From the IMG/VR virus record IMGVR_UViG_3300046804_003396, positions 1 to 40,193 of that record: a stretch of DNA of 40,193 nt; one strand, given 5' to 3'. The notes beneath the pieces were generated by a model. It was not told where the DNA came from. It worked only from the letters and a program-made list of their open reading frames with translations, and did not search any database. This DNA comes from a virus. The position numbers and the translations under genes are program-made. Every line of letters begins with the position of its first letter. Within the stretch, counting starts at the first letter, position 1. Of the stretch, positions 1 through 40,193 are shown piece by piece.

Positions 1-1275
1 TTGTTCTATGAAAGATTTATTCAAGACGGTGAGATCACGCTTTTCTCTCCGCATGATGTCCCTGGACTTTATGATAGCTTTGGACTCCCTGAGTTTGATG
101 CTCTCTACGTACAATATGAAAAAGATTCGTCCATTAAGAAAAAAACTATTAAAGCACAAGAACTCATCCTTAACTTACTTAAAGAACGTGCGGAAACGGG
201 TCGTGTCTACATTATGAATATAGATCACTGCAACTCTCATAGTTCTTTCAAAGATAAAATTAATATGAGCAATCTTTGTCAAGAGATTACTTTACCAACA
301 CTTCCTATCAATCACATTGATGATAAAATGGGGGAGATTGCACTTTGTATTCTTTCCGCTATCAATGTTGGAAAGGTAAAATCTGATGAAGAACTTGAAG
401 AACTTTGTGACCTTTCTGTTCGCAGTTTGGATGAGTTGATCGACTATCAGAAGTACCCCGTAGAGGCGGCAGAAATCGCCACTAAGGCGCGTCGATCTCT
501 TGGTATAGGGTTTATTGGTCTTGCTCACTATTTGGCAAAACTTGGGTATAATTATGACTCACAAGAAGCATGGGATGCAGTCCATGGACTTTCTGAGTCA
601 TTCCAATATTATCTCTTGAAATCCTCTAATCAACTTGCAAAAGAAAAGGGATATTGTGAATATTTTGGTCGTACAAAATATGCTGACGGAATTCTTCCAA
701 TTGACACTTACAAAAAAGACGTAGACGAAATTACATCCATTTCTTATCAGCATGATTGGGAAGAACTTAGAGCATCCATCTTGGAGTACGGTCTCAGGCA
801 CTCAACACTGTCCGCACAGATGCCTTCGGAGAGCAGTTCCGTTGTGTCAAACGCAACCAATGGAATTGAACCACCTCGCGGATTCCTGTCCGTCAAAAAG
901 AGTAAGAAAGGACCACTTAAGCAGATTGTCCCTCAGTATCATACACTTAAGAACAATTACACGCTTCTTTGGGATATGCCTAGCAATACTGGTTATATTA
1001 ATATTGTTGCTGTTATGCAGAAGTTCTTTGATCAAGCAATATCTGGAAACTGGTCCTATAACCCAGAAAATTATGATGATAATGAAGTTCCTGTGTCGGT
1101 AATGGCGCACGATATGCTTTACTCATATTCAATGGGATGGAAAACAAGTTATTATCAAAACACTTATGATATTAAAACTGATGAAGTAGTGGAAGAACCA
1201 AAACAAAACCTTCAATCACTTCTCCAAGAACTTTCTGGTGCCGATGAAGAACTTTGTGATAGTTGTGCAGTTTGA
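1..1275 (+). CDS. nrdA: Ribonucleotide reductase class Ia large subunit (3' part)
   Basis: C-terminal 424 residues of the NrdA catalytic subunit, which reduces ribonucleoside diphosphates to deoxy forms for phage DNA synthesis together with NrdB. The reading frame is open at the window edge and the first codon (TTG) is an internal Leu, so the gene continues upstream. Visible: the active-site triad in SNLCQEITLP (Asn91, Cys93, Glu95 of this fragment, matching E. coli N437/C439/E441), the redox Cys in GEIALCILS, the substrate-binding MPSESSSVVSNATNGIEPPR stretch, the radical-transfer tyrosines in TSYYQNT, and a C-terminal Cys pair in ELCDSCAV. nrdB follows 35 bp downstream, so the two are probably co-transcribed. 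All key residues in this part are intact. Confidence 0.97.
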   Translation: MFYERFIQDGEITLFSPHDVPGLYDSFGLPEFDALYVQYEKDSSIKKKTIKAQELILNLLKERAETGRVYIMNIDHCNSHSSFKDKINMSNLCQEITLPTLPINHIDDKMGEIALCILSAINVGKVKSDEELEELCDLSVRSLDELIDYQKYPVEAAEIATKARRSLGIGFIGLAHYLAKLGYNYDSQEAWDAVHGLSESFQYYLLKSSNQLAKEKGYCEYFGRTKYADGILPIDTYKKDVDEITSISYQHDWEELRASILEYGLRHSTLSAQMPSESSSVVSNATNGIEPPRGFLSVKKSKKGPLKQIVPQYHTLKNNYTLLWDMPSNTGYINIVAVMQKFFDQAISGNWSYNPENYDDNEVPVSVMAHDMLYSYSMGWKTSYYQNTYDIKTDEVVEEPKQNLQSLLQELSGADEELCDSCAV

Positions 1276-1310
1276 AAATCTATTAAATAAACTATGTGAA
1301 GGGAGCAAGT

Positions 1311-2486
1311 ATGGAGTTTAAAATTTCTTCAACAGAAGAAACCCAAGTCAAAGGAATGACAGTTTTCAATACTGAGAAAGTGGATACCAAGAAGCAACCA
1401 ATGTTTTTCGGAAAACCGCTAGGAATACAAAGATATGATTCATACAAATACCCAATCTTCGATAAACTAACACAACAGCAATTAAGTTATTTCTGGAGAC
1501 CAGAAGAAATTTCTCTTCAAAAAGATCGTGGTGATTATCAAACATTACGTTCAGAACAAAAACATATTTTTACTTCTAATTTGAAGTATCAAATTATGCT
1601 TGATTCTATTCAAGGTCGTGGTCCTGGAATGGCATTTATTCCATACTGCTCACTTCCAGAATTGGAAGCGTGTATGGAAGTATGGGGATTTATGGAAATG
1701 ATCCATAGTCGTTCATACACTTATATCATCAAGAACATTTATTCAGACCCATCTGAGGTGTTTGATACTATCATTGGTGATGAGCGTATTCTGGAACGTG
1801 CTAAGAGCGTTACAGAGTCTTATGATGATTTCATTCAATCAGCACAACAATATGGTGTGTCCGATACTTGGATGCACAATCTTGAAGGAGTTCACTACGC
1901 CAAGGAATCACTCAATGACGTTAAACGAAAACTCTATAGAGCAGTCGCAAACGTTAATATTCTTGAAGGTATTCGCTTCTACGTTAGTTTTGCTTGTAGT
2001 TTCGCCTTTGGTGAACTTAAGCTTATGGAAGGATCCGCTAAAATCATCTCTCTTATCGCAAGAGACGAAAACCAACACCTAGCAATTACTCAGAATATTC
2101 TGAATAAGTGGCGTGATGGTGATGATCCTGAAATGAAACAGATCATGAAAGAAGAGGAAGAATGGACATATGCTATGTTTGATCGTGCCGTAAACGAAGA
2201 AAAGAGGTGGGCAGATTATCTGTTCAAGGATGGAAGCATGATCGGACTTAATGACAAATTGCTACAACAGTATGTCGAATGGATTGCGAACCGTAGACTA
2301 AAAGCAATCGGACTTAAACCGCAGTATGACATTTCAGCAAACAATAATCCGTTACCTTGGACTCAGCATTGGATTTCTTCCAAAGGTCTTCAGGTAGCTC
2401 CACAGCAAACTCAAGTACAATCGTATGTGGTTGGTGGTATCAAACAAGATGTTAAAAAAGATACATTCAGTGGATTTAAACTTTAA
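1311..2486 (+). CDS. nrdB: Ribonucleotide reductase class Ia small subunit
   Basis: Diiron-tyrosyl radical subunit that partners NrdA; 391 residues, close to the usual family length. Predicted iron ligands, by comparison with E. coli NrdB, are Asp98, Glu129, His132, Glu219, Glu253 and His256, and the radical tyrosine is Tyr136 in the MIHSRSYTY motif, so the enzyme should be an ordinary class Ia beta subunit. I chose the ATG at 1311 because AAGGGAG lies 6-9 bp upstream; an in-frame GTG at 1296 would only add five residues. The gene ends just before a promoter region that reads into a homing-type endonuclease. Confidence 0.97.
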   Translation: MEFKISSTEETQVKGMTVFNTEKVDTKKQPMFFGKPLGIQRYDSYKYPIFDKLTQQQLSYFWRPEEISLQKDRGDYQTLRSEQKHIFTSNLKYQIMLDSIQGRGPGMAFIPYCSLPELEACMEVWGFMEMIHSRSYTYIIKNIYSDPSEVFDTIIGDERILERAKSVTESYDDFIQSAQQYGVSDTWMHNLEGVHYAKESLNDVKRKLYRAVANVNILEGIRFYVSFACSFAFGELKLMEGSAKIISLIARDENQHLAITQNILNKWRDGDDPEMKQIMKEEEEWTYAMFDRAVNEEKRWADYLFKDGSMIGLNDKLLQQYVEWIANRRLKAIGLKPQYDISANNNPLPWTQHWISSKGLQVAPQQTQVQSYVVGGIKQDVKKDTFSGFKL

Positions 2487-2515
2487 TTGACTTTAAGACT
2501 GAAATAGTGTATTAT
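2487..2515 (+). promoter_or_regulatory. sigma70-type promoter after nrdB
   Basis: TTGACT (2487-2492), 17-bp spacer, TATTAT (2510-2515). It begins on the base after the nrdB stop and would drive the GIY-YIG gene at 2547. It overlaps a late promoter octamer. Confidence 0.6.
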
Positions 2516-2522
2516 ATAAATA
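2515..2522 (+). promoter_or_regulatory. Late promoter TATAAATA
   Basis: Exact T4-type late octamer 25 bp before the GIY-YIG gene at 2547; shares its first base with the -10 of the upstream sigma70-type promoter. Confidence 0.7.
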
Positions 2523-2546
2523 ATAATAGGTAAGTTCAGTCTTAAA

Positions 2547-3164
2547 ATGAATAACTATATTCTTTATTACTACTTAAGGGAGGACTTTTGTTCTCCCTTT
2601 TATGTTGGTTATGGTAGACCAAGAAGGATTAATTCCAGACACTCCAGAAGAAATGGTGCAGAAATTTTACCACCAAGAGAAAGGAGATGGATTGTAAAAT
2701 CTGGTTTAACTAAAGAAGAAGCAATAGAACTTGAGATAAAACATATAGCACTTTGGAAAAGAGAATGTGATGGTGGAGTTTTGTTAAATCAAAATCTTGG
2801 TGGCGAAGGAAAACCTGGAGGACAAAAAACAAAAGGTTTTAGTGGAAGAAAACACACTGAAGAAGCAAAGAAAAGAATAAGTGAAAAGGTTGCTGGTAAA
2901 AATAATCCAAGGTATGGCGCTAAATTATCACAAGAAACAAGAAATAAAATAAGTCAAAATAGAGCACCAAAGTTTGGTAAAGATAATCCAAACTCAAAAA
3001 CTTGGTGTATTGTTTCTCCAAAAAATGAAGAGTATATTATTACTGGAGCATTAAAAGAATTTTGTAAATCTCAAAATATCTCATATGCTACTATGAGTGC
3101 TGCAATCAAATATAATAGAAAGGGACCAAGAAGAAATGGATGGAGTATTGAAGAGAAAGTTTAG
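2547..3164 (+). CDS. GIY-YIG homing-type endonuclease with NUMOD motifs
   Basis: 205-residue free-standing endonuclease of the Seg/GIY-YIG kind. The N-terminal nuclease core shows YILYYYL and PFYVGYG as divergent GIY and YIG motifs, with a Glu-rich helix around residues 60-70 that can supply the catalytic Glu. Residues about 95-150 carry NUMOD3-like repeats (GKNNPRYGAKLS, GKDNPNS), and the C-terminus (about 150-200) resembles an IENR1/NUMOD1 DNA-binding helix-turn-helix ending GWSIEE. Such genes copy themselves into cleaved recipient genomes; the neighbouring nrd genes are classic targets. Its last 29 bp overlap the next gene, consistent with insertion next to a resident gene. Target site unknown. 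Confidence 0.88.
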   Translation: MNNYILYYYLREDFCSPFYVGYGRPRRINSRHSRRNGAEILPPRERRWIVKSGLTKEEAIELEIKHIALWKRECDGGVLLNQNLGGEGKPGGQKTKGFSGRKHTEEAKKRISEKVAGKNNPRYGAKLSQETRNKISQNRAPKFGKDNPNSKTWCIVSPKNEEYIITGALKEFCKSQNISYATMSAAIKYNRKGPRRNGWSIEEKV

Positions 3165-3552
3165 AATATCATTACCAGAAGATGAGTGTGTGATAAAACT
3201 TCAGGAGTATTGTAAGTTCTCCTCTATTTTGCTAAAAGTTCCAATTATTAAAAAACCATTATGTATTGATGCAAACTGCCATAATAATGTAAATCATTAT
3301 GTGAATACTTATGGTGGAGAAAAAATAAGTGGATATTATTTGATTACAGATGTTGAAGATGGAACTTATGGATGTGCGATATATCATAGTATCTGGAAAA
3401 ATACTTATGGAGATCTAGTTGATATAACTCCATTTGAGGATGGTAGAGAATATAATATGTTCTCCGTTATGAATACTACAGAATATTACTCTGGGGTTGC
3501 ATATGATGGAAAAAGATATAAATTATTAGAACCAGGACTTAACATAATCTAA
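3136..3552 (+). CDS. Hypothetical protein with CH-NVxxYV-GGE motif
   Basis: 138-residue protein from the ATG at 3136, overlapping the end of the GIY-YIG gene in another frame. An upstream in-frame ATG at 3097 exists but lies deeper inside the endonuclease. Residues in the middle read IDANCHNNVNHYVNTYGGE followed by a hydrophobic YYLI strand, a Cys/His-Asn motif I have the impression recurs in phage and bacterial proteins of unknown function. There is no signal peptide or membrane segment. The stop TAA shares its last base with the ATG of the next gene, so the two are probably translationally coupled. Confidence 0.72.
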   Translation: MDGVLKRKFRISLPEDECVIKLQEYCKFSSILLKVPIIKKPLCIDANCHNNVNHYVNTYGGEKISGYYLITDVEDGTYGCAIYHSIWKNTYGDLVDITPFEDGREYNMFSVMNTTEYYSGVAYDGKRYKLLEPGLNII

Positions 3553-3701
3553 TGTTACCAAAAATACTTTTGCAGGATTCCAACTATGATGAATGGTGCG
3601 AGCAAGAAATCCTGAACGCATATAAAGAGGCCGCAGAGTGCGATGAGTTTATGTTTGGTGACTATGACTATTGTAAAGAATGGTTAGGTACAAATAACTA
3701 A
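3552..3701 (+). CDS. Small acidic hypothetical protein
   Basis: 49 residues, rich in Asp/Glu, Tyr and Cys (ends YDYCKEWLGTNN). Start overlaps the preceding stop (TAATG), which is the main support for it being real. Followed by a terminator hairpin. No function recognised. Confidence 0.6.
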   Translation: MLPKILLQDSNYDEWCEQEILNAYKEAAECDEFMFGDYDYCKEWLGTNN

Positions 3702-3713
3702 TCTTTTATAGAT

Positions 3714-3738
3714 AAAGGAGGTCACACCTCCTTTTTTT
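3714..3738 (+). terminator. Rho-independent terminator
   Basis: AAAGGAGGT / ACCTCCTTT stem (3714-3722 with 3726-3734, loop CAC) running into seven T residues. The ATG of the next small gene follows immediately at 3739. Confidence 0.75.
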
Positions 3739-3900
3739 ATGCCTAAAAATCAAATATCTAAAGATGAACTTAAAGTTCGTGTACTAAAATTAAAAGACAA
3801 ACTTTATAAAGATCATATTCGTCATGAAATGGATATGAAAGGACTTGCTAATAAATATCTGAATGAAGTTCTTGATATAATTGATGAGTATAGATATTGA
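3739..3900 (+). CDS. Small charged hypothetical protein
   Basis: 53 residues, Lys/Asp/Glu-rich and probably helical (DELKVRVLKLKDKLYKDH). Its ATG directly follows the terminator T-tract, so it may be expressed mainly by read-through. The 3' end overlaps the start of the GIY-YIG gene at 3884 by 17 bp. Function not recognised. Confidence 0.62.
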   Translation: MPKNQISKDELKVRVLKLKDKLYKDHIRHEMDMKGLANKYLNEVLDIIDEYRY

Positions 3901-4327
3901 CTATGATAATCCATGGATCTATAATGGAAATCCTTTTACAAGTGCAGATATAAACGATTATTATGGGTTTGTTTATTTGATAGAAAATAAACAAAATGGG
4001 CGTAAGTATATTGGAAGAAAATACTTGTGGCAGTTTAGAACTCCAAAAGGAAAAAAACGTAAAGTAAAATCAGAGTCTAATTGGAAAGAATATTATGGGT
4101 CTTGTCCGGAACTTAAAGAAGACATTATCAAATTTGGCAGAGAAAATTTTAGTAGAACTATTTTATCATTACATAAAACAAAGGGCAAAACAAACTTTGA
4201 AGAGACGCGACAACTTTTCGTCAACAATGTCCTCACAGAAGGACTTGACAACGGAGAACCCGCATTCTACAATTCGAATGTCTTGTCCCGATACTTCCGA
4301 AAAGATTATTATGAACGCAACGACTGA
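3884..4327 (+). CDS. GIY-YIG domain nuclease, compact type
   Basis: 147 residues. GFVYLIENK and GRKYIGRKY supply canonical GIY and YIG motifs; the downstream segment with NFEETRQLF places a Glu where GIY-YIG enzymes have the metal-binding residue. Unlike the two larger GIY-YIG genes in this window it lacks NUMOD repeats and a C-terminal DNA-binding tail, so it may be a resident phage nuclease rather than a mobile element. ATG 3884 was preferred over the TTG three bases earlier. It overlaps genes on both sides. Confidence 0.8.
   Translation: MSIDIDYDNPWIYNGNPFTSADINDYYGFVYLIENKQNGRKYIGRKYLWQFRTPKGKKRKVKSESNWKEYYGSCPELKEDIIKFGRENFSRTILSLHKTKGKTNFEETRQLFVNNVLTEGLDNGEPAFYNSNVLSRYFRKDYYERND
4245..4273 (+). 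promoter_or_regulatory. Internal sigma70-type promoter
   Basis: TTGACA (4245-4250), 17-bp spacer, TACAAT (4268-4273), inside the 3' end of the GIY-YIG gene and about 38 bp before the next start at 4311. Confidence 0.5.
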
Positions 4328-4484
4328 AGATATCGTGGCGCATGTAAGAACTTGGTCTCTTGATCGTGCTGCAGATATGAACATTGATAAGGAGGATGCC
4401 CGTGCTATTCTTGCTGAGTTCTATGAATGGATTGAACCTGAAGATGATGAACTAGAAATTGTTTCTCTAGAACCAGAATCTTGA
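4311..4484 (+). CDS. Small acidic hypothetical protein
   Basis: 57 residues; the C-terminal half is very acidic (EWIEPEDDELEIVSLEPES). ATG 4311 overlaps the preceding gene by 17 bp; TAAGGAG-like sequence is absent but an internal promoter lies 38 bp upstream. Acidic micro-proteins of this size in phages are sometimes host-protein inhibitors, but nothing here proves it. Confidence 0.65.
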   Translation: MNATTEDIVAHVRTWSLDRAADMNIDKEDARAILAEFYEWIEPEDDELEIVSLEPES

Positions 4485-4509
4485 CAAATCCTAAATAAAA
4501 ACTTATAAT
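4481..4509 (+). promoter_or_regulatory. Consensus sigma70 promoter for structured leader
   Basis: Perfect TTGACA (4481-4486), 17-bp spacer, perfect TATAAT (4504-4509). The likely start point, about 4516, coincides with the first base of a stable hairpin. A TAAATA core (CCTAAATA, 4490-4497), a possible late promoter variant, lies within the spacer. Confidence 0.8.
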
Positions 4510-4515
4510 GCTTAT

Positions 4516-4643
4516 AACCCACCCCTAAAAAGGTGGGTTTCACATTATGAGAAGGTGATGTGACATTTAGAGCCTAGGAGATTGCCCCTTGAGAAAGGGG
4601 AAGTGCGCTTTCTCTATTAGGATGTAGAGTTCAATTAATTTTA
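4516..4643 (+). ncRNA. Structured 5' leader or small RNA before lysin gene
   Basis: The 128-base leader starts with an AACCCACC/GGTGGGTT hairpin (4516-4523 with 4532-4539). A second structure follows: CCCCTT-GAGA-AAGGGG (4585-4600, a GNRA-type tetraloop), enclosed by GAGA/TCTC (4578-4581 with 4611-4614) and CCTA/TAGG (4573-4576 with 4618-4621). No ORF fills it and no good Shine-Dalgarno precedes the ATG at 4644. The first hairpin could also be a terminator for the upstream gene, though its T-run is only three bases. Class unknown. Confidence 0.5.
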
Positions 4644-5291
4644 ATGCTAAACTTCTTTACTGTAGCCGTTCCTCTAGTGGCAATGGTTACAACCAATACG
4701 GCAACACTGCCTTTCTCTAGTTATAAACTGCAAGGTCCTCCTCCACCAGTGGAGAAACCTTATTCAATCATTAAAGAGTTTGAACCTGAGAAGACAGCAA
4801 TCCTAGAGGTTGCACCAAAACCTAAAGAGAAAAGGTTAATTTGTAAAGGGTGTAATGAACATGAGAATGCTACCCTGGCATACTTCCAGGATCGTGGTAT
4901 TAAAGACAGAAACGCCCTTGCTACTATCATGGGCAATATCAAGCAGGAATCTATGTTCGTGCCTAATATTTGCGAAGGTGGTAGCAGAACCAGTTGGAGT
5001 AACTGCGGTCGTGGTTACGGACTGATTCAATTTACATCTGCTTCTCGTTATTATGGATTGGGTGATTTTGCTAAAAAAATAGGAGGTAATCCTTCAACAC
5101 TTGATACTCAACTTCGGTATATTGTTACTGAACCACAGTGGAAGAGTATTGAACGTAATATGAAAGTTCCCGGAAAATCCATTGATAGGTATATGAATTA
5201 TGCCTACACCTGGTTGGGGTGGGGACATCATGGAGCGAGAACTAATTATGCTTATGATTATTCTAAAAGATTAGTTCTCACTGAGGTCTAA
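4644..5291 (+). CDS. Secreted tail-lysozyme-like lysin
   Basis: 215 residues. N-terminal hydrophobic segment (about 1-22) looks like a signal or anchor, followed by a Pro-rich linker (GPPPPVEKP). The C-terminal domain (about 75-215) matches the phage tail lysozyme 2 type: ALATIMGNIKQESMFVP with the presumed catalytic Glu in IKQES, then GYGLIQFTS and WLGWGHHGA. The predicted role is peptidoglycan cleavage during entry or release. It is transcribed from a consensus promoter through a structured leader and closed by a UUCG terminator. Whether it is virion-bound or secreted cannot be told. Confidence 0.8.
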   Translation: MLNFFTVAVPLVAMVTTNTATLPFSSYKLQGPPPPVEKPYSIIKEFEPEKTAILEVAPKPKEKRLICKGCNEHENATLAYFQDRGIKDRNALATIMGNIKQESMFVPNICEGGSRTSWSNCGRGYGLIQFTSASRYYGLGDFAKKIGGNPSTLDTQLRYIVTEPQWKSIERNMKVPGKSIDRYMNYAYTWLGWGHHGARTNYAYDYSKRLVLTEV

Positions 5292-5333
5292 ATAACTTTA
5301 CCTGACTTGTGTGGTAACTTTTCAGGTGAGACT

Positions 5334-5357
5334 GGAGTGCTTCGGCACTCCTTTCTT
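5334..5357 (+). terminator. UUCG terminator after lysin gene
   Basis: GGAGTGC-TTCG-GCACTCC (5334-5351) followed by TTTCTT. It sits 42 bp after the lysin stop. Confidence 0.85.
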
Positions 5358-5358
5358 G

Positions 5359-5366
5359 TATAAATA
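5359..5366 (+). promoter_or_regulatory. Late promoter TATAAATA
   Basis: Exact late octamer 25 bp before the GIY-YIG gene at 5392, the same spacing as the octamer before the GIY-YIG gene at 2547. Confidence 0.75.
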
Positions 5367-5391
5367 TTAATACCACACAAGTTAGAGTAGT

Positions 5392-6042
5392 ATGAAACAC
5401 TTTTATGTGTATTATTCCTATGAGGAATATGGTAGAGGATACATTGGTAAGAGAGAGTGTAAGTGTCTTCCACAAGAAGATGTAAGTTATTTTGGAAGTT
5501 TTAAAGATAAAACTTTTAATCCAACACAAAAGATTATTTTAGAAACTTTTAATAGTGTTGAAGAAGCACTTGAAGCAGAATGTGCTCTTCACGATTTTTA
5601 TAAAGTAGATAAAAATCCTCACTTTGCTAATAGAGCAAAACAAACTTCTACTGGATTTTATTGCAATAAAGGTGCTGGTGAAGAAGCAAATAAAAGAAGA
5701 AGTGAATTAATGAAAACTGATTATAATCCTATGAGTATTCCAGAACTTAAAGAGAAAGCAAGAAAAAACTTAATTAAAACTTTGAGTAATCCAGAAATAA
5801 AAAAACTAAAAAGTAAAGTTGGAAAGAAAGTGCATAGTCGCCCAGATGTAGTTGAAAATCATAGACGGGCAGCAATCAAATCTCATCAAAATCCAGAAAC
5901 TAAAAGAAAACATATTGAAGCAAAACTGGGTGAGAAAAATCCTTGTTATGGAAAAAAGTGGATTACTAATGGAATAGAAAACAAATACATAAACTCTATT
6001 GATAATGTTCCAAGTGGTTTTTGGTATGGTAGGGTTTTATAA
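5392..6042 (+). CDS. GIY-YIG homing-type endonuclease
   Basis: 216 residues. HFYVYYSYEEYGRGYIGKRE gives the GIY/YIG core at the N-terminus; EEALEAECALHDFYKV supplies the helix with the likely catalytic Glu. Residues about 110-190 form a Lys/Arg-rich stretch with repeated NP-containing motifs (NPEIKK, NPETKRKH, GEKNPCYGKKW) typical of NUMOD-type DNA-binding modules. The gene is AT-rich and has its own late promoter. Its stop codon lies inside the next late promoter octamer. It is probably a mobile freestanding homing endonuclease; its target is unknown. Confidence 0.87.
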   Translation: MKHFYVYYSYEEYGRGYIGKRECKCLPQEDVSYFGSFKDKTFNPTQKIILETFNSVEEALEAECALHDFYKVDKNPHFANRAKQTSTGFYCNKGAGEEANKRRSELMKTDYNPMSIPELKEKARKNLIKTLSNPEIKKLKSKVGKKVHSRPDVVENHRRAAIKSHQNPETKRKHIEAKLGEKNPCYGKKWITNGIENKYINSIDNVPSGFWYGRVL

Positions 6043-6045
6043 ATA
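6038..6045 (+). promoter_or_regulatory. Late promoter TATAAATA overlapping a stop codon
   Basis: The octamer contains the TAA stop (6040-6042) of the endonuclease gene and lies 20 bp before the gene at 6066. Confidence 0.72.
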
Positions 6046-6065
6046 ACTAAAAAGTATTTCATAAA

Positions 6066-6557
6066 ATGGACGCACAAGAACTTCGCAATCTTCAAGAAGC
6101 ATATTTGGAAGTTTATGAACTTGATGAAGGTGCCGCAGGAGATGTTGCTGCAAGGGCATATAAACTTTCTCTACAAAGAAAAGGACAAACTCCCGAAAGA
6201 AAGAAAATGTATGGAGACCTTTTTTATAAAGCGAGTGAAAGAGAAAGAAAACCACACAATACAGATTGGAAAAGAAAAGGACTAACTCAAAAGGAAAGAA
6301 ATTCCAGAAGAGAAATTGATGTGGAATATTCTGATGAAACTGGGTTAAAAAATAGCACTCCTGGTCCAGGAACTATAACCAAAAATAAAAGAAAACTTGC
6401 TCAACAAAAAGCAAGAGGGCAACACGCAGAAAGTTATGACCTCTACGATGTAATCCTTTCACATCTTCTGGATGAAGGTTATGCTGATACTCAAGAAGCA
6501 GCAGAAGCAATTATGGTGAATATGAGTGAAGAGTGGAGAAACTCTATTCTCGGATAA
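6066..6557 (+). CDS. Conserved cyanophage-type protein, EEWRxSI C-terminus
   Basis: 163 residues, charged and soluble. The N-terminus is helical and acidic; the centre is Lys/Arg-rich (about 40-120, KRKGLTQKERNSRRE). The C-terminal 45 residues (DLYDVILSHLLDEGYAD to SEEWRNSI) resemble a short module that, to my knowledge, recurs at the ends of several T4-like cyanophage proteins. It is preceded by a late promoter and followed by a terminator, which argues for a virion or assembly role, but no function is established. Confidence 0.75.
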   Translation: MDAQELRNLQEAYLEVYELDEGAAGDVAARAYKLSLQRKGQTPERKKMYGDLFYKASERERKPHNTDWKRKGLTQKERNSRREIDVEYSDETGLKNSTPGPGTITKNKRKLAQQKARGQHAESYDLYDVILSHLLDEGYADTQEAAEAIMVNMSEEWRNSILG

Positions 6558-6562
6558 TAAAT

Positions 6563-6593
6563 AGAGGAGAGCGGTTGCTACTCCTCTTTTTTT
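6563..6593 (+). terminator. Rho-independent terminator
   Basis: AGAGGAG/CTCCTCT stem (6563-6569 with 6581-6587), extended by AGC/GCT across a GGTT loop, then a seven-T run. The next ATG follows at 6594 without a gap. Confidence 0.85.
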
Positions 6594-7001
6594 ATGTTCA
6601 ATTTTAACTTTGGAAAGAAGAAACCAGATAAGAAGCAGATAATCCTTATAAGCGCCATACTCAGTGGTATCGTAGCAACCCTCTCCCAATGCACCGGAGC
6701 GCCTCAGGAGCGCCTCTGGGACCTTCTAGACGAGGTTCAGAGGACTCTGTTCCCTCAGACCATAATCAATGATGTCCTGCTCCAAGACCCTGGCGTAGTG
6801 GATAGGAGGGTCAAGAGAGATGTGGATAAAGCAATCCGTGATTATGAACGCTTGACAAGGGACTCAGAACCACCTAGAGTACCTTTGCCACGGTTGATCG
6901 AGAAAGCTCCAGATAACTCTGAGGCTCAAAGATTACTAGGTGGTGAAATGAGACTATGTGCTCCGTGGGTTGACAATTGCACCCAAGAACCTGTAAAATA
7001 G
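6594..7001 (+). CDS. Membrane-anchored hypothetical protein
   Basis: 135 residues. A short basic N-terminus (KKKPDKK) is followed by one hydrophobic segment (about 16-32, IILISAILSGIVATL), then a soluble Arg/Pro/Asp-rich tail ending with two Cys (LCAPWVDNC). The segment ends in LSQC, which is not a canonical lipobox because Gln precedes Cys. An N-in anchor with a periplasmic tail would fit an i-spanin-like or tail-tape accessory role, but I cannot assign one. GC content is visibly higher in 6660-6800 than in its neighbours. The ATG abuts the preceding terminator. Confidence 0.68.
   Translation: MFNFNFGKKKPDKKQIILISAILSGIVATLSQCTGAPQERLWDLLDEVQRTLFPQTIINDVLLQDPGVVDRRVKRDVDKAIRDYERLTRDSEPPRVPLPRLIEKAPDNSEAQRLLGGEMRLCAPWVDNCTQEPVK
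6970..6999 (+). promoter_or_regulatory. sigma70-type promoter for tRNA-Tyr/Glu
   Basis: TTGACA (6970-6975), 18-bp spacer, TAAAAT (6994-6999), within the end of the preceding gene and ending 10 bp before tRNA-Tyr. Confidence 0.55.
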
Positions 7002-7009
7002 AATACATC

Positions 7010-7091
7010 GGGTAGGTGTCCGAGTGGTTAATGGAGGTGGACTGTAAATCCACTGGCTCTGCCTACGGGGGTTCAAATCCCTCCCTGCCCA
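7010..7091 (+). tRNA. tRNA-Tyr (GTA)
   Basis: Acceptor GGGTAGG/CCTGCCC, anticodon loop CTGTAAA, long variable arm and T-loop TTCAAAT. CCA is not encoded. Confidence 0.95.
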
Positions 7092-7095
7092 CCTT

Positions 7096-7167
7096 GGTCC
7101 TATCGTCTAGTGGTGAGGACATCACTCTTTCACAGTGAAGACACGGGTTCAAATCCCGTTAGGACTA
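7096..7167 (+). tRNA. tRNA-Glu (TTC)
   Basis: Acceptor GGTCCTA/TAGGACT, anticodon stem TCACT/AGTGA around TTC, T-arm CGGG/CCCG with TTCAAAT. CCA is not encoded; CTTG follows directly. Confidence 0.94.
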
Positions 7168-7168
7168 C

Positions 7169-7250
7169 TTGCCGTGGTTCAAAACTTTAGATAAGATCCA
7201 GTGGGGCACTTGTCAAAAAGGTTTGATTTAGATTCACGACCACACGGCAA
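7169..7250 (+). ncRNA. 82-base long hairpin after tRNA-Glu
   Basis: Ends TTGCCGTG (7169-7176) and CACGGCAA (7243-7250) pair perfectly. Inside, TCAAAACTTT (7179-7188) pairs with AAAGGTTTGA (7217-7226) with one mismatch. It is tRNA-sized but has no recognisable anticodon arm or canonical T-loop. It could be an unknown small RNA or a decayed tRNA. Confidence 0.4.
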
Positions 7251-7255
7251 CTCTC

Positions 7256-7284
7256 TTGACAATCAAACCTCAAACAGGTATGAT
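7256..7284 (+). promoter_or_regulatory. sigma70-type promoter within tRNA cluster
   Basis: TTGACA (7256-7261), 17-bp spacer, TATGAT (7279-7284). A near-copy, TTGACAATCAAAC with TATGAT at the same spacing, lies at 7602-7630. Confidence 0.75.
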
Positions 7285-7290
7285 ATGTTG

Positions 7291-7355
7291 GTTGAGAGAT
7301 CAACTGCGGCACTCCCCTTCAGTAGGTTCAGGAGTGGCGGCGATAGGAACCTACT
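7291..7355 (+). ncRNA. Candidate pseudoknot RNA upstream of tRNA-Arg
   Basis: The predicted transcript starts with hairpin GTTGA-GAGA-TCAAC (7291-7304). CACTCC (7310-7315) can pair with GGAGTG (7331-7336), while AGTAGGTTC (7321-7329) pairs with GAACCTACT (7347-7355). The two stems cross, an H-type pseudoknot arrangement. tRNA-Arg begins five bases later. Confidence 0.45.
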
Positions 7356-7359
7356 TTAT

Positions 7360-7432
7360 GGGCAAGTAGCATAATGGATAATGCAGCATCCTTCTAAGAT
7401 GTCGATTGGGGGTTCGAGTCCCTCCTTGCCTG
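7360..7432 (+). tRNA. tRNA-Arg (TCT)
   Basis: Acceptor GGGCAAG/CTTGCCT, anticodon loop CTTCTAA, T-loop TTCGAGT. Reads AGA/AGG. CCA is not encoded; CTTG follows. Confidence 0.93.
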
Positions 7433-7517
7433 CTTGGAGTTTATCTCCATATATAAAAGTGATAGAGGGTAAGCCTCTGTTATATCCTTATGAGGTATAT
7501 TACGCTTACTCCATCAT

Positions 7518-7600
7518 GCTTCAGTGGTGGAACGGTAGACACAGCGGACTTAGAATCCGCCGCCTTAAAAAGCGTGGAAGTTCAAATCTTCTCTGGAGCA
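7518..7600 (+). tRNA. tRNA-Leu (TAG)
   Basis: Acceptor GCTTCAG/CTGGAGC, anticodon stem GCGGA/TCCGC around CTTAGAA, class II variable arm, T-loop TTCAAAT. CCA is not encoded; the following CTTGACA is also the -35 of the next promoter. The 85 bases before it (7433-7517) hold only two short hairpins (TGGAG/CTCCA and AGAGG/CCTCT). Confidence 0.94.
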
Positions 7601-7601
7601 C

Positions 7602-7630
7602 TTGACAATCAAACTCAAAAGGTTTATGAT
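7602..7630 (+). promoter_or_regulatory. sigma70-type promoter before tRNA-Gly
   Basis: TTGACA (7602-7607), 17-bp spacer, TATGAT (7625-7630), starting one base after the Leu discriminator and 10 bp before tRNA-Gly. Confidence 0.75.
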
Positions 7631-7640
7631 TGTCTTATAA

Positions 7641-7711
7641 GCGAATGTGGTGTAGCGGTAACATCCCATCCTTCCAAGTTGGTGTCACGGGTTCGATCCC
7701 CGTCATTCGCT
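7641..7711 (+). tRNA. tRNA-Gly (TCC)
   Basis: Acceptor GCGAATG/CATTCGC, anticodon loop CTTCCAA (one T-T mismatch in the stem), T-arm ACGGG/CCCGT with TTCGATC. A small GAACC-TTCG-GGTTC hairpin with three T residues follows (7714-7730). Confidence 0.92.
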
Positions 7712-7732
7712 CTGAACCTTCGGGTTCTTTAT

Positions 7733-7805
7733 TCCCCTATAGCTCAATTGGCAGAGTATTTGACTGTTAATCAAAGTGTTCCTGGTTCGAGTCCAGGTGG
7801 GGGAG
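7733..7805 (+). tRNA. tRNA-Asn (GTT)
   Basis: Acceptor TCCCCTA/TGGGGGA, anticodon loop CTGTTAA, T-arm CCTGG/CCAGG with TTCGAGT. CCA is not encoded. Confidence 0.94.
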
Positions 7806-8004
7806 TTGATAGGATTGGAAATATCCGATTCTATCAAACAAGTCGGGACCTTCATATCCGACTAACTAAATCCTAAGTTCGCTTAGGTCGGGGACTTGAT
7901 CACCCCCGCTCGTAGGTGCCAAAACCGCTCCCCAGGTCGATGTTTAAACTGGTGCTTGGGTGAATGTCAAGAGTGGGGACATAGGTAAAGTCTCCAACAC
8001 CTAC
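7806..8004 (+). ncRNA. Highly structured non-coding region
   Basis: Starts on the base after tRNA-Asn with a 14-bp stem (7806-7819 with 7824-7837, two G-T pairs, AATA loop). CCTAAG-TTCG-CTTAGG (7872-7887) is enclosed by CAAGTC/GACTTG (7839-7844 with 7893-7898). GTAGGTG (7912-7918) pairs with CACCTAC (7998-8004) around further short stems such as TCCCC/GGGGA. No ORF or tRNA explains it. It may be one or two structured RNAs; class unknown. Confidence 0.45.
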
Positions 8005-8009
8005 CACAA

Positions 8010-8081
8010 CCTCTGGTAGTCTATTGGTAAGGACAGGCAGACAATGCACTTGGAAACTAGGTTCGATTCCTAGACAGAGGA
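8010..8081 (+). pseudogene. tRNA-like element lacking a foldable anticodon arm
   Basis: 72 bases with a near-complete acceptor (CCTCTG/CAGAGG), a D-arm GTC/GAC with GGTAA loop, and a perfect T-arm CTAGG-TTCGATT-CCTAG. The 22 bases between the D- and T-arms do not form a 5-bp stem with a 7-base loop, so no anticodon can be read with confidence. It may be a decayed tRNA (Gln or Pro ancestry would fit the length) or a tRNA mimic. Confidence 0.5.
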
Positions 8082-8084
8082 AAC

Positions 8085-8156
8085 GGGAGATTGGCGCAGC
8101 GGTAGCGCAGCTGCTTTACACGCAGACGGTCATTGGTTCGAATCCGATATTTCCCA
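8085..8156 (+). tRNA. tRNA-Val (TAC)
   Basis: Acceptor GGGAGAT/ATTTCCC, anticodon TAC between GCTGC and GCAGA, T-arm ATTGG/CCGAT with TTCGAAT. CCA is not encoded; CTTG follows and leads into a late promoter. Confidence 0.92.
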
Positions 8157-8159
8157 CTT

Positions 8160-8167
8160 GATAAATA
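8160..8167 (+). promoter_or_regulatory. Late promoter GATAAATA
   Basis: Late octamer four bases after tRNA-Val and 17 bp before the Dps gene. Confidence 0.65.
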
Positions 8168-8184
8168 CTTACAAAAAGAGTATA

Positions 8185-8619
8185 ATGGAAAAACTGTTTA
8201 AACTCTTAAGTGATGCTCAGTCATCACTTTTTGTTTTGTTTCATAAAACTTGGGCATTTCATTGGAATGTAGTTGGAGAAGATTTTACACAACTTCATCA
8301 ACTTTTCGGTGGGCAGTATGAAACTATGTTTGAAGAGATTGACCGTCTCTCAGAACATATGAGATACTTAAATGTAAAACCATTGAGTTCTCTTTCAAGA
8401 ATGCTTGAGGTAACTCAAATTAAAGAAGCAGCAAGTTCAACTGGAGCAAAAGAAATGCTTCAGGAACTTCTTGATAATAACACTAAGTTTTGTGAATTAA
8501 TGGCAGAGATTTCAGAAGAATCAGAAACACAAAAGCAATATGCAACTGCTAATCTGGTCCAAGACTTAATGGAATCTCACGGCAAATTCGTATGGATGTT
8601 AAGATCACATTTACAGTGA
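8185..8619 (+). CDS. dps: Dps-family ferritin-like protein
   Basis: 144-residue member of the Dps family, which forms dodecamers that bind and oxidise iron and protect DNA from peroxide. The ferroxidase pattern is intact: His26 in AFHWNV, His38 in QLHQLF, Asp53 and Glu57 in EIDRLSEHM, with the family spacings 12, 15 and 4. I chose ATG 8185; the frame is open to a TTG at 8158, which overlaps the end of the tRNA-Val region. A late promoter lies just upstream, suggesting production late in infection. No long Lys-rich N-terminal tail is present, so direct DNA binding is uncertain. Confidence 0.87.
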   Translation: MEKLFKLLSDAQSSLFVLFHKTWAFHWNVVGEDFTQLHQLFGGQYETMFEEIDRLSEHMRYLNVKPLSSLSRMLEVTQIKEAASSTGAKEMLQELLDNNTKFCELMAEISEESETQKQYATANLVQDLMESHGKFVWMLRSHLQ

Positions 8620-8634
8620 TAAGGATGAAGAACA

Positions 8635-8886
8635 ATGATTTCAATAAGATGCAAAGATTGCAATAAAGAATTAACAGGACATCACTCAAAAACAGTGACT
8701 TGTGGATGTCCTAATATGGCAACAATTCGTGGAGATAAGATTTCGGCACTTGACTTATCTCGTATTGTTATGTTAAACTCTTTAAAAGAAAATCAAAACA
8801 AAAGTGTGCTTACTTCTCAAGATATTGCTTGGCAAGAAGCACGTCGTCAACGTAAAGTGAAACGACTTGATTTTGAAGTCCGCTGA
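8635..8886 (+). CDS. Small putative zinc-ribbon protein
   Basis: 83 residues. The N-terminus has CKDC and, 18 residues on, CGC, a possible four-Cys zinc site. The rest is polar and ends basic (ARRQRKVKRLDFEVR). ATG 8635 has AAGGATG upstream and lies 15 bp after dps, so the two probably share a transcript. Nucleic-acid binding is a guess from the motif and basic tail. Confidence 0.7.
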   Translation: MISIRCKDCNKELTGHHSKTVTCGCPNMATIRGDKISALDLSRIVMLNSLKENQNKSVLTSQDIAWQEARRQRKVKRLDFEVR

Positions 8887-8897
8887 GGACTTAATAT

Positions 8898-8984
8898 GGA
8901 AGGTCAATCCGATTGGCGACGGAACCGCTCTTGAAAAGCGTTGAGGTGTTAAAGCCCTTGGGAGTTCGACTCTCCCACCTTCCG
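8898..8984 (+). tRNA. tRNA-Ser (TGA)
   Basis: Acceptor GGAAGGT/ACCTTCC, anticodon loop CTTGAAA, class II variable arm, T-arm GGGAG/CTCCC with TTCGACT. CCA is not encoded. Confidence 0.94.
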
Positions 8985-9046
8985 TTTTAAGATAAGTTAC
9001 AAATTTAATAATTGCTTAATGAGTGTTACGTAATGAACACAAAAAG

Positions 9047-9077
9047 TTGACGTTGAAATACTTGTGATTAGTATATA
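9047..9077 (+). promoter_or_regulatory. Weak sigma70-type promoter
   Basis: TTGACG (9047-9052) followed by TAGTAT (16-bp spacer) or TATATA (19-bp spacer), 23-25 bp before the gene at 9100. The exact -10 is ambiguous. Confidence 0.35.
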
Positions 9078-9099
9078 GTAGTATCACAGGGATAAACCT

Positions 9100-9249
9100 A
9101 TGGATCAACACACCTATGATAATTGGGTGAAGATCAAGGAGACTTTTGAAGCTTCTGGTAACACCAACAATATGTTTTACTATAGAGCATGTGAAATAGT
9201 AAAAACAAAAAGAGATCCTCTCGCAAAATTTCTTGGAGATGAGAAATGA
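9100..9249 (+). CDS. Small soluble hypothetical protein
   Basis: 49 residues, polar, with an aromatic patch (MFYYRACEIV). First of seven mini-genes that overlap end to start. The stop overlaps the next start (ATGATGG). Function not recognised. Confidence 0.6.
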   Translation: MDQHTYDNWVKIKETFEASGNTNNMFYYRACEIVKTKRDPLAKFLGDEK

Positions 9250-9449
9250 TGGAACCTCAAGACGAATTTATTACACGTTCTGAAGTTCAGGAGATGATCG
9301 ATGCTGCTATACGACGACACAACCGTAATGCTTCTATCATTAGTATGTGCGTCGGTTGGGTGGTTCTTGCTTTATTTGCTGAGGGACTTTTGAGATTAGT
9401 TGGAGTCATTCCACCATTACTGCCATGGCTCAAAATCACATTGAATTAA
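9246..9449 (+). CDS. Small single-pass membrane protein
   Basis: 67 residues: a charged N-terminal half (QDEFITRSEVQEMIDAAIRR) then one long hydrophobic segment (about 32-60). Two tandem ATGs (9246, 9249) overlap the preceding stop. Function not recognised; membrane location is inferred from hydrophobicity. Confidence 0.65.
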   Translation: MMEPQDEFITRSEVQEMIDAAIRRHNRNASIISMCVGWVVLALFAEGLLRLVGVIPPLLPWLKITLN

Positions 9450-9604
9450 TTGGAATAGTTTTCCTTTTGGTGTTTGCTGCCACTATGTTCTACCAAGGAA
9501 CATGTATTTTGAGAAATCATCGTGGTTATTCTTTACGTGATTACATGAAACAAGATAGCGCAAATATGCGTAAAAGAATAGAAGACTTACTCAAGGACAA
9601 ATGA
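9425..9604 (+). CDS. Small single-pass membrane protein
   Basis: 59 residues with an N-terminal transmembrane segment (about 8-24, LIGIVFLLVFAATMFY) and a basic-then-acidic cytoplasmic-like tail. Overlaps the genes on both sides by 25 and 4 bp in other frames. Confidence 0.6.
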   Translation: MAQNHIELIGIVFLLVFAATMFYQGTCILRNHRGYSLRDYMKQDSANMRKRIEDLLKDK

Positions 9605-9714
9605 TTTCTTTAACAGAAGAAGATTTACGAGAACTGCAACAAATAGTTCTCCAACAAAAAATGGATGAACTTTTTGAAGAACCATCAACTTACGAGGACG
9701 AAGAAGATGACTAA
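9601..9714 (+). CDS. Acidic micro-protein
   Basis: 37 residues, Glu/Asp-rich (ends YEDEEDD), probably a helix. ATG overlaps the previous stop (ATGA). It fits the pattern of coupled mini-genes; function unknown. Confidence 0.5.
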   Translation: MISLTEEDLRELQQIVLQQKMDELFEEPSTYEDEEDD

Positions 9715-9799
9715 AACACTTTTTCTATTATCAACTATATACTTTTCTACGATTGCACTGTGGATTTGTTGGGGATTAACCCATGCATATCCACAATAA
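9707..9799 (+). CDS. Membrane micro-protein
   Basis: 30 residues, almost entirely one transmembrane helix (LFLLSTIYFSTIALWICWGL). Starts inside the end of the acidic micro-protein gene (8-bp overlap). Support is context and hydrophobicity only. Confidence 0.45.
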   Translation: MTKTLFLLSTIYFSTIALWICWGLTHAYPQ

Positions 9800-9983
9800 A
9801 CAAAGATACAACTTTGCTATGTCTGCTTTTGTGAGAATGTATGGGCATTCAGTTATACATAATCATGATATTAAACAGTTTTGTATTGAATGGTCTAACT
9901 GGGATGTAAATGCTCCATTATCAGGACTTGACGAAGTGGACCAATACTTGTATTATGAATACAAGCACTGGAGAGGAAGATGA
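9783..9983 (+). CDS. Small hypothetical protein
   Basis: 66 residues rich in His, Tyr and Trp (QFCIEWSNWDVNAP, YLYYEYKHWRGR). Overlaps both neighbours. ATG 9783 lies 17 bp inside the preceding micro-gene. No domain recognised. Confidence 0.6.
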   Translation: MHIHNKQRYNFAMSAFVRMYGHSVIHNHDIKQFCIEWSNWDVNAPLSGLDEVDQYLYYEYKHWRGR

Positions 9984-10096
9984 TTTTTCACATCGTAGAA
10001 TCACTCGCTTCAAATCCATTCTTTCTTTTTCTATGTGGAATGGGGTTGACAGTCGTTCCCTTTGCTGGTATTATGTATATACATAGAGAGAAGTAA
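9980..10096 (+). CDS. Membrane micro-protein abutting tRNA-Pro
   Basis: 38 residues with one hydrophobic segment (about 14-33). Start overlaps the previous stop (ATGA) after a GAGGAAG ribosome site. The stop TAA ends on the base before tRNA-Pro begins, so the tRNA is probably processed from this message. Confidence 0.55.
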   Translation: MIFHIVESLASNPFFLFLCGMGLTVVPFAGIMYIHREK

Positions 10097-10170
10097 CCGG
10101 GTTTAGCGCAGTTTGGTAGCGCATCTGCTTTGGGAGCAGAGGGTCGCAGGTTCGAATCCTGCAACTCGGA
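10097..10170 (+). tRNA. tRNA-Pro (TGG)
   Basis: Acceptor CCGGGTT/AACTCGG, anticodon stem TCTGC/GCAGA around TTTGGGA, T-arm GCAGG/CCTGC with TTCGAAT. CCA is not encoded. Confidence 0.94.
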
Positions 10171-10193
10171 CTCATAAAATCACTTTATGAAAA

Positions 10194-10418
10194 ATGAATC
10201 AAGAACTAGAAGAACTTCAATCCTTTACAGTCGAAGAGTTTCAATCTGATTTTGACAATCTTATGCAAAGAGTAGAAAACGGCGAATCATTTATTATACG
10301 AGACGGAAATAAAAGCGCAGTGATAGTTCCTTACAACGAAACCATAAAGTACGCAATAGAATCAACTGTGGATGACGAATTGATACGTCTCCACACAGAC
10401 CACGAAGAAGGTTCTTGA
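10194..10418 (+). CDS. Phd/YefM-like antitoxin, orphan
   Basis: 74 residues resembling Phd/YefM antitoxins: an N-terminal DNA-binding fold with FTVEEFQSDFDNLMQRVENG, then ESFIIRDGNKSAVIVPYNE, the usual strand pattern, and a charged C-terminal tail that would bind a toxin. No Doc- or YoeB-like toxin gene is adjacent; the next items are a promoter and tRNA-like element. A lone antitoxin in a phage could neutralise a host abortive-infection toxin or act as a small repressor. The 7-bp dyad 14 bp downstream (10432-10455), lying over a promoter, is a candidate operator. Confidence 0.72.
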   Translation: MNQELEELQSFTVEEFQSDFDNLMQRVENGESFIIRDGNKSAVIVPYNETIKYAIESTVDDELIRLHTDHEEGS

Positions 10419-10447
10419 TTGACAAAGCGTTCCAGATCCGCTACTAT
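10419..10447 (+). promoter_or_regulatory. sigma70-type promoter with embedded dyad
   Basis: TTGACA (10419-10424), 17-bp spacer, TACTAT (10442-10447). The dyad CCAGATC/GATCTGG (10432-10438 with 10449-10455) straddles the -10, where a repressor could block transcription. Confidence 0.65.
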
Positions 10448-10461
10448 AGATCTGGTCTTAA

Positions 10462-10549
10462 GCGAGTGAGACTTGGTAGTCAGAGGAGTCTTATAAACTC
10501 TTTCCGCCAGATTAGCGGCTTTGAGGTGGTTCGAATCCACCCACTCGTA
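10462..10549 (+). tRNA. Class II tRNA-like gene with TAT in the anticodon position
   Basis: Acceptor GCGAGTG/CACTCGT, anticodon stem GGAGT/ACTCT around CTTATAA, long variable arm CCGC/GCGG, and T-arm GGTGG-TTCGAAT-CCACC. The anticodon would be TAT (Ile, AUA), but a long variable arm is expected in Leu, Ser or Tyr tRNAs. Base 8 is A rather than the near-universal U, and the D-loop is very short. Either an aberrant tRNA-Leu relative or a decaying gene; charging identity is unknown. Confidence 0.6.
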
Positions 10550-10564
10550 TTAACTCATAATTTT

Positions 10565-10572
10565 AATAAATA
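10565..10572 (+). promoter_or_regulatory. Late promoter AATAAATA
   Basis: Late-type octamer 23 bp before the HNH gene. Confidence 0.5.
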
Positions 10573-10595
10573 GTTATGAGTTATTACAACTTAAT

Positions 10596-10970
10596 ATGCC
10601 TAGAAAAAGAAAAACTTCTGCGGATTGTGATTCGATACGAGAGTATCAGCGCAATTGGTTAAAAGAAAAACTTAAAAATGACCCAGAGTACAAAGCAAGA
10701 CATTACGCCAACAGACAAAATCGAGCAAAACAAAACAAAGAAAATTTAACTAATTTAAAAGAAAGTATTTCTTGTTCTGCTTGCGGAGAATATCATCCAG
10801 CGTGTTGTATGGACTATCATCATATAGACCCAAATATAAAAGAAAAGGGCGTATCTCAAATGATACAAGGAAATTCTTGGAAAAAAATTCAAGAAGAAAT
10901 TTCCAAATGTATTTTAGTTTGTGCAAATTGTCATCGCAAAATACACGAAGGTTTAATCACGCTCGTTTAG
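10596..10970 (+). CDS. HNH endonuclease
   Basis: 124 residues. Basic N-terminal region (about 1-55), then a compact HNH core: zinc pair CSAC, the DYHHIDP motif, and CILVCANCHRKIH with the second Cys pair and final His. Probably a free-standing homing-type nuclease. Its last ten bases, including the stop, are also the first bases of tRNA-Met, so its 3' end is locked to the tRNA. Such tight placement suggests that insertion or homing occurred at the tRNA boundary. Confidence 0.85.
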   Translation: MPRKRKTSADCDSIREYQRNWLKEKLKNDPEYKARHYANRQNRAKQNKENLTNLKESISCSACGEYHPACCMDYHHIDPNIKEKGVSQMIQGNSWKKIQEEISKCILVCANCHRKIHEGLITLV

Positions 10971-11034
10971 CCATCTGGTGAAGGCAGCGTTCTCATAAAG
11001 CGCCGTAGGAAGAGTTCGATTCTCTCAACGAGCA
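10961..11034 (+). tRNA. tRNA-Met (CAT)
   Basis: Acceptor GCTCGTT/AACGAGC, anticodon loop CTCATAA, T-arm with one mismatch (AAGAG/CTCTC). It could be elongator Met, or Ile with modified C34. Overlaps the HNH stop. A GGACAC/GTGTCC hairpin follows (11037-11058). Confidence 0.88.
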
Positions 11035-11061
11035 TAGGACACTACTCTAAGTGTCCACCTT

Positions 11062-11090
11062 GACTTCTCCAAGTCAAACCCTTATAATAC
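11062..11090 (+). promoter_or_regulatory. sigma70 promoter for 11111 gene
   Basis: TTGACT (11062-11067), 17-bp spacer, TATAAT (11085-11090); predicted leader only about 14 bases. Confidence 0.75.
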
Positions 11091-11110
11091 TAAGGTCAAC
11101 ATTCAAAACA

Positions 11111-11326
11111 ATGACTCTCACTTCTAAATTCAAGAAAGACGTTCAAACTCTTCGTGGTGCTGCAAATGGTGATTTTTATCTTGATGTAAAGAATCCGAAA
11201 CTCTACAAAAAGGTTCGCCGTTATTACGAAAACGAAGGTGTAGTATTTTCTGGTGATCCTCTTGATGACTATGAAATGCTTATGGAATACGTTCTTGCCG
11301 ATCTCGAATCTGTTGAAGTAGCATGA
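11111..11326 (+). CDS. Small hypothetical protein
   Basis: 71 residues, mixed alpha/beta character with a Lys/Arg-rich centre (NPKLYKKVRRYYENEG) and acidic end. ATG 11111 is the first start after a strong promoter; an in-frame upstream start at 11051 would precede that promoter and is rejected. Coupled to the next gene by ATGATG overlap. Function not recognised. Confidence 0.72.
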   Translation: MTLTSKFKKDVQTLRGAANGDFYLDVKNPKLYKKVRRYYENEGVVFSGDPLDDYEMLMEYVLADLESVEVA

Positions 11327-11571
11327 TGAAAGTAGTTAGGAAACCAACCGTTCTTATGGAACGATTCCCCTACCGTTATATCCAAGTTGGCACCTTGGAA
11401 ATTAATGGTAAACCAGATTGTCGTATTCAAAAAGTAGATTCTTATACTGGTCGTTATCGAGATATGTATCTTTGTGATAATGAAATGCAATTGATGACTG
11501 CTATGGAAGATTTTGAATATACGAAATGGTTGGATCCTGATACTGTTCCTTGTTATGTAAAAGATGAGTAA
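11323..11571 (+). CDS. Small hypothetical protein
   Basis: 82 residues, soluble, aromatic-rich (ERFPYRYIQVGTLEING, YTGRYRDMYLCDNE). Start overlaps the preceding stop. Its own stop lies within AGTAAATA (11567-11574), a possible late promoter for the next gene. No function assigned. Confidence 0.72.
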   Translation: MMKVVRKPTVLMERFPYRYIQVGTLEINGKPDCRIQKVDSYTGRYRDMYLCDNEMQLMTAMEDFEYTKWLDPDTVPCYVKDE

Positions 11572-11618
11572 ATAGTCACGGAGAGACTTTAAAAGTACTG
11601 GTCGGGAGCAAACCCCTT

Positions 11619-11846
11619 ATGTCTAGATCTGATTTACTTCGGTGGATTGGAAACACTCTCCTCATTATTGGTTATCAAACTATGTTATGGGGAGATTTCA
11701 AATATGGTTTAATGATAAAAGTTATTGGTGGATTACTCACAGTACCTTTTGCTATTAAACTTAAACTTTGGGATGTACTTTTCTTATGTGCATTCTTTGG
11801 TATTACCGAGCTATCAAAGTTAACCCAACTTTTCTTAGTTTCTTAA
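11619..11846 (+). CDS. Small membrane protein
   Basis: 75 residues with two or three hydrophobic segments (about 9-24, 30-46 and 50-65) separated by short Lys-containing turns. GGGAG lies 11 bp before the ATG. The stop codon is part of an 8-bp hairpin (11834-11853). The arrangement resembles small multi-pass transporters or holin-like proteins, but I cannot choose between them. Confidence 0.7.
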   Translation: MSRSDLLRWIGNTLLIIGYQTMLWGDFKYGLMIKVIGGLLTVPFAIKLKLWDVLFLCAFFGITELSKLTQLFLVS

Positions 11847-11983
11847 AACTAAGTGGTGGAGTCAATATGACCCTATTATGAGTTTCTTGCTTCTCTCAAG
11901 AGCAAGTGGTGCGGATGGGGAATTCTTTCTCCGCCTGGTTTCCAATTTCCAGTCAAAGAATTGGTGGCGAGCCTGAGTTACAG
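11834..11983 (+). ncRNA. Series of hairpins between small-gene region and glycan cluster
   Basis: Hairpins in order: CTTAGTTT/AAACTAAG (11834-11853), CTTGC/GCAAG (about 11887-11907), GCGGA/TCCGC (about 11911-11934) and CCAATT/AATTGG (about 11942-11964). The first two are each followed by AAGTGGTG, giving a repeated hairpin-plus-tag look. No ORF or tRNA was found. Confidence 0.35.
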
Positions 11984-12011
11984 AGGTGGGTTGCATAAAC
12001 CCACCTTTTTT
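11984..12011 (+). terminator. Terminator whose loop overlaps a -35
   Basis: AGGTGGGTT/AACCCACCT stem (11984-11992 with 11998-12006) with a T run to 12011. The TTGCAT at 11991-11996 is at 17-bp spacing from the TATAAT at 12014. Confidence 0.8.
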
Positions 12012-12019
12012 AGTATAAT
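11991..12019 (+). promoter_or_regulatory. Promoter for the glycan cluster
   Basis: Weak -35 TTGCAT (11991-11996) inside the terminator, 17-bp spacer, perfect -10 TATAAT (12014-12019), 26 bp before the first gene of the cluster. Confidence 0.55.
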
Positions 12020-12045
12020 ATATAAAAAGAGTTTTAATGTAATCT

Positions 12046-13113
12046 ATGAGTGATTATAAGAAGACAGCACTTGTTCTTGGTGCTGGTGGTTTCATTGGAA
12101 GTCACATGGTAAAAAGACTGCGAGCAGAGGGATATTGGGTTCGTGGTGTGGACTTAAAATGTCCAGAATATTCTGAAAGTGAAGCACATGAATTTATTAT
12201 TGGTGATCTAAGAGATCTTCATTTTGTTGAAAGAGTTCTGCAATATAAAGGACCATATAAAAATTTCTACAATTCTGTACCGTATCAGTATATTGATACT
12301 TTTGATGAGATTTATCAGTTCGCTGCTGATATGGGTGGAGCAGGATTTGTCTTCACTGGTGAGAATGATGCTGACATTATGCATAACTCAGCAACTATTA
12401 ATCTTAACGTTCTTGAAGCACAGCGTCAATTAAATGACTTTAAAGGCGCAAACAAAACCAAAATTTTCTACTCTGGATCTGCTTGTATGTATCCAGAGCA
12501 CAATCAACTAGATCCAGATAATCCTGATTGCCGTGAAGAGTCAGCATATCCAGCAAACCCAGATTCTGAATATGGTTGGGAGAAACTGTTCTCAGAGCGG
12601 TTGTTTTTCGCTTATCATCGTAATTATGGGATCCCTGTTCGGGTTGCTAGGTATCATAATATCTTTGGACCAGAGGGAACTTGGGAAGGAGGTAGAGAAA
12701 AAGCACCAGCAGCAATCTGTCGTAAAGTAGCATTTCTTCCCAAAGATGGTGGAACCATTGAAGTGTGGGGAGATGGAAAACAAACTCGTTCATTCCTTTA
12801 TATTGATGAATGTATTGAAGCAACACGTCGAATGATGGATTCTGAGTTTATTGGACCTGTTAACATTGGTTCAGAAGAAATGGTTACTATTAATCAACTT
12901 GTAGATACTGCTGCTAAAGTTGCAGGTAAGACTGTAGACAAGAATCATATTGATGGTCCTCTCGGTGTTCGTGGTAGAAACTCTAATAATGACCTTATCC
13001 GCGAAAAACTTGGATGGGACTATTCACAAACACTTGAGGAAGGAATTCGTAAGACTTATAATTGGATTGTAAGTCAAATTAACAAAAAACATATTGCACA
13101 TCATCCTGTATAA
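12046..13113 (+). CDS. GDP-mannose 3,5-epimerase-like SDR
   Basis: 355-residue extended short-chain dehydrogenase. The NAD-binding LGAGGFIGSH lies at 11-20. The sequence QFAADMGGAGF, the catalytic-site Cys147 in GSACMYP, Tyr176/Lys180 in YGWEK, HNIFGPEGTWEGGREKAPAA and WGDGKQTRSF are signatures of GDP-mannose 3,5-epimerase rather than of UDP-glucose epimerases. The expected reaction is epimerisation of a GDP-hexose (or a GDP-heptose) to an L- or gulose-type sugar. It heads a 16-gene glycan cluster behind a terminator-linked promoter. The exact substrate is inferred. Confidence 0.88.
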   Translation: MSDYKKTALVLGAGGFIGSHMVKRLRAEGYWVRGVDLKCPEYSESEAHEFIIGDLRDLHFVERVLQYKGPYKNFYNSVPYQYIDTFDEIYQFAADMGGAGFVFTGENDADIMHNSATINLNVLEAQRQLNDFKGANKTKIFYSGSACMYPEHNQLDPDNPDCREESAYPANPDSEYGWEKLFSERLFFAYHRNYGIPVRVARYHNIFGPEGTWEGGREKAPAAICRKVAFLPKDGGTIEVWGDGKQTRSFLYIDECIEATRRMMDSEFIGPVNIGSEEMVTINQLVDTAAKVAGKTVDKNHIDGPLGVRGRNSNNDLIREKLGWDYSQTLEEGIRKTYNWIVSQINKKHIAHHPV

Positions 13114-13116
13114 AAA

Positions 13117-13776
13117 ATGGCAAAATTACAAAATGCAATTCACCTTCGTCCTACTTTTGAGGACTTTGGTATTCAACATTATATTGAAACTGGAACTGGT
13201 GGAATTCTAGATTCATATGGTCAGAATTCTCTACTTCAAGTTTCTCAACTTCAAAAACCCGATTTGACAATGCATTCTATTGAGATTCTCGATAGGATTT
13301 ATAATGAAGCAGTCGATTATTTTAAAGATAATCCTAAGGTTTGTATGCATCTTGGTAATAGTCATGATGAACTTCCTAAGGTTCTTGATGAACTTGATGA
13401 AAATCCTGCTCTATTTTTCCTTGATGCTCATTTTCCGGATTCATATCGTGATGAGTTTAATCGTGAAGTTATTCGTGATGATCCCGATTATATTAAAATT
13501 CCTTTGGAAGGTGAACTTAGAATTCTATGCCAGAAGCGTGATGTAAGTAAAGATATTATTGTTATTGATGATATTCGAATTTATAAGGAAGGTCCTTATG
13601 AAAATGGAAATTTTGAAAATAAAGCACTTCATGGCGGAGAAAGTTTAGATTTCGTTTACGAACTTCTTGATGAGACTCATATTATTGTTGAGTCTTATTT
13701 GCAAGAAGGATACTTAATTTGTTTTCCAATTTCCACTGAAGAAGATTCTCTTCGCAAATATATTGTCGGTGCATAA
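13117..13776 (+). CDS. Methyltransferase-like protein
   Basis: 219 residues. YIETGTGGILDSY near residue 22 resembles a Rossmann glycine loop, MHSIEILDRIYNEA the acidic second strand, and FFLDAHFPDS a DxH-like fourth-strand motif, the pattern of class I SAM-dependent methyltransferase folds of the TylF/FkbM neighbourhood. I cannot see enough to name a substrate. Starts 3 bp after the epimerase gene; its stop overlaps the next ATG, so it is part of the operon. Confidence 0.6.
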   Translation: MAKLQNAIHLRPTFEDFGIQHYIETGTGGILDSYGQNSLLQVSQLQKPDLTMHSIEILDRIYNEAVDYFKDNPKVCMHLGNSHDELPKVLDELDENPALFFLDAHFPDSYRDEFNREVIRDDPDYIKIPLEGELRILCQKRDVSKDIIVIDDIRIYKEGPYENGNFENKALHGGESLDFVYELLDETHIIVESYLQEGYLICFPISTEEDSLRKYIVGA

Positions 13777-14618
13777 TGAAGTTACAAAATTGTAAATATA
13801 CTTCTGCATCCGGTGGATGTGATCTTCTAGGACATCCAGAAATGAATGTCCTAGAATGTCTCTGGAATTGTGGATTTTATTCAAATGAGTTTCAGGTATT
13901 TTCATCACTTCTTATTTTAATGAGACATGGAATTATTCCTGATGAAATTAATTATTCAATGGGGTTTAAACATTTCAAAAAAGATCCAGATCAAGACATC
14001 TATCCACTTTTTCATCAGATAGATAAGAATCAATCAATAGATTTGTATGAGAATATTGATATTCCCGATGCAAACAAATTTCAAAAAAATCTTTACAATT
14101 TTGAAATTTACAATCAAATCATAAAAAGATTTTTTAATGCAAGTGATATTATTAATGATAGAAAAAAATATTTGTTAGAGAAGTATCAGATAGATACTTC
14201 AAAAACAATCTCAGTTTTGTATAGAGGAACTGATAAAGGAACTGAACTAAAACTTGCTAATCCAGAGCAGTATATGACAGTAACTAAAAGTCTTCTTAAT
14301 CAAAATAGTGACTTTAAAATTTTGCTTCAAACTGATCAAACTCAAGTGATTCAATATTTTCATGAAGAATTGAAAGATAAATTAGTGATATTTGAAGAGA
14401 CTCCATCTACAACATCTAATCGTGTTATATGGAGTCTCATGGAACAGAATGGTGCAGACTCGATTGATTGGTCACAATGGTTTGATGCTGCACTTAGATG
14501 TGTTTCTGACTGCAAATATGTTGTAAATCATACTGGAAATGTCGGTATGTTTATGAATTTGTATAGAGGAAATTTGGAAGGTGTATATCAATTTGATGAG
14601 ACCGGAGCATTAGGATGA
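13776..14618 (+). CDS. GT23/NodZ-like glycosyltransferase
   Basis: 280 residues. ISVLYRGTDKGTE (about residues 145-157) and DFKILLQTDQTQVIQYF match the donor-binding region of alpha-1,6-fucosyltransferase/NodZ-like enzymes (H/YRGTDK motif), and the conserved sequence VVNHTGNVGMF near the C-terminus resembles the acceptor-side SNVS-type motif. It is probably soluble and uses a GDP-sugar, which would suit the GDP-sugar epimerase at the head of the operon. The same RGTD/TDQT pair recurs in the N-terminal half of the fusion protein at 21185. Starts by TAATG overlap. Confidence 0.72.
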   Translation: MKLQNCKYTSASGGCDLLGHPEMNVLECLWNCGFYSNEFQVFSSLLILMRHGIIPDEINYSMGFKHFKKDPDQDIYPLFHQIDKNQSIDLYENIDIPDANKFQKNLYNFEIYNQIIKRFFNASDIINDRKKYLLEKYQIDTSKTISVLYRGTDKGTELKLANPEQYMTVTKSLLNQNSDFKILLQTDQTQVIQYFHEELKDKLVIFEETPSTTSNRVIWSLMEQNGADSIDWSQWFDAALRCVSDCKYVVNHTGNVGMFMNLYRGNLEGVYQFDETGALG

Positions 14619-15193
14619 GAAAAATAGATACAGAAATAGAAGATATTAAAAATTTACCGCCTTTTAACTGGCCAACAGACTACTTTAACAATGTTATTTC
14701 TTATGTTAGAAATGAAGGATTATGGTTAGAGTTTGGTGTTTGTTCTGGAAATACAATAAACATAATCTCTTCAAAAACAAAGAATATTGTTTATGGTTTT
14801 GATAGTTTTTTAGGTCTTCCTGAAGATTGGGGAGACCATCAACCAAAAGGAGCATATAGTAGAGAGGGAAATCTTCCCTCCGTTAATAATAATGTCGAGT
14901 TGGTTGTGGGATTATTTCAAGATACCTTAAATGATTTCTTAGAAAAAAGTAAAGAACCTGTGGCTTACTTACATTTAGATGCAGATTTATATTCTTCAAC
15001 TAAGTTTGTTTTGGATAAACTTGAAAATAGAATTGTTTCTGGAACTGTTATTTCGTTTGATGAGATTTATAACTATTCTGAATATAGAGATCATGAAATA
15101 AAAGCCTGGGTAGAATTTTGTAATAGAACAAAAATATCATATAAATGGATTTCTAGAACTAATCATGAACAAGCAACATGTATAATCAAATGA
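14615..15193 (+). CDS. TylF/macrocin O-methyltransferase-like protein
   Basis: 192 residues. LWLEFGVCSGNTINII is a SAM-binding motif I of the TylF type, followed by YGFDSFLGLPEDW (motif Post-I), AYLHLDADLYSSTK with metal-ligand acidic residues, and VISFDEIYNY. TylF-like enzymes O-methylate sugars, so it may cap or decorate the glycan. It overlaps the preceding gene by four bases and the next by four. Confidence 0.8.
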   Translation: MRKIDTEIEDIKNLPPFNWPTDYFNNVISYVRNEGLWLEFGVCSGNTINIISSKTKNIVYGFDSFLGLPEDWGDHQPKGAYSREGNLPSVNNNVELVVGLFQDTLNDFLEKSKEPVAYLHLDADLYSSTKFVLDKLENRIVSGTVISFDEIYNYSEYRDHEIKAWVEFCNRTKISYKWISRTNHEQATCIIK

Positions 15194-15984
15194 ATAAGAT
15201 ACCTGATTTGGTTTTTCATCATCATACCTCACTTGGTGACAATTTTATTTGCAATGGAATTGTTCACACTTATGCAGAACAACTTTGCGAAAGACTTCAC
15301 ATTCCTTGTCATCATAGGTATTATGAAACTATAAATTGCCTTTATCAAGACTTTGATAATATTATTGTACATCCTTTTAACGATGACTGGGCAACACTAG
15401 AACAAGAAATGTTTCCATGGGCACAAGAAAAGGAATGGCCTGTAACTAGGATTGGATTTGAGAAAGTTTATTATCGTCGTCTTCAAAGAGAAAATTCTCC
15501 ACCAGAATTTTTTGCTGTCAACTTTGATAGACAATTTTATGAACAAGCAGGAATTCTCTTTAAAGAAAGGTATGAAAGATTTACCTTACCTAAGGAAATT
15601 CCTGGAGCAAATGAGGTTTACAGCAACTTGACCGGAGGAGAAAAAGATTATATTATAGTTCACAAGAATTCTAGTGCAGAAGGTGACTATCCAATTGATC
15701 TTTGGAATTGGAGAAGAAATCAAATAGGTGCGATTCCTGATATTAAAATTGTAGAAATTCAAATGGGACAGACAACTAATATGTTGTCATACATGAAACT
15801 TATCGAAAATGCAAAAGAAATTCATTGCGTCAACAGCAGTTTTTTCTGCTTAGTTGATAGTGTAGCAAAAAGAATAAGACCAAAACTCTTTTACCATGAT
15901 ATTCGTATGAATAATATTACTCAAACAAATTGTGAAGCGAATGGTAATCGTTGGACTGTTGTTGATTACCCATTTAAGAAATGA
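15190..15984 (+). CDS. GT9-like glycosyltransferase
   Basis: 264 residues from ATG 15190, which overlaps the preceding TGA; an in-frame ATG at 15178 would extend it by four residues. VFHHHTSLGDNFICNGIV at the N-terminus resembles the xxSLGDxL motif of ADP-heptose:LPS heptosyltransferases (GT9, GT-B fold). YIIVHKNSSAEGDYPIDLW and EIHCVNSSFFCLVDSVA match the C-terminal donor domain pattern. If truly GT9-like, its donor may be the nucleotide-heptose that nearby kinase and nucleotidyltransferase genes could make. Divergent, so moderate confidence. Confidence 0.62.
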   Translation: MNKIPDLVFHHHTSLGDNFICNGIVHTYAEQLCERLHIPCHHRYYETINCLYQDFDNIIVHPFNDDWATLEQEMFPWAQEKEWPVTRIGFEKVYYRRLQRENSPPEFFAVNFDRQFYEQAGILFKERYERFTLPKEIPGANEVYSNLTGGEKDYIIVHKNSSAEGDYPIDLWNWRRNQIGAIPDIKIVEIQMGQTTNMLSYMKLIENAKEIHCVNSSFFCLVDSVAKRIRPKLFYHDIRMNNITQTNCEANGNRWTVVDYPFKK

Positions 15985-16859
15985 AAAAAATAGCAGTTTC
16001 TACCTGGTGTACCGATGATTACGCAATACACCTAAGACCAGATAAATTACAAAAACTTATTAATCACTTTCATCCAGAAATTGATTTTCATATTTTTGGT
16101 ACAGAAGATACTAAAAATATAACTAAAGATCATCCTTGGCTTGGAAAAGAAAATGTTAGATTTTCTGATTGGATGATGGTAGTTACATGTCTTCCTTTAG
16201 TTGAAGACTATGATATGGTTATTCATATAGACGCAGATTCTTTTTGTATCGGTAGTCTTGATCGTGTTATTAATTCTGATGCTGAACTAATTGGTGTTAG
16301 GAATAATAATTTCTTTGGAAAAGCAGGTGCAGCACAACCATGCGTAAGTCCTTTTTATGAACCATATGGCGATGGTGGAATGATTGGTGTTGATCAATTC
16401 CTTAATGCTGGATTTATCGCATCAAATGATAAACAATTTTGGTATGAATGGAGAGACTTTAATAAATTTGTTGCTGAACAAAGTGATGGTAGAACATTTA
16501 CTTATCAACCATGGGCACTGATTCGTAATGAACAAGACACTTGGAATCATATTTTCCATGCAAAAAATAAGTACACTACTGAAATTGTTGATAAAGAAGG
16601 TAGTGGTGTAACATATGGAATAGTTAATCAGTGGGGAGAAAAAGATCATTGTGAGAGTTGGAAAAATCTTTATGTAAAAGATAATTCGGTTTACATTGAT
16701 CATCCAATTACAGGAGAGCCTTTGAGAACAAGCATCCTTCATGCTGCTGGAGTTGGAACAATGGAAACTATTAAACAATATGGTGATCATTATAACTGGT
16801 TGTATGGTATAATTAAACCAGAAGTAAAAGATTACATTCAAACAATCCTTGGAGAATAA
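15981..16859 (+). CDS. GT-A glycosyltransferase (GT8-like)
   Basis: 292 residues. YDMVIHIDADSFCIG carries the DxD metal/nucleotide-sugar motif at about 79-88, preceded by a Rossmann-like N-terminal half. FLNAGFIAS matches the LNxGxx motif of GT8-type retaining enzymes, and ILHAAGVGTME near the C-terminus supplies a conserved His. Predicted to transfer a hexose in assembly of the surface glycan. Four-base overlap with the preceding gene. Confidence 0.75.
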   Translation: MKKIAVSTWCTDDYAIHLRPDKLQKLINHFHPEIDFHIFGTEDTKNITKDHPWLGKENVRFSDWMMVVTCLPLVEDYDMVIHIDADSFCIGSLDRVINSDAELIGVRNNNFFGKAGAAQPCVSPFYEPYGDGGMIGVDQFLNAGFIASNDKQFWYEWRDFNKFVAEQSDGRTFTYQPWALIRNEQDTWNHIFHAKNKYTTEIVDKEGSGVTYGIVNQWGEKDHCESWKNLYVKDNSVYIDHPITGEPLRTSILHAAGVGTMETIKQYGDHYNWLYGIIKPEVKDYIQTILGE

Positions 16860-16860
16860 A

Positions 16861-17571
16861 ATGTCTGTTATTTTAAAAACTATTAAAGATCTTGAATCTT
16901 ACGATCTTTCTAAATCGGAAAAATTTTTAGAGCATCATAATACCCCTCATTCAAAAACAACTGCAATTCTTGAGCAGTTTGAAAATGGATTTTATTCATT
17001 TTTAGAAGACAATGAAGAAGTCGTAATGGTTGATCTTGGTGCAAATATTGGACTCTTCTCTCTTTATATGAGTTCTATCTGCAAAGAAGTTTATGCAGTT
17101 GAACCAACACCTTCTCATATTGAGATCATGAAAGATCTCTTTGAAAATCTTGGTGTAAAAAATATCTTTCCGCATCAGGTTGCTGTTCATACTAAAAATG
17201 GTGAGGAAGAATTTCAATTAAACAGTAGTAACTCTACGATGAATTCTTTCCTTCGTCATGGTATTGATCCTGGTGGAACTGACAGTGTTATGGTTCCAAC
17301 TACAACTCTTGCAGATTTTATTAAAAATAATGTGAAGAAAAGAGTTAATTTTGTTAAGATGGACATTGAAGGTTTTGAAAATGTGATCGTCCATGATCCA
17401 TCATTTGAAGATGCAATCAAAGAAATTGATGCCATTTATGTTGAAGTTCATGACTTTGAAGGTGTTGGAAAGATGGAAGAGAACGTAAACAAAGTTATTG
17501 AACGACTTGAATCACTAGGCAAGAAAACCGTAAAACTTACTTATGATGGAGTTCTTGGTTATGACGGATGA
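16861..17571 (+). CDS. FkbM-family methyltransferase
   Basis: 236 residues. VVMVDLGANIGLFSLYMS is SAM motif I, VYAVEPTPSHIEIMKDLFEN motif II, and FVKMDIEGFENVIV the FkbM KxDIEGxE signature. FkbM proteins O-methylate sugars or polyketides; in this operon a sugar is the natural substrate. The ATG at 16861 follows the previous stop by one base with GGAG 8 bp upstream. Confidence 0.87.
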   Translation: MSVILKTIKDLESYDLSKSEKFLEHHNTPHSKTTAILEQFENGFYSFLEDNEEVVMVDLGANIGLFSLYMSSICKEVYAVEPTPSHIEIMKDLFENLGVKNIFPHQVAVHTKNGEEEFQLNSSNSTMNSFLRHGIDPGGTDSVMVPTTTLADFIKNNVKKRVNFVKMDIEGFENVIVHDPSFEDAIKEIDAIYVEVHDFEGVGKMEENVNKVIERLESLGKKTVKLTYDGVLGYDG

Positions 17572-18184
17572 AAAACTAGAACGTAGACTTCTTGATATTT
17601 GCTACAATAAAAAACTCCATCACTTGGGAAGTTATTTTTCTTGTCTACATCTCATTGATAAAATTTACAGTGAGATGCAAGATGATGATATTTTCATCCT
17701 CTCAAATGGACATGCTGTAGTTTCTCTCTATGTTGTTCTTGAAAAATATTTTGGATTTGATGCAGAAGAACTTCTTGAAAAATATGGAGAGCATCCAAAA
17801 AGAAATGAAGATGTAAAGATTCATTGTTCAACTGGAAGTCTTGGTATGGGATTAACAGTTGCTGTTGGCAGAGCACTAGCAAATCCTGATCGTAATGTTT
17901 ATTGTATGATCTCAGATGGTGAGTGTGCAGAAGGATCTATTTGGGAAGCATTAAGATTTGCATATGAAAAAAATATTCACAATCTTAAGATTTATGTGAA
18001 TGCAAATGGATGGGCTGCTTATGATGCTGTAGATTTAGATTACCTTGAGGATAGAATTAAAGCATTTAATCCTTATGTGAATTTTGTAAGAACTACAGTT
18101 GAGCATCATGGACTTGAAGGACTACATGCTCACTATACTAATTTTACAGAAGAACAATATAAATCTGCCTTGGAGGTTCTATGA
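17561..18184 (+). CDS. Transketolase N-terminal (TPP) subunit
   Basis: 207 residues corresponding to the diphosphate-binding domain of transketolase. Visible are FILSNGHAVVSLYVVL, the STGSLGMGLTVAVGRALA stretch and SDGECAEGSIWEA, with the paired Asn in YVNANGWAAYD that completes the GDG-N thiamine site (the first Gly is Ser). Split N- and C-subunits are known in bacteria; this one is unusually short. It overlaps the FkbM gene by 11 bp and the partner subunit by 4 bp. Together the two could make or cleave a ketose phosphate such as sedoheptulose 7-phosphate, or act on a nucleotide-keto-sugar. Confidence 0.87.
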   Translation: MTDEKLERRLLDICYNKKLHHLGSYFSCLHLIDKIYSEMQDDDIFILSNGHAVVSLYVVLEKYFGFDAEELLEKYGEHPKRNEDVKIHCSTGSLGMGLTVAVGRALANPDRNVYCMISDGECAEGSIWEALRFAYEKNIHNLKIYVNANGWAAYDAVDLDYLEDRIKAFNPYVNFVRTTVEHHGLEGLHAHYTNFTEEQYKSALEVL

Positions 18185-18651
18185 GAAGGACATTTAGAGA
18201 TCAATTAACTATTGAGATGAGAGAAAATCCTAAAATTTCTCTTTTAGTTGGTGATGTTGGATATGGATTGTTTGATGATCTTAGGAAAGAGTTTCCTCAT
18301 AGAGTTATTAATCCTGGAGCATCTGAGCAATTGATGATCGGAATGGCAGTCGGAATGGCAATGGAAGAAATTATTCCAGTTGTTTACTCTATTACTCCTT
18401 TTGTTCTATATCGTCCATTTGAGTTCATTCGTAATTATGTAAATCACGAAAACATTCCAGTAAAACTTGTTGGAAGTGGAAGGAATGATGACTATGGTGT
18501 TTGTGGATTTTCACATTATGCATGTGAAGATATGCAAGTATTATCAATCTTTCCAAACATCAAAACTTTCATTCCAAATACAAAGGAAGATGTGAATGTA
18601 AAAGAATTCTTATATAACTCTTCTCCATCTTATATGAATTTGAGTAGATGA
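18181..18651 (+). CDS. Transketolase pyrimidine-binding subunit, truncated
   Basis: 156 residues matching the transketolase/DXS pyrimidine domain: LLVGDVGYGLFDDL, then VINPGASEQLMIGMAVGMA with the catalytic Glu that activates TPP. The usual third (C-terminal) domain is missing, so the enzyme is a minimal two-domain form. ATGA overlap with the N-subunit implies equimolar synthesis. Function in central metabolism is less likely than in glycan sugar synthesis, given the operon. Confidence 0.85.
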   Translation: MRRTFRDQLTIEMRENPKISLLVGDVGYGLFDDLRKEFPHRVINPGASEQLMIGMAVGMAMEEIIPVVYSITPFVLYRPFEFIRNYVNHENIPVKLVGSGRNDDYGVCGFSHYACEDMQVLSIFPNIKTFIPNTKEDVNVKEFLYNSSPSYMNLSR

Positions 18652-19466
18652 ATATTTTATTTACAGGACATAGAGGATTTCTTGGAAGAGAATTAATTCC
18701 ATATCTTTCTGAAAATCATAATGTTTACTATCCAGAAATTGATTATACTAAGAGAGATCAGATTGATTTATTTCTGAGTGAGACGAAAATTGATTTTATT
18801 CTTCATGCTGCCATCAAAGGTGGACGTAGAGTAAGGCAAGATATATCAGATGATTTCTACATCAATATGATGATGTTTGAAAATCTTGCTTCTCTAAAAA
18901 TACCGATGATTAATTTTTGTAGTGGCGCTGCCTTTGGTAGACAGAAAGATATTTTTCTATCAGAAGAAATAAAAGTTGGTAATAGAATTCCTGAAGACTT
19001 TTATGGATTCGCTAAGTGTTTAATCACACAAAGATGTCGTCAATTAGAACATGTTTATAATCTGAGATTTTTTAATGTATTCGGTCCAGAAACTCCTGAC
19101 AATATGTTCACCACAGTCAACATAAAAAATTACATTTATAAAAGAGAGATTGTAATTTTTAAAGATAAGTTTATGGACTTTTTTGGAATTGAAGACACTA
19201 AAAAAGTTTTAGATCTTTATCTAAGTAATAATGATCTTCCAAAAGAAGTTAATCTGGTATATGAAAATAAAACAAAATTGTCAGATGTTGCAAACTTAAT
19301 TAATAATCTTTCTACTCATAAAGTTAATATTGATGTACTGGAAAGTGGAAATGATAATTCGTATTGTGGTTCTGGAGATGTTTTAAAAACACTTGGATTA
19401 AATCTTAATGGATTAGATAAAGAAATTAGAAATTGTTATGAAAATTTTTGTCAACGGAACATTTGA
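18648..19466 (+). CDS. NAD-dependent sugar epimerase/reductase (SDR)
   Basis: 272 residues. NILFTGHRGFLGREL is the Rossmann GxxGxxG loop at the N-terminus and YGFAK near residue 125 the YxxxK catalytic pair. FCSGAAFGR carries the catalytic Ser. Overall it resembles GDP-fucose synthase/dTDP-4-keto-rhamnose reductase-type SDRs but is short and divergent. Product sugar unknown. It overlaps the next gene by 29 bp. Confidence 0.78.
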   Translation: MNILFTGHRGFLGRELIPYLSENHNVYYPEIDYTKRDQIDLFLSETKIDFILHAAIKGGRRVRQDISDDFYINMMMFENLASLKIPMINFCSGAAFGRQKDIFLSEEIKVGNRIPEDFYGFAKCLITQRCRQLEHVYNLRFFNVFGPETPDNMFTTVNIKNYIYKREIVIFKDKFMDFFGIEDTKKVLDLYLSNNDLPKEVNLVYENKTKLSDVANLINNLSTHKVNIDVLESGNDNSYCGSGDVLKTLGLNLNGLDKEIRNCYENFCQRNI

Positions 19467-19836
19467 TATTCTTCATCGCGGACATCTTGAACTTCTAAAT
19501 TTTGCAAAAGGTTTAGGAGATTTTTTAATGGTTGGTATTGATACTGATGATAGAGTAAAGGAAAAGAAAGGTACTACAAGACCAATACATAATCAAGAAG
19601 AAAGAAAATTTTTTCTTGAAAATTTAAAATCAGTAGATGAAGTAAAATTCTTTTCTAGTGATCAAGAACTAGAGGAATTGATAAAATCCTTTCAACCTGA
19701 TATAATGGTTGTAGGATCTGATTGGAAAGGAAAATCAGTTATAGGATCTTATTATGCTTCTAAACTTATATTTTTTGATAGGATAGGTGACTATGCCACA
19801 ACAAAAATCATACAAGATATTATTGATAGGAGATAG
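19438..19836 (+). CDS. HldE C-domain-like sugar-phosphate nucleotidyltransferase
   Basis: 132 residues of the cytidylyltransferase superfamily. GTFDILHRGHLELL contains the HxGH active-site motif, DTDDRVKEKKGTTRP the typical second motif, and TTKIIQDI the C-terminal helix seen in HldE/TagD-type enzymes. Expected to transfer a nucleotide (AMP, CMP or GMP) to a sugar 1-phosphate. It overlaps both neighbours; the sugar kinase gene follows, and in many bacteria these two activities are fused in HldE. Confidence 0.85.
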   Translation: MKIFVNGTFDILHRGHLELLNFAKGLGDFLMVGIDTDDRVKEKKGTTRPIHNQEERKFFLENLKSVDEVKFFSSDQELEELIKSFQPDIMVVGSDWKGKSVIGSYYASKLIFFDRIGDYATTKIIQDIIDRR

Positions 19837-20542
19837 TTGTATAGATGAATATGTTTATGGATCTTGCGAAAGATTAAATCCAGAAGCACCTGTTCCTATT
19901 CTAAAATATGGAAGAAAAGAAACCCGTAAAGGCATGGCATGGAACGTGAGAGAAAATCTCAAAGCGTTTGGATTGGAAGTCTATATGATTACTAATCAAG
20001 AAAATATTGTAAAAACGAGATATATTGATGAAAGATATAATCATCAAATTTTGAGGGTTGATACTGAAGATCCATTAAAACCTATGAATTATGATTTACC
20101 CGATGAAAAATTTGACGCACTTGTAATATCTGATTACGATAAAGGATTTATAACTCAAGATAAATTATTTCATCTAGTTTTTAATTCAAGAATACCTGTC
20201 TTTGTTGATAGCAAAAAAACATATCTTCCAGAATCAAACTGCTTTATAAAGATCAATGAAAGTGAATCAAAACTTCTAAAAAGCAAACATGACAATCTTA
20301 TCGTTACAAAGGGATCTGGTGGAGCAGAATTTGATGGAGTAACTTATCCGGGAGAAAAAGTTAGTGTTTTTGATGTCGTTGGTGCAGGAGATACTTTTCT
20401 CTCATCACTTGTTTATTTTTATCTAGTTTATGGTACAATAGAAAAGGCAATCCCTTTTGCAAATAAAGCAGCATCTATCGCTGTTCAAAATTTTGGAACT
20501 TATGTTTTAACTCAGGAAGATATAAATGAAATATGTAATTGA
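19793..20542 (+). CDS. HldE N-domain-like sugar kinase (PfkB family)
   Basis: 249 residues from ATG 19793, which has AGGTGA just upstream; a GTG at 19787 is an alternative. NPEAPVPIL is the hallmark of D-glycero-D-manno-heptose 7-phosphate kinase (RfaE/HldE N-terminal). VISDYDKGFIT and DVVGAGDTFLSSL (GAGD catalytic loop) complete the PfkB fold. It is about 60 residues shorter than E. coli's kinase domain, with the central lid reduced. With the adenylyltransferase-like partner it suggests synthesis of a nucleotide-activated heptose or related sugar. Confidence 0.83.
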   Translation: MPQQKSYKILLIGDSCIDEYVYGSCERLNPEAPVPILKYGRKETRKGMAWNVRENLKAFGLEVYMITNQENIVKTRYIDERYNHQILRVDTEDPLKPMNYDLPDEKFDALVISDYDKGFITQDKLFHLVFNSRIPVFVDSKKTYLPESNCFIKINESESKLLKSKHDNLIVTKGSGGAEFDGVTYPGEKVSVFDVVGAGDTFLSSLVYFYLVYGTIEKAIPFANKAASIAVQNFGTYVLTQEDINEICN

Positions 20543-20846
20543 TATTGATGGAACTATTTGTGATAAATTAGAACATCAAGAATATGAAAGTTCTGTTCCA
20601 AAAAGAGATAGAATTTTAGCAATTAATAAATTGTACGATGAAGGTCATTGCATAGTTTATCTCACTGCAAGAGGTATGGGAAGATACACTAATGATTCAA
20701 AATTAGCAGAAGCACGTTTTAGATATATCACTGAGTTACAACTTAAAGAATGGGGATGTAAATATCATGAATTATTTCTTGGCAAACCTTCGGGTGATGT
20801 CTATATAGATGACAAAGGAATGAATGCGAATGACTTCTTCAATTAA
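20526..20846 (+). CDS. HAD-family phosphatase
   Basis: 106 residues. Motif I YVIDIDGTIC (DxDGT) supplies the nucleophile and acid, motif II is in VYLTARG, a Lys sits in FLGKPSGD, and VYIDDKG gives motif IV. Small HADs like this occur in capsule and LPS clusters. It could remove the phosphate at position 7 after the kinase step, the role GmhB plays in heptose synthesis, but it is not obviously GmhB. Overlaps the genes before and after. Confidence 0.78.
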   Translation: MKYVIDIDGTICDKLEHQEYESSVPKRDRILAINKLYDEGHCIVYLTARGMGRYTNDSKLAEARFRYITELQLKEWGCKYHELFLGKPSGDVYIDDKGMNANDFFN

Positions 20847-21183
20847 TTATGTCCCCAAAGGATGGGGTTATGAAAAATGGATTGTGAATAAGAAAGAATA
20901 TTGTGGGAAACTTCTTTTCATTCAAAAAGGAAAAAAGTGTTCGTGGCATTATCATAAGTTAAAAGATGAAACTTTTTATTTACAGTCTGGAAAAATAATG
21001 ATATATTATTCTGATAGTGATGATTTTTCTTCTGCAAAAGAATTGGTATTAAATCCAGGAGATAAATTTTATATCTATCCTGGACTGAGACATCAAATGT
21101 TGGCTTTAGAAGACAGTGATCTTTTTGAGTTTTCTACAGAACATTTTGATGAAGATAGTTATCGTGTAATTAAAGGAGATTGA
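20824..21183 (+). CDS. Cupin sugar-modifying protein
   Basis: 119 residues from ATG 20824 (20830 is also possible; AAAGGA serves either). The single cupin domain is seen in GWGYEKWIV, then SWHYHKLKDETFYLQSGKI with the metal-binding HxH-E pattern, and PGDKFYIYPGLRHQM with the second His motif. Similar cupins act as sugar-phosphate isomerases or nucleotide-sugar epimerases. Its place next to kinase and phosphatase suggests an isomerase or epimerase step. Confidence 0.76.
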   Translation: MRMTSSINYVPKGWGYEKWIVNKKEYCGKLLFIQKGKKCSWHYHKLKDETFYLQSGKIMIYYSDSDDFSSAKELVLNPGDKFYIYPGLRHQMLALEDSDLFEFSTEHFDEDSYRVIKGD

Positions 21184-21184
21184 A

Positions 21185-22732
21185 ATGAGTTTTGAAATTC
21201 GATTGATTGAGGGAATGCATAGAGGATTCCTTTCAAATTATCTTACTATTTTGACTAGTTTTAGAACTCTAGAAAAGAAAGGAGTTGATCTAAATCAGAT
21301 CTGTGTATCTCCATCTATGTTTATGCTTTATGGAAATCCCTCCAACTGGTTTGATGAATCAAGAGTTTCTGATGATGCATTGAAAGAATTTAATGCTCAA
21401 GATGGATGGGATTGTGATTACCCTTGGGCATCTTTTAGAGATTTTGATTTGAGTAAGTATAGAAAATATATTCCATATAACAACAGGATGCAATCTATCA
21501 TTGATACAATTCCTTCAGAAAAATATGCAAATGCTCTAGGTGTCCATTATCGTGGAACTGATGGTGTTGGACATACTGAGTTTGTTGCAATTGAAAATTA
21601 TTTGAAGGCAACAAAAGAAGAGTTTGAGTCTGGAAGTTATGATTGTATTTTTCTGACTACAGATCAGACAAATGTGATCGATGAATTTAAAAATTATTTT
21701 CCAGATATTACAATTCATCATTATGATCACCAACGTACAATGAGCACCGCTGGATTGCATTATTCCATTCAGGCACAACCAAATAGTCCAGAGAGAATTT
21801 TGGCTGGTGATGAAGTTTTGATTGATGCAACTACTTTGTCAATGTGTAAAACTATTATTGGTAAGTCTTCTAATATTACCAACTATGCACGTATTTTAAA
21901 TCCTTATGTAGAAATTCTATATCAGGATCTGCATAGTAAAAATGATCATGGAGATCATGCAGACTTTAATAGTAGAGGGTATTTGGAAAGATTTCCTCAG
22001 ATCAGAGTAAAGGATATTCAACCTTTTATCTTCAATTGGAATCGCCAGTTTGAAAAGACTTGTGCCATTGAGGATTCACTTAAAGAAATTTTTGACGACG
22101 TAACAGTAATCAATAGTGATGACAACAATACTAGAGAAGGTTGGATTAATCTAGGAGATTCTGCATATTTCACTTCTCAGTTTACTAAAGCACTAGAACT
22201 TTTTAAGAATGATAAAAAAGTTTTTCTTCATATTCAAGGAGATACTGAGTATACTGACTGGAAAGGTTTAGTAAATGATGCAAGAAAGTATTATAATCTT
22301 TATGAGTGGGGTGTTTATGCTCCAGACGTAACTAATGTTTGGTATACTCCAGATCAAACAGATATTGATGGATTGCAATCAGAAGATTCTAATATTAAAA
22401 TGGTTGCTTGTACTGATGAAACAGTTTGGTTTATTCATAGAGACGTAATTAGTGATTTTTATAAGAGAGATCTTCTGAAAATTATGACTCCAGAAACAAT
22501 GAAAATGGGGTGGGGTTGGGATCTTGTGATGAATGGAATCTCATTTATTATGAGTAGACCTGTAATTAGAGATTATGATCACCAAATTCAACATGCAAAA
22601 GGAACAAATTATAACAAAGAAACTGCAGGACAAGAGATGGCAAATCTTTGGAACATTCTTCCTGAAGATTTGAAGGAATGTATTTCTTATATTAAGTGTG
22701 ATAGAGAAAAACTAGTAAAGTATTTTGAATGA
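21185..22732 (+). CDS. Bifunctional glycosyltransferase fusion
   Basis: 515 residues, twice the length of its neighbours. The N-terminal half (about 1-260) carries ALGVHYRGTDGVGHTEF and CIFLTTDQTNVIDEF, the same NodZ/GT23-like pair as the protein at 13776. The C-terminal half (about 275-515) reads like a GT-A domain: VFLHIQGDTEYTDW in place of a DxD loop and MGWGWDLVMNGISFIMSR as an acceptor-side motif. The fusion would add two sugars in sequence. The distal domain assignment is tentative. GGAG precedes the ATG. Confidence 0.7.
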   Translation: MSFEIRLIEGMHRGFLSNYLTILTSFRTLEKKGVDLNQICVSPSMFMLYGNPSNWFDESRVSDDALKEFNAQDGWDCDYPWASFRDFDLSKYRKYIPYNNRMQSIIDTIPSEKYANALGVHYRGTDGVGHTEFVAIENYLKATKEEFESGSYDCIFLTTDQTNVIDEFKNYFPDITIHHYDHQRTMSTAGLHYSIQAQPNSPERILAGDEVLIDATTLSMCKTIIGKSSNITNYARILNPYVEILYQDLHSKNDHGDHADFNSRGYLERFPQIRVKDIQPFIFNWNRQFEKTCAIEDSLKEIFDDVTVINSDDNNTREGWINLGDSAYFTSQFTKALELFKNDKKVFLHIQGDTEYTDWKGLVNDARKYYNLYEWGVYAPDVTNVWYTPDQTDIDGLQSEDSNIKMVACTDETVWFIHRDVISDFYKRDLLKIMTPETMKMGWGWDLVMNGISFIMSRPVIRDYDHQIQHAKGTNYNKETAGQEMANLWNILPEDLKECISYIKCDREKLVKYFE

Positions 22733-23520
22733 TGGATAAGAACAAATCAGTATATAAACTTAAAGGCATTCCACACATTTACTGGCTGAATCTTGATGCC
22801 GATACTCATCGTCGTGAGTATATGGAAAATCAGTTTAAGTATTGGGAAATTGAAAACCATACTCGTATTTCTGGATATGATGGTAGAGTGGATGATGTTT
22901 CCTCGCATTTAAAAGGTAGAATCCCTGATAATGTAAGTCAAAATGAATTGGGATGCTGCATGTCTCACTTAAAGGCAATTAAGCATTTCTATGAAAATAC
23001 CAATGACGACTATTGCCTCATTCTTGAAGATGATGTAAATTTTGATATAGTAAGATACTGGAATTTTACTTGGGATGATTTTTTTGCTGAAGTTCCATAT
23101 GATTGGGATTGTGTTCAATTAACCACTATTTGTACTGGAGATATTCATGTTAAGTTGCACTTAAAGTTTATTAATGATTTTTCTGCTGCAATTTACTTGA
23201 TTAGTAGACATCATGCTGCAAAGATGATGAGACATCATATCCGTGGAGATAAGTACAAACTTGATAATGGAGTAAAACCGAGAGCAGTTTCTGAAGATAC
23301 TATTTTGGAAACTGGTAAAACTTATACTATTCCTTTGTTCCTTTATAACCTTGAAATGGGTTCTGCAATTCATCCAGAACACTTACATATATTCCATAAA
23401 GGTCCTCATGATGCATTGTTAAATTATTGGCAACAGCAAGGTGCTCAAATTGACATTAAAGATTTTATGAATTATGATCCTTACCTTGGGCGTATAACTG
23501 AAAATTCAGCGTCTCAATAA
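22729..23520 (+). CDS. GT25 LPS-type glycosyltransferase
   Basis: 263 residues. IYWLNLDADTHRREYME at the N-terminus, LGCCMSHLKAIKHFYEN, and CLILEDDVNFD (EDD metal motif) are characteristic of family GT25, which includes LOS galactosyltransferases. The later SAAIYLISRHHAAKMMRH region also fits. Last gene of the cluster; begins by ATGATG overlap with the fusion gene. No terminator is visible before the porin promoter. Confidence 0.88.
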   Translation: MMDKNKSVYKLKGIPHIYWLNLDADTHRREYMENQFKYWEIENHTRISGYDGRVDDVSSHLKGRIPDNVSQNELGCCMSHLKAIKHFYENTNDDYCLILEDDVNFDIVRYWNFTWDDFFAEVPYDWDCVQLTTICTGDIHVKLHLKFINDFSAAIYLISRHHAAKMMRHHIRGDKYKLDNGVKPRAVSEDTILETGKTYTIPLFLYNLEMGSAIHPEHLHIFHKGPHDALLNYWQQQGAQIDIKDFMNYDPYLGRITENSASQ

Positions 23521-23525
23521 AATAC

Positions 23526-23555
23526 TTGACATAAATCTGAAGAGAATGTTAAGAT
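23526..23555 (+). promoter_or_regulatory. sigma70-type promoter for porin
   Basis: TTGACA (23526-23531), 18-bp spacer, TAAGAT (23550-23555), beginning six bases after the GT25 stop. Confidence 0.6.
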
Positions 23556-23560
23556 AAATA
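23553..23560 (+). promoter_or_regulatory. Late promoter GATAAATA
   Basis: Late octamer overlapping the sigma70-type -10; the porin may thus be expressed early and late. The 69-base leader after it shows no clear Shine-Dalgarno. Confidence 0.55.
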
Positions 23561-23629
23561 CCGTGATGTGACAATGCCGCAATTACTTGCAAAGTTACAT
23601 AATGTCCTATAGAACAAAAACAAATTTTT

Positions 23630-25096
23630 ATGAAACTCAAACAACTGATGCTTGCACCTGTTGCTCTGGGAATGGTTGCTCCTGTTGCTGCGAATGCCGC
23701 AGATCTGAATATGGCAGCAGTCAACCAATACTCTTCTGAGCAGGTTACAAGCGTCTCACAACTGTCTGATGTTCAACCTACCGATTGGGCTTATCAGGCA
23801 CTCAGCAACCTTGTAGAGCGTTATGGTTGCGTTGCTGGATACGCAAACGGAACCTATGGTGGTGGTCGTGCAATGACCCGCTTTGAAGCAGCTGCTCTCT
23901 TGAATGCTTGCCTTGATCGTGTAACCGAAAACACCGATGAACTTAAGCGTCTTGCTGATGAGTTCCGCAATGAACTGACCGTTATTCAGGGTTCTGTTGC
24001 TAAACTAGAAGCACAGGTTGGACAACTTGAAGCAACCCAGTTCTCCACTACTACTAAACTGCGTGGCGAAGCAAACTTTGTCCTTGGTAATGTTGATGGT
24101 TATCAAACTAAAGGTGGTGATGTAACTCACGCTGCATTTAACTATGATCTACGTTTGAATCTGGATACTTCATTTACTGGTAAGGATCTTCTCAAGACTC
24201 GTCTGCGTTCTGCTAACTTCAGTAGTGATCCTTTTGGTTCCAGTTCTTCTCTGTTTAAACTTGATAAAGCAGACAACACCGCAAGTGAAGTTGGTAATAA
24301 TGTAGTTATTGACCGTCTTTACTATCAGTTCCCTGCTTTCAATAACAAAGCAACTCTGACTGCTGGTGCTGCAGTTCGTAATACTGAAATCGCTTGGATG
24401 CCTACTGCATACAAGTCTGGTATTCTTGACTTCTTTGCTGTTGCTGGTACTCCTGGTGTTTATAACAAGGCAACTGGTGCTGGTTTCGGTGTGCAGTATG
24501 GTAAGAAAGGTCTCGTTGCTGGTGTAAACTATGTTGCACAAGCAGGACAAGATAGCACCCGTGGTGAGTTTGATGAGACTGGTGCTCTGAATACTCTTGC
24601 ACAAATCGGTTATCGTGGTAATAACTACGGTATTGCATTCGGTTATCGTTATGGTACTGAAGGCACTCGTGTTCGTACTTACAACGGTCTAGATGGTGCT
24701 TCTGGTACTCTGGTTCCAGGTCAAACCTCTAACGGTTATGCCCTGAATGCATACTGGGAACCCACTCAATCTGGTTGGGTTCCTTCAATCTCTGCAGGTT
24801 ATGGTTGGAATACTGTAAGTGGCACTCCTAGTGCTGCTACCGATAGTCAGTCCTGGATGGCAGCTCTTCAGTGGGAAGATGTGTTTATTGGTGGCAACTC
24901 TGCTGGTGTTGCTATTGGCCAGGCACCTACTGGTGAAGATCTGGAGAAAGCAACTATGCTTGAGATCTTCTACAAGTATCAAGTATCTGATAACATCAGT
25001 GTTACTCCTGCTATCATCTATGGAAGTGACAACCAACGTCTGGTTGGTAACTCTTCCAATTGGGGTGGAGTCATCCAAACAACCTTCAAGTTCTGA
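23630..25096 (+). CDS. Cyanobacterial SLH/OprB-type outer-membrane porin
   Basis: 488 residues with the full layout of cyanobacterial Som/iron-uptake-type porins. A signal peptide (cleavage after AANA, about residue 23) is followed by an SLH domain (about 50-110: LSDVQPTDWAYQALSNLVER, then GYANGTYGGGRAMTRFEAAA), a coiled-coil spacer (about 105-135) and a beta-barrel of OprB type to the terminal Phe (TTFKF). SLH domains bind peptidoglycan-linked polysaccharide; the barrel would sit in the outer membrane. Codon use and GC look host-like compared with the AT-rich glycan cluster just upstream, which suggests acquisition from the host. Its N-terminus, MKLK, matches that of PstS downstream. Confidence 0.92.
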   Translation: MKLKQLMLAPVALGMVAPVAANAADLNMAAVNQYSSEQVTSVSQLSDVQPTDWAYQALSNLVERYGCVAGYANGTYGGGRAMTRFEAAALLNACLDRVTENTDELKRLADEFRNELTVIQGSVAKLEAQVGQLEATQFSTTTKLRGEANFVLGNVDGYQTKGGDVTHAAFNYDLRLNLDTSFTGKDLLKTRLRSANFSSDPFGSSSSLFKLDKADNTASEVGNNVVIDRLYYQFPAFNNKATLTAGAAVRNTEIAWMPTAYKSGILDFFAVAGTPGVYNKATGAGFGVQYGKKGLVAGVNYVAQAGQDSTRGEFDETGALNTLAQIGYRGNNYGIAFGYRYGTEGTRVRTYNGLDGASGTLVPGQTSNGYALNAYWEPTQSGWVPSISAGYGWNTVSGTPSAATDSQSWMAALQWEDVFIGGNSAGVAIGQAPTGEDLEKATMLEIFYKYQVSDNISVTPAIIYGSDNQRLVGNSSNWGGVIQTTFKF

Positions 25097-25119
25097 TAAC
25101 ATACTCATAACTTGAGTGA

Positions 25120-25146
25120 AGGCACCCCTTTCTGGGGTGCTTTTTT
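25120..25146 (+). terminator. Terminator after porin
   Basis: GCACCCC/GGGGTGC stem (25122-25128 with 25134-25140, TTTCT loop) followed by six T residues. Confidence 0.88.
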
Positions 25147-25159
25147 ATGAAATCAAAAC

Positions 25160-25201
25160 CTTAACCAAATCTTAGTGGACTTTAAGATTTGGTTCTACTA
25201 T
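25160..25201 (+). promoter_or_regulatory. Pho-box-like promoter of pstS
   Basis: CTTAACCA (25160), CTTAGTGG (25171) and TTAAGATT (25182) repeat at 11-bp intervals, as in cyanobacterial PhoB boxes, and a TACTAT -10 follows at 25196 with no -35. The same region holds a perfect 12-bp inverted repeat (25163-25174 with 25183-25194, 8-base centre), so it could also form a hairpin. PhoB control by the host is inferred. Confidence 0.6.
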
Positions 25202-25228
25202 TATTACTTACGAAGTTATTCACTTTTT

Positions 25229-26191
25229 ATGAAACTCAAAAACTTTATTGCTATTGGTCTGGTTGCTGCTCCTGTTGCTGCTCTTGCTGGACCTGCTTTG
25301 AATGGTGCTGGTGCCACCTTTCCAGCACCTCTTTATCAACGATGGTTCCAAGATTATGCACGAACTTCTGGGAGTAGGGTTAATTATCAGTCCGTTGGTT
25401 CTGGTGCTGGTGTTCGTCAATTCCTTGCGGGAACGGTTGATTTCGCAGCAAGCGATGAACCAATCAAACCAGCAGAAGCAGCAAAGGTGAAACGTGGTGT
25501 TGTTCAGATCCCAATGGTGGGTGGAACGATTGCTGTTGCTTATAATAAGACTGGATGCAAACTGAAACTGACTCAGAAACAAACAGTTGATATTTTTGCT
25601 GGACGTATCAAGAATTGGAATCAAGTTGGTTGTGCTGCTGGTCCTATGACTGTGGTGCATCGTTCTGATGGTTCTGGAACTACTTTTGCATTCACTAACT
25701 CTCTAGATGCATTTGGTGGTTGGACTGCTGGTGTTGGTAAGTCAATTAACTGGCCTACTGGTGTTGGTTCAAAAGGCAACGAAGGTGTTGCTGGAACTAT
25801 CAAGAATACTGCTGGTGCAATTGGTTATGTGAACACTGGATTTGTTCGTGCTAACAAACTCCAAGCCGCTGTACTCCAAAACAAGGCAGGTAAGTTCGTT
25901 GGACCTTCTGCTGCAACTGGTTCTGCTGCTCTGAATGGTATTACTCTGGATGCTAATCTTGCTGGTGAGAACCCCAATCCTGCAGGCGTAAATGCATATC
26001 CTATTTCTACCTTGACTTGGATCCTTGCATACAAAAAAGGTAATGGTGCAAAGGCAGATGATATTCGTGCTGCTATCAACTATGCTCTGAGCACTAAGGC
26101 ACAATCTATTGCTGATGACCTTGGATATGTTCCTCTTTCAGGAAGTGTTCTGAACAAAGCACGTATTGCCGTGAATCGTATTGGTCAGTAA
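25229..26191 (+). CDS. pstS: Periplasmic phosphate-binding protein PstS
   Basis: 320 residues. Signal peptide MKLKNFIAIGLVAAPVAALA, then the PstS start LNGAGATFPAPLYQRW. Phosphate contacts are visible in GAGATF, SVGSGAGVRQFL, DFAASDEP and RSDGSGTTFAF. It captures phosphate for the host PstCAB transporter, which is not encoded here. Many marine cyanophages carry pstS. ATG 25229 was chosen because it starts the signal peptide; in-frame codons upstream lie inside the Pho-box region. A terminator that shares bases with the next promoter follows. Confidence 0.95.
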   Translation: MKLKNFIAIGLVAAPVAALAGPALNGAGATFPAPLYQRWFQDYARTSGSRVNYQSVGSGAGVRQFLAGTVDFAASDEPIKPAEAAKVKRGVVQIPMVGGTIAVAYNKTGCKLKLTQKQTVDIFAGRIKNWNQVGCAAGPMTVVHRSDGSGTTFAFTNSLDAFGGWTAGVGKSINWPTGVGSKGNEGVAGTIKNTAGAIGYVNTGFVRANKLQAAVLQNKAGKFVGPSAATGSAALNGITLDANLAGENPNPAGVNAYPISTLTWILAYKKGNGAKADDIRAAINYALSTKAQSIADDLGYVPLSGSVLNKARIAVNRIGQ

Positions 26192-26220
26192 ATTCTGACG
26201 AAATAAGTATAAATGACTAC

Positions 26221-26247
26221 AAGAGGTGCTTGACACCTCTTTATTTT
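26221..26247 (+). terminator. pstS terminator overlapping the next -35
   Basis: AAGAGGTG-CTTGA-CACCTCTT stem (26221-26228 with 26234-26241) then TATTTTT. The TTGACA at 26230-26235 lies in its loop and 3' arm. Confidence 0.82.
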
Positions 26248-26258
26248 TCCTATATAAT
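26230..26258 (+). promoter_or_regulatory. Consensus promoter for hli
   Basis: TTGACA (26230-26235), 17-bp spacer, TATAAT (26253-26258); both hexamers are perfect. Confidence 0.88.
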
Positions 26259-26285
26259 TGTGTAACAATTCGTAATAAAACGAAA

Positions 26286-26495
26286 ATGACCGTAACAACT
26301 AATGATCGTGGACAACAGAATATGTGGGCAATTGAACCACCTGTTTACATTTCCGATGAAGATGCAAAAAAGTACGGGATGAAGAGTTATGCTGAACGAG
26401 CCGAATCTGCTAATGGTCGCTGGGCTATGCTTGGGATCGTGGCTGGTTTTATCTCTTACGCACTGACAGGGCATCTCTTTTTTGGTGTAATTTGA
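26286..26495 (+). CDS. hli: High-light-inducible protein
   Basis: 69-residue single-helix Hli protein. The polar N-terminal half precedes the chlorophyll-binding helix AERAESANGRWAMLGIVAGF, with the ExxNGRxAM motif, ending in a Gly-Phe tail. Hlips bind pigment near photosystem II and dissipate excess light, helping keep D1 turnover going during infection. ATG 26286 follows a consensus promoter by about 20 bases. It is the first gene of an hli-petF-hli-peroxiredoxin run. Confidence 0.95.
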   Translation: MTVTTNDRGQQNMWAIEPPVYISDEDAKKYGMKSYAERAESANGRWAMLGIVAGFISYALTGHLFFGVI

Positions 26496-26498
26496 GAC

Positions 26499-26527
26499 TT
26501 GACAATGACTTCAATTATCTTTACAAT
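26499..26527 (+). promoter_or_regulatory. Promoter for petF inside micro-ORF
   Basis: TTGACA (26499-26504), 17-bp spacer, TACAAT (26522-26527), 68 bp before the ferredoxin start. Confidence 0.5.
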
Positions 26528-26591
26528 TACTAGTGTCGCCTTCTTTGTTTTGTTGGCACACTCAGTAAATCAACTTTCAGAAACTTATTAA
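26505..26591 (+). CDS. Membrane micro-protein between hli and petF
   Basis: 28 residues forming one transmembrane helix with a polar C-terminus (VNQLSETY). The size and position recall small photosystem subunits, but the sequence matches none I know. It has no Shine-Dalgarno and a good promoter overlaps it, so it may instead be petF leader. Confidence 0.4.
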   Translation: MTSIIFTITSVAFFVLLAHSVNQLSETY

Positions 26592-27093
<502 letters not shown>

Positions 27094-27097
<4 letters not shown>

Positions 27098-27213
27098 AAA
27101 ATCTTTTTACAGAAAAAGCAGAACGTATTAACGGTTGGGCAGCAATGATTGGATTTGTTGCCGCTGCTGGATCTTATCTTACTACTGGTCAAATTATTCC
27201 TGGTGTATTTTGA
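27094..27213 (+). CDS. hli: Mini high-light-inducible protein
   Basis: 39-residue Hli reduced almost to the helix: EKAERINGWAAMIGFVAAAG with the ExxNGxxAM core (Arg of the usual NGR replaced by Trp) and tail TTGQIIPGVF. AAGGAGA precedes the ATG. It overlaps genes on both sides (ATGA and TGATG). It shares no close N-terminal similarity with the Hli at 26286, so the two are distinct types. Confidence 0.9.
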
Positions 27214-27752
27214 TGGAAGTTACTATGCGTAGAGAAGGTTATACCATTCCCGAGGTTCAATTTCAGTTTCGTGAGAATGGTGAGTTTGTAAACCGTACAA
27301 CATCAGAACTCTTCAATGGAAAGCGTGTGGTCATTTTTAGTTTGCCTGGTGCTTTCACTCCTACTTGCAGTGCCTATCAGCTTCCTGGATTCGAAGAGAA
27401 ATATGACGACTTTTTGGGTCTCGGCATCGACGATATTTACTGTATCTCTGTTAATGATGGGTTTGTAATGAATGCCTGGGCACAAGACCAGAACATTGAG
27501 AAAGTAACTCTCATTCCAGACGGCAATGCTTATTTCACACGTTCTATGGGAATGCTTGTCAATAAGTCCAATCTTGGTTTCGGTAATCGCTCTTGGCGTT
27601 ATGCTGCGGTCGTGGATAATGGAATCATCGAAAAACTATTCGTTGAAGCGGGGCAACGAGACAATGCCGACACCGACCCTTACGAAGCGACTACTCCAGA
27701 AAATGTTTTTGAATATGTGAAAACTACAGTTCGAGAAACTGTTGCTGTCTGA
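27213..27752 (+). CDS. Peroxiredoxin (Prx5-like)
   Basis: 179 residues. FSLPGAFTPTCSAYQLPGFE contains the PxxxTxxC motif with peroxidatic Cys52, and DGNAYFTRSMGM plus GNRSWRYAAVVDNG carry the conserved Arg region. Prx5-type enzymes reduce peroxides using glutathione or thioredoxin. Start ATG 27213 overlaps the mini-Hli stop (TGATG). With Dps at 8185 it makes a second oxidative-stress function in this window. Confidence 0.9.
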   Translation: MEVTMRREGYTIPEVQFQFRENGEFVNRTTSELFNGKRVVIFSLPGAFTPTCSAYQLPGFEEKYDDFLGLGIDDIYCISVNDGFVMNAWAQDQNIEKVTLIPDGNAYFTRSMGMLVNKSNLGFGNRSWRYAAVVDNGIIEKLFVEAGQRDNADTDPYEATTPENVFEYVKTTVRETVAV

Positions 27753-27760
27753 TAATAATC

Positions 27761-27786
27761 AAAGCGCCTAAAAAGGCGCTTTTTTT
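27761..27786 (+). terminator. Terminator after peroxiredoxin
   Basis: AAAGCGCC/GGCGCTTT stem (27761-27768 with 27775-27782, TAAAAA loop) and a T run whose last T starts a late promoter. Confidence 0.88.
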
Positions 27787-27793
27787 ATAAATA
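27786..27793 (+). promoter_or_regulatory. Late promoter TATAAATA
   Basis: Exact octamer fused to the terminator T-tract, 24 bp before the lysin gene at 27818. Confidence 0.78.
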
Positions 27794-27817
27794 CTCCAGT
27801 GTTTAGAGTAATATCCA

Positions 27818-28489
27818 ATGACCCTAGATCTTCATAACTTTTTTAAGTTTTATGATGATGGTAATGCGAATCATGTAGCAGCAGTTCAGTGGTTAGAGGA
27901 TAACCTACCTGCTCAATTTTTAGATGACGCAGAGACTGATTGGATTGGCATCTTTAGAACAAAACCACCAACTCCAGAAGTTCTTGCAGTTCCATATTTT
28001 AATCAAGTAGATAACTACAGAGATGCACATAGAACTTGCAACAGTTCATCGTGCGCTATGTGTCTTGCATTCCTCAAGCCAGGAAGCATTAAAGGTGATG
28101 ATGAATACGTCAAGAAAGTATTTGAGATTGGCGACACGACTGACCATGCGGTACAGACAAAGGTTCTGGCAGCTTATGGAGTTAAGTCACACTTTAGTTA
28201 CAATCTTTCTTTTGCTGATATTGATAAGAGTCTTGATGCTGGGAAACCTGTCGTTATTGGTATCCTGCATCGCGGTTCTCTATCTGCACCTACTGGTGGG
28301 CACATGTGTGTAGTCATTGGTAAGACACCAGATGGTAAAGGATACTTTGTAAATGATCCTTATGGTTCACTCAATGATAACTATACTGGTCCAGTAACGA
28401 ATGGTAAGAAGACCATTTATACCAAAGCAGTTCTCAAGCATCGGTGGTGTCCAGGAGGAAATGATGGATGGGGAAGGATCTTCGACTAA
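27818..28489 (+). CDS. C39-like cysteine peptidase lysin
   Basis: 223 residues in two parts. The N-terminal domain (about 1-45, LHNFFKFYDDGNANHV then AVQWLEDNLP) is shared with the GH24 lysozyme at 28588. The rest is a papain-like C39 domain: Gln63, the presumed nucleophile Cys79 in SSSCAM, His162 in GGHMCVVIG and Asp180 in VNDPYG. Such domains often cut peptidoglycan cross-links or bacterial surface proteins. Expressed from a late promoter. An accessory lysis or entry enzyme is the likely role. Confidence 0.78.
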   Translation: MTLDLHNFFKFYDDGNANHVAAVQWLEDNLPAQFLDDAETDWIGIFRTKPPTPEVLAVPYFNQVDNYRDAHRTCNSSSCAMCLAFLKPGSIKGDDEYVKKVFEIGDTTDHAVQTKVLAAYGVKSHFSYNLSFADIDKSLDAGKPVVIGILHRGSLSAPTGGHMCVVIGKTPDGKGYFVNDPYGSLNDNYTGPVTNGKKTIYTKAVLKHRWCPGGNDGWGRIFD

Positions 28490-28610
28490 TTTTAAAGCGA
28501 AGATCCTTAAAGTAATTAAGGATCTTACAAATAACGGTAGACATAAGGAAGCAAACGATCTTTATCAAAAGTATTTCGGAGACAACAATGGCAAGAATCG
28601 ATCTACATAA
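28464..28610 (+). CDS. Small basic protein between two lysins
   Basis: 48 residues, helical and basic (KAKILKVIKDLTNNGRHKEA, NDLYQKYFG). AGGAGG sits 5 bp before ATG 28464 (a second ATG at 28461 is too close), one of the best ribosome sites in the window. It overlaps both lysin genes by 26 and 23 bp and holds an 11-bp inverted repeat (28500-28510 with 28516-28526). Possibly an antiholin-like or lysis regulator, but that is only context. Confidence 0.62.
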   Translation: MDGEGSSTNFKAKILKVIKDLTNNGRHKEANDLYQKYFGDNNGKNRST

Positions 28611-29256
28611 CTTTTTCAAGTTTTATGACGAGAAGAACCCCAATCACGTTAAGGCAGTTCAGTGGTTGGAAGATAATCTCCCAGTCAAATATCTAGAGGA
28701 TAACATTGATTGGGCAGAAATTTATCGCGGAAAAAAGACTAGTGCTGCACCAGCCCCTGCCGCTGCTGCAGCTCCTGTAACAGGTGGCGATGATGTCCCC
28801 CAAATGGGCATCAAGTTAATCAAAGAATTTGAAGGATGTCACTTAAAGGCATATCCAGATCCTCTGACTGGTGGACTTCCAATTACAATCGGTTGGGGTT
28901 CTACTCGTAAGAAGGATGGATCACACTTCAAACTTGGTGATACCCTAACTCAACAGGAAGCAGATACACTTCTGATTGAACAATGTAAGAATGAGTTTCT
29001 TCCTGCACTCCGTAAAATCCCACACTGGAATGAAATGTCTGATGGAAAAAGAGGCGCTCTGCTCAGCTTTGCTTATAATCTTGGTGCCGGTTTTTACGGT
29101 GGCGATAACTTTAATACTATTACTAAACGCCTGAAGAATAAAGAGTGGGACTTAGTGCCCGATGCTCTCTATCTCTACAGAAATCCTGGATCTAATGTAG
29201 AAGCAGGACTTGCTCGTAGAAGAAAAGCAGAAGGTGAGGCTTGGAAAAAAGGATAA
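28588..29256 (+). CDS. GH24 lysozyme (endolysin)
   Basis: 222 residues. Residues about 1-48 repeat the N-terminal domain of the C39-like lysin; an Ala/Pro linker (about 52-65) follows. The C-terminal GH24 domain reads KLIKEFEGCHLKAYPDP with catalytic Glu82 and Asp91, ITIGWGST with the likely Thr, GALLSFAYNLGAG, and GLARRRKAEGEAW. It cleaves the glycan backbone of peptidoglycan. No signal peptide, so it probably needs a holin. The stop lies within a late promoter octamer. Confidence 0.92.
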   Translation: MARIDLHNFFKFYDEKNPNHVKAVQWLEDNLPVKYLEDNIDWAEIYRGKKTSAAPAPAAAAAPVTGGDDVPQMGIKLIKEFEGCHLKAYPDPLTGGLPITIGWGSTRKKDGSHFKLGDTLTQQEADTLLIEQCKNEFLPALRKIPHWNEMSDGKRGALLSFAYNLGAGFYGGDNFNTITKRLKNKEWDLVPDALYLYRNPGSNVEAGLARRRKAEGEAWKKG

Positions 29257-29259
29257 ATA
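29252..29259 (+). promoter_or_regulatory. Late promoter GATAAATA overlapping a stop codon
   Basis: Contains the TAA stop of the GH24 gene; would drive the outer-membrane protein gene through a 140-base leader (29260-29398) in which I see no strong structure. Confidence 0.6.
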
Positions 29260-29398
29260 GTTACAATCATAACTGATTCTTGATCTTAACTGGTCTGAAT
29301 CTACATACTCCGAGTCCTCTGTGACTTGGTGAATACTTTACTTTTAAACAACTTTAGTTTGTTTCGTTTAGTACACACTAAGTAATAGAGGACTTTTT

Positions 29399-31453
29399 AT
29401 GTCTTACGCTTCAAGGGCGCTTGCCGTAGCGTCTGCTCTTTTAATGGGAGCACCAACGGCATTCGCAGATACAATTTCTGGTACAGATTTTGAATCTGGA
29501 AATACTTCTGGATGGAATACTGGAACTCAAACAGGAACATTAGATAGCACAATCACAGGACAGGGAACAGGTGTTAGTGTTGTCGATAATCCAGTAATCT
29601 TTAATGCTGGTTCATTTCCAGCAGTAGGAACCCCAACTTTACAAGATGGTTCTCCTAATCCATATTATGCTCCTGCAGTAGAACCAACAACTTGGGAATT
29701 TTCTCCATATGGAACTGCTGGTGCTGCATTACAACCAAATGGACAGCAAACATTTGATCAAGCAACAGAAGCACTTGGATTGACCGCAGAAGAAAATCAG
29801 GCAATCAAAGACCTTCTCATTCAACAGCAACAGCAATCTGGTTTAGGAAATCCAACTCCTACTGATGCTTCTTGGATTACAAAGTCTGTTACACTTCAGA
29901 CTGGAACTGTTTATACTATGTCTTGGAACTACATTGGAACTGACTATGTTCCATTTAATGATGGTTCTATTACTTCACTTGTCTATCAGGGAACAGGTTC
30001 TTCTCCTTCCATCACTGTTAATAATCAACTTCAAAACTATGCACTTCTAGGATTTACTAATCCAGGAACTGGTGATTACTCAACAGGTTCTTTTGGTTCT
30101 ACTGGATGGCAGTATTCGACATATCAGGTAGGTGCTGATGGTGATTATCTCTTAGGTTTTGCAGTATTCAACCTCGGAGATACTGCACTTTCTCCTGTTC
30201 TTTTAGTTGATAGTCAGCCTGGAACTACAACTGCAAACGGAGAGACCTTTACTCCTGTTGCACCTAATAATCCTGATGCGCCATCTGTTGATGAAGTAGC
30301 ACCAACTCCAACTCCAGAACCAGAACCTACACCAGAACCAGAACCTACACCAGAACCTGAGCCAACTCCAGAACCAACTCCAGAACCTGAGCCAACTCCA
30401 GAACCAGAGCCAACTCCAGAACCTGAGCCAACTCCTGAACCAACATTAGTAAGTTCTGTTACCGTTCCTGCTCCAGGACTTCCTGTTGTATCTAAAACTA
30501 AAGTTACTCATAAAGTATCTGAGGGTGATGGAGTTCAAAAGATTAGAAGAAACTTTGAAACTACAACCGAAACTCCTCTATTAAAGCAAGATACTTATAG
30601 TGATAATACCGTAGTTTATTCTTTACTTCTTTCTGTTGATACAAAGAATACTCAGGATGTTCTTTCTGGTCGTGTAGATCAGCACGAAGTTTTGGATAAG
30701 ATTGGTGGTGGATTGCAAAACCTCTTTAATTATGAACCAACTGAGCCAACTACGGACAGAGTAAGAGTATTCAGCAACAACTATTATGCTTGGTCTTCTG
30801 GTGATTATGGATACACTGGTAAATCTTTAATTATCGGTGGTGGATTAGAAATTGATATCAAACCAACCTGGACGATTGGTGGTCAGTATAATAATGTAAA
30901 TGTTGATTTAGGTGGTGTTGATAGCACTTCTAAACTTCTTAAGAACCATTATGGTTTCTTTAATATGCTCCGTGGAAATACACTATCACTCTTAACAAAT
31001 GCTGGATTTACTCAGAACAAATATAATGTAGTAAGAAATGTCCAGGGTATCTTTAACAATGAGAGTTCAACTCAAGGAAAAGAGTGGTGGGTAAATAATA
31101 GATTGATATGGAATCTTCATAAGAATATAACACCATTTGTTGGATATACGATTGGTAATTATCAGAGAGATGGTTTTACTGAGAACGGTAATATCCAATC
31201 CAGAAGAACTGTTGATGATATTAATGAAACTTCACATTCTGGTGAGGTTGGTCTAAATATTTCACATCGTTTTGGTGGTAAGAAAAAGGATTTATTCGGC
31301 ATAACTGTCGGTGGTTCTTATGAAACCAGCGGAATGATTGAGGCAAATGCTTCTGTTGATTATAAGGAAATGGTAATCATTGAAGGAATTCATCAAATTA
31401 ATGATGGAGTTTCTAACACAGCAGTATCTGCAAAACTTAAATTTAAGTTCTAA
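29399..31453 (+). CDS. Autotransporter-like outer-membrane protein with Pro-Glu linker
   Basis: 684 residues. Signal peptide (cleavage after TAFA, about residue 23) leads into a Gly/Thr/Ser-rich beta domain (about 25-290) beginning DFESGNTSGWNT, like bacterial exported adhesin or PEP-CTERM-type domains. A low-complexity linker of PTPEPEP units (about 302-350) follows, then a C-terminal domain (about 400-684) of alternating aromatic/polar strands ending KFKF, consistent with a 12-strand beta-barrel. The architecture is that of a cell-surface autotransporter rather than a tail fibre, but a virion fibre with a signal peptide cannot be excluded. GAGG precedes the ATG. Confidence 0.7.
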   Translation: MSYASRALAVASALLMGAPTAFADTISGTDFESGNTSGWNTGTQTGTLDSTITGQGTGVSVVDNPVIFNAGSFPAVGTPTLQDGSPNPYYAPAVEPTTWEFSPYGTAGAALQPNGQQTFDQATEALGLTAEENQAIKDLLIQQQQQSGLGNPTPTDASWITKSVTLQTGTVYTMSWNYIGTDYVPFNDGSITSLVYQGTGSSPSITVNNQLQNYALLGFTNPGTGDYSTGSFGSTGWQYSTYQVGADGDYLLGFAVFNLGDTALSPVLLVDSQPGTTTANGETFTPVAPNNPDAPSVDEVAPTPTPEPEPTPEPEPTPEPEPTPEPTPEPEPTPEPEPTPEPEPTPEPTLVSSVTVPAPGLPVVSKTKVTHKVSEGDGVQKIRRNFETTTETPLLKQDTYSDNTVVYSLLLSVDTKNTQDVLSGRVDQHEVLDKIGGGLQNLFNYEPTEPTTDRVRVFSNNYYAWSSGDYGYTGKSLIIGGGLEIDIKPTWTIGGQYNNVNVDLGGVDSTSKLLKNHYGFFNMLRGNTLSLLTNAGFTQNKYNVVRNVQGIFNNESSTQGKEWWVNNRLIWNLHKNITPFVGYTIGNYQRDGFTENGNIQSRRTVDDINETSHSGEVGLNISHRFGGKKKDLFGITVGGSYETSGMIEANASVDYKEMVIIEGIHQINDGVSNTAVSAKLKFKF
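30302..30442 (+). repeat. Pro-Glu-Pro-Thr codon repeat
   Basis: About 47 codons of imperfect CCAGAACC/CCAACTCCA units encoding PTPEPEP. Such arrays are prone to length change. Confidence 0.85.
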
Positions 31454-31456
31454 AAT

Positions 31457-31464
31457 CCTAAATA
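31457..31464 (+). promoter_or_regulatory. Possible late promoter variant CCTAAATA
   Basis: TAAATA core in the same AATCCTAAATAA context as at 4490; 54 bp before the gene at 31519. Confidence 0.3.
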
Positions 31465-31518
31465 ACAAAGACATCATCACAAGGACTGATGGATACCCCA
31501 AATAAAAGAGAAAAGTGT

Positions 31519-31833
31519 ATGAGTACTGTTATTCGTATTGCGATTTTGGGTTGGTCTGCTGCTCTTCTTACTGCTAGTTATGCTGGTGCTCTATCTAAGA
31601 TGGACCCAACATTTATTGCTACTGTTTTCACCGCATCTGCTGCTACTTTCGGTATTAACACAATGAAGAAGGGTGGCGATGATGATGAAAAGAAAGAAGA
31701 ACCACGTAGAGAAGTTGTAGTAGAACCTACACCAGAACCACCAGCATCTGAAGAAGTTGCTGCAGAACCAACTCTTGAAGAAAGAGTTGAAGTTCTAGAA
31801 GGTCAAGTACAACCACGTACAGGTGGAGCATAA
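31519..31833 (+). CDS. Membrane protein with acidic Pro/Glu tail
   Basis: 104 residues from ATG 31519: two hydrophobic segments (about 4-26 and 30-46) then an acidic tail with VVVEPTPEPPASEE and a short coiled-coil-like end. In-frame ATG 31489 has AAGGA close upstream and could add ten residues. The EPTPEP motif echoes the linker of the preceding outer-membrane protein, which may reflect shared ancestry of the linker or simple composition. Function unknown. Confidence 0.65.
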   Translation: MSTVIRIAILGWSAALLTASYAGALSKMDPTFIATVFTASAATFGINTMKKGGDDDEKKEEPRREVVVEPTPEPPASEEVAAEPTLEERVEVLEGQVQPRTGGA

Positions 31834-31949
31834 TGGCAAAGTCTGCAAACAAAGGTAAAAAAGGTGGAGCAGGTTCTGCTAATAATAAAAAGCAGAACTC
31901 AGGCAATGCCAATGCTAAAAAGGCAAAGAATGGTGGCAAGAAAAAATGA
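31833..31949 (+). CDS. Lys/Gly/Asn-rich micro-protein
   Basis: 38 residues built only from Lys, Asn, Gly, Ala, Ser, Gln and Met (KGKKGGAGSANNKKQN, ends GGKKK). Very basic and presumably disordered; it could bind nucleic acid or LPS. Start overlaps the previous stop (TAATG), stop overlaps the next ATG, so it is embedded in a coupled run. Confidence 0.6.
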   Translation: MAKSANKGKKGGAGSANNKKQNSGNANAKKAKNGGKKK

Positions 31950-32125
31950 TTGAGTTTGTGACTTTAAGTATTGTTGGTCATATGATAGTTGGTCCTGATT
32001 TATGTCAAACAGATTTTTTAGGTGATAACCAAATATACACATTCACGTACCAATGCCAAGAGAATGGAACACTCCTAAAAGAGAGTGTTGGAATGCTCCC
32101 ATACACCAAATACTCAAAGCTATAG
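31946..32125 (+). CDS. Small hypothetical protein
   Basis: 59 residues starting MIEFVTLSIVGHMIVGP, with two Cys (DLCQTDF, YQCQENG) that could form a disulfide if exported. ATGA overlap with the Lys-rich gene, 73-bp overlap with the next gene in another frame. Function unknown. Confidence 0.6.
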   Translation: MIEFVTLSIVGHMIVGPDLCQTDFLGDNQIYTFTYQCQENGTLLKESVGMLPYTKYSKL

Positions 32126-32253
32126 ATAATCACACCCGTCTTTTTATGGAGACGGGTGATCTTTGGCATGAAGAACAGGCCCAGATCTTGAGAAAGTATG
32201 TAAAAGATTTGAAAGTCTGGATTCATAAACAAGAAGGATGGTGGGATGAATGA
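32053..32253 (+). CDS. Small Trp-rich soluble protein
   Basis: 66 residues, helical, with conserved-looking Trp/His (WNAPIHQILKAIDNHTR, DLWHEEQAQILRKYVKDL, EGWWDE). Overlaps the preceding gene by 73 bp and the next by 4 bp. Both overlapping frames look protein-like. No function assigned. Confidence 0.65.
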   Translation: MPREWNTPKRECWNAPIHQILKAIDNHTRLFMETGDLWHEEQAQILRKYVKDLKVWIHKQEGWWDE

Positions 32254-32996
32254 AAAAAATCCTCACAGTATTAGGTTTATCTTTAACTTTATCACTTCCA
32301 GTATTAGCAAACTCACTTGAACCAAAACAACCTACAGTAAGACCTTATAGTGCAGAGGCGATGGGTTGTATGATTCTTTTAGAATGTACTGAAGGACTAG
32401 AAAAACTCACTCCAGAATCAAAAGTTTTTGAAGATCCAGACTTTGATCCTTTCAGAGAAGAGATTAAAAGAATTATTTTAGCACTCAACAATTTAGAAAT
32501 CGGAGTGTATCTTGCACCTTCTAGATATTTCACTCCAAGAACTGTAGGACTTTACAAACCAAACTACAATCGTTTCTTTATCAATGAAACTCTTTTACAA
32601 GATAAAAGAGAGTTTCTTGGAACTTTAAGACACGAAGGTTGGCACGCAGTTCAAGATGCTATGGGTGGTGGATTGCAAAATGGATTTATGGCTCAAGTTC
32701 ATCAGGATTCTGAGATTCCTGCTTGGGTTATGAAATCTACCAGATTGACTTATGAATCAATGATGCAAAGTCGTGCAGTTCCTTGGGAGGCAGATGCAAA
32801 CTGGGCAGAAGAACAATCTAATGTAACTGCCGAAAAACTTGAGATGGCAGCAAAAGGTCCATTATGGGAACAGATTACTCCAACACCAATGACTAAAGAA
32901 TGGTTGATTGGTTGTGGTTGGATGAAACCACAAGATGGGTTATATCCGTATTATCCAAATAAGAAAGTCCAGTATTGTACGGAAGGTAAGTATTGA
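32250..32996 (+). CDS. Secreted zincin-like metalloprotease
   Basis: 248 residues. Signal peptide MKKILTVLGLSLTLSLPVLA, then a mature domain with TLRHEGWHAVQDAMGG (HExxH: His128, Glu129, His132). A downstream acidic/Asp residue, perhaps in PWEADANWAEEQ, would complete the zinc site. Four Cys suggest disulfides in the periplasm. Possible targets are envelope proteins or phage precursors; unknown. Coupled to both neighbours. Confidence 0.76.
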   Translation: MKKILTVLGLSLTLSLPVLANSLEPKQPTVRPYSAEAMGCMILLECTEGLEKLTPESKVFEDPDFDPFREEIKRIILALNNLEIGVYLAPSRYFTPRTVGLYKPNYNRFFINETLLQDKREFLGTLRHEGWHAVQDAMGGGLQNGFMAQVHQDSEIPAWVMKSTRLTYESMMQSRAVPWEADANWAEEQSNVTAEKLEMAAKGPLWEQITPTPMTKEWLIGCGWMKPQDGLYPYYPNKKVQYCTEGKY

Positions 32997-33148
32997 TGGA
33001 TCAGTTTCCTTGGGGTGTTGTTATAATATTATCTTGTGGACTTGCTTTTACTGCATATATCATTTACTACATATTAAAGTTAGCATCTGAGGAGATGAAA
33101 GATGAAAAACCTAGCACTCATTCTGTCAGCGACGAGTCTGGCAATTAG
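32996..33148 (+). CDS. Small single-pass membrane protein
   Basis: 50 residues: hydrophobic segment about 7-29 (VVIILSCGLAFTAYIIYYIL) and a charged tail. Starts on the last base of the protease stop (TGATG) and overlaps the next gene by 47 bp. The pair of nested small membrane genes with a cytosolic-tail protein resembles spanin-type arrangements, unproven. Confidence 0.55.
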   Translation: MDQFPWGVVIILSCGLAFTAYIIYYILKLASEEMKDEKPSTHSVSDESGN

Positions 33149-33314
33149 TGGGGCACTTTGTTATGGTGCTTATGTGACTTACAAAAAAGCAGAAGCAATC
33201 ATTAATAATCCTGAAGAGTTTGTAGGAAAGGTTGTAGAGAATCAAGTTAATAAAGCATTTGAAAAATTACCTATTCCCAAACTAAATACTGAGAAGTTTA
33301 AATTGCCATTCTAA
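33102..33314 (+). CDS. Small membrane-anchored protein
   Basis: 70 residues: N-terminal hydrophobic segment (about 4-26, LILSATSLAISGALCYGAY), then an amphipathic charged tail ending FKLPF. Good GAGGAGATGAAAG context upstream. I have the impression similar proteins occur in T4-like cyanophages. TAATG overlap with the nuclease gene. Confidence 0.7.
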   Translation: MKNLALILSATSLAISGALCYGAYVTYKKAEAIINNPEEFVGKVVENQVNKAFEKLPIPKLNTEKFKLPF

Positions 33315-33745
33315 TGGATAAGGATCCTTATATTTACAGAATTAAACAAGTCCTGAAGGTTGTAGATGGTGACACTATTGATGCTGCTATTGATTTGGGG
33401 TTTGATATCTCTCTTACTAAGCGAATTCGTCTTGCTGGTGTCGATACCCCAGAGAGCAGAACAACTGATGCAAAGGAGAAAGCACTTGGTCTTGAAGTTA
33501 AAGAATGGCTTAAAAAGAAACTAGAAGGTCAAACTGATATCATTGTGAAAACAGAACTTCCAGATTCTACCGAAAAGTATGGTAGAATTCTAGGACATCT
33601 TTTTATTGGTGATAAGGAAGTATCTGCAGTTAATAAAAAGAAGTCTGTTAATCAGATGATGATTGATGAAGGATATGCTTGGGAATATGATGGGGGAACC
33701 AAGAAAAAAGATTTTGCTTTATTGGAATCTAGGAGACAGAAATGA
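33314..33745 (+). CDS. SNase-like (thermonuclease) protein
   Basis: 143 residues of the staphylococcal-nuclease fold: LKVVDGDTIDA with calcium-ligand Asp20, IRLAGVDTPES with Arg39, Asp44 and Glu47, and EKYGRILGHLF with Arg91, the catalytic set. It lacks a signal peptide, though the preceding gene is a membrane protein. Possible roles are host nucleic-acid degradation or nucleotide salvage. Coupled at both ends by overlaps. Confidence 0.9.
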   Translation: MDKDPYIYRIKQVLKVVDGDTIDAAIDLGFDISLTKRIRLAGVDTPESRTTDAKEKALGLEVKEWLKKKLEGQTDIIVKTELPDSTEKYGRILGHLFIGDKEVSAVNKKKSVNQMMIDEGYAWEYDGGTKKKDFALLESRRQK

Positions 33746-33942
33746 TTTACTTTAATATTGTTAGATTATTCATTATTATCTGGGCTGCATTAATGATTTC
33801 TGCTGTTGAATCTGTTGCGATTAGAACAGAAGGTCAAGTAGAACTAGAAAGTACAAGTCGGGATGCCTATTCTAAAGTTCTTATTCTTGCTGTTGGATCT
33901 TTTCTTGGGGATGCTGCTTTTAAGTTAAAGAATAAAAAATGA
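33742..33942 (+). CDS. Small two-segment membrane protein
   Basis: 66 residues with two hydrophobic segments (about 3-24 and 47-60) separated by a polar loop and ending in Lys-rich FKLKNKK. ATGA overlap with the nuclease stop. Holin-like topology is conceivable but no class is recognised. Confidence 0.62.
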   Translation: MIYFNIVRLFIIIWAALMISAVESVAIRTEGQVELESTSRDAYSKVLILAVGSFLGDAAFKLKNKK

Positions 33943-34133
33943 AACTTCTTATCTTAGATATTTTAATAGTTCTAAGATTATTAACTAATGATGGTATGAT
34001 GCTTGAGAATAGAAGACCTATTCCCAAGAGGCAACCAGTAGAAGTGATTCGTTTTGTTAGGAGACCTGCTAAACGAGGAAGGAAAAAATTTAGAATGATA
34101 AGCGAGCAGACAATTTCTTGGCAATCTTTTTAG
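33939..34133 (+). CDS. Small basic protein
   Basis: 64 residues: short hydrophobic N-terminus (LLILDILIVLRLL) then a basic Pro/Arg-rich segment (VEVIRFVRRPAKRGRKKF). Starts by ATGA overlap; its 3' end overlaps the convergent minus-strand gene by 44 bp. Function unknown. Confidence 0.55.
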   Translation: MKLLILDILIVLRLLTNDGMMLENRRPIPKRQPVEVIRFVRRPAKRGRKKFRMISEQTISWQSF

Positions 34134-34977
34134 GTGGAGCATAGAGACCTTTAAATCTTTCTTGCCCTTCTTTTGTGAACTTATCTTTCATCACATCGTC
34201 AATAATAACTTTATTTTCAATTTCATAAAGTGAATTTGTATCTACTTGGTCGCGGATATACTGCTCTACATTATCTGTTTGTGCTACCAAGCGTGTTCCC
34301 TCTGATGAGTATTCAAATATATCAACGTGTCCTCCATCTGCTAGAACATAATGTAAAACTGGTTTGATTTGTTTGATTTTAATTTTAAATTTGTTCTTCG
34401 CTGCCTCTCTTATCATAGGTTCGGCAGCATTCTTAAGCACGTTTAGCACCGCTGTGGATGCCATAGTAGCAGCAGTGGTGACTACTGCGACAGCACCAGC
34501 CGTAGCAACAAGAGAAGGGTCAGGTAAATTAATATTGATTCCACCGACGTTAAAGGTAGGTTTTGGTAAATCTGCAGGAACTTCTGCAATGGGTTTAGTA
34601 GTCTGAACTTGAGGAACTACTGGTTGTTGAAAAACTTGAGAAACCTGAGGTGGTAACTGAGGTTTAGCATCGGGCAAACCTCTAGATTTTTCCTGAGGTT
34701 GCTCTTGTGATTTTTGTTCGTTTCTTACAGAAGCATCAAATTCTGCTTGAGTAGGAACTCTTACAACAGGATACTGTATAGTTGTGTTTGGTGCATCTAT
34801 AACAGGAACTTCAAGACCACGAACAACTGGAGCATTTATTTGCTGAAGAATTGGTTTATCTACAGTTGGAATTACTGACGGACCAGAAATCCGATTAATA
34901 TTTGAGTTTGGTACATTAATCGGATTATTTCCGATCATCCTTATTTGATTGGTATCAATTGGATTGATTGGTTCCAT
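34090..34977 (-). CDS. Pro-rich, possibly membrane-inserting protein
   Basis: 295 residues from the ATG at 34977; an in-frame upstream ATG at 35010 lies inside the preceding gene. The N-terminal half (about 1-145) is Pro/Val/Gln-rich with repeated short hydrophobic motifs (PVVRGLEVPVIDAP, QQPVVPQVQ). An Ala/Val segment (about 155-182) could cross a membrane, and the C-terminal domain is charged. Last of four minus-strand genes. Virion structural or secreted complex component is possible; not recognised. Confidence 0.65.
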   Translation of the reverse strand: MEPINPIDTNQIRMIGNNPINVPNSNINRISGPSVIPTVDKPILQQINAPVVRGLEVPVIDAPNTTIQYPVVRVPTQAEFDASVRNEQKSQEQPQEKSRGLPDAKPQLPPQVSQVFQQPVVPQVQTTKPIAEVPADLPKPTFNVGGININLPDPSLVATAGAVAVVTTAATMASTAVLNVLKNAAEPMIREAAKNKFKIKIKQIKPVLHYVLADGGHVDIFEYSSEGTRLVAQTDNVEQYIRDQVDTNSLYEIENKVIIDDVMKDKFTKEGQERFKGLYAPPKKIAKKLSARLSF

Positions 34978-35578
34978 TGATTTTCTGAGACATTTGTTTG
35001 TACATATCACCTAAATCATCGTTATAAGTAGGAGTTTGTTGTGGAACTACTACGTTAATGTCTGCACAAACTTTATAGTAAGGACTTGTTGGAAAGAAAT
35101 CAATTCCAGATTTCTTTGCTTCACCACACTTTAATAATCTTACGAGTTCAAAATCAAGTCGTGCTTTGTCTGTTTCTGCTTGTTGTCTTGAAATTTCAAC
35201 TCTTGCTCTTGCTTTACAAAGTTCTTGTAATGAACCATCTAAAGGAATATTGAAACCCATTGATACTCCAGCATTACCAGAATATGAACTAAACTGCTCT
35301 GGATCTTGACTGCCATTTCCATTACCAATTACAAAAGGTGCAAATGAAAATGTTGCTCCTTGACAACTTACTCCTCCACCATAAGTATTCATTGCATATG
35401 GGCCCTGAAGAACCTGAACTGCCTGGTTTGTTACATTACCAGTAGCAGATGCTGAAGGTCCTGCGATGTTTGTATTTGATGGTGCTTGCTGAGCAAATGC
35501 AGTTCCAGTTGAGATTATTGCGTAAAGACAGAGATTGATGTAGTGGTTGATTGAGTTTCTGTGGTGCGATCTATCCAT
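34955..35578 (-). CDS. Exported Cys-containing protein
   Basis: 207 residues. A long n-region then a hydrophobic stretch and TGTAFAQQ, a plausible signal cleavage near residue 29. The mature part is Gly/Asn/Ser-rich with Cys in GVSCQGATF, ELCKARARVE, LLKCGEAKK and KVCADINV, and a helical middle (about 115-150). The only ATG lies inside the upstream gene (64-bp overlap), so translation is probably coupled. Function unknown. Confidence 0.65.
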   Translation of the reverse strand: MDRSHHRNSINHYINLCLYAIISTGTAFAQQAPSNTNIAGPSASATGNVTNQAVQVLQGPYAMNTYGGGVSCQGATFSFAPFVIGNGNGSQDPEQFSSYSGNAGVSMGFNIPLDGSLQELCKARARVEISRQQAETDKARLDFELVRLLKCGEAKKSGIDFFPTSPYYKVCADINVVVPQQTPTYNDDLGDMYKQMSQKINGTNQSN

Positions 35579-35874
35579 GTTTCTTTAGCCACTCCAGGTC
35601 CGAGATAGGTTTCACTGAACTGAAATGGAGCACCCTGATCCATAATGGAATATCCAGCACCACGTTGAGGTGTGCTAGGAATGTTGATGTTCGTTCCAGT
35701 TACAGTATATGATTCTCCAGTTGTATATTCAACTTGGCGAATTGCTTCTACAATTTTTGTAGAAGATTCTGTAGTCGCATTGATTGTGCCCCTAGTAAAA
35801 TTAGGCACAACACTTTCTGCTAGGGCAGGAGAACAGAACCCTAGCAGGGTTATTCCTGCTAGGATTTTTCTCAT
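35515..35874 (-). CDS. Small exported protein, paralogue of neighbour
   Basis: 119 residues. Signal peptide MRKILAGITLLGFCSPALA, then a Thr/Ser-rich beta-type domain. YTVTGTNINIPSTPQ and APFQFSETY align with YSASGTNIQSTSF and QAFTFSESF of the upstream gene product, so the two probably arose by duplication. ATGA overlap with that gene. Confidence 0.7.
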   Translation of the reverse strand: MRKILAGITLLGFCSPALAESVVPNFTRGTINATTESSTKIVEAIRQVEYTTGESYTVTGTNINIPSTPQRGAGYSIMDQGAPFQFSETYLGPGVAKETWIDRTTETQSTTTSISVFTQ

Positions 35875-36332
35875 TTGAATACGCTCAATTCAACACTACG
35901 TTGACCAGTTGCGGTTGTTCCTGCTCCACCAGCAGTTACGGTAGGAACACCAGTTGGAGATAAGGTTCCTGCGAGAGTTCCTTTCTCACCACCAACTTGA
36001 GTTACACTATCTCCATAAAGATTTGGAGTTCCGATAACACCATTAGTAACTGTTTGAGTTGTTACAGGAGTATCAGCAGCATTGAAACTTTCCGAGAAAG
36101 TAAATGCTTGACCTGGGGTATTGATATCGTAGGTTCCAGCACCACCTACACCACCAAAAGATGTGGATTGGATATTAGTTCCTGAAGCGGAATACGAAGC
36201 ACCGATTCGAGTTGATTGAACAGCAGCACCATCAACTTTCAATTGTACGGAGTCAGTGATTCTTGATGTGATTTCAGCAGCATTAACTGGGATTGCGAAG
36301 AATAACGAAAAGGCTAGAATAAGTCTTTTCAT
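35871..36332 (-). CDS. Small exported Gly/Thr-rich protein
   Basis: 153 residues from ATG 36332, which starts signal peptide MKRLILAFSLFFAIPVNA; the upstream in-frame extension is rejected. The mature chain is rich in Gly, Thr, Ser and Val with few charges, consistent with an extracellular beta or fibre-like protein. Paralogous to the next gene. The ACTAAATA at 36366-36359 (minus strand) is a possible late promoter. Confidence 0.72.
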   Translation of the reverse strand: MKRLILAFSLFFAIPVNAAEITSRITDSVQLKVDGAAVQSTRIGASYSASGTNIQSTSFGGVGGAGTYDINTPGQAFTFSESFNAADTPVTTQTVTNGVIGTPNLYGDSVTQVGGEKGTLAGTLSPTGVPTVTAGGAGTTATGQRSVELSVFK

Positions 36333-36358
36333 TTTCTTATTGTGATAAACACTGGAAG

Positions 36359-36366
36359 TATTTAGT
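36359..36366 (-). promoter_or_regulatory. Possible minus-strand late promoter ACTAAATA
   Basis: TAAATA-core octamer 27 bp before the minus-strand ATG at 36332. Confidence 0.35.
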
Positions 36367-36378
36367 GAATTGGTGTAA

Positions 36379-36386
36379 AATAAATA
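36379..36386 (+). promoter_or_regulatory. Late promoter AATAAATA
   Basis: Late-type octamer 17 bp before the oxygenase gene; forms a divergent pair with the minus-strand site. Confidence 0.5.
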
Positions 36387-36403
36387 TCTAAAAAAGTAAC
36401 AAA

Positions 36404-36955
36404 ATGTCCTGTAGATCAGCAATTATTATTGATAATTTTTTATCTCAAGAAAAATTTAATTACCTTTCTTCAAAGGTAGAGAAAAGTGATGATTATACGA
36501 ACAATCAATTTGCTGAACTTAAGGATGAATTATGGGTAGAATGTTATACTGCAGTATTTGAAAGACTTAAAGAACTTGGTATGCATCAAGTTCATTTTGA
36601 TGATTCTGTAAAACTATTTGGATACAACCAATATAGACCATCTAATTATGGTCATGGCAATATGTATGGACCTCATATTGACAATGGTGGATATGTGTTT
36701 TATATTCATCCACATTGGAATGAAAACTGGGGTGGACAATTACAAATTACAAATGCAGTGGAAGAAGAATATAGAAATGGAATTTTTGCAAAACCAAATC
36801 GTTTTATATGGATCGATCCTTCAACATTTCATGACGTAACAAGTACTTTAGAAAATACTGAACATGCTAGAGTTGCAAACATTGCTTTCCTTGGTGGAGA
36901 GATGTATGTGGATCCAATTGGAGTTGATTTCATAAATATTCTTACTAGCAGTTAA
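36404..36955 (+). CDS. 2OG-Fe(II) oxygenase
   Basis: 183 residues. The iron triad is His91 and Asp93 in GPHIDNGGY and His143 in STFHDVTS, with Arg156 in HARVANIAF binding 2-oxoglutarate. The HxD...H...R spacing and the YVFYIHPHWNENWGGQL strand match prolyl-hydroxylase-like oxygenases, which are frequent in T4-like cyanophages. Substrate unknown; protein hydroxylation or DNA-base modification are both possible. Located between secreted-protein genes and a structural-like gene. Confidence 0.85.
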   Translation: MSCRSAIIIDNFLSQEKFNYLSSKVEKSDDYTNNQFAELKDELWVECYTAVFERLKELGMHQVHFDDSVKLFGYNQYRPSNYGHGNMYGPHIDNGGYVFYIHPHWNENWGGQLQITNAVEEEYRNGIFAKPNRFIWIDPSTFHDVTSTLENTEHARVANIAFLGGEMYVDPIGVDFINILTSS

Positions 36956-36966
36956 TTTTTGATATA

Positions 36967-38847
36967 GTGGCAAATAGATATAGAAAAGCACTTAAGATTC
37001 TTAAATCTAACTCTATAGATGAAAAAATTAAAAATCTTGAGGAGTCACTACCATTAAATCATACTAAGGGAATTTATTCATTAAATCCTGCAGGATTTCG
37101 TTTGGGTGATAGAGATCCTGCAAAAGTATACTATCCTGATGTGGACGGCAACTGGCCAGCAGGAATACCTGGAACACCGGGAGAATTAGAATACACTCGT
37201 CCTGCTGGATACTGGGGAGGAGGAAGTGATTGGGATTCTCAAGTATCAACAGATTTCAGTCAAGACTACTTAGAAACAGATCCAACTGGCAGAAGCACTG
37301 ATAAACTCATTGGTGCAGATGGTACGGTTTTTTCTGCACTGCCTCCTGGTGGTGAAAATTTTATTTTAGGTCCAATCGTTGATGGTTTTGTTCCTAATCA
37401 TACTTATGATGCATATACAAATATTGGTTATTTGCAAAAAGATACTAGACAATTTGTTTTATTGGCACGTATTCAGGGGCAATGGAAATCTGGATTAAAT
37501 GGATCATATTCTGTATGGGATGGAACTTCTACAGGATTTACTTCATATAATCAAAACTTTACACTTGAAATGGCACAGTGGGTAAGGGATAAAATTCTTG
37601 CAGATGCCTATGTTTCAAAGGTTCCTTACTTCTACAGTGGTGGTGTTCCTCAAGTTCCACAAAGTCCTGCAGATTGTCCTAACTGTCCACCAGGAATGTA
37701 TGGTGGTAATGGAATAGGTCCAAGGCAGTTCGGATCCGGAGGAAACCCAAGTATTGGAACTGAACAAGATCCTTATAAGAGTGGTGGTCCAGATCCTAAT
37801 CTTCCTCCCGGATCTGCAAATCCAGACGTTGCGATGGATAATATGGGTGGATGGTTGGCAGCAGCTGCCGCATTAGGTTTTGTTTTTAAGACGATTTCTG
37901 ATTTCATTGACTGGTTTAACAAACAAAGTCCAGAAATGAAACAAAAATTGATGGATTTGACTAAACCTCAACAAGTTTCTCAATACACAGATGATCCATC
38001 AACTTGGCCATCTATTAAAAATCCAACAAAAACACCTCCAGCAATTATTGATCCAAAAACTGGTTGGCCTTCTGTTCCTAATGTTCCACCATCATACAGA
38101 GGCAAACCAGGAGGACAACCTGTAAGACTTGCATCATATAATCCACAAGGACAAGTTCTTTCAGAGGGGCGTAAAAGAATTCTTCGTGATATTAAAAAAC
38201 CATATCAACTTCCAGAAATTCCAAAGCAAAAATATAAAATGAATTTTTCTGGTAAGTATTCTTCTCAAAATACTCCAGATAAAACTGCTTCCAAACTTAG
38301 TGATGATTTAGTTGCATCTGGAAATGCAAAAGGTCAAAAGTGGAGAACTCAAGACAAATATTGGCAAGGTTATGAAACTACAGAAAGAATGAATGTAATT
38401 TATGATAGAGTTGGTCATGGAAATCAATATTGGGATGAAGTAGTTAAAGAAAATCAAAGAAAAACTTCTTGGAAAAATAAGGAGATCCAAGAACATTTAA
38501 ATTTAATTGCTCATGAAAAAGCAATGAAAGAAGATAATCCAAATTATGAAAGTCCATTTTATAAAGATTTTATTGAAGAACAAGAAACTGTTCAAGCGGA
38601 TAAGGATCCTTTATTCAAAAAAGTTTCTAAAAGACTTAAAAAAGAGATTGATTATCCAGACAAACCATCTAAGACTGGTGTTCCAAATGAACCGCCACCA
38701 CAAATGGTAAATGGTTACCATCCTAATTTTGGAAAGAAAATAGATTATTATAAAAAATTAGATCCGCAAAGTGCTGCAGCAATGCCAGAAACTGGTGACC
38801 CAGAGATTGATACACAAGTCAAGGCAGCACGAAAGAAATCCAAGTAG
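36967..38847 (+). CDS. Large probable virion structural protein
   Basis: 626 residues from GTG 36967; no earlier ATG exists in frame and the next Met is deep inside. The N-terminal third is Gly/Pro/Trp/Asp-rich (PGTPGELEYTRPAGYWGGG), with a VRDKILADAYVS helix near 210, a Cys pair in DCPNCPP, a hydrophobic segment (about 295-315) and a long charged, Lys/Pro-rich C-terminal half. Composition suggests a fibrous or minor capsid/tail protein. It has no recognisable enzyme motif. Confidence 0.6.
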   Translation: MANRYRKALKILKSNSIDEKIKNLEESLPLNHTKGIYSLNPAGFRLGDRDPAKVYYPDVDGNWPAGIPGTPGELEYTRPAGYWGGGSDWDSQVSTDFSQDYLETDPTGRSTDKLIGADGTVFSALPPGGENFILGPIVDGFVPNHTYDAYTNIGYLQKDTRQFVLLARIQGQWKSGLNGSYSVWDGTSTGFTSYNQNFTLEMAQWVRDKILADAYVSKVPYFYSGGVPQVPQSPADCPNCPPGMYGGNGIGPRQFGSGGNPSIGTEQDPYKSGGPDPNLPPGSANPDVAMDNMGGWLAAAAALGFVFKTISDFIDWFNKQSPEMKQKLMDLTKPQQVSQYTDDPSTWPSIKNPTKTPPAIIDPKTGWPSVPNVPPSYRGKPGGQPVRLASYNPQGQVLSEGRKRILRDIKKPYQLPEIPKQKYKMNFSGKYSSQNTPDKTASKLSDDLVASGNAKGQKWRTQDKYWQGYETTERMNVIYDRVGHGNQYWDEVVKENQRKTSWKNKEIQEHLNLIAHEKAMKEDNPNYESPFYKDFIEEQETVQADKDPLFKKVSKRLKKEIDYPDKPSKTGVPNEPPPQMVNGYHPNFGKKIDYYKKLDPQSAAAMPETGDPEIDTQVKAARKKSK

Positions 38848-38851
38848 TGGC

Positions 38852-38880
38852 TTGACGGGCGGATAAAACCATAGTATGAT
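38852..38880 (+). promoter_or_regulatory. sigma70-type psbA promoter
   Basis: TTGACG (38852-38857), 17-bp spacer, TATGAT (38875-38880), only four bases after the preceding stop codon. Confidence 0.8.
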
Positions 38881-38885
38881 AAATA
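38878..38885 (+). promoter_or_regulatory. Late psbA promoter GATAAATA
   Basis: Late octamer sharing three bases with the -10, which would allow psbA expression throughout infection. Confidence 0.65.
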
Positions 38886-38895
38886 GGTAAACAAA

Positions 38896-39028
38896 TGTTA
38901 CGGATTTATCATAAATCTTAACATTGTCGAACACCCCAAACCGAGACCTATAGGGTGTATAAAACACGTCTCTCATATCCCGCCTGAGGGTGGCGGGAGC
39001 ATAGTAACTCCACCATTTCCCTGATGGT
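38896..39028 (+). ncRNA. Structured psbA 5' leader
   Basis: In order: a 28-base near-palindrome, TGTTA..TAACA enclosing GATTTAT-C-ATAAATC (38896-38923); ACACCC/GGGTGT (38931-38936 with 38953-38958) crossing GAGAC/GTCTC (38943-38947 with 38968-38972); CCCGCC/GGCGGG (38979-38984 with 38992-38997); and ACCAT/ATGGT (39012-39028). GTGT at 38955-38958 can instead pair with ACAC at 38964-38967, so two folds compete. psbA-leader motifs (PhotoRC-I/II) are known from marine cyanobacteria and a phage; identity with one is not tested. Confidence 0.6.
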
Positions 39029-39049
39029 CTTACTACTCTTTTAATCAAA

Positions 39050-40129
39050 ATGACTGCTACAATTTCACGTCAACGACAATCAAATACTTGGGAACAGTTC
39101 TGCAACTGGGTTACTTCAACCGACAATCGCCTTTATGTTGGTTGGTTTGGAGTCCTGATGATTCCCTGCCTGCTTGCTGCTACAACTTGTTTCATTATCG
39201 CATTCATCGGTGCTCCTCCTGTGGACATTGATGGTATCCGTGAACCCGTTGCTGGTTCACTCATGTACGGAAACAACATCATCTCTGGTGCTGTTATTCC
39301 TTCGTCCAACGCAATTGGACTGCACTTTTACCCCATCTGGGAAGCTGCTTCTCTAGATGAGTGGCTCTACAACGGTGGTCCTTTCCAACTTGTTGTTTTC
39401 CACTTCCTGATTGGTATCTATGCCTATATGGGTCGTGAGTGGGAACTTTCCTACCGCTTGGGTATGCGTCCTTGGATTTGTGTTGCTTACTCCGCTCCTG
39501 TTGCCGCTGCTTCTGCGGTGTTCCTTGTTTATCCTTTCGGTCAAGGTTCTTTCTCTGATGCAATGCCTTTGGGTATCTCTGGTACGTTCAACTATATGCT
39601 TGTTTTCCAGGCAGAGCACAACATTCTGATGCACCCCTTCCATATGCTGGGTGTCGCTGGTGTCTTCGGTGGGTCGCTATTCTCTGCGATGCACGGTTCT
39701 CTGGTTACTTCCTCGCTGGTTCGTGAAACTACCGAGAACGAGTCTCAGAACTATGGATACAAGTTCGGTCAAGAAGAAGAGACCTACAACATTGTAGCCG
39801 CTCACGGTTACTTCGGACGCCTTATTTTCCAATATGCTTCCTTCAATAACTCCCGTTCGCTGCACTTCTTCCTTGCTGCTTGGCCAGTAGTTGGTATTTG
39901 GTTTGCTGCTCTAGGTGTAAGCACCATGGCATTTAACCTTAACGGATTTAATTACAACCAGAGTATTCTTGACTCACAAAATCGTGTAATTAACTCTTGG
40001 GCTGATGTTCTTAACCGTGCTAATCTTGGTTTCGAGGTGATGCATGAGAGAAACGCCCACAACTTCCCTCTGGACCTTGCTGCTGCAAGCAACACCCCTG
40101 TTGCTCTTACTGCACCTGCAATCGGTTGA
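39050..40129 (+). CDS. psbA: Photosystem II D1 protein
   Basis: 359 residues, full length. Functional residues are all present: Tyr161 (TyrZ), Asp170, His190, His198 (P680), His215 and His272 (iron), Ser264 (QB), His332, Glu333, Asp342 and Ala344 at the processing site. Residue 130 is Glu (GREWELSYR), as in the high-light D1:2 form. It replaces the rapidly damaged host D1 so that photosynthesis continues during infection. GC content is clearly higher than in most of the window, as expected of a host-derived gene. Tandem early/late promoters and a structured leader precede it; a GNRA terminator follows. Confidence 0.98.
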
Positions 40130-40153
40130 TGATAAGTTAGAGTTTTCTAACGG

Positions 40154-40176
40154 AGACCCCGAAAGGGGTCTTTTTT
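40154..40176 (+). terminator. psbA terminator
   Basis: GACCCC-GAAA-GGGGTC stem (40155-40170) followed by six T residues. A TAAATA core (CTAAATAT, 40181) just after it may start the next late unit outside the window. Confidence 0.9.
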
Positions 40177-40193
40177 ATTGCTAAATATTTAAA

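Follow-up and report, generated by a model that had tools for sequence, protein, structure and literature searches.

A phage tRNA for the isoleucine codon AUA with two tandem anticodon arms, and a proposed division of labor between them

The window, by which we mean the entire 40,193-nucleotide stretch that was analyzed, is a fragment of a T4-like cyanophage. It contains genes for the photosystem protein D1 (39050-40129) and for the small chain of ribonucleotide reductase (1296-2486), PhotoRC-II and wcaG RNAs (Rfam), and twelve tRNA genes according to ARAGORN. One of these, the subject of this report, is a tRNA-Ile(tat) called by ARAGORN at exactly 10462-10549, which scores 81.7 bits against our R1 model and lies below the gathering score of Rfam family RF00005. 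Downstream of it is a CAU tRNA (Met or Ile2; 10961-11034), and a CTCATAA loop is found within 200 nt downstream of the corresponding gene in 66 of 99 related loci. Elsewhere in the window, at 8010-8081, ARAGORN called a His tRNA with an unusual ATG anticodon; the loop is a poor fit, and the call may be mistaken. Just 5′ of the UAU gene is a small open reading frame (10194-10418) with a likeness to the Phd/YefM antitoxin family that falls below the curated cut-off, and related cyanophages also have Phd/YefM-like genes in their tRNA region.

The features of the gene, with the evidence for each in parentheses, are as follows:

10462..10549, + strand: complete 88-nt tRNA gene, both anticodon arms included, CCA not encoded (ARAGORN, fold, R1 model)
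10462..10468, + strand: 5′ strand of the acceptor stem, GCGAGTG (fold, helix covariation)
10469..10469, + strand: single A between acceptor and D-stem, in place of the expected U8 and purine 9
10470..10481, + strand: reduced D-arm with a 4-bp stem and the 4-nt loop TGGT (fold)
10483..10503, + strand: arm 1, the anticodon arm, with loop CTTATAA (fold, covariation)
10492..10494, + strand: arm 1 anticodon TAT, which would read AUA (ARAGORN, register check)
10504..10518, + strand: arm 2, a second anticodon-like arm with the 7-nt loop CAGATTA (fold, conservation, covariation)
10510..10512, + strand: positions 34-36 of the arm 2 loop, GAT, matching the anticodon of ordinary tRNA-Ile
10519..10524, + strand: CTTTGA between arm 2 and the T-stem, a variable region of class I length if arm 2 is taken as a 5-bp anticodon stem
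10525..10541, + strand: T-arm with loop TTCGAAT (fold)
10542..10549, + strand: 3′ strand of the acceptor stem and discriminator A73 (fold)

The minimum-energy fold contains all five helices (-31.3 kcal/mol, z -2.99 relative to shuffled sequences). The gene has the hallmarks of a tRNA, namely a 7-bp acceptor stem (including G1.U72), a 5-bp T-arm with a 7-nt loop of the TTCRA type, an anticodon arm with U33, and a purine discriminator. A single A separates the D-stem from the anticodon stem, which extends to as many as 7 bp in arm 1; arm 2 is a 4-bp hairpin. A sequence-only reading of the locus had pointed out the UAU anticodon, the absence of U8 and the abnormally short D-arm, and all three observations hold. 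The peculiarities at position 8 and in the D-loop belong to the window type, other lineages of the family described below having U8 and a normal D-arm.

UAU is the only register of the arm 1 loop that combines five pairs with U33. The alternative fold with a TAA anticodon that had been raised against the gene places A at position 33 and forms only two pairs, and the UUA and AUA registers likewise have too few pairs or no U33. Inspection by eye shows that CAGAG could pair perfectly with CTTTG in the window and so enclose both arms; a 7-bp arm 1 is what the minimum-energy fold favors instead.

The sequence-only reading also proposed a comparison with related phages, and this proved productive. 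A search of IMG/VR with a probe of 16 bases from the anticodon arm recovered the whole 88-nt gene in more than 100 loci among the matches listed, most of them identical or nearly so and set in differing genetic surroundings. In diverged members the two loops remain constant while the acceptor, T and extra-arm stems change with compensation. Given these compensated stems and the recurrence of the gene in diverse loci, the gene at 10462-10549 is not a product of chance: it is a real tRNA gene.

Genes of this kind, which we call two-arm tRNAs, are present in cultured phages as well, many of them unrelated to one another. The Synechococcus phages S-SRM01 and S-SKS1 carry the 88-nt gene, unannotated, and Synechococcus phage S-CRM01 also has a two-arm tRNA; directly after the latter (L004, 3997-4046) is the surviving 3′ portion of a second two-arm gene, whose type is different. 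The type found in Vibrio phage Thalassa occurs in about 40 Vibrio phage records, nearly all of them annotated tRNA-Ile. Further members are found in Vibrio phage V6Aob, Acinetobacter phage qsb1, Sinorhizobium phage Phosso, Lactobacillus phages LpeD and Lpa804, and Levilactobacillus phage ENFP1 and its relative 3-521. (The sequences of S-SRM01, S-SKS1, S-CRM01, Thalassa, V6Aob, qsb1, Phosso, LpeD and ENFP1 were inspected directly; the other isolates are BLAST matches.) Two-arm genes are thus already in public records, either as plain "tRNA-Ile" or missed by annotation. They often sit within large tRNA sets, and each of five complete carrier phage genomes gave one strong match. Among bacteria, 244 cyanobacterial genomes yielded no two-arm tRNA at the threshold used, only matches of ordinary tRNA length (~72 nt, about 54-58 bits). 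Clear members were found in six of 199 Acidobacteriota genomes, most of them inside tRNA arrays that may be prophages; such arrays contain up to 22 tRNAs in 3 kb (L684-L689, L699, L700).

The important feature of the gene, which the sequence-only reading missed, is the second, GAU-bearing arm. The two-arm architecture is represented by 42 lineages at less than 80% identity, and nearly all members have as their extra arm a hairpin whose 7-nt loop follows the pattern NNGAUNN, most commonly CAGAUUA. GAU occupies the center of the loop (positions 34-36) in all 42 lineages, and the flanking loop positions vary. Because several of our scans had used a GATTAG motif, lineages found without recourse to arm 2 were counted separately: all 22 that came from searches with arm 1 or from BLAST queries with other members have GAU, and positions 32, 33, 37 and 38 of arm 2 vary among them. 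Pairing in the four helices amounts to 97.2% across 33 lineages at less than 80% identity, as compared to 59.6% after shuffling, and each of the four arm 2 pairs exhibits changes on both sides. The seven acceptor and five T pairs are maintained across lineages, 41 of 42 have A as discriminator, and CCA is encoded in many. Five loci (L019, L029, L050, L068 and L090) have a T-loop of ATCGTTA or ATCGTAA rather than TTCRA, which breaks the usual U54-A58 pattern, and a tRNA-like sequence near position 5765 of L040 has a CTTATAA loop, a very long variable region and apparently no D-arm.

The position of the GAU arm is as constant as its triplet. Between the end of the arm 2 loop and the T-stem all 42 lineages have 9 or 10 nt, in a search that permitted 3 to 20. 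In a class I tRNA the anticodon loop is separated from the T-stem by five stem bases and a variable loop of 4-5, and in several two-arm lineages the last bases before the T-stem are the usual AGGTC or AGGTT. Thus, a class I tRNA bearing two anticodon arms in tandem is a more apt description of the molecule than class II. What the sequence-only reading noted as a long variable arm does exist as an extra arm, but its assignment to the Leu/Ser/Tyr type does not stand, as the arm is a GAU hairpin followed by a variable loop of class I length.

The GAU arm and the UAU anticodon are coupled in both directions. A scan for an GGTTTATACC arm followed by a long variable region, with no condition on arm 2, returned among its parsed cloverleaves only tRNAs bearing GAU. 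Conversely, a scan for an CCAGATTAG arm, with no condition on the anticodon, found the GAU arm on UAU tRNAs only, the few other rows having the look of ordinary Ser/Leu tRNAs or of chance parses. When every fetched locus was parsed systematically, 1,373 distinct tRNA-like genes emerged, among which GAU was present in the long variable region of 84 of 84 UAU genes (81 satisfying a strict hairpin rule and the remaining three having weaker stems), as against a GAU arm in none of 151 long-variable-region tRNAs with other anticodons; since the fetched loci were enriched for UAU genes by design, these counts represent an association and not frequencies. One UAU gene with a variable region of 14 nt (L095) has no GAU.

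The two loops differ in the positions that flank their triplets. In arm 1, U33 is invariable and A37 nearly so, whereas in arm 2 U33 is found in only two of 42 lineages, position 37 is U in 32 and position 38 is A in 37. The retention of U33 and A37 in arm 1, and the rarity of U33 together with the prevalence of U37 in arm 2, make arm 1 look built for the ribosome and arm 2 not.

Vibrio phage Thalassa provides a glimpse of how such a gene could have arisen. Its UAU gene adjoins a tRNA-Ile(GAU) gene, and an alignment shows agreement between the two in both the D-arm and the T-arm and in the last part of the variable loop. What separates them is a single clean block of 17 nt, GCGGGTTTATACTCCGT, which follows position 26 and is a complete UAU anticodon arm. 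Judging from the alignment, the two-arm gene of Thalassa looks like a tRNA-Ile(GAU) into which an anticodon arm was inserted, with the original GAU arm kept as arm 2; the likeness may also have come about through local gene conversion. We do not extend such an origin from a local tRNA-Ile(GAU) to every two-arm tRNA: the relationship is clear in Thalassa only, and elsewhere the mean rank of the local tRNA-Ile(GAU) was 7.9 against 10.8 expected. In most other loci the relationship is not seen, the bodies having diverged too far for the comparison to be informative. Thalassa has two CAU tRNAs, which resemble the initiator and elongator Met tRNAs of phage T5 and not its Ile2. Thus, Thalassa, unlike T5, has no Ile2-like CAU tRNA, and the two-arm tRNA appears to replace Ile2.

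What AUA means in carrier phages was assessed by aligning conserved genes of Thalassa with those of T5 (61 AUA sites) and of S-SRM01 with those of S-SM2 (44 sites). In Thalassa the log-likelihood was highest for Ile (-127), followed by Leu (-158) and Ser (-261); the corresponding values in S-SRM01 were -82, -110 and -170. The control, T5, which has Ile2, gave the same pattern. Of the Ile codons in conserved genes of these phages, 12-15% are AUA; the conserved genes of the window hold almost no AUA codons, and the meaning of AUA is taken from Thalassa and S-SRM01. In both carriers, then, AUA is isoleucine, and a Leu- or Ser-charged AUA tRNA would be harmful. The suggestion that the tRNA might insert Leu or Ser at AUA is contradicted by these results, and its alternative, an unusual Ile tRNA, is supported by them. 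A class II Leu/Ser/Tyr identity is likewise rejected on the grounds of the 9-10 nt spacing to the T-stem, the UAU anticodon, the AUA test and the absence of GAU arms from all 151 tRNAs with other anticodons.

In bacteria it is lysidine, an essential modification, that allows one tRNA both to be charged with isoleucine and to read AUA. AUA is read by a CAU tRNA whose C34 is converted to lysidine, and the isoleucyl-tRNA synthetase (IleRS) of Escherichia coli does not isoleucylate the tRNA with unmodified C34 (PMC11938285). UAU tRNAs are as a rule avoided in prokaryotes (PMC8007984), with the exception of some bacteria that use tRNA-Ile(UAU) (PMC8450103), and IleRS depends strongly on the anticodon (PMC9976931). 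From this avoidance and this dependence a UAU tRNA would be expected to decode AUA and yet, we infer, to be a poor substrate for IleRS in most bacteria.

We propose that the two-arm tRNA is a phage AUA isoleucine tRNA that is used at the ribosome through arm 1 and recognized by IleRS through arm 2, so that lysidine is bypassed, and we consider this proposal fairly likely to be correct. The gene would be expressed, and arm 1, with UAU, U33 and A37, would read the rare codon AUA on the ribosome. Arm 2, with GAU at the normal anticodon distance from the T-arm and lacking U33, would present the identity label of tRNA-Ile(GAU) to the synthetase, and this copy of the ordinary label probably serves for loading with isoleucine by the host enzyme. 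Isoleucine could in this way be attached despite an anticodon that bacteria avoid, with no need for TilS or lysidine. The two arms would probably compete for, or exchange, the place stacked beneath the D-arm, charging falling to the GAU conformer and decoding to the UAU conformer. Charging through arm 2 is about as likely, in our judgment, as the proposal as a whole. Counting against it is that t6A37 is a strong determinant for bacterial IleRS (PMC9976931), which arm 2, having mostly U37, would lack. Somewhat more guardedly, we favor the broader view that these genes make up a class of tRNA that splits the two tasks of the anticodon, UAU for the ribosome and a non-decoding GAU for the synthetase, and that lysidine-independent reading of AUA is widespread among phages.

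An isoleucine tRNA for AUA could instead be charged through UAU itself, with arm 2 contributing to RNA stability, engaging a modification enzyme or acting as a decoy for an enzyme that attacks tRNA-Ile(GAU). Some bacteria have a tRNA-Ile(UAU) (PMC8450103), and phage UAU tRNAs that lack arm 2 and have the usual class I shape are present in contigs L005, L018, L038, L041, L063 and L116 and in those of the L627 type; L018, L038, L041, L063 and L116 contain both such a tRNA and a two-arm gene. (The isolate closest to the class I UAU tRNA of the L625 type is a Clostridioides phage, and an assignment of that type to a coliphage was therefore dropped.) Arm 2 is evidently not obligatory for every UAU tRNA. 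We nevertheless regard charging through UAU as unlikely, because it leaves unexplained the invariance of GAU, the anticodon-like spacing and the confinement of the arm to UAU tRNAs. Those same facts of spacing and invariance weigh against charging with Leu or Ser, in the manner of the nematode nev-tRNA-Ile(UAU) or of Ser-type allo-tRNAs. The extra arm and A73 are compatible with LeuRS, and the nematode tRNA is misacylated with Leu in vitro (PMC4300185), but with AUA sites conserved as isoleucine in two carrier phages, and A73 unfit for serine (which calls for G73), we hold this explanation to be very improbable.

That both arms decode, arm 1 reading AUA and arm 2 reading AUU and AUC, is suggested by the fact that both are 7-nt loops with isoleucine anticodons; it is hardly credible for an arm 2 that is unlike a decoding loop, without U33 in 40 of 42 lineages and with U37 in 32. 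Nor do we give much credence to a decayed gene or an RNA with no role in translation. Related UAU allo-tRNAs of soil bacteria are, according to a review, unusable in E. coli translation (PMC7609411), and S-CRM01 has the 3′ remnant of a second copy. Against decay are the strong covariation in all helices, the CCA encoded in many lineages, the retention of A73, U33 and A37, and the presence of one copy per complete genome, often in large tRNA sets.

How do two-arm tRNAs relate to known tRNAs? With the major isoleucine tRNA of bacteria, tRNA-Ile(GAU), they have in common A73 and a 7-nt GAU loop that lies equally far from the T-arm; they differ by the extra 17-nt UAU arm preceding the GAU arm and by a GAU loop that lacks U33 and usually A37. 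Bacterial tRNA-Ile2(CAU) does the same job, that of an AUA-reading isoleucine tRNA of phage or cell. Charging and decoding are solved in Ile2 by modification of C34, whereas the two-arm tRNA has an encoded U34 and a second arm that would carry the isoleucine label; with its UAU anticodon it is not a member of the CAU-bearing, TilS-modified Ile2 group. The tRNA-Ile(UAU) of Mycoplasma mobile, Bifidobacterium, Neorickettsia and lactobacilli uses UAU for AUA, as does the two-arm tRNA. Those bacterial tRNAs, however, are of ordinary class I shape and are not known to have a second arm, and their synthetase accepts UAU.

UAU allo-tRNAs were reportedly described in Acidobacteria and soil by Mukai in 2017. 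The allo-tRNA(UAU) of Acidobacteria and soil metagenomes resembles the two-arm tRNA, going by the review, in occurring in Acidobacteria, in the commonness of UAU and in having odd extra arms (PMC7609411). As described there, allo-tRNAs have 8/4 or 9/3 acceptor/T stems and an extra loop between the acceptor and the D-arm; this description sets them apart from the two-arm tRNA, which has 7/5 stems and its extra arm after arm 1 (PMC7609411). In the window tRNA an 8/4 or 9/3 arrangement is excluded by its 7/5 stems, A8 being unable to pair with C65. Some two-arm tRNAs may nevertheless overlap with Mukai's 2017 allo-tRNA(UAU) set. The nematode nev-tRNA-Ile(UAU) likewise has UAU and an extra arm between the anticodon arm and the T-arm (PMC4300185), but it is a nematode tRNA charged with Leu in vitro, whereas AUA is isoleucine in two phages that carry the two-arm tRNA, whose extra arm is a hairpin resembling a GAU anticodon arm. 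No earlier description of a tRNA with two anticodon arms was found in the literature searched, in which subscription journals were thinly covered.

Finally, if our proposal is true, separate anticodons for the ribosome and the synthetase would be a new answer to the problem of charging and decoding at AUA, and identity and decoding would be separable inside one molecule. The arrangement suggests a possible tool, in which arm 1 is recoded and isoleucine identity is kept by arm 2. For the phages themselves, it would mean that they could be freed from dependence on the TilS of their hosts.
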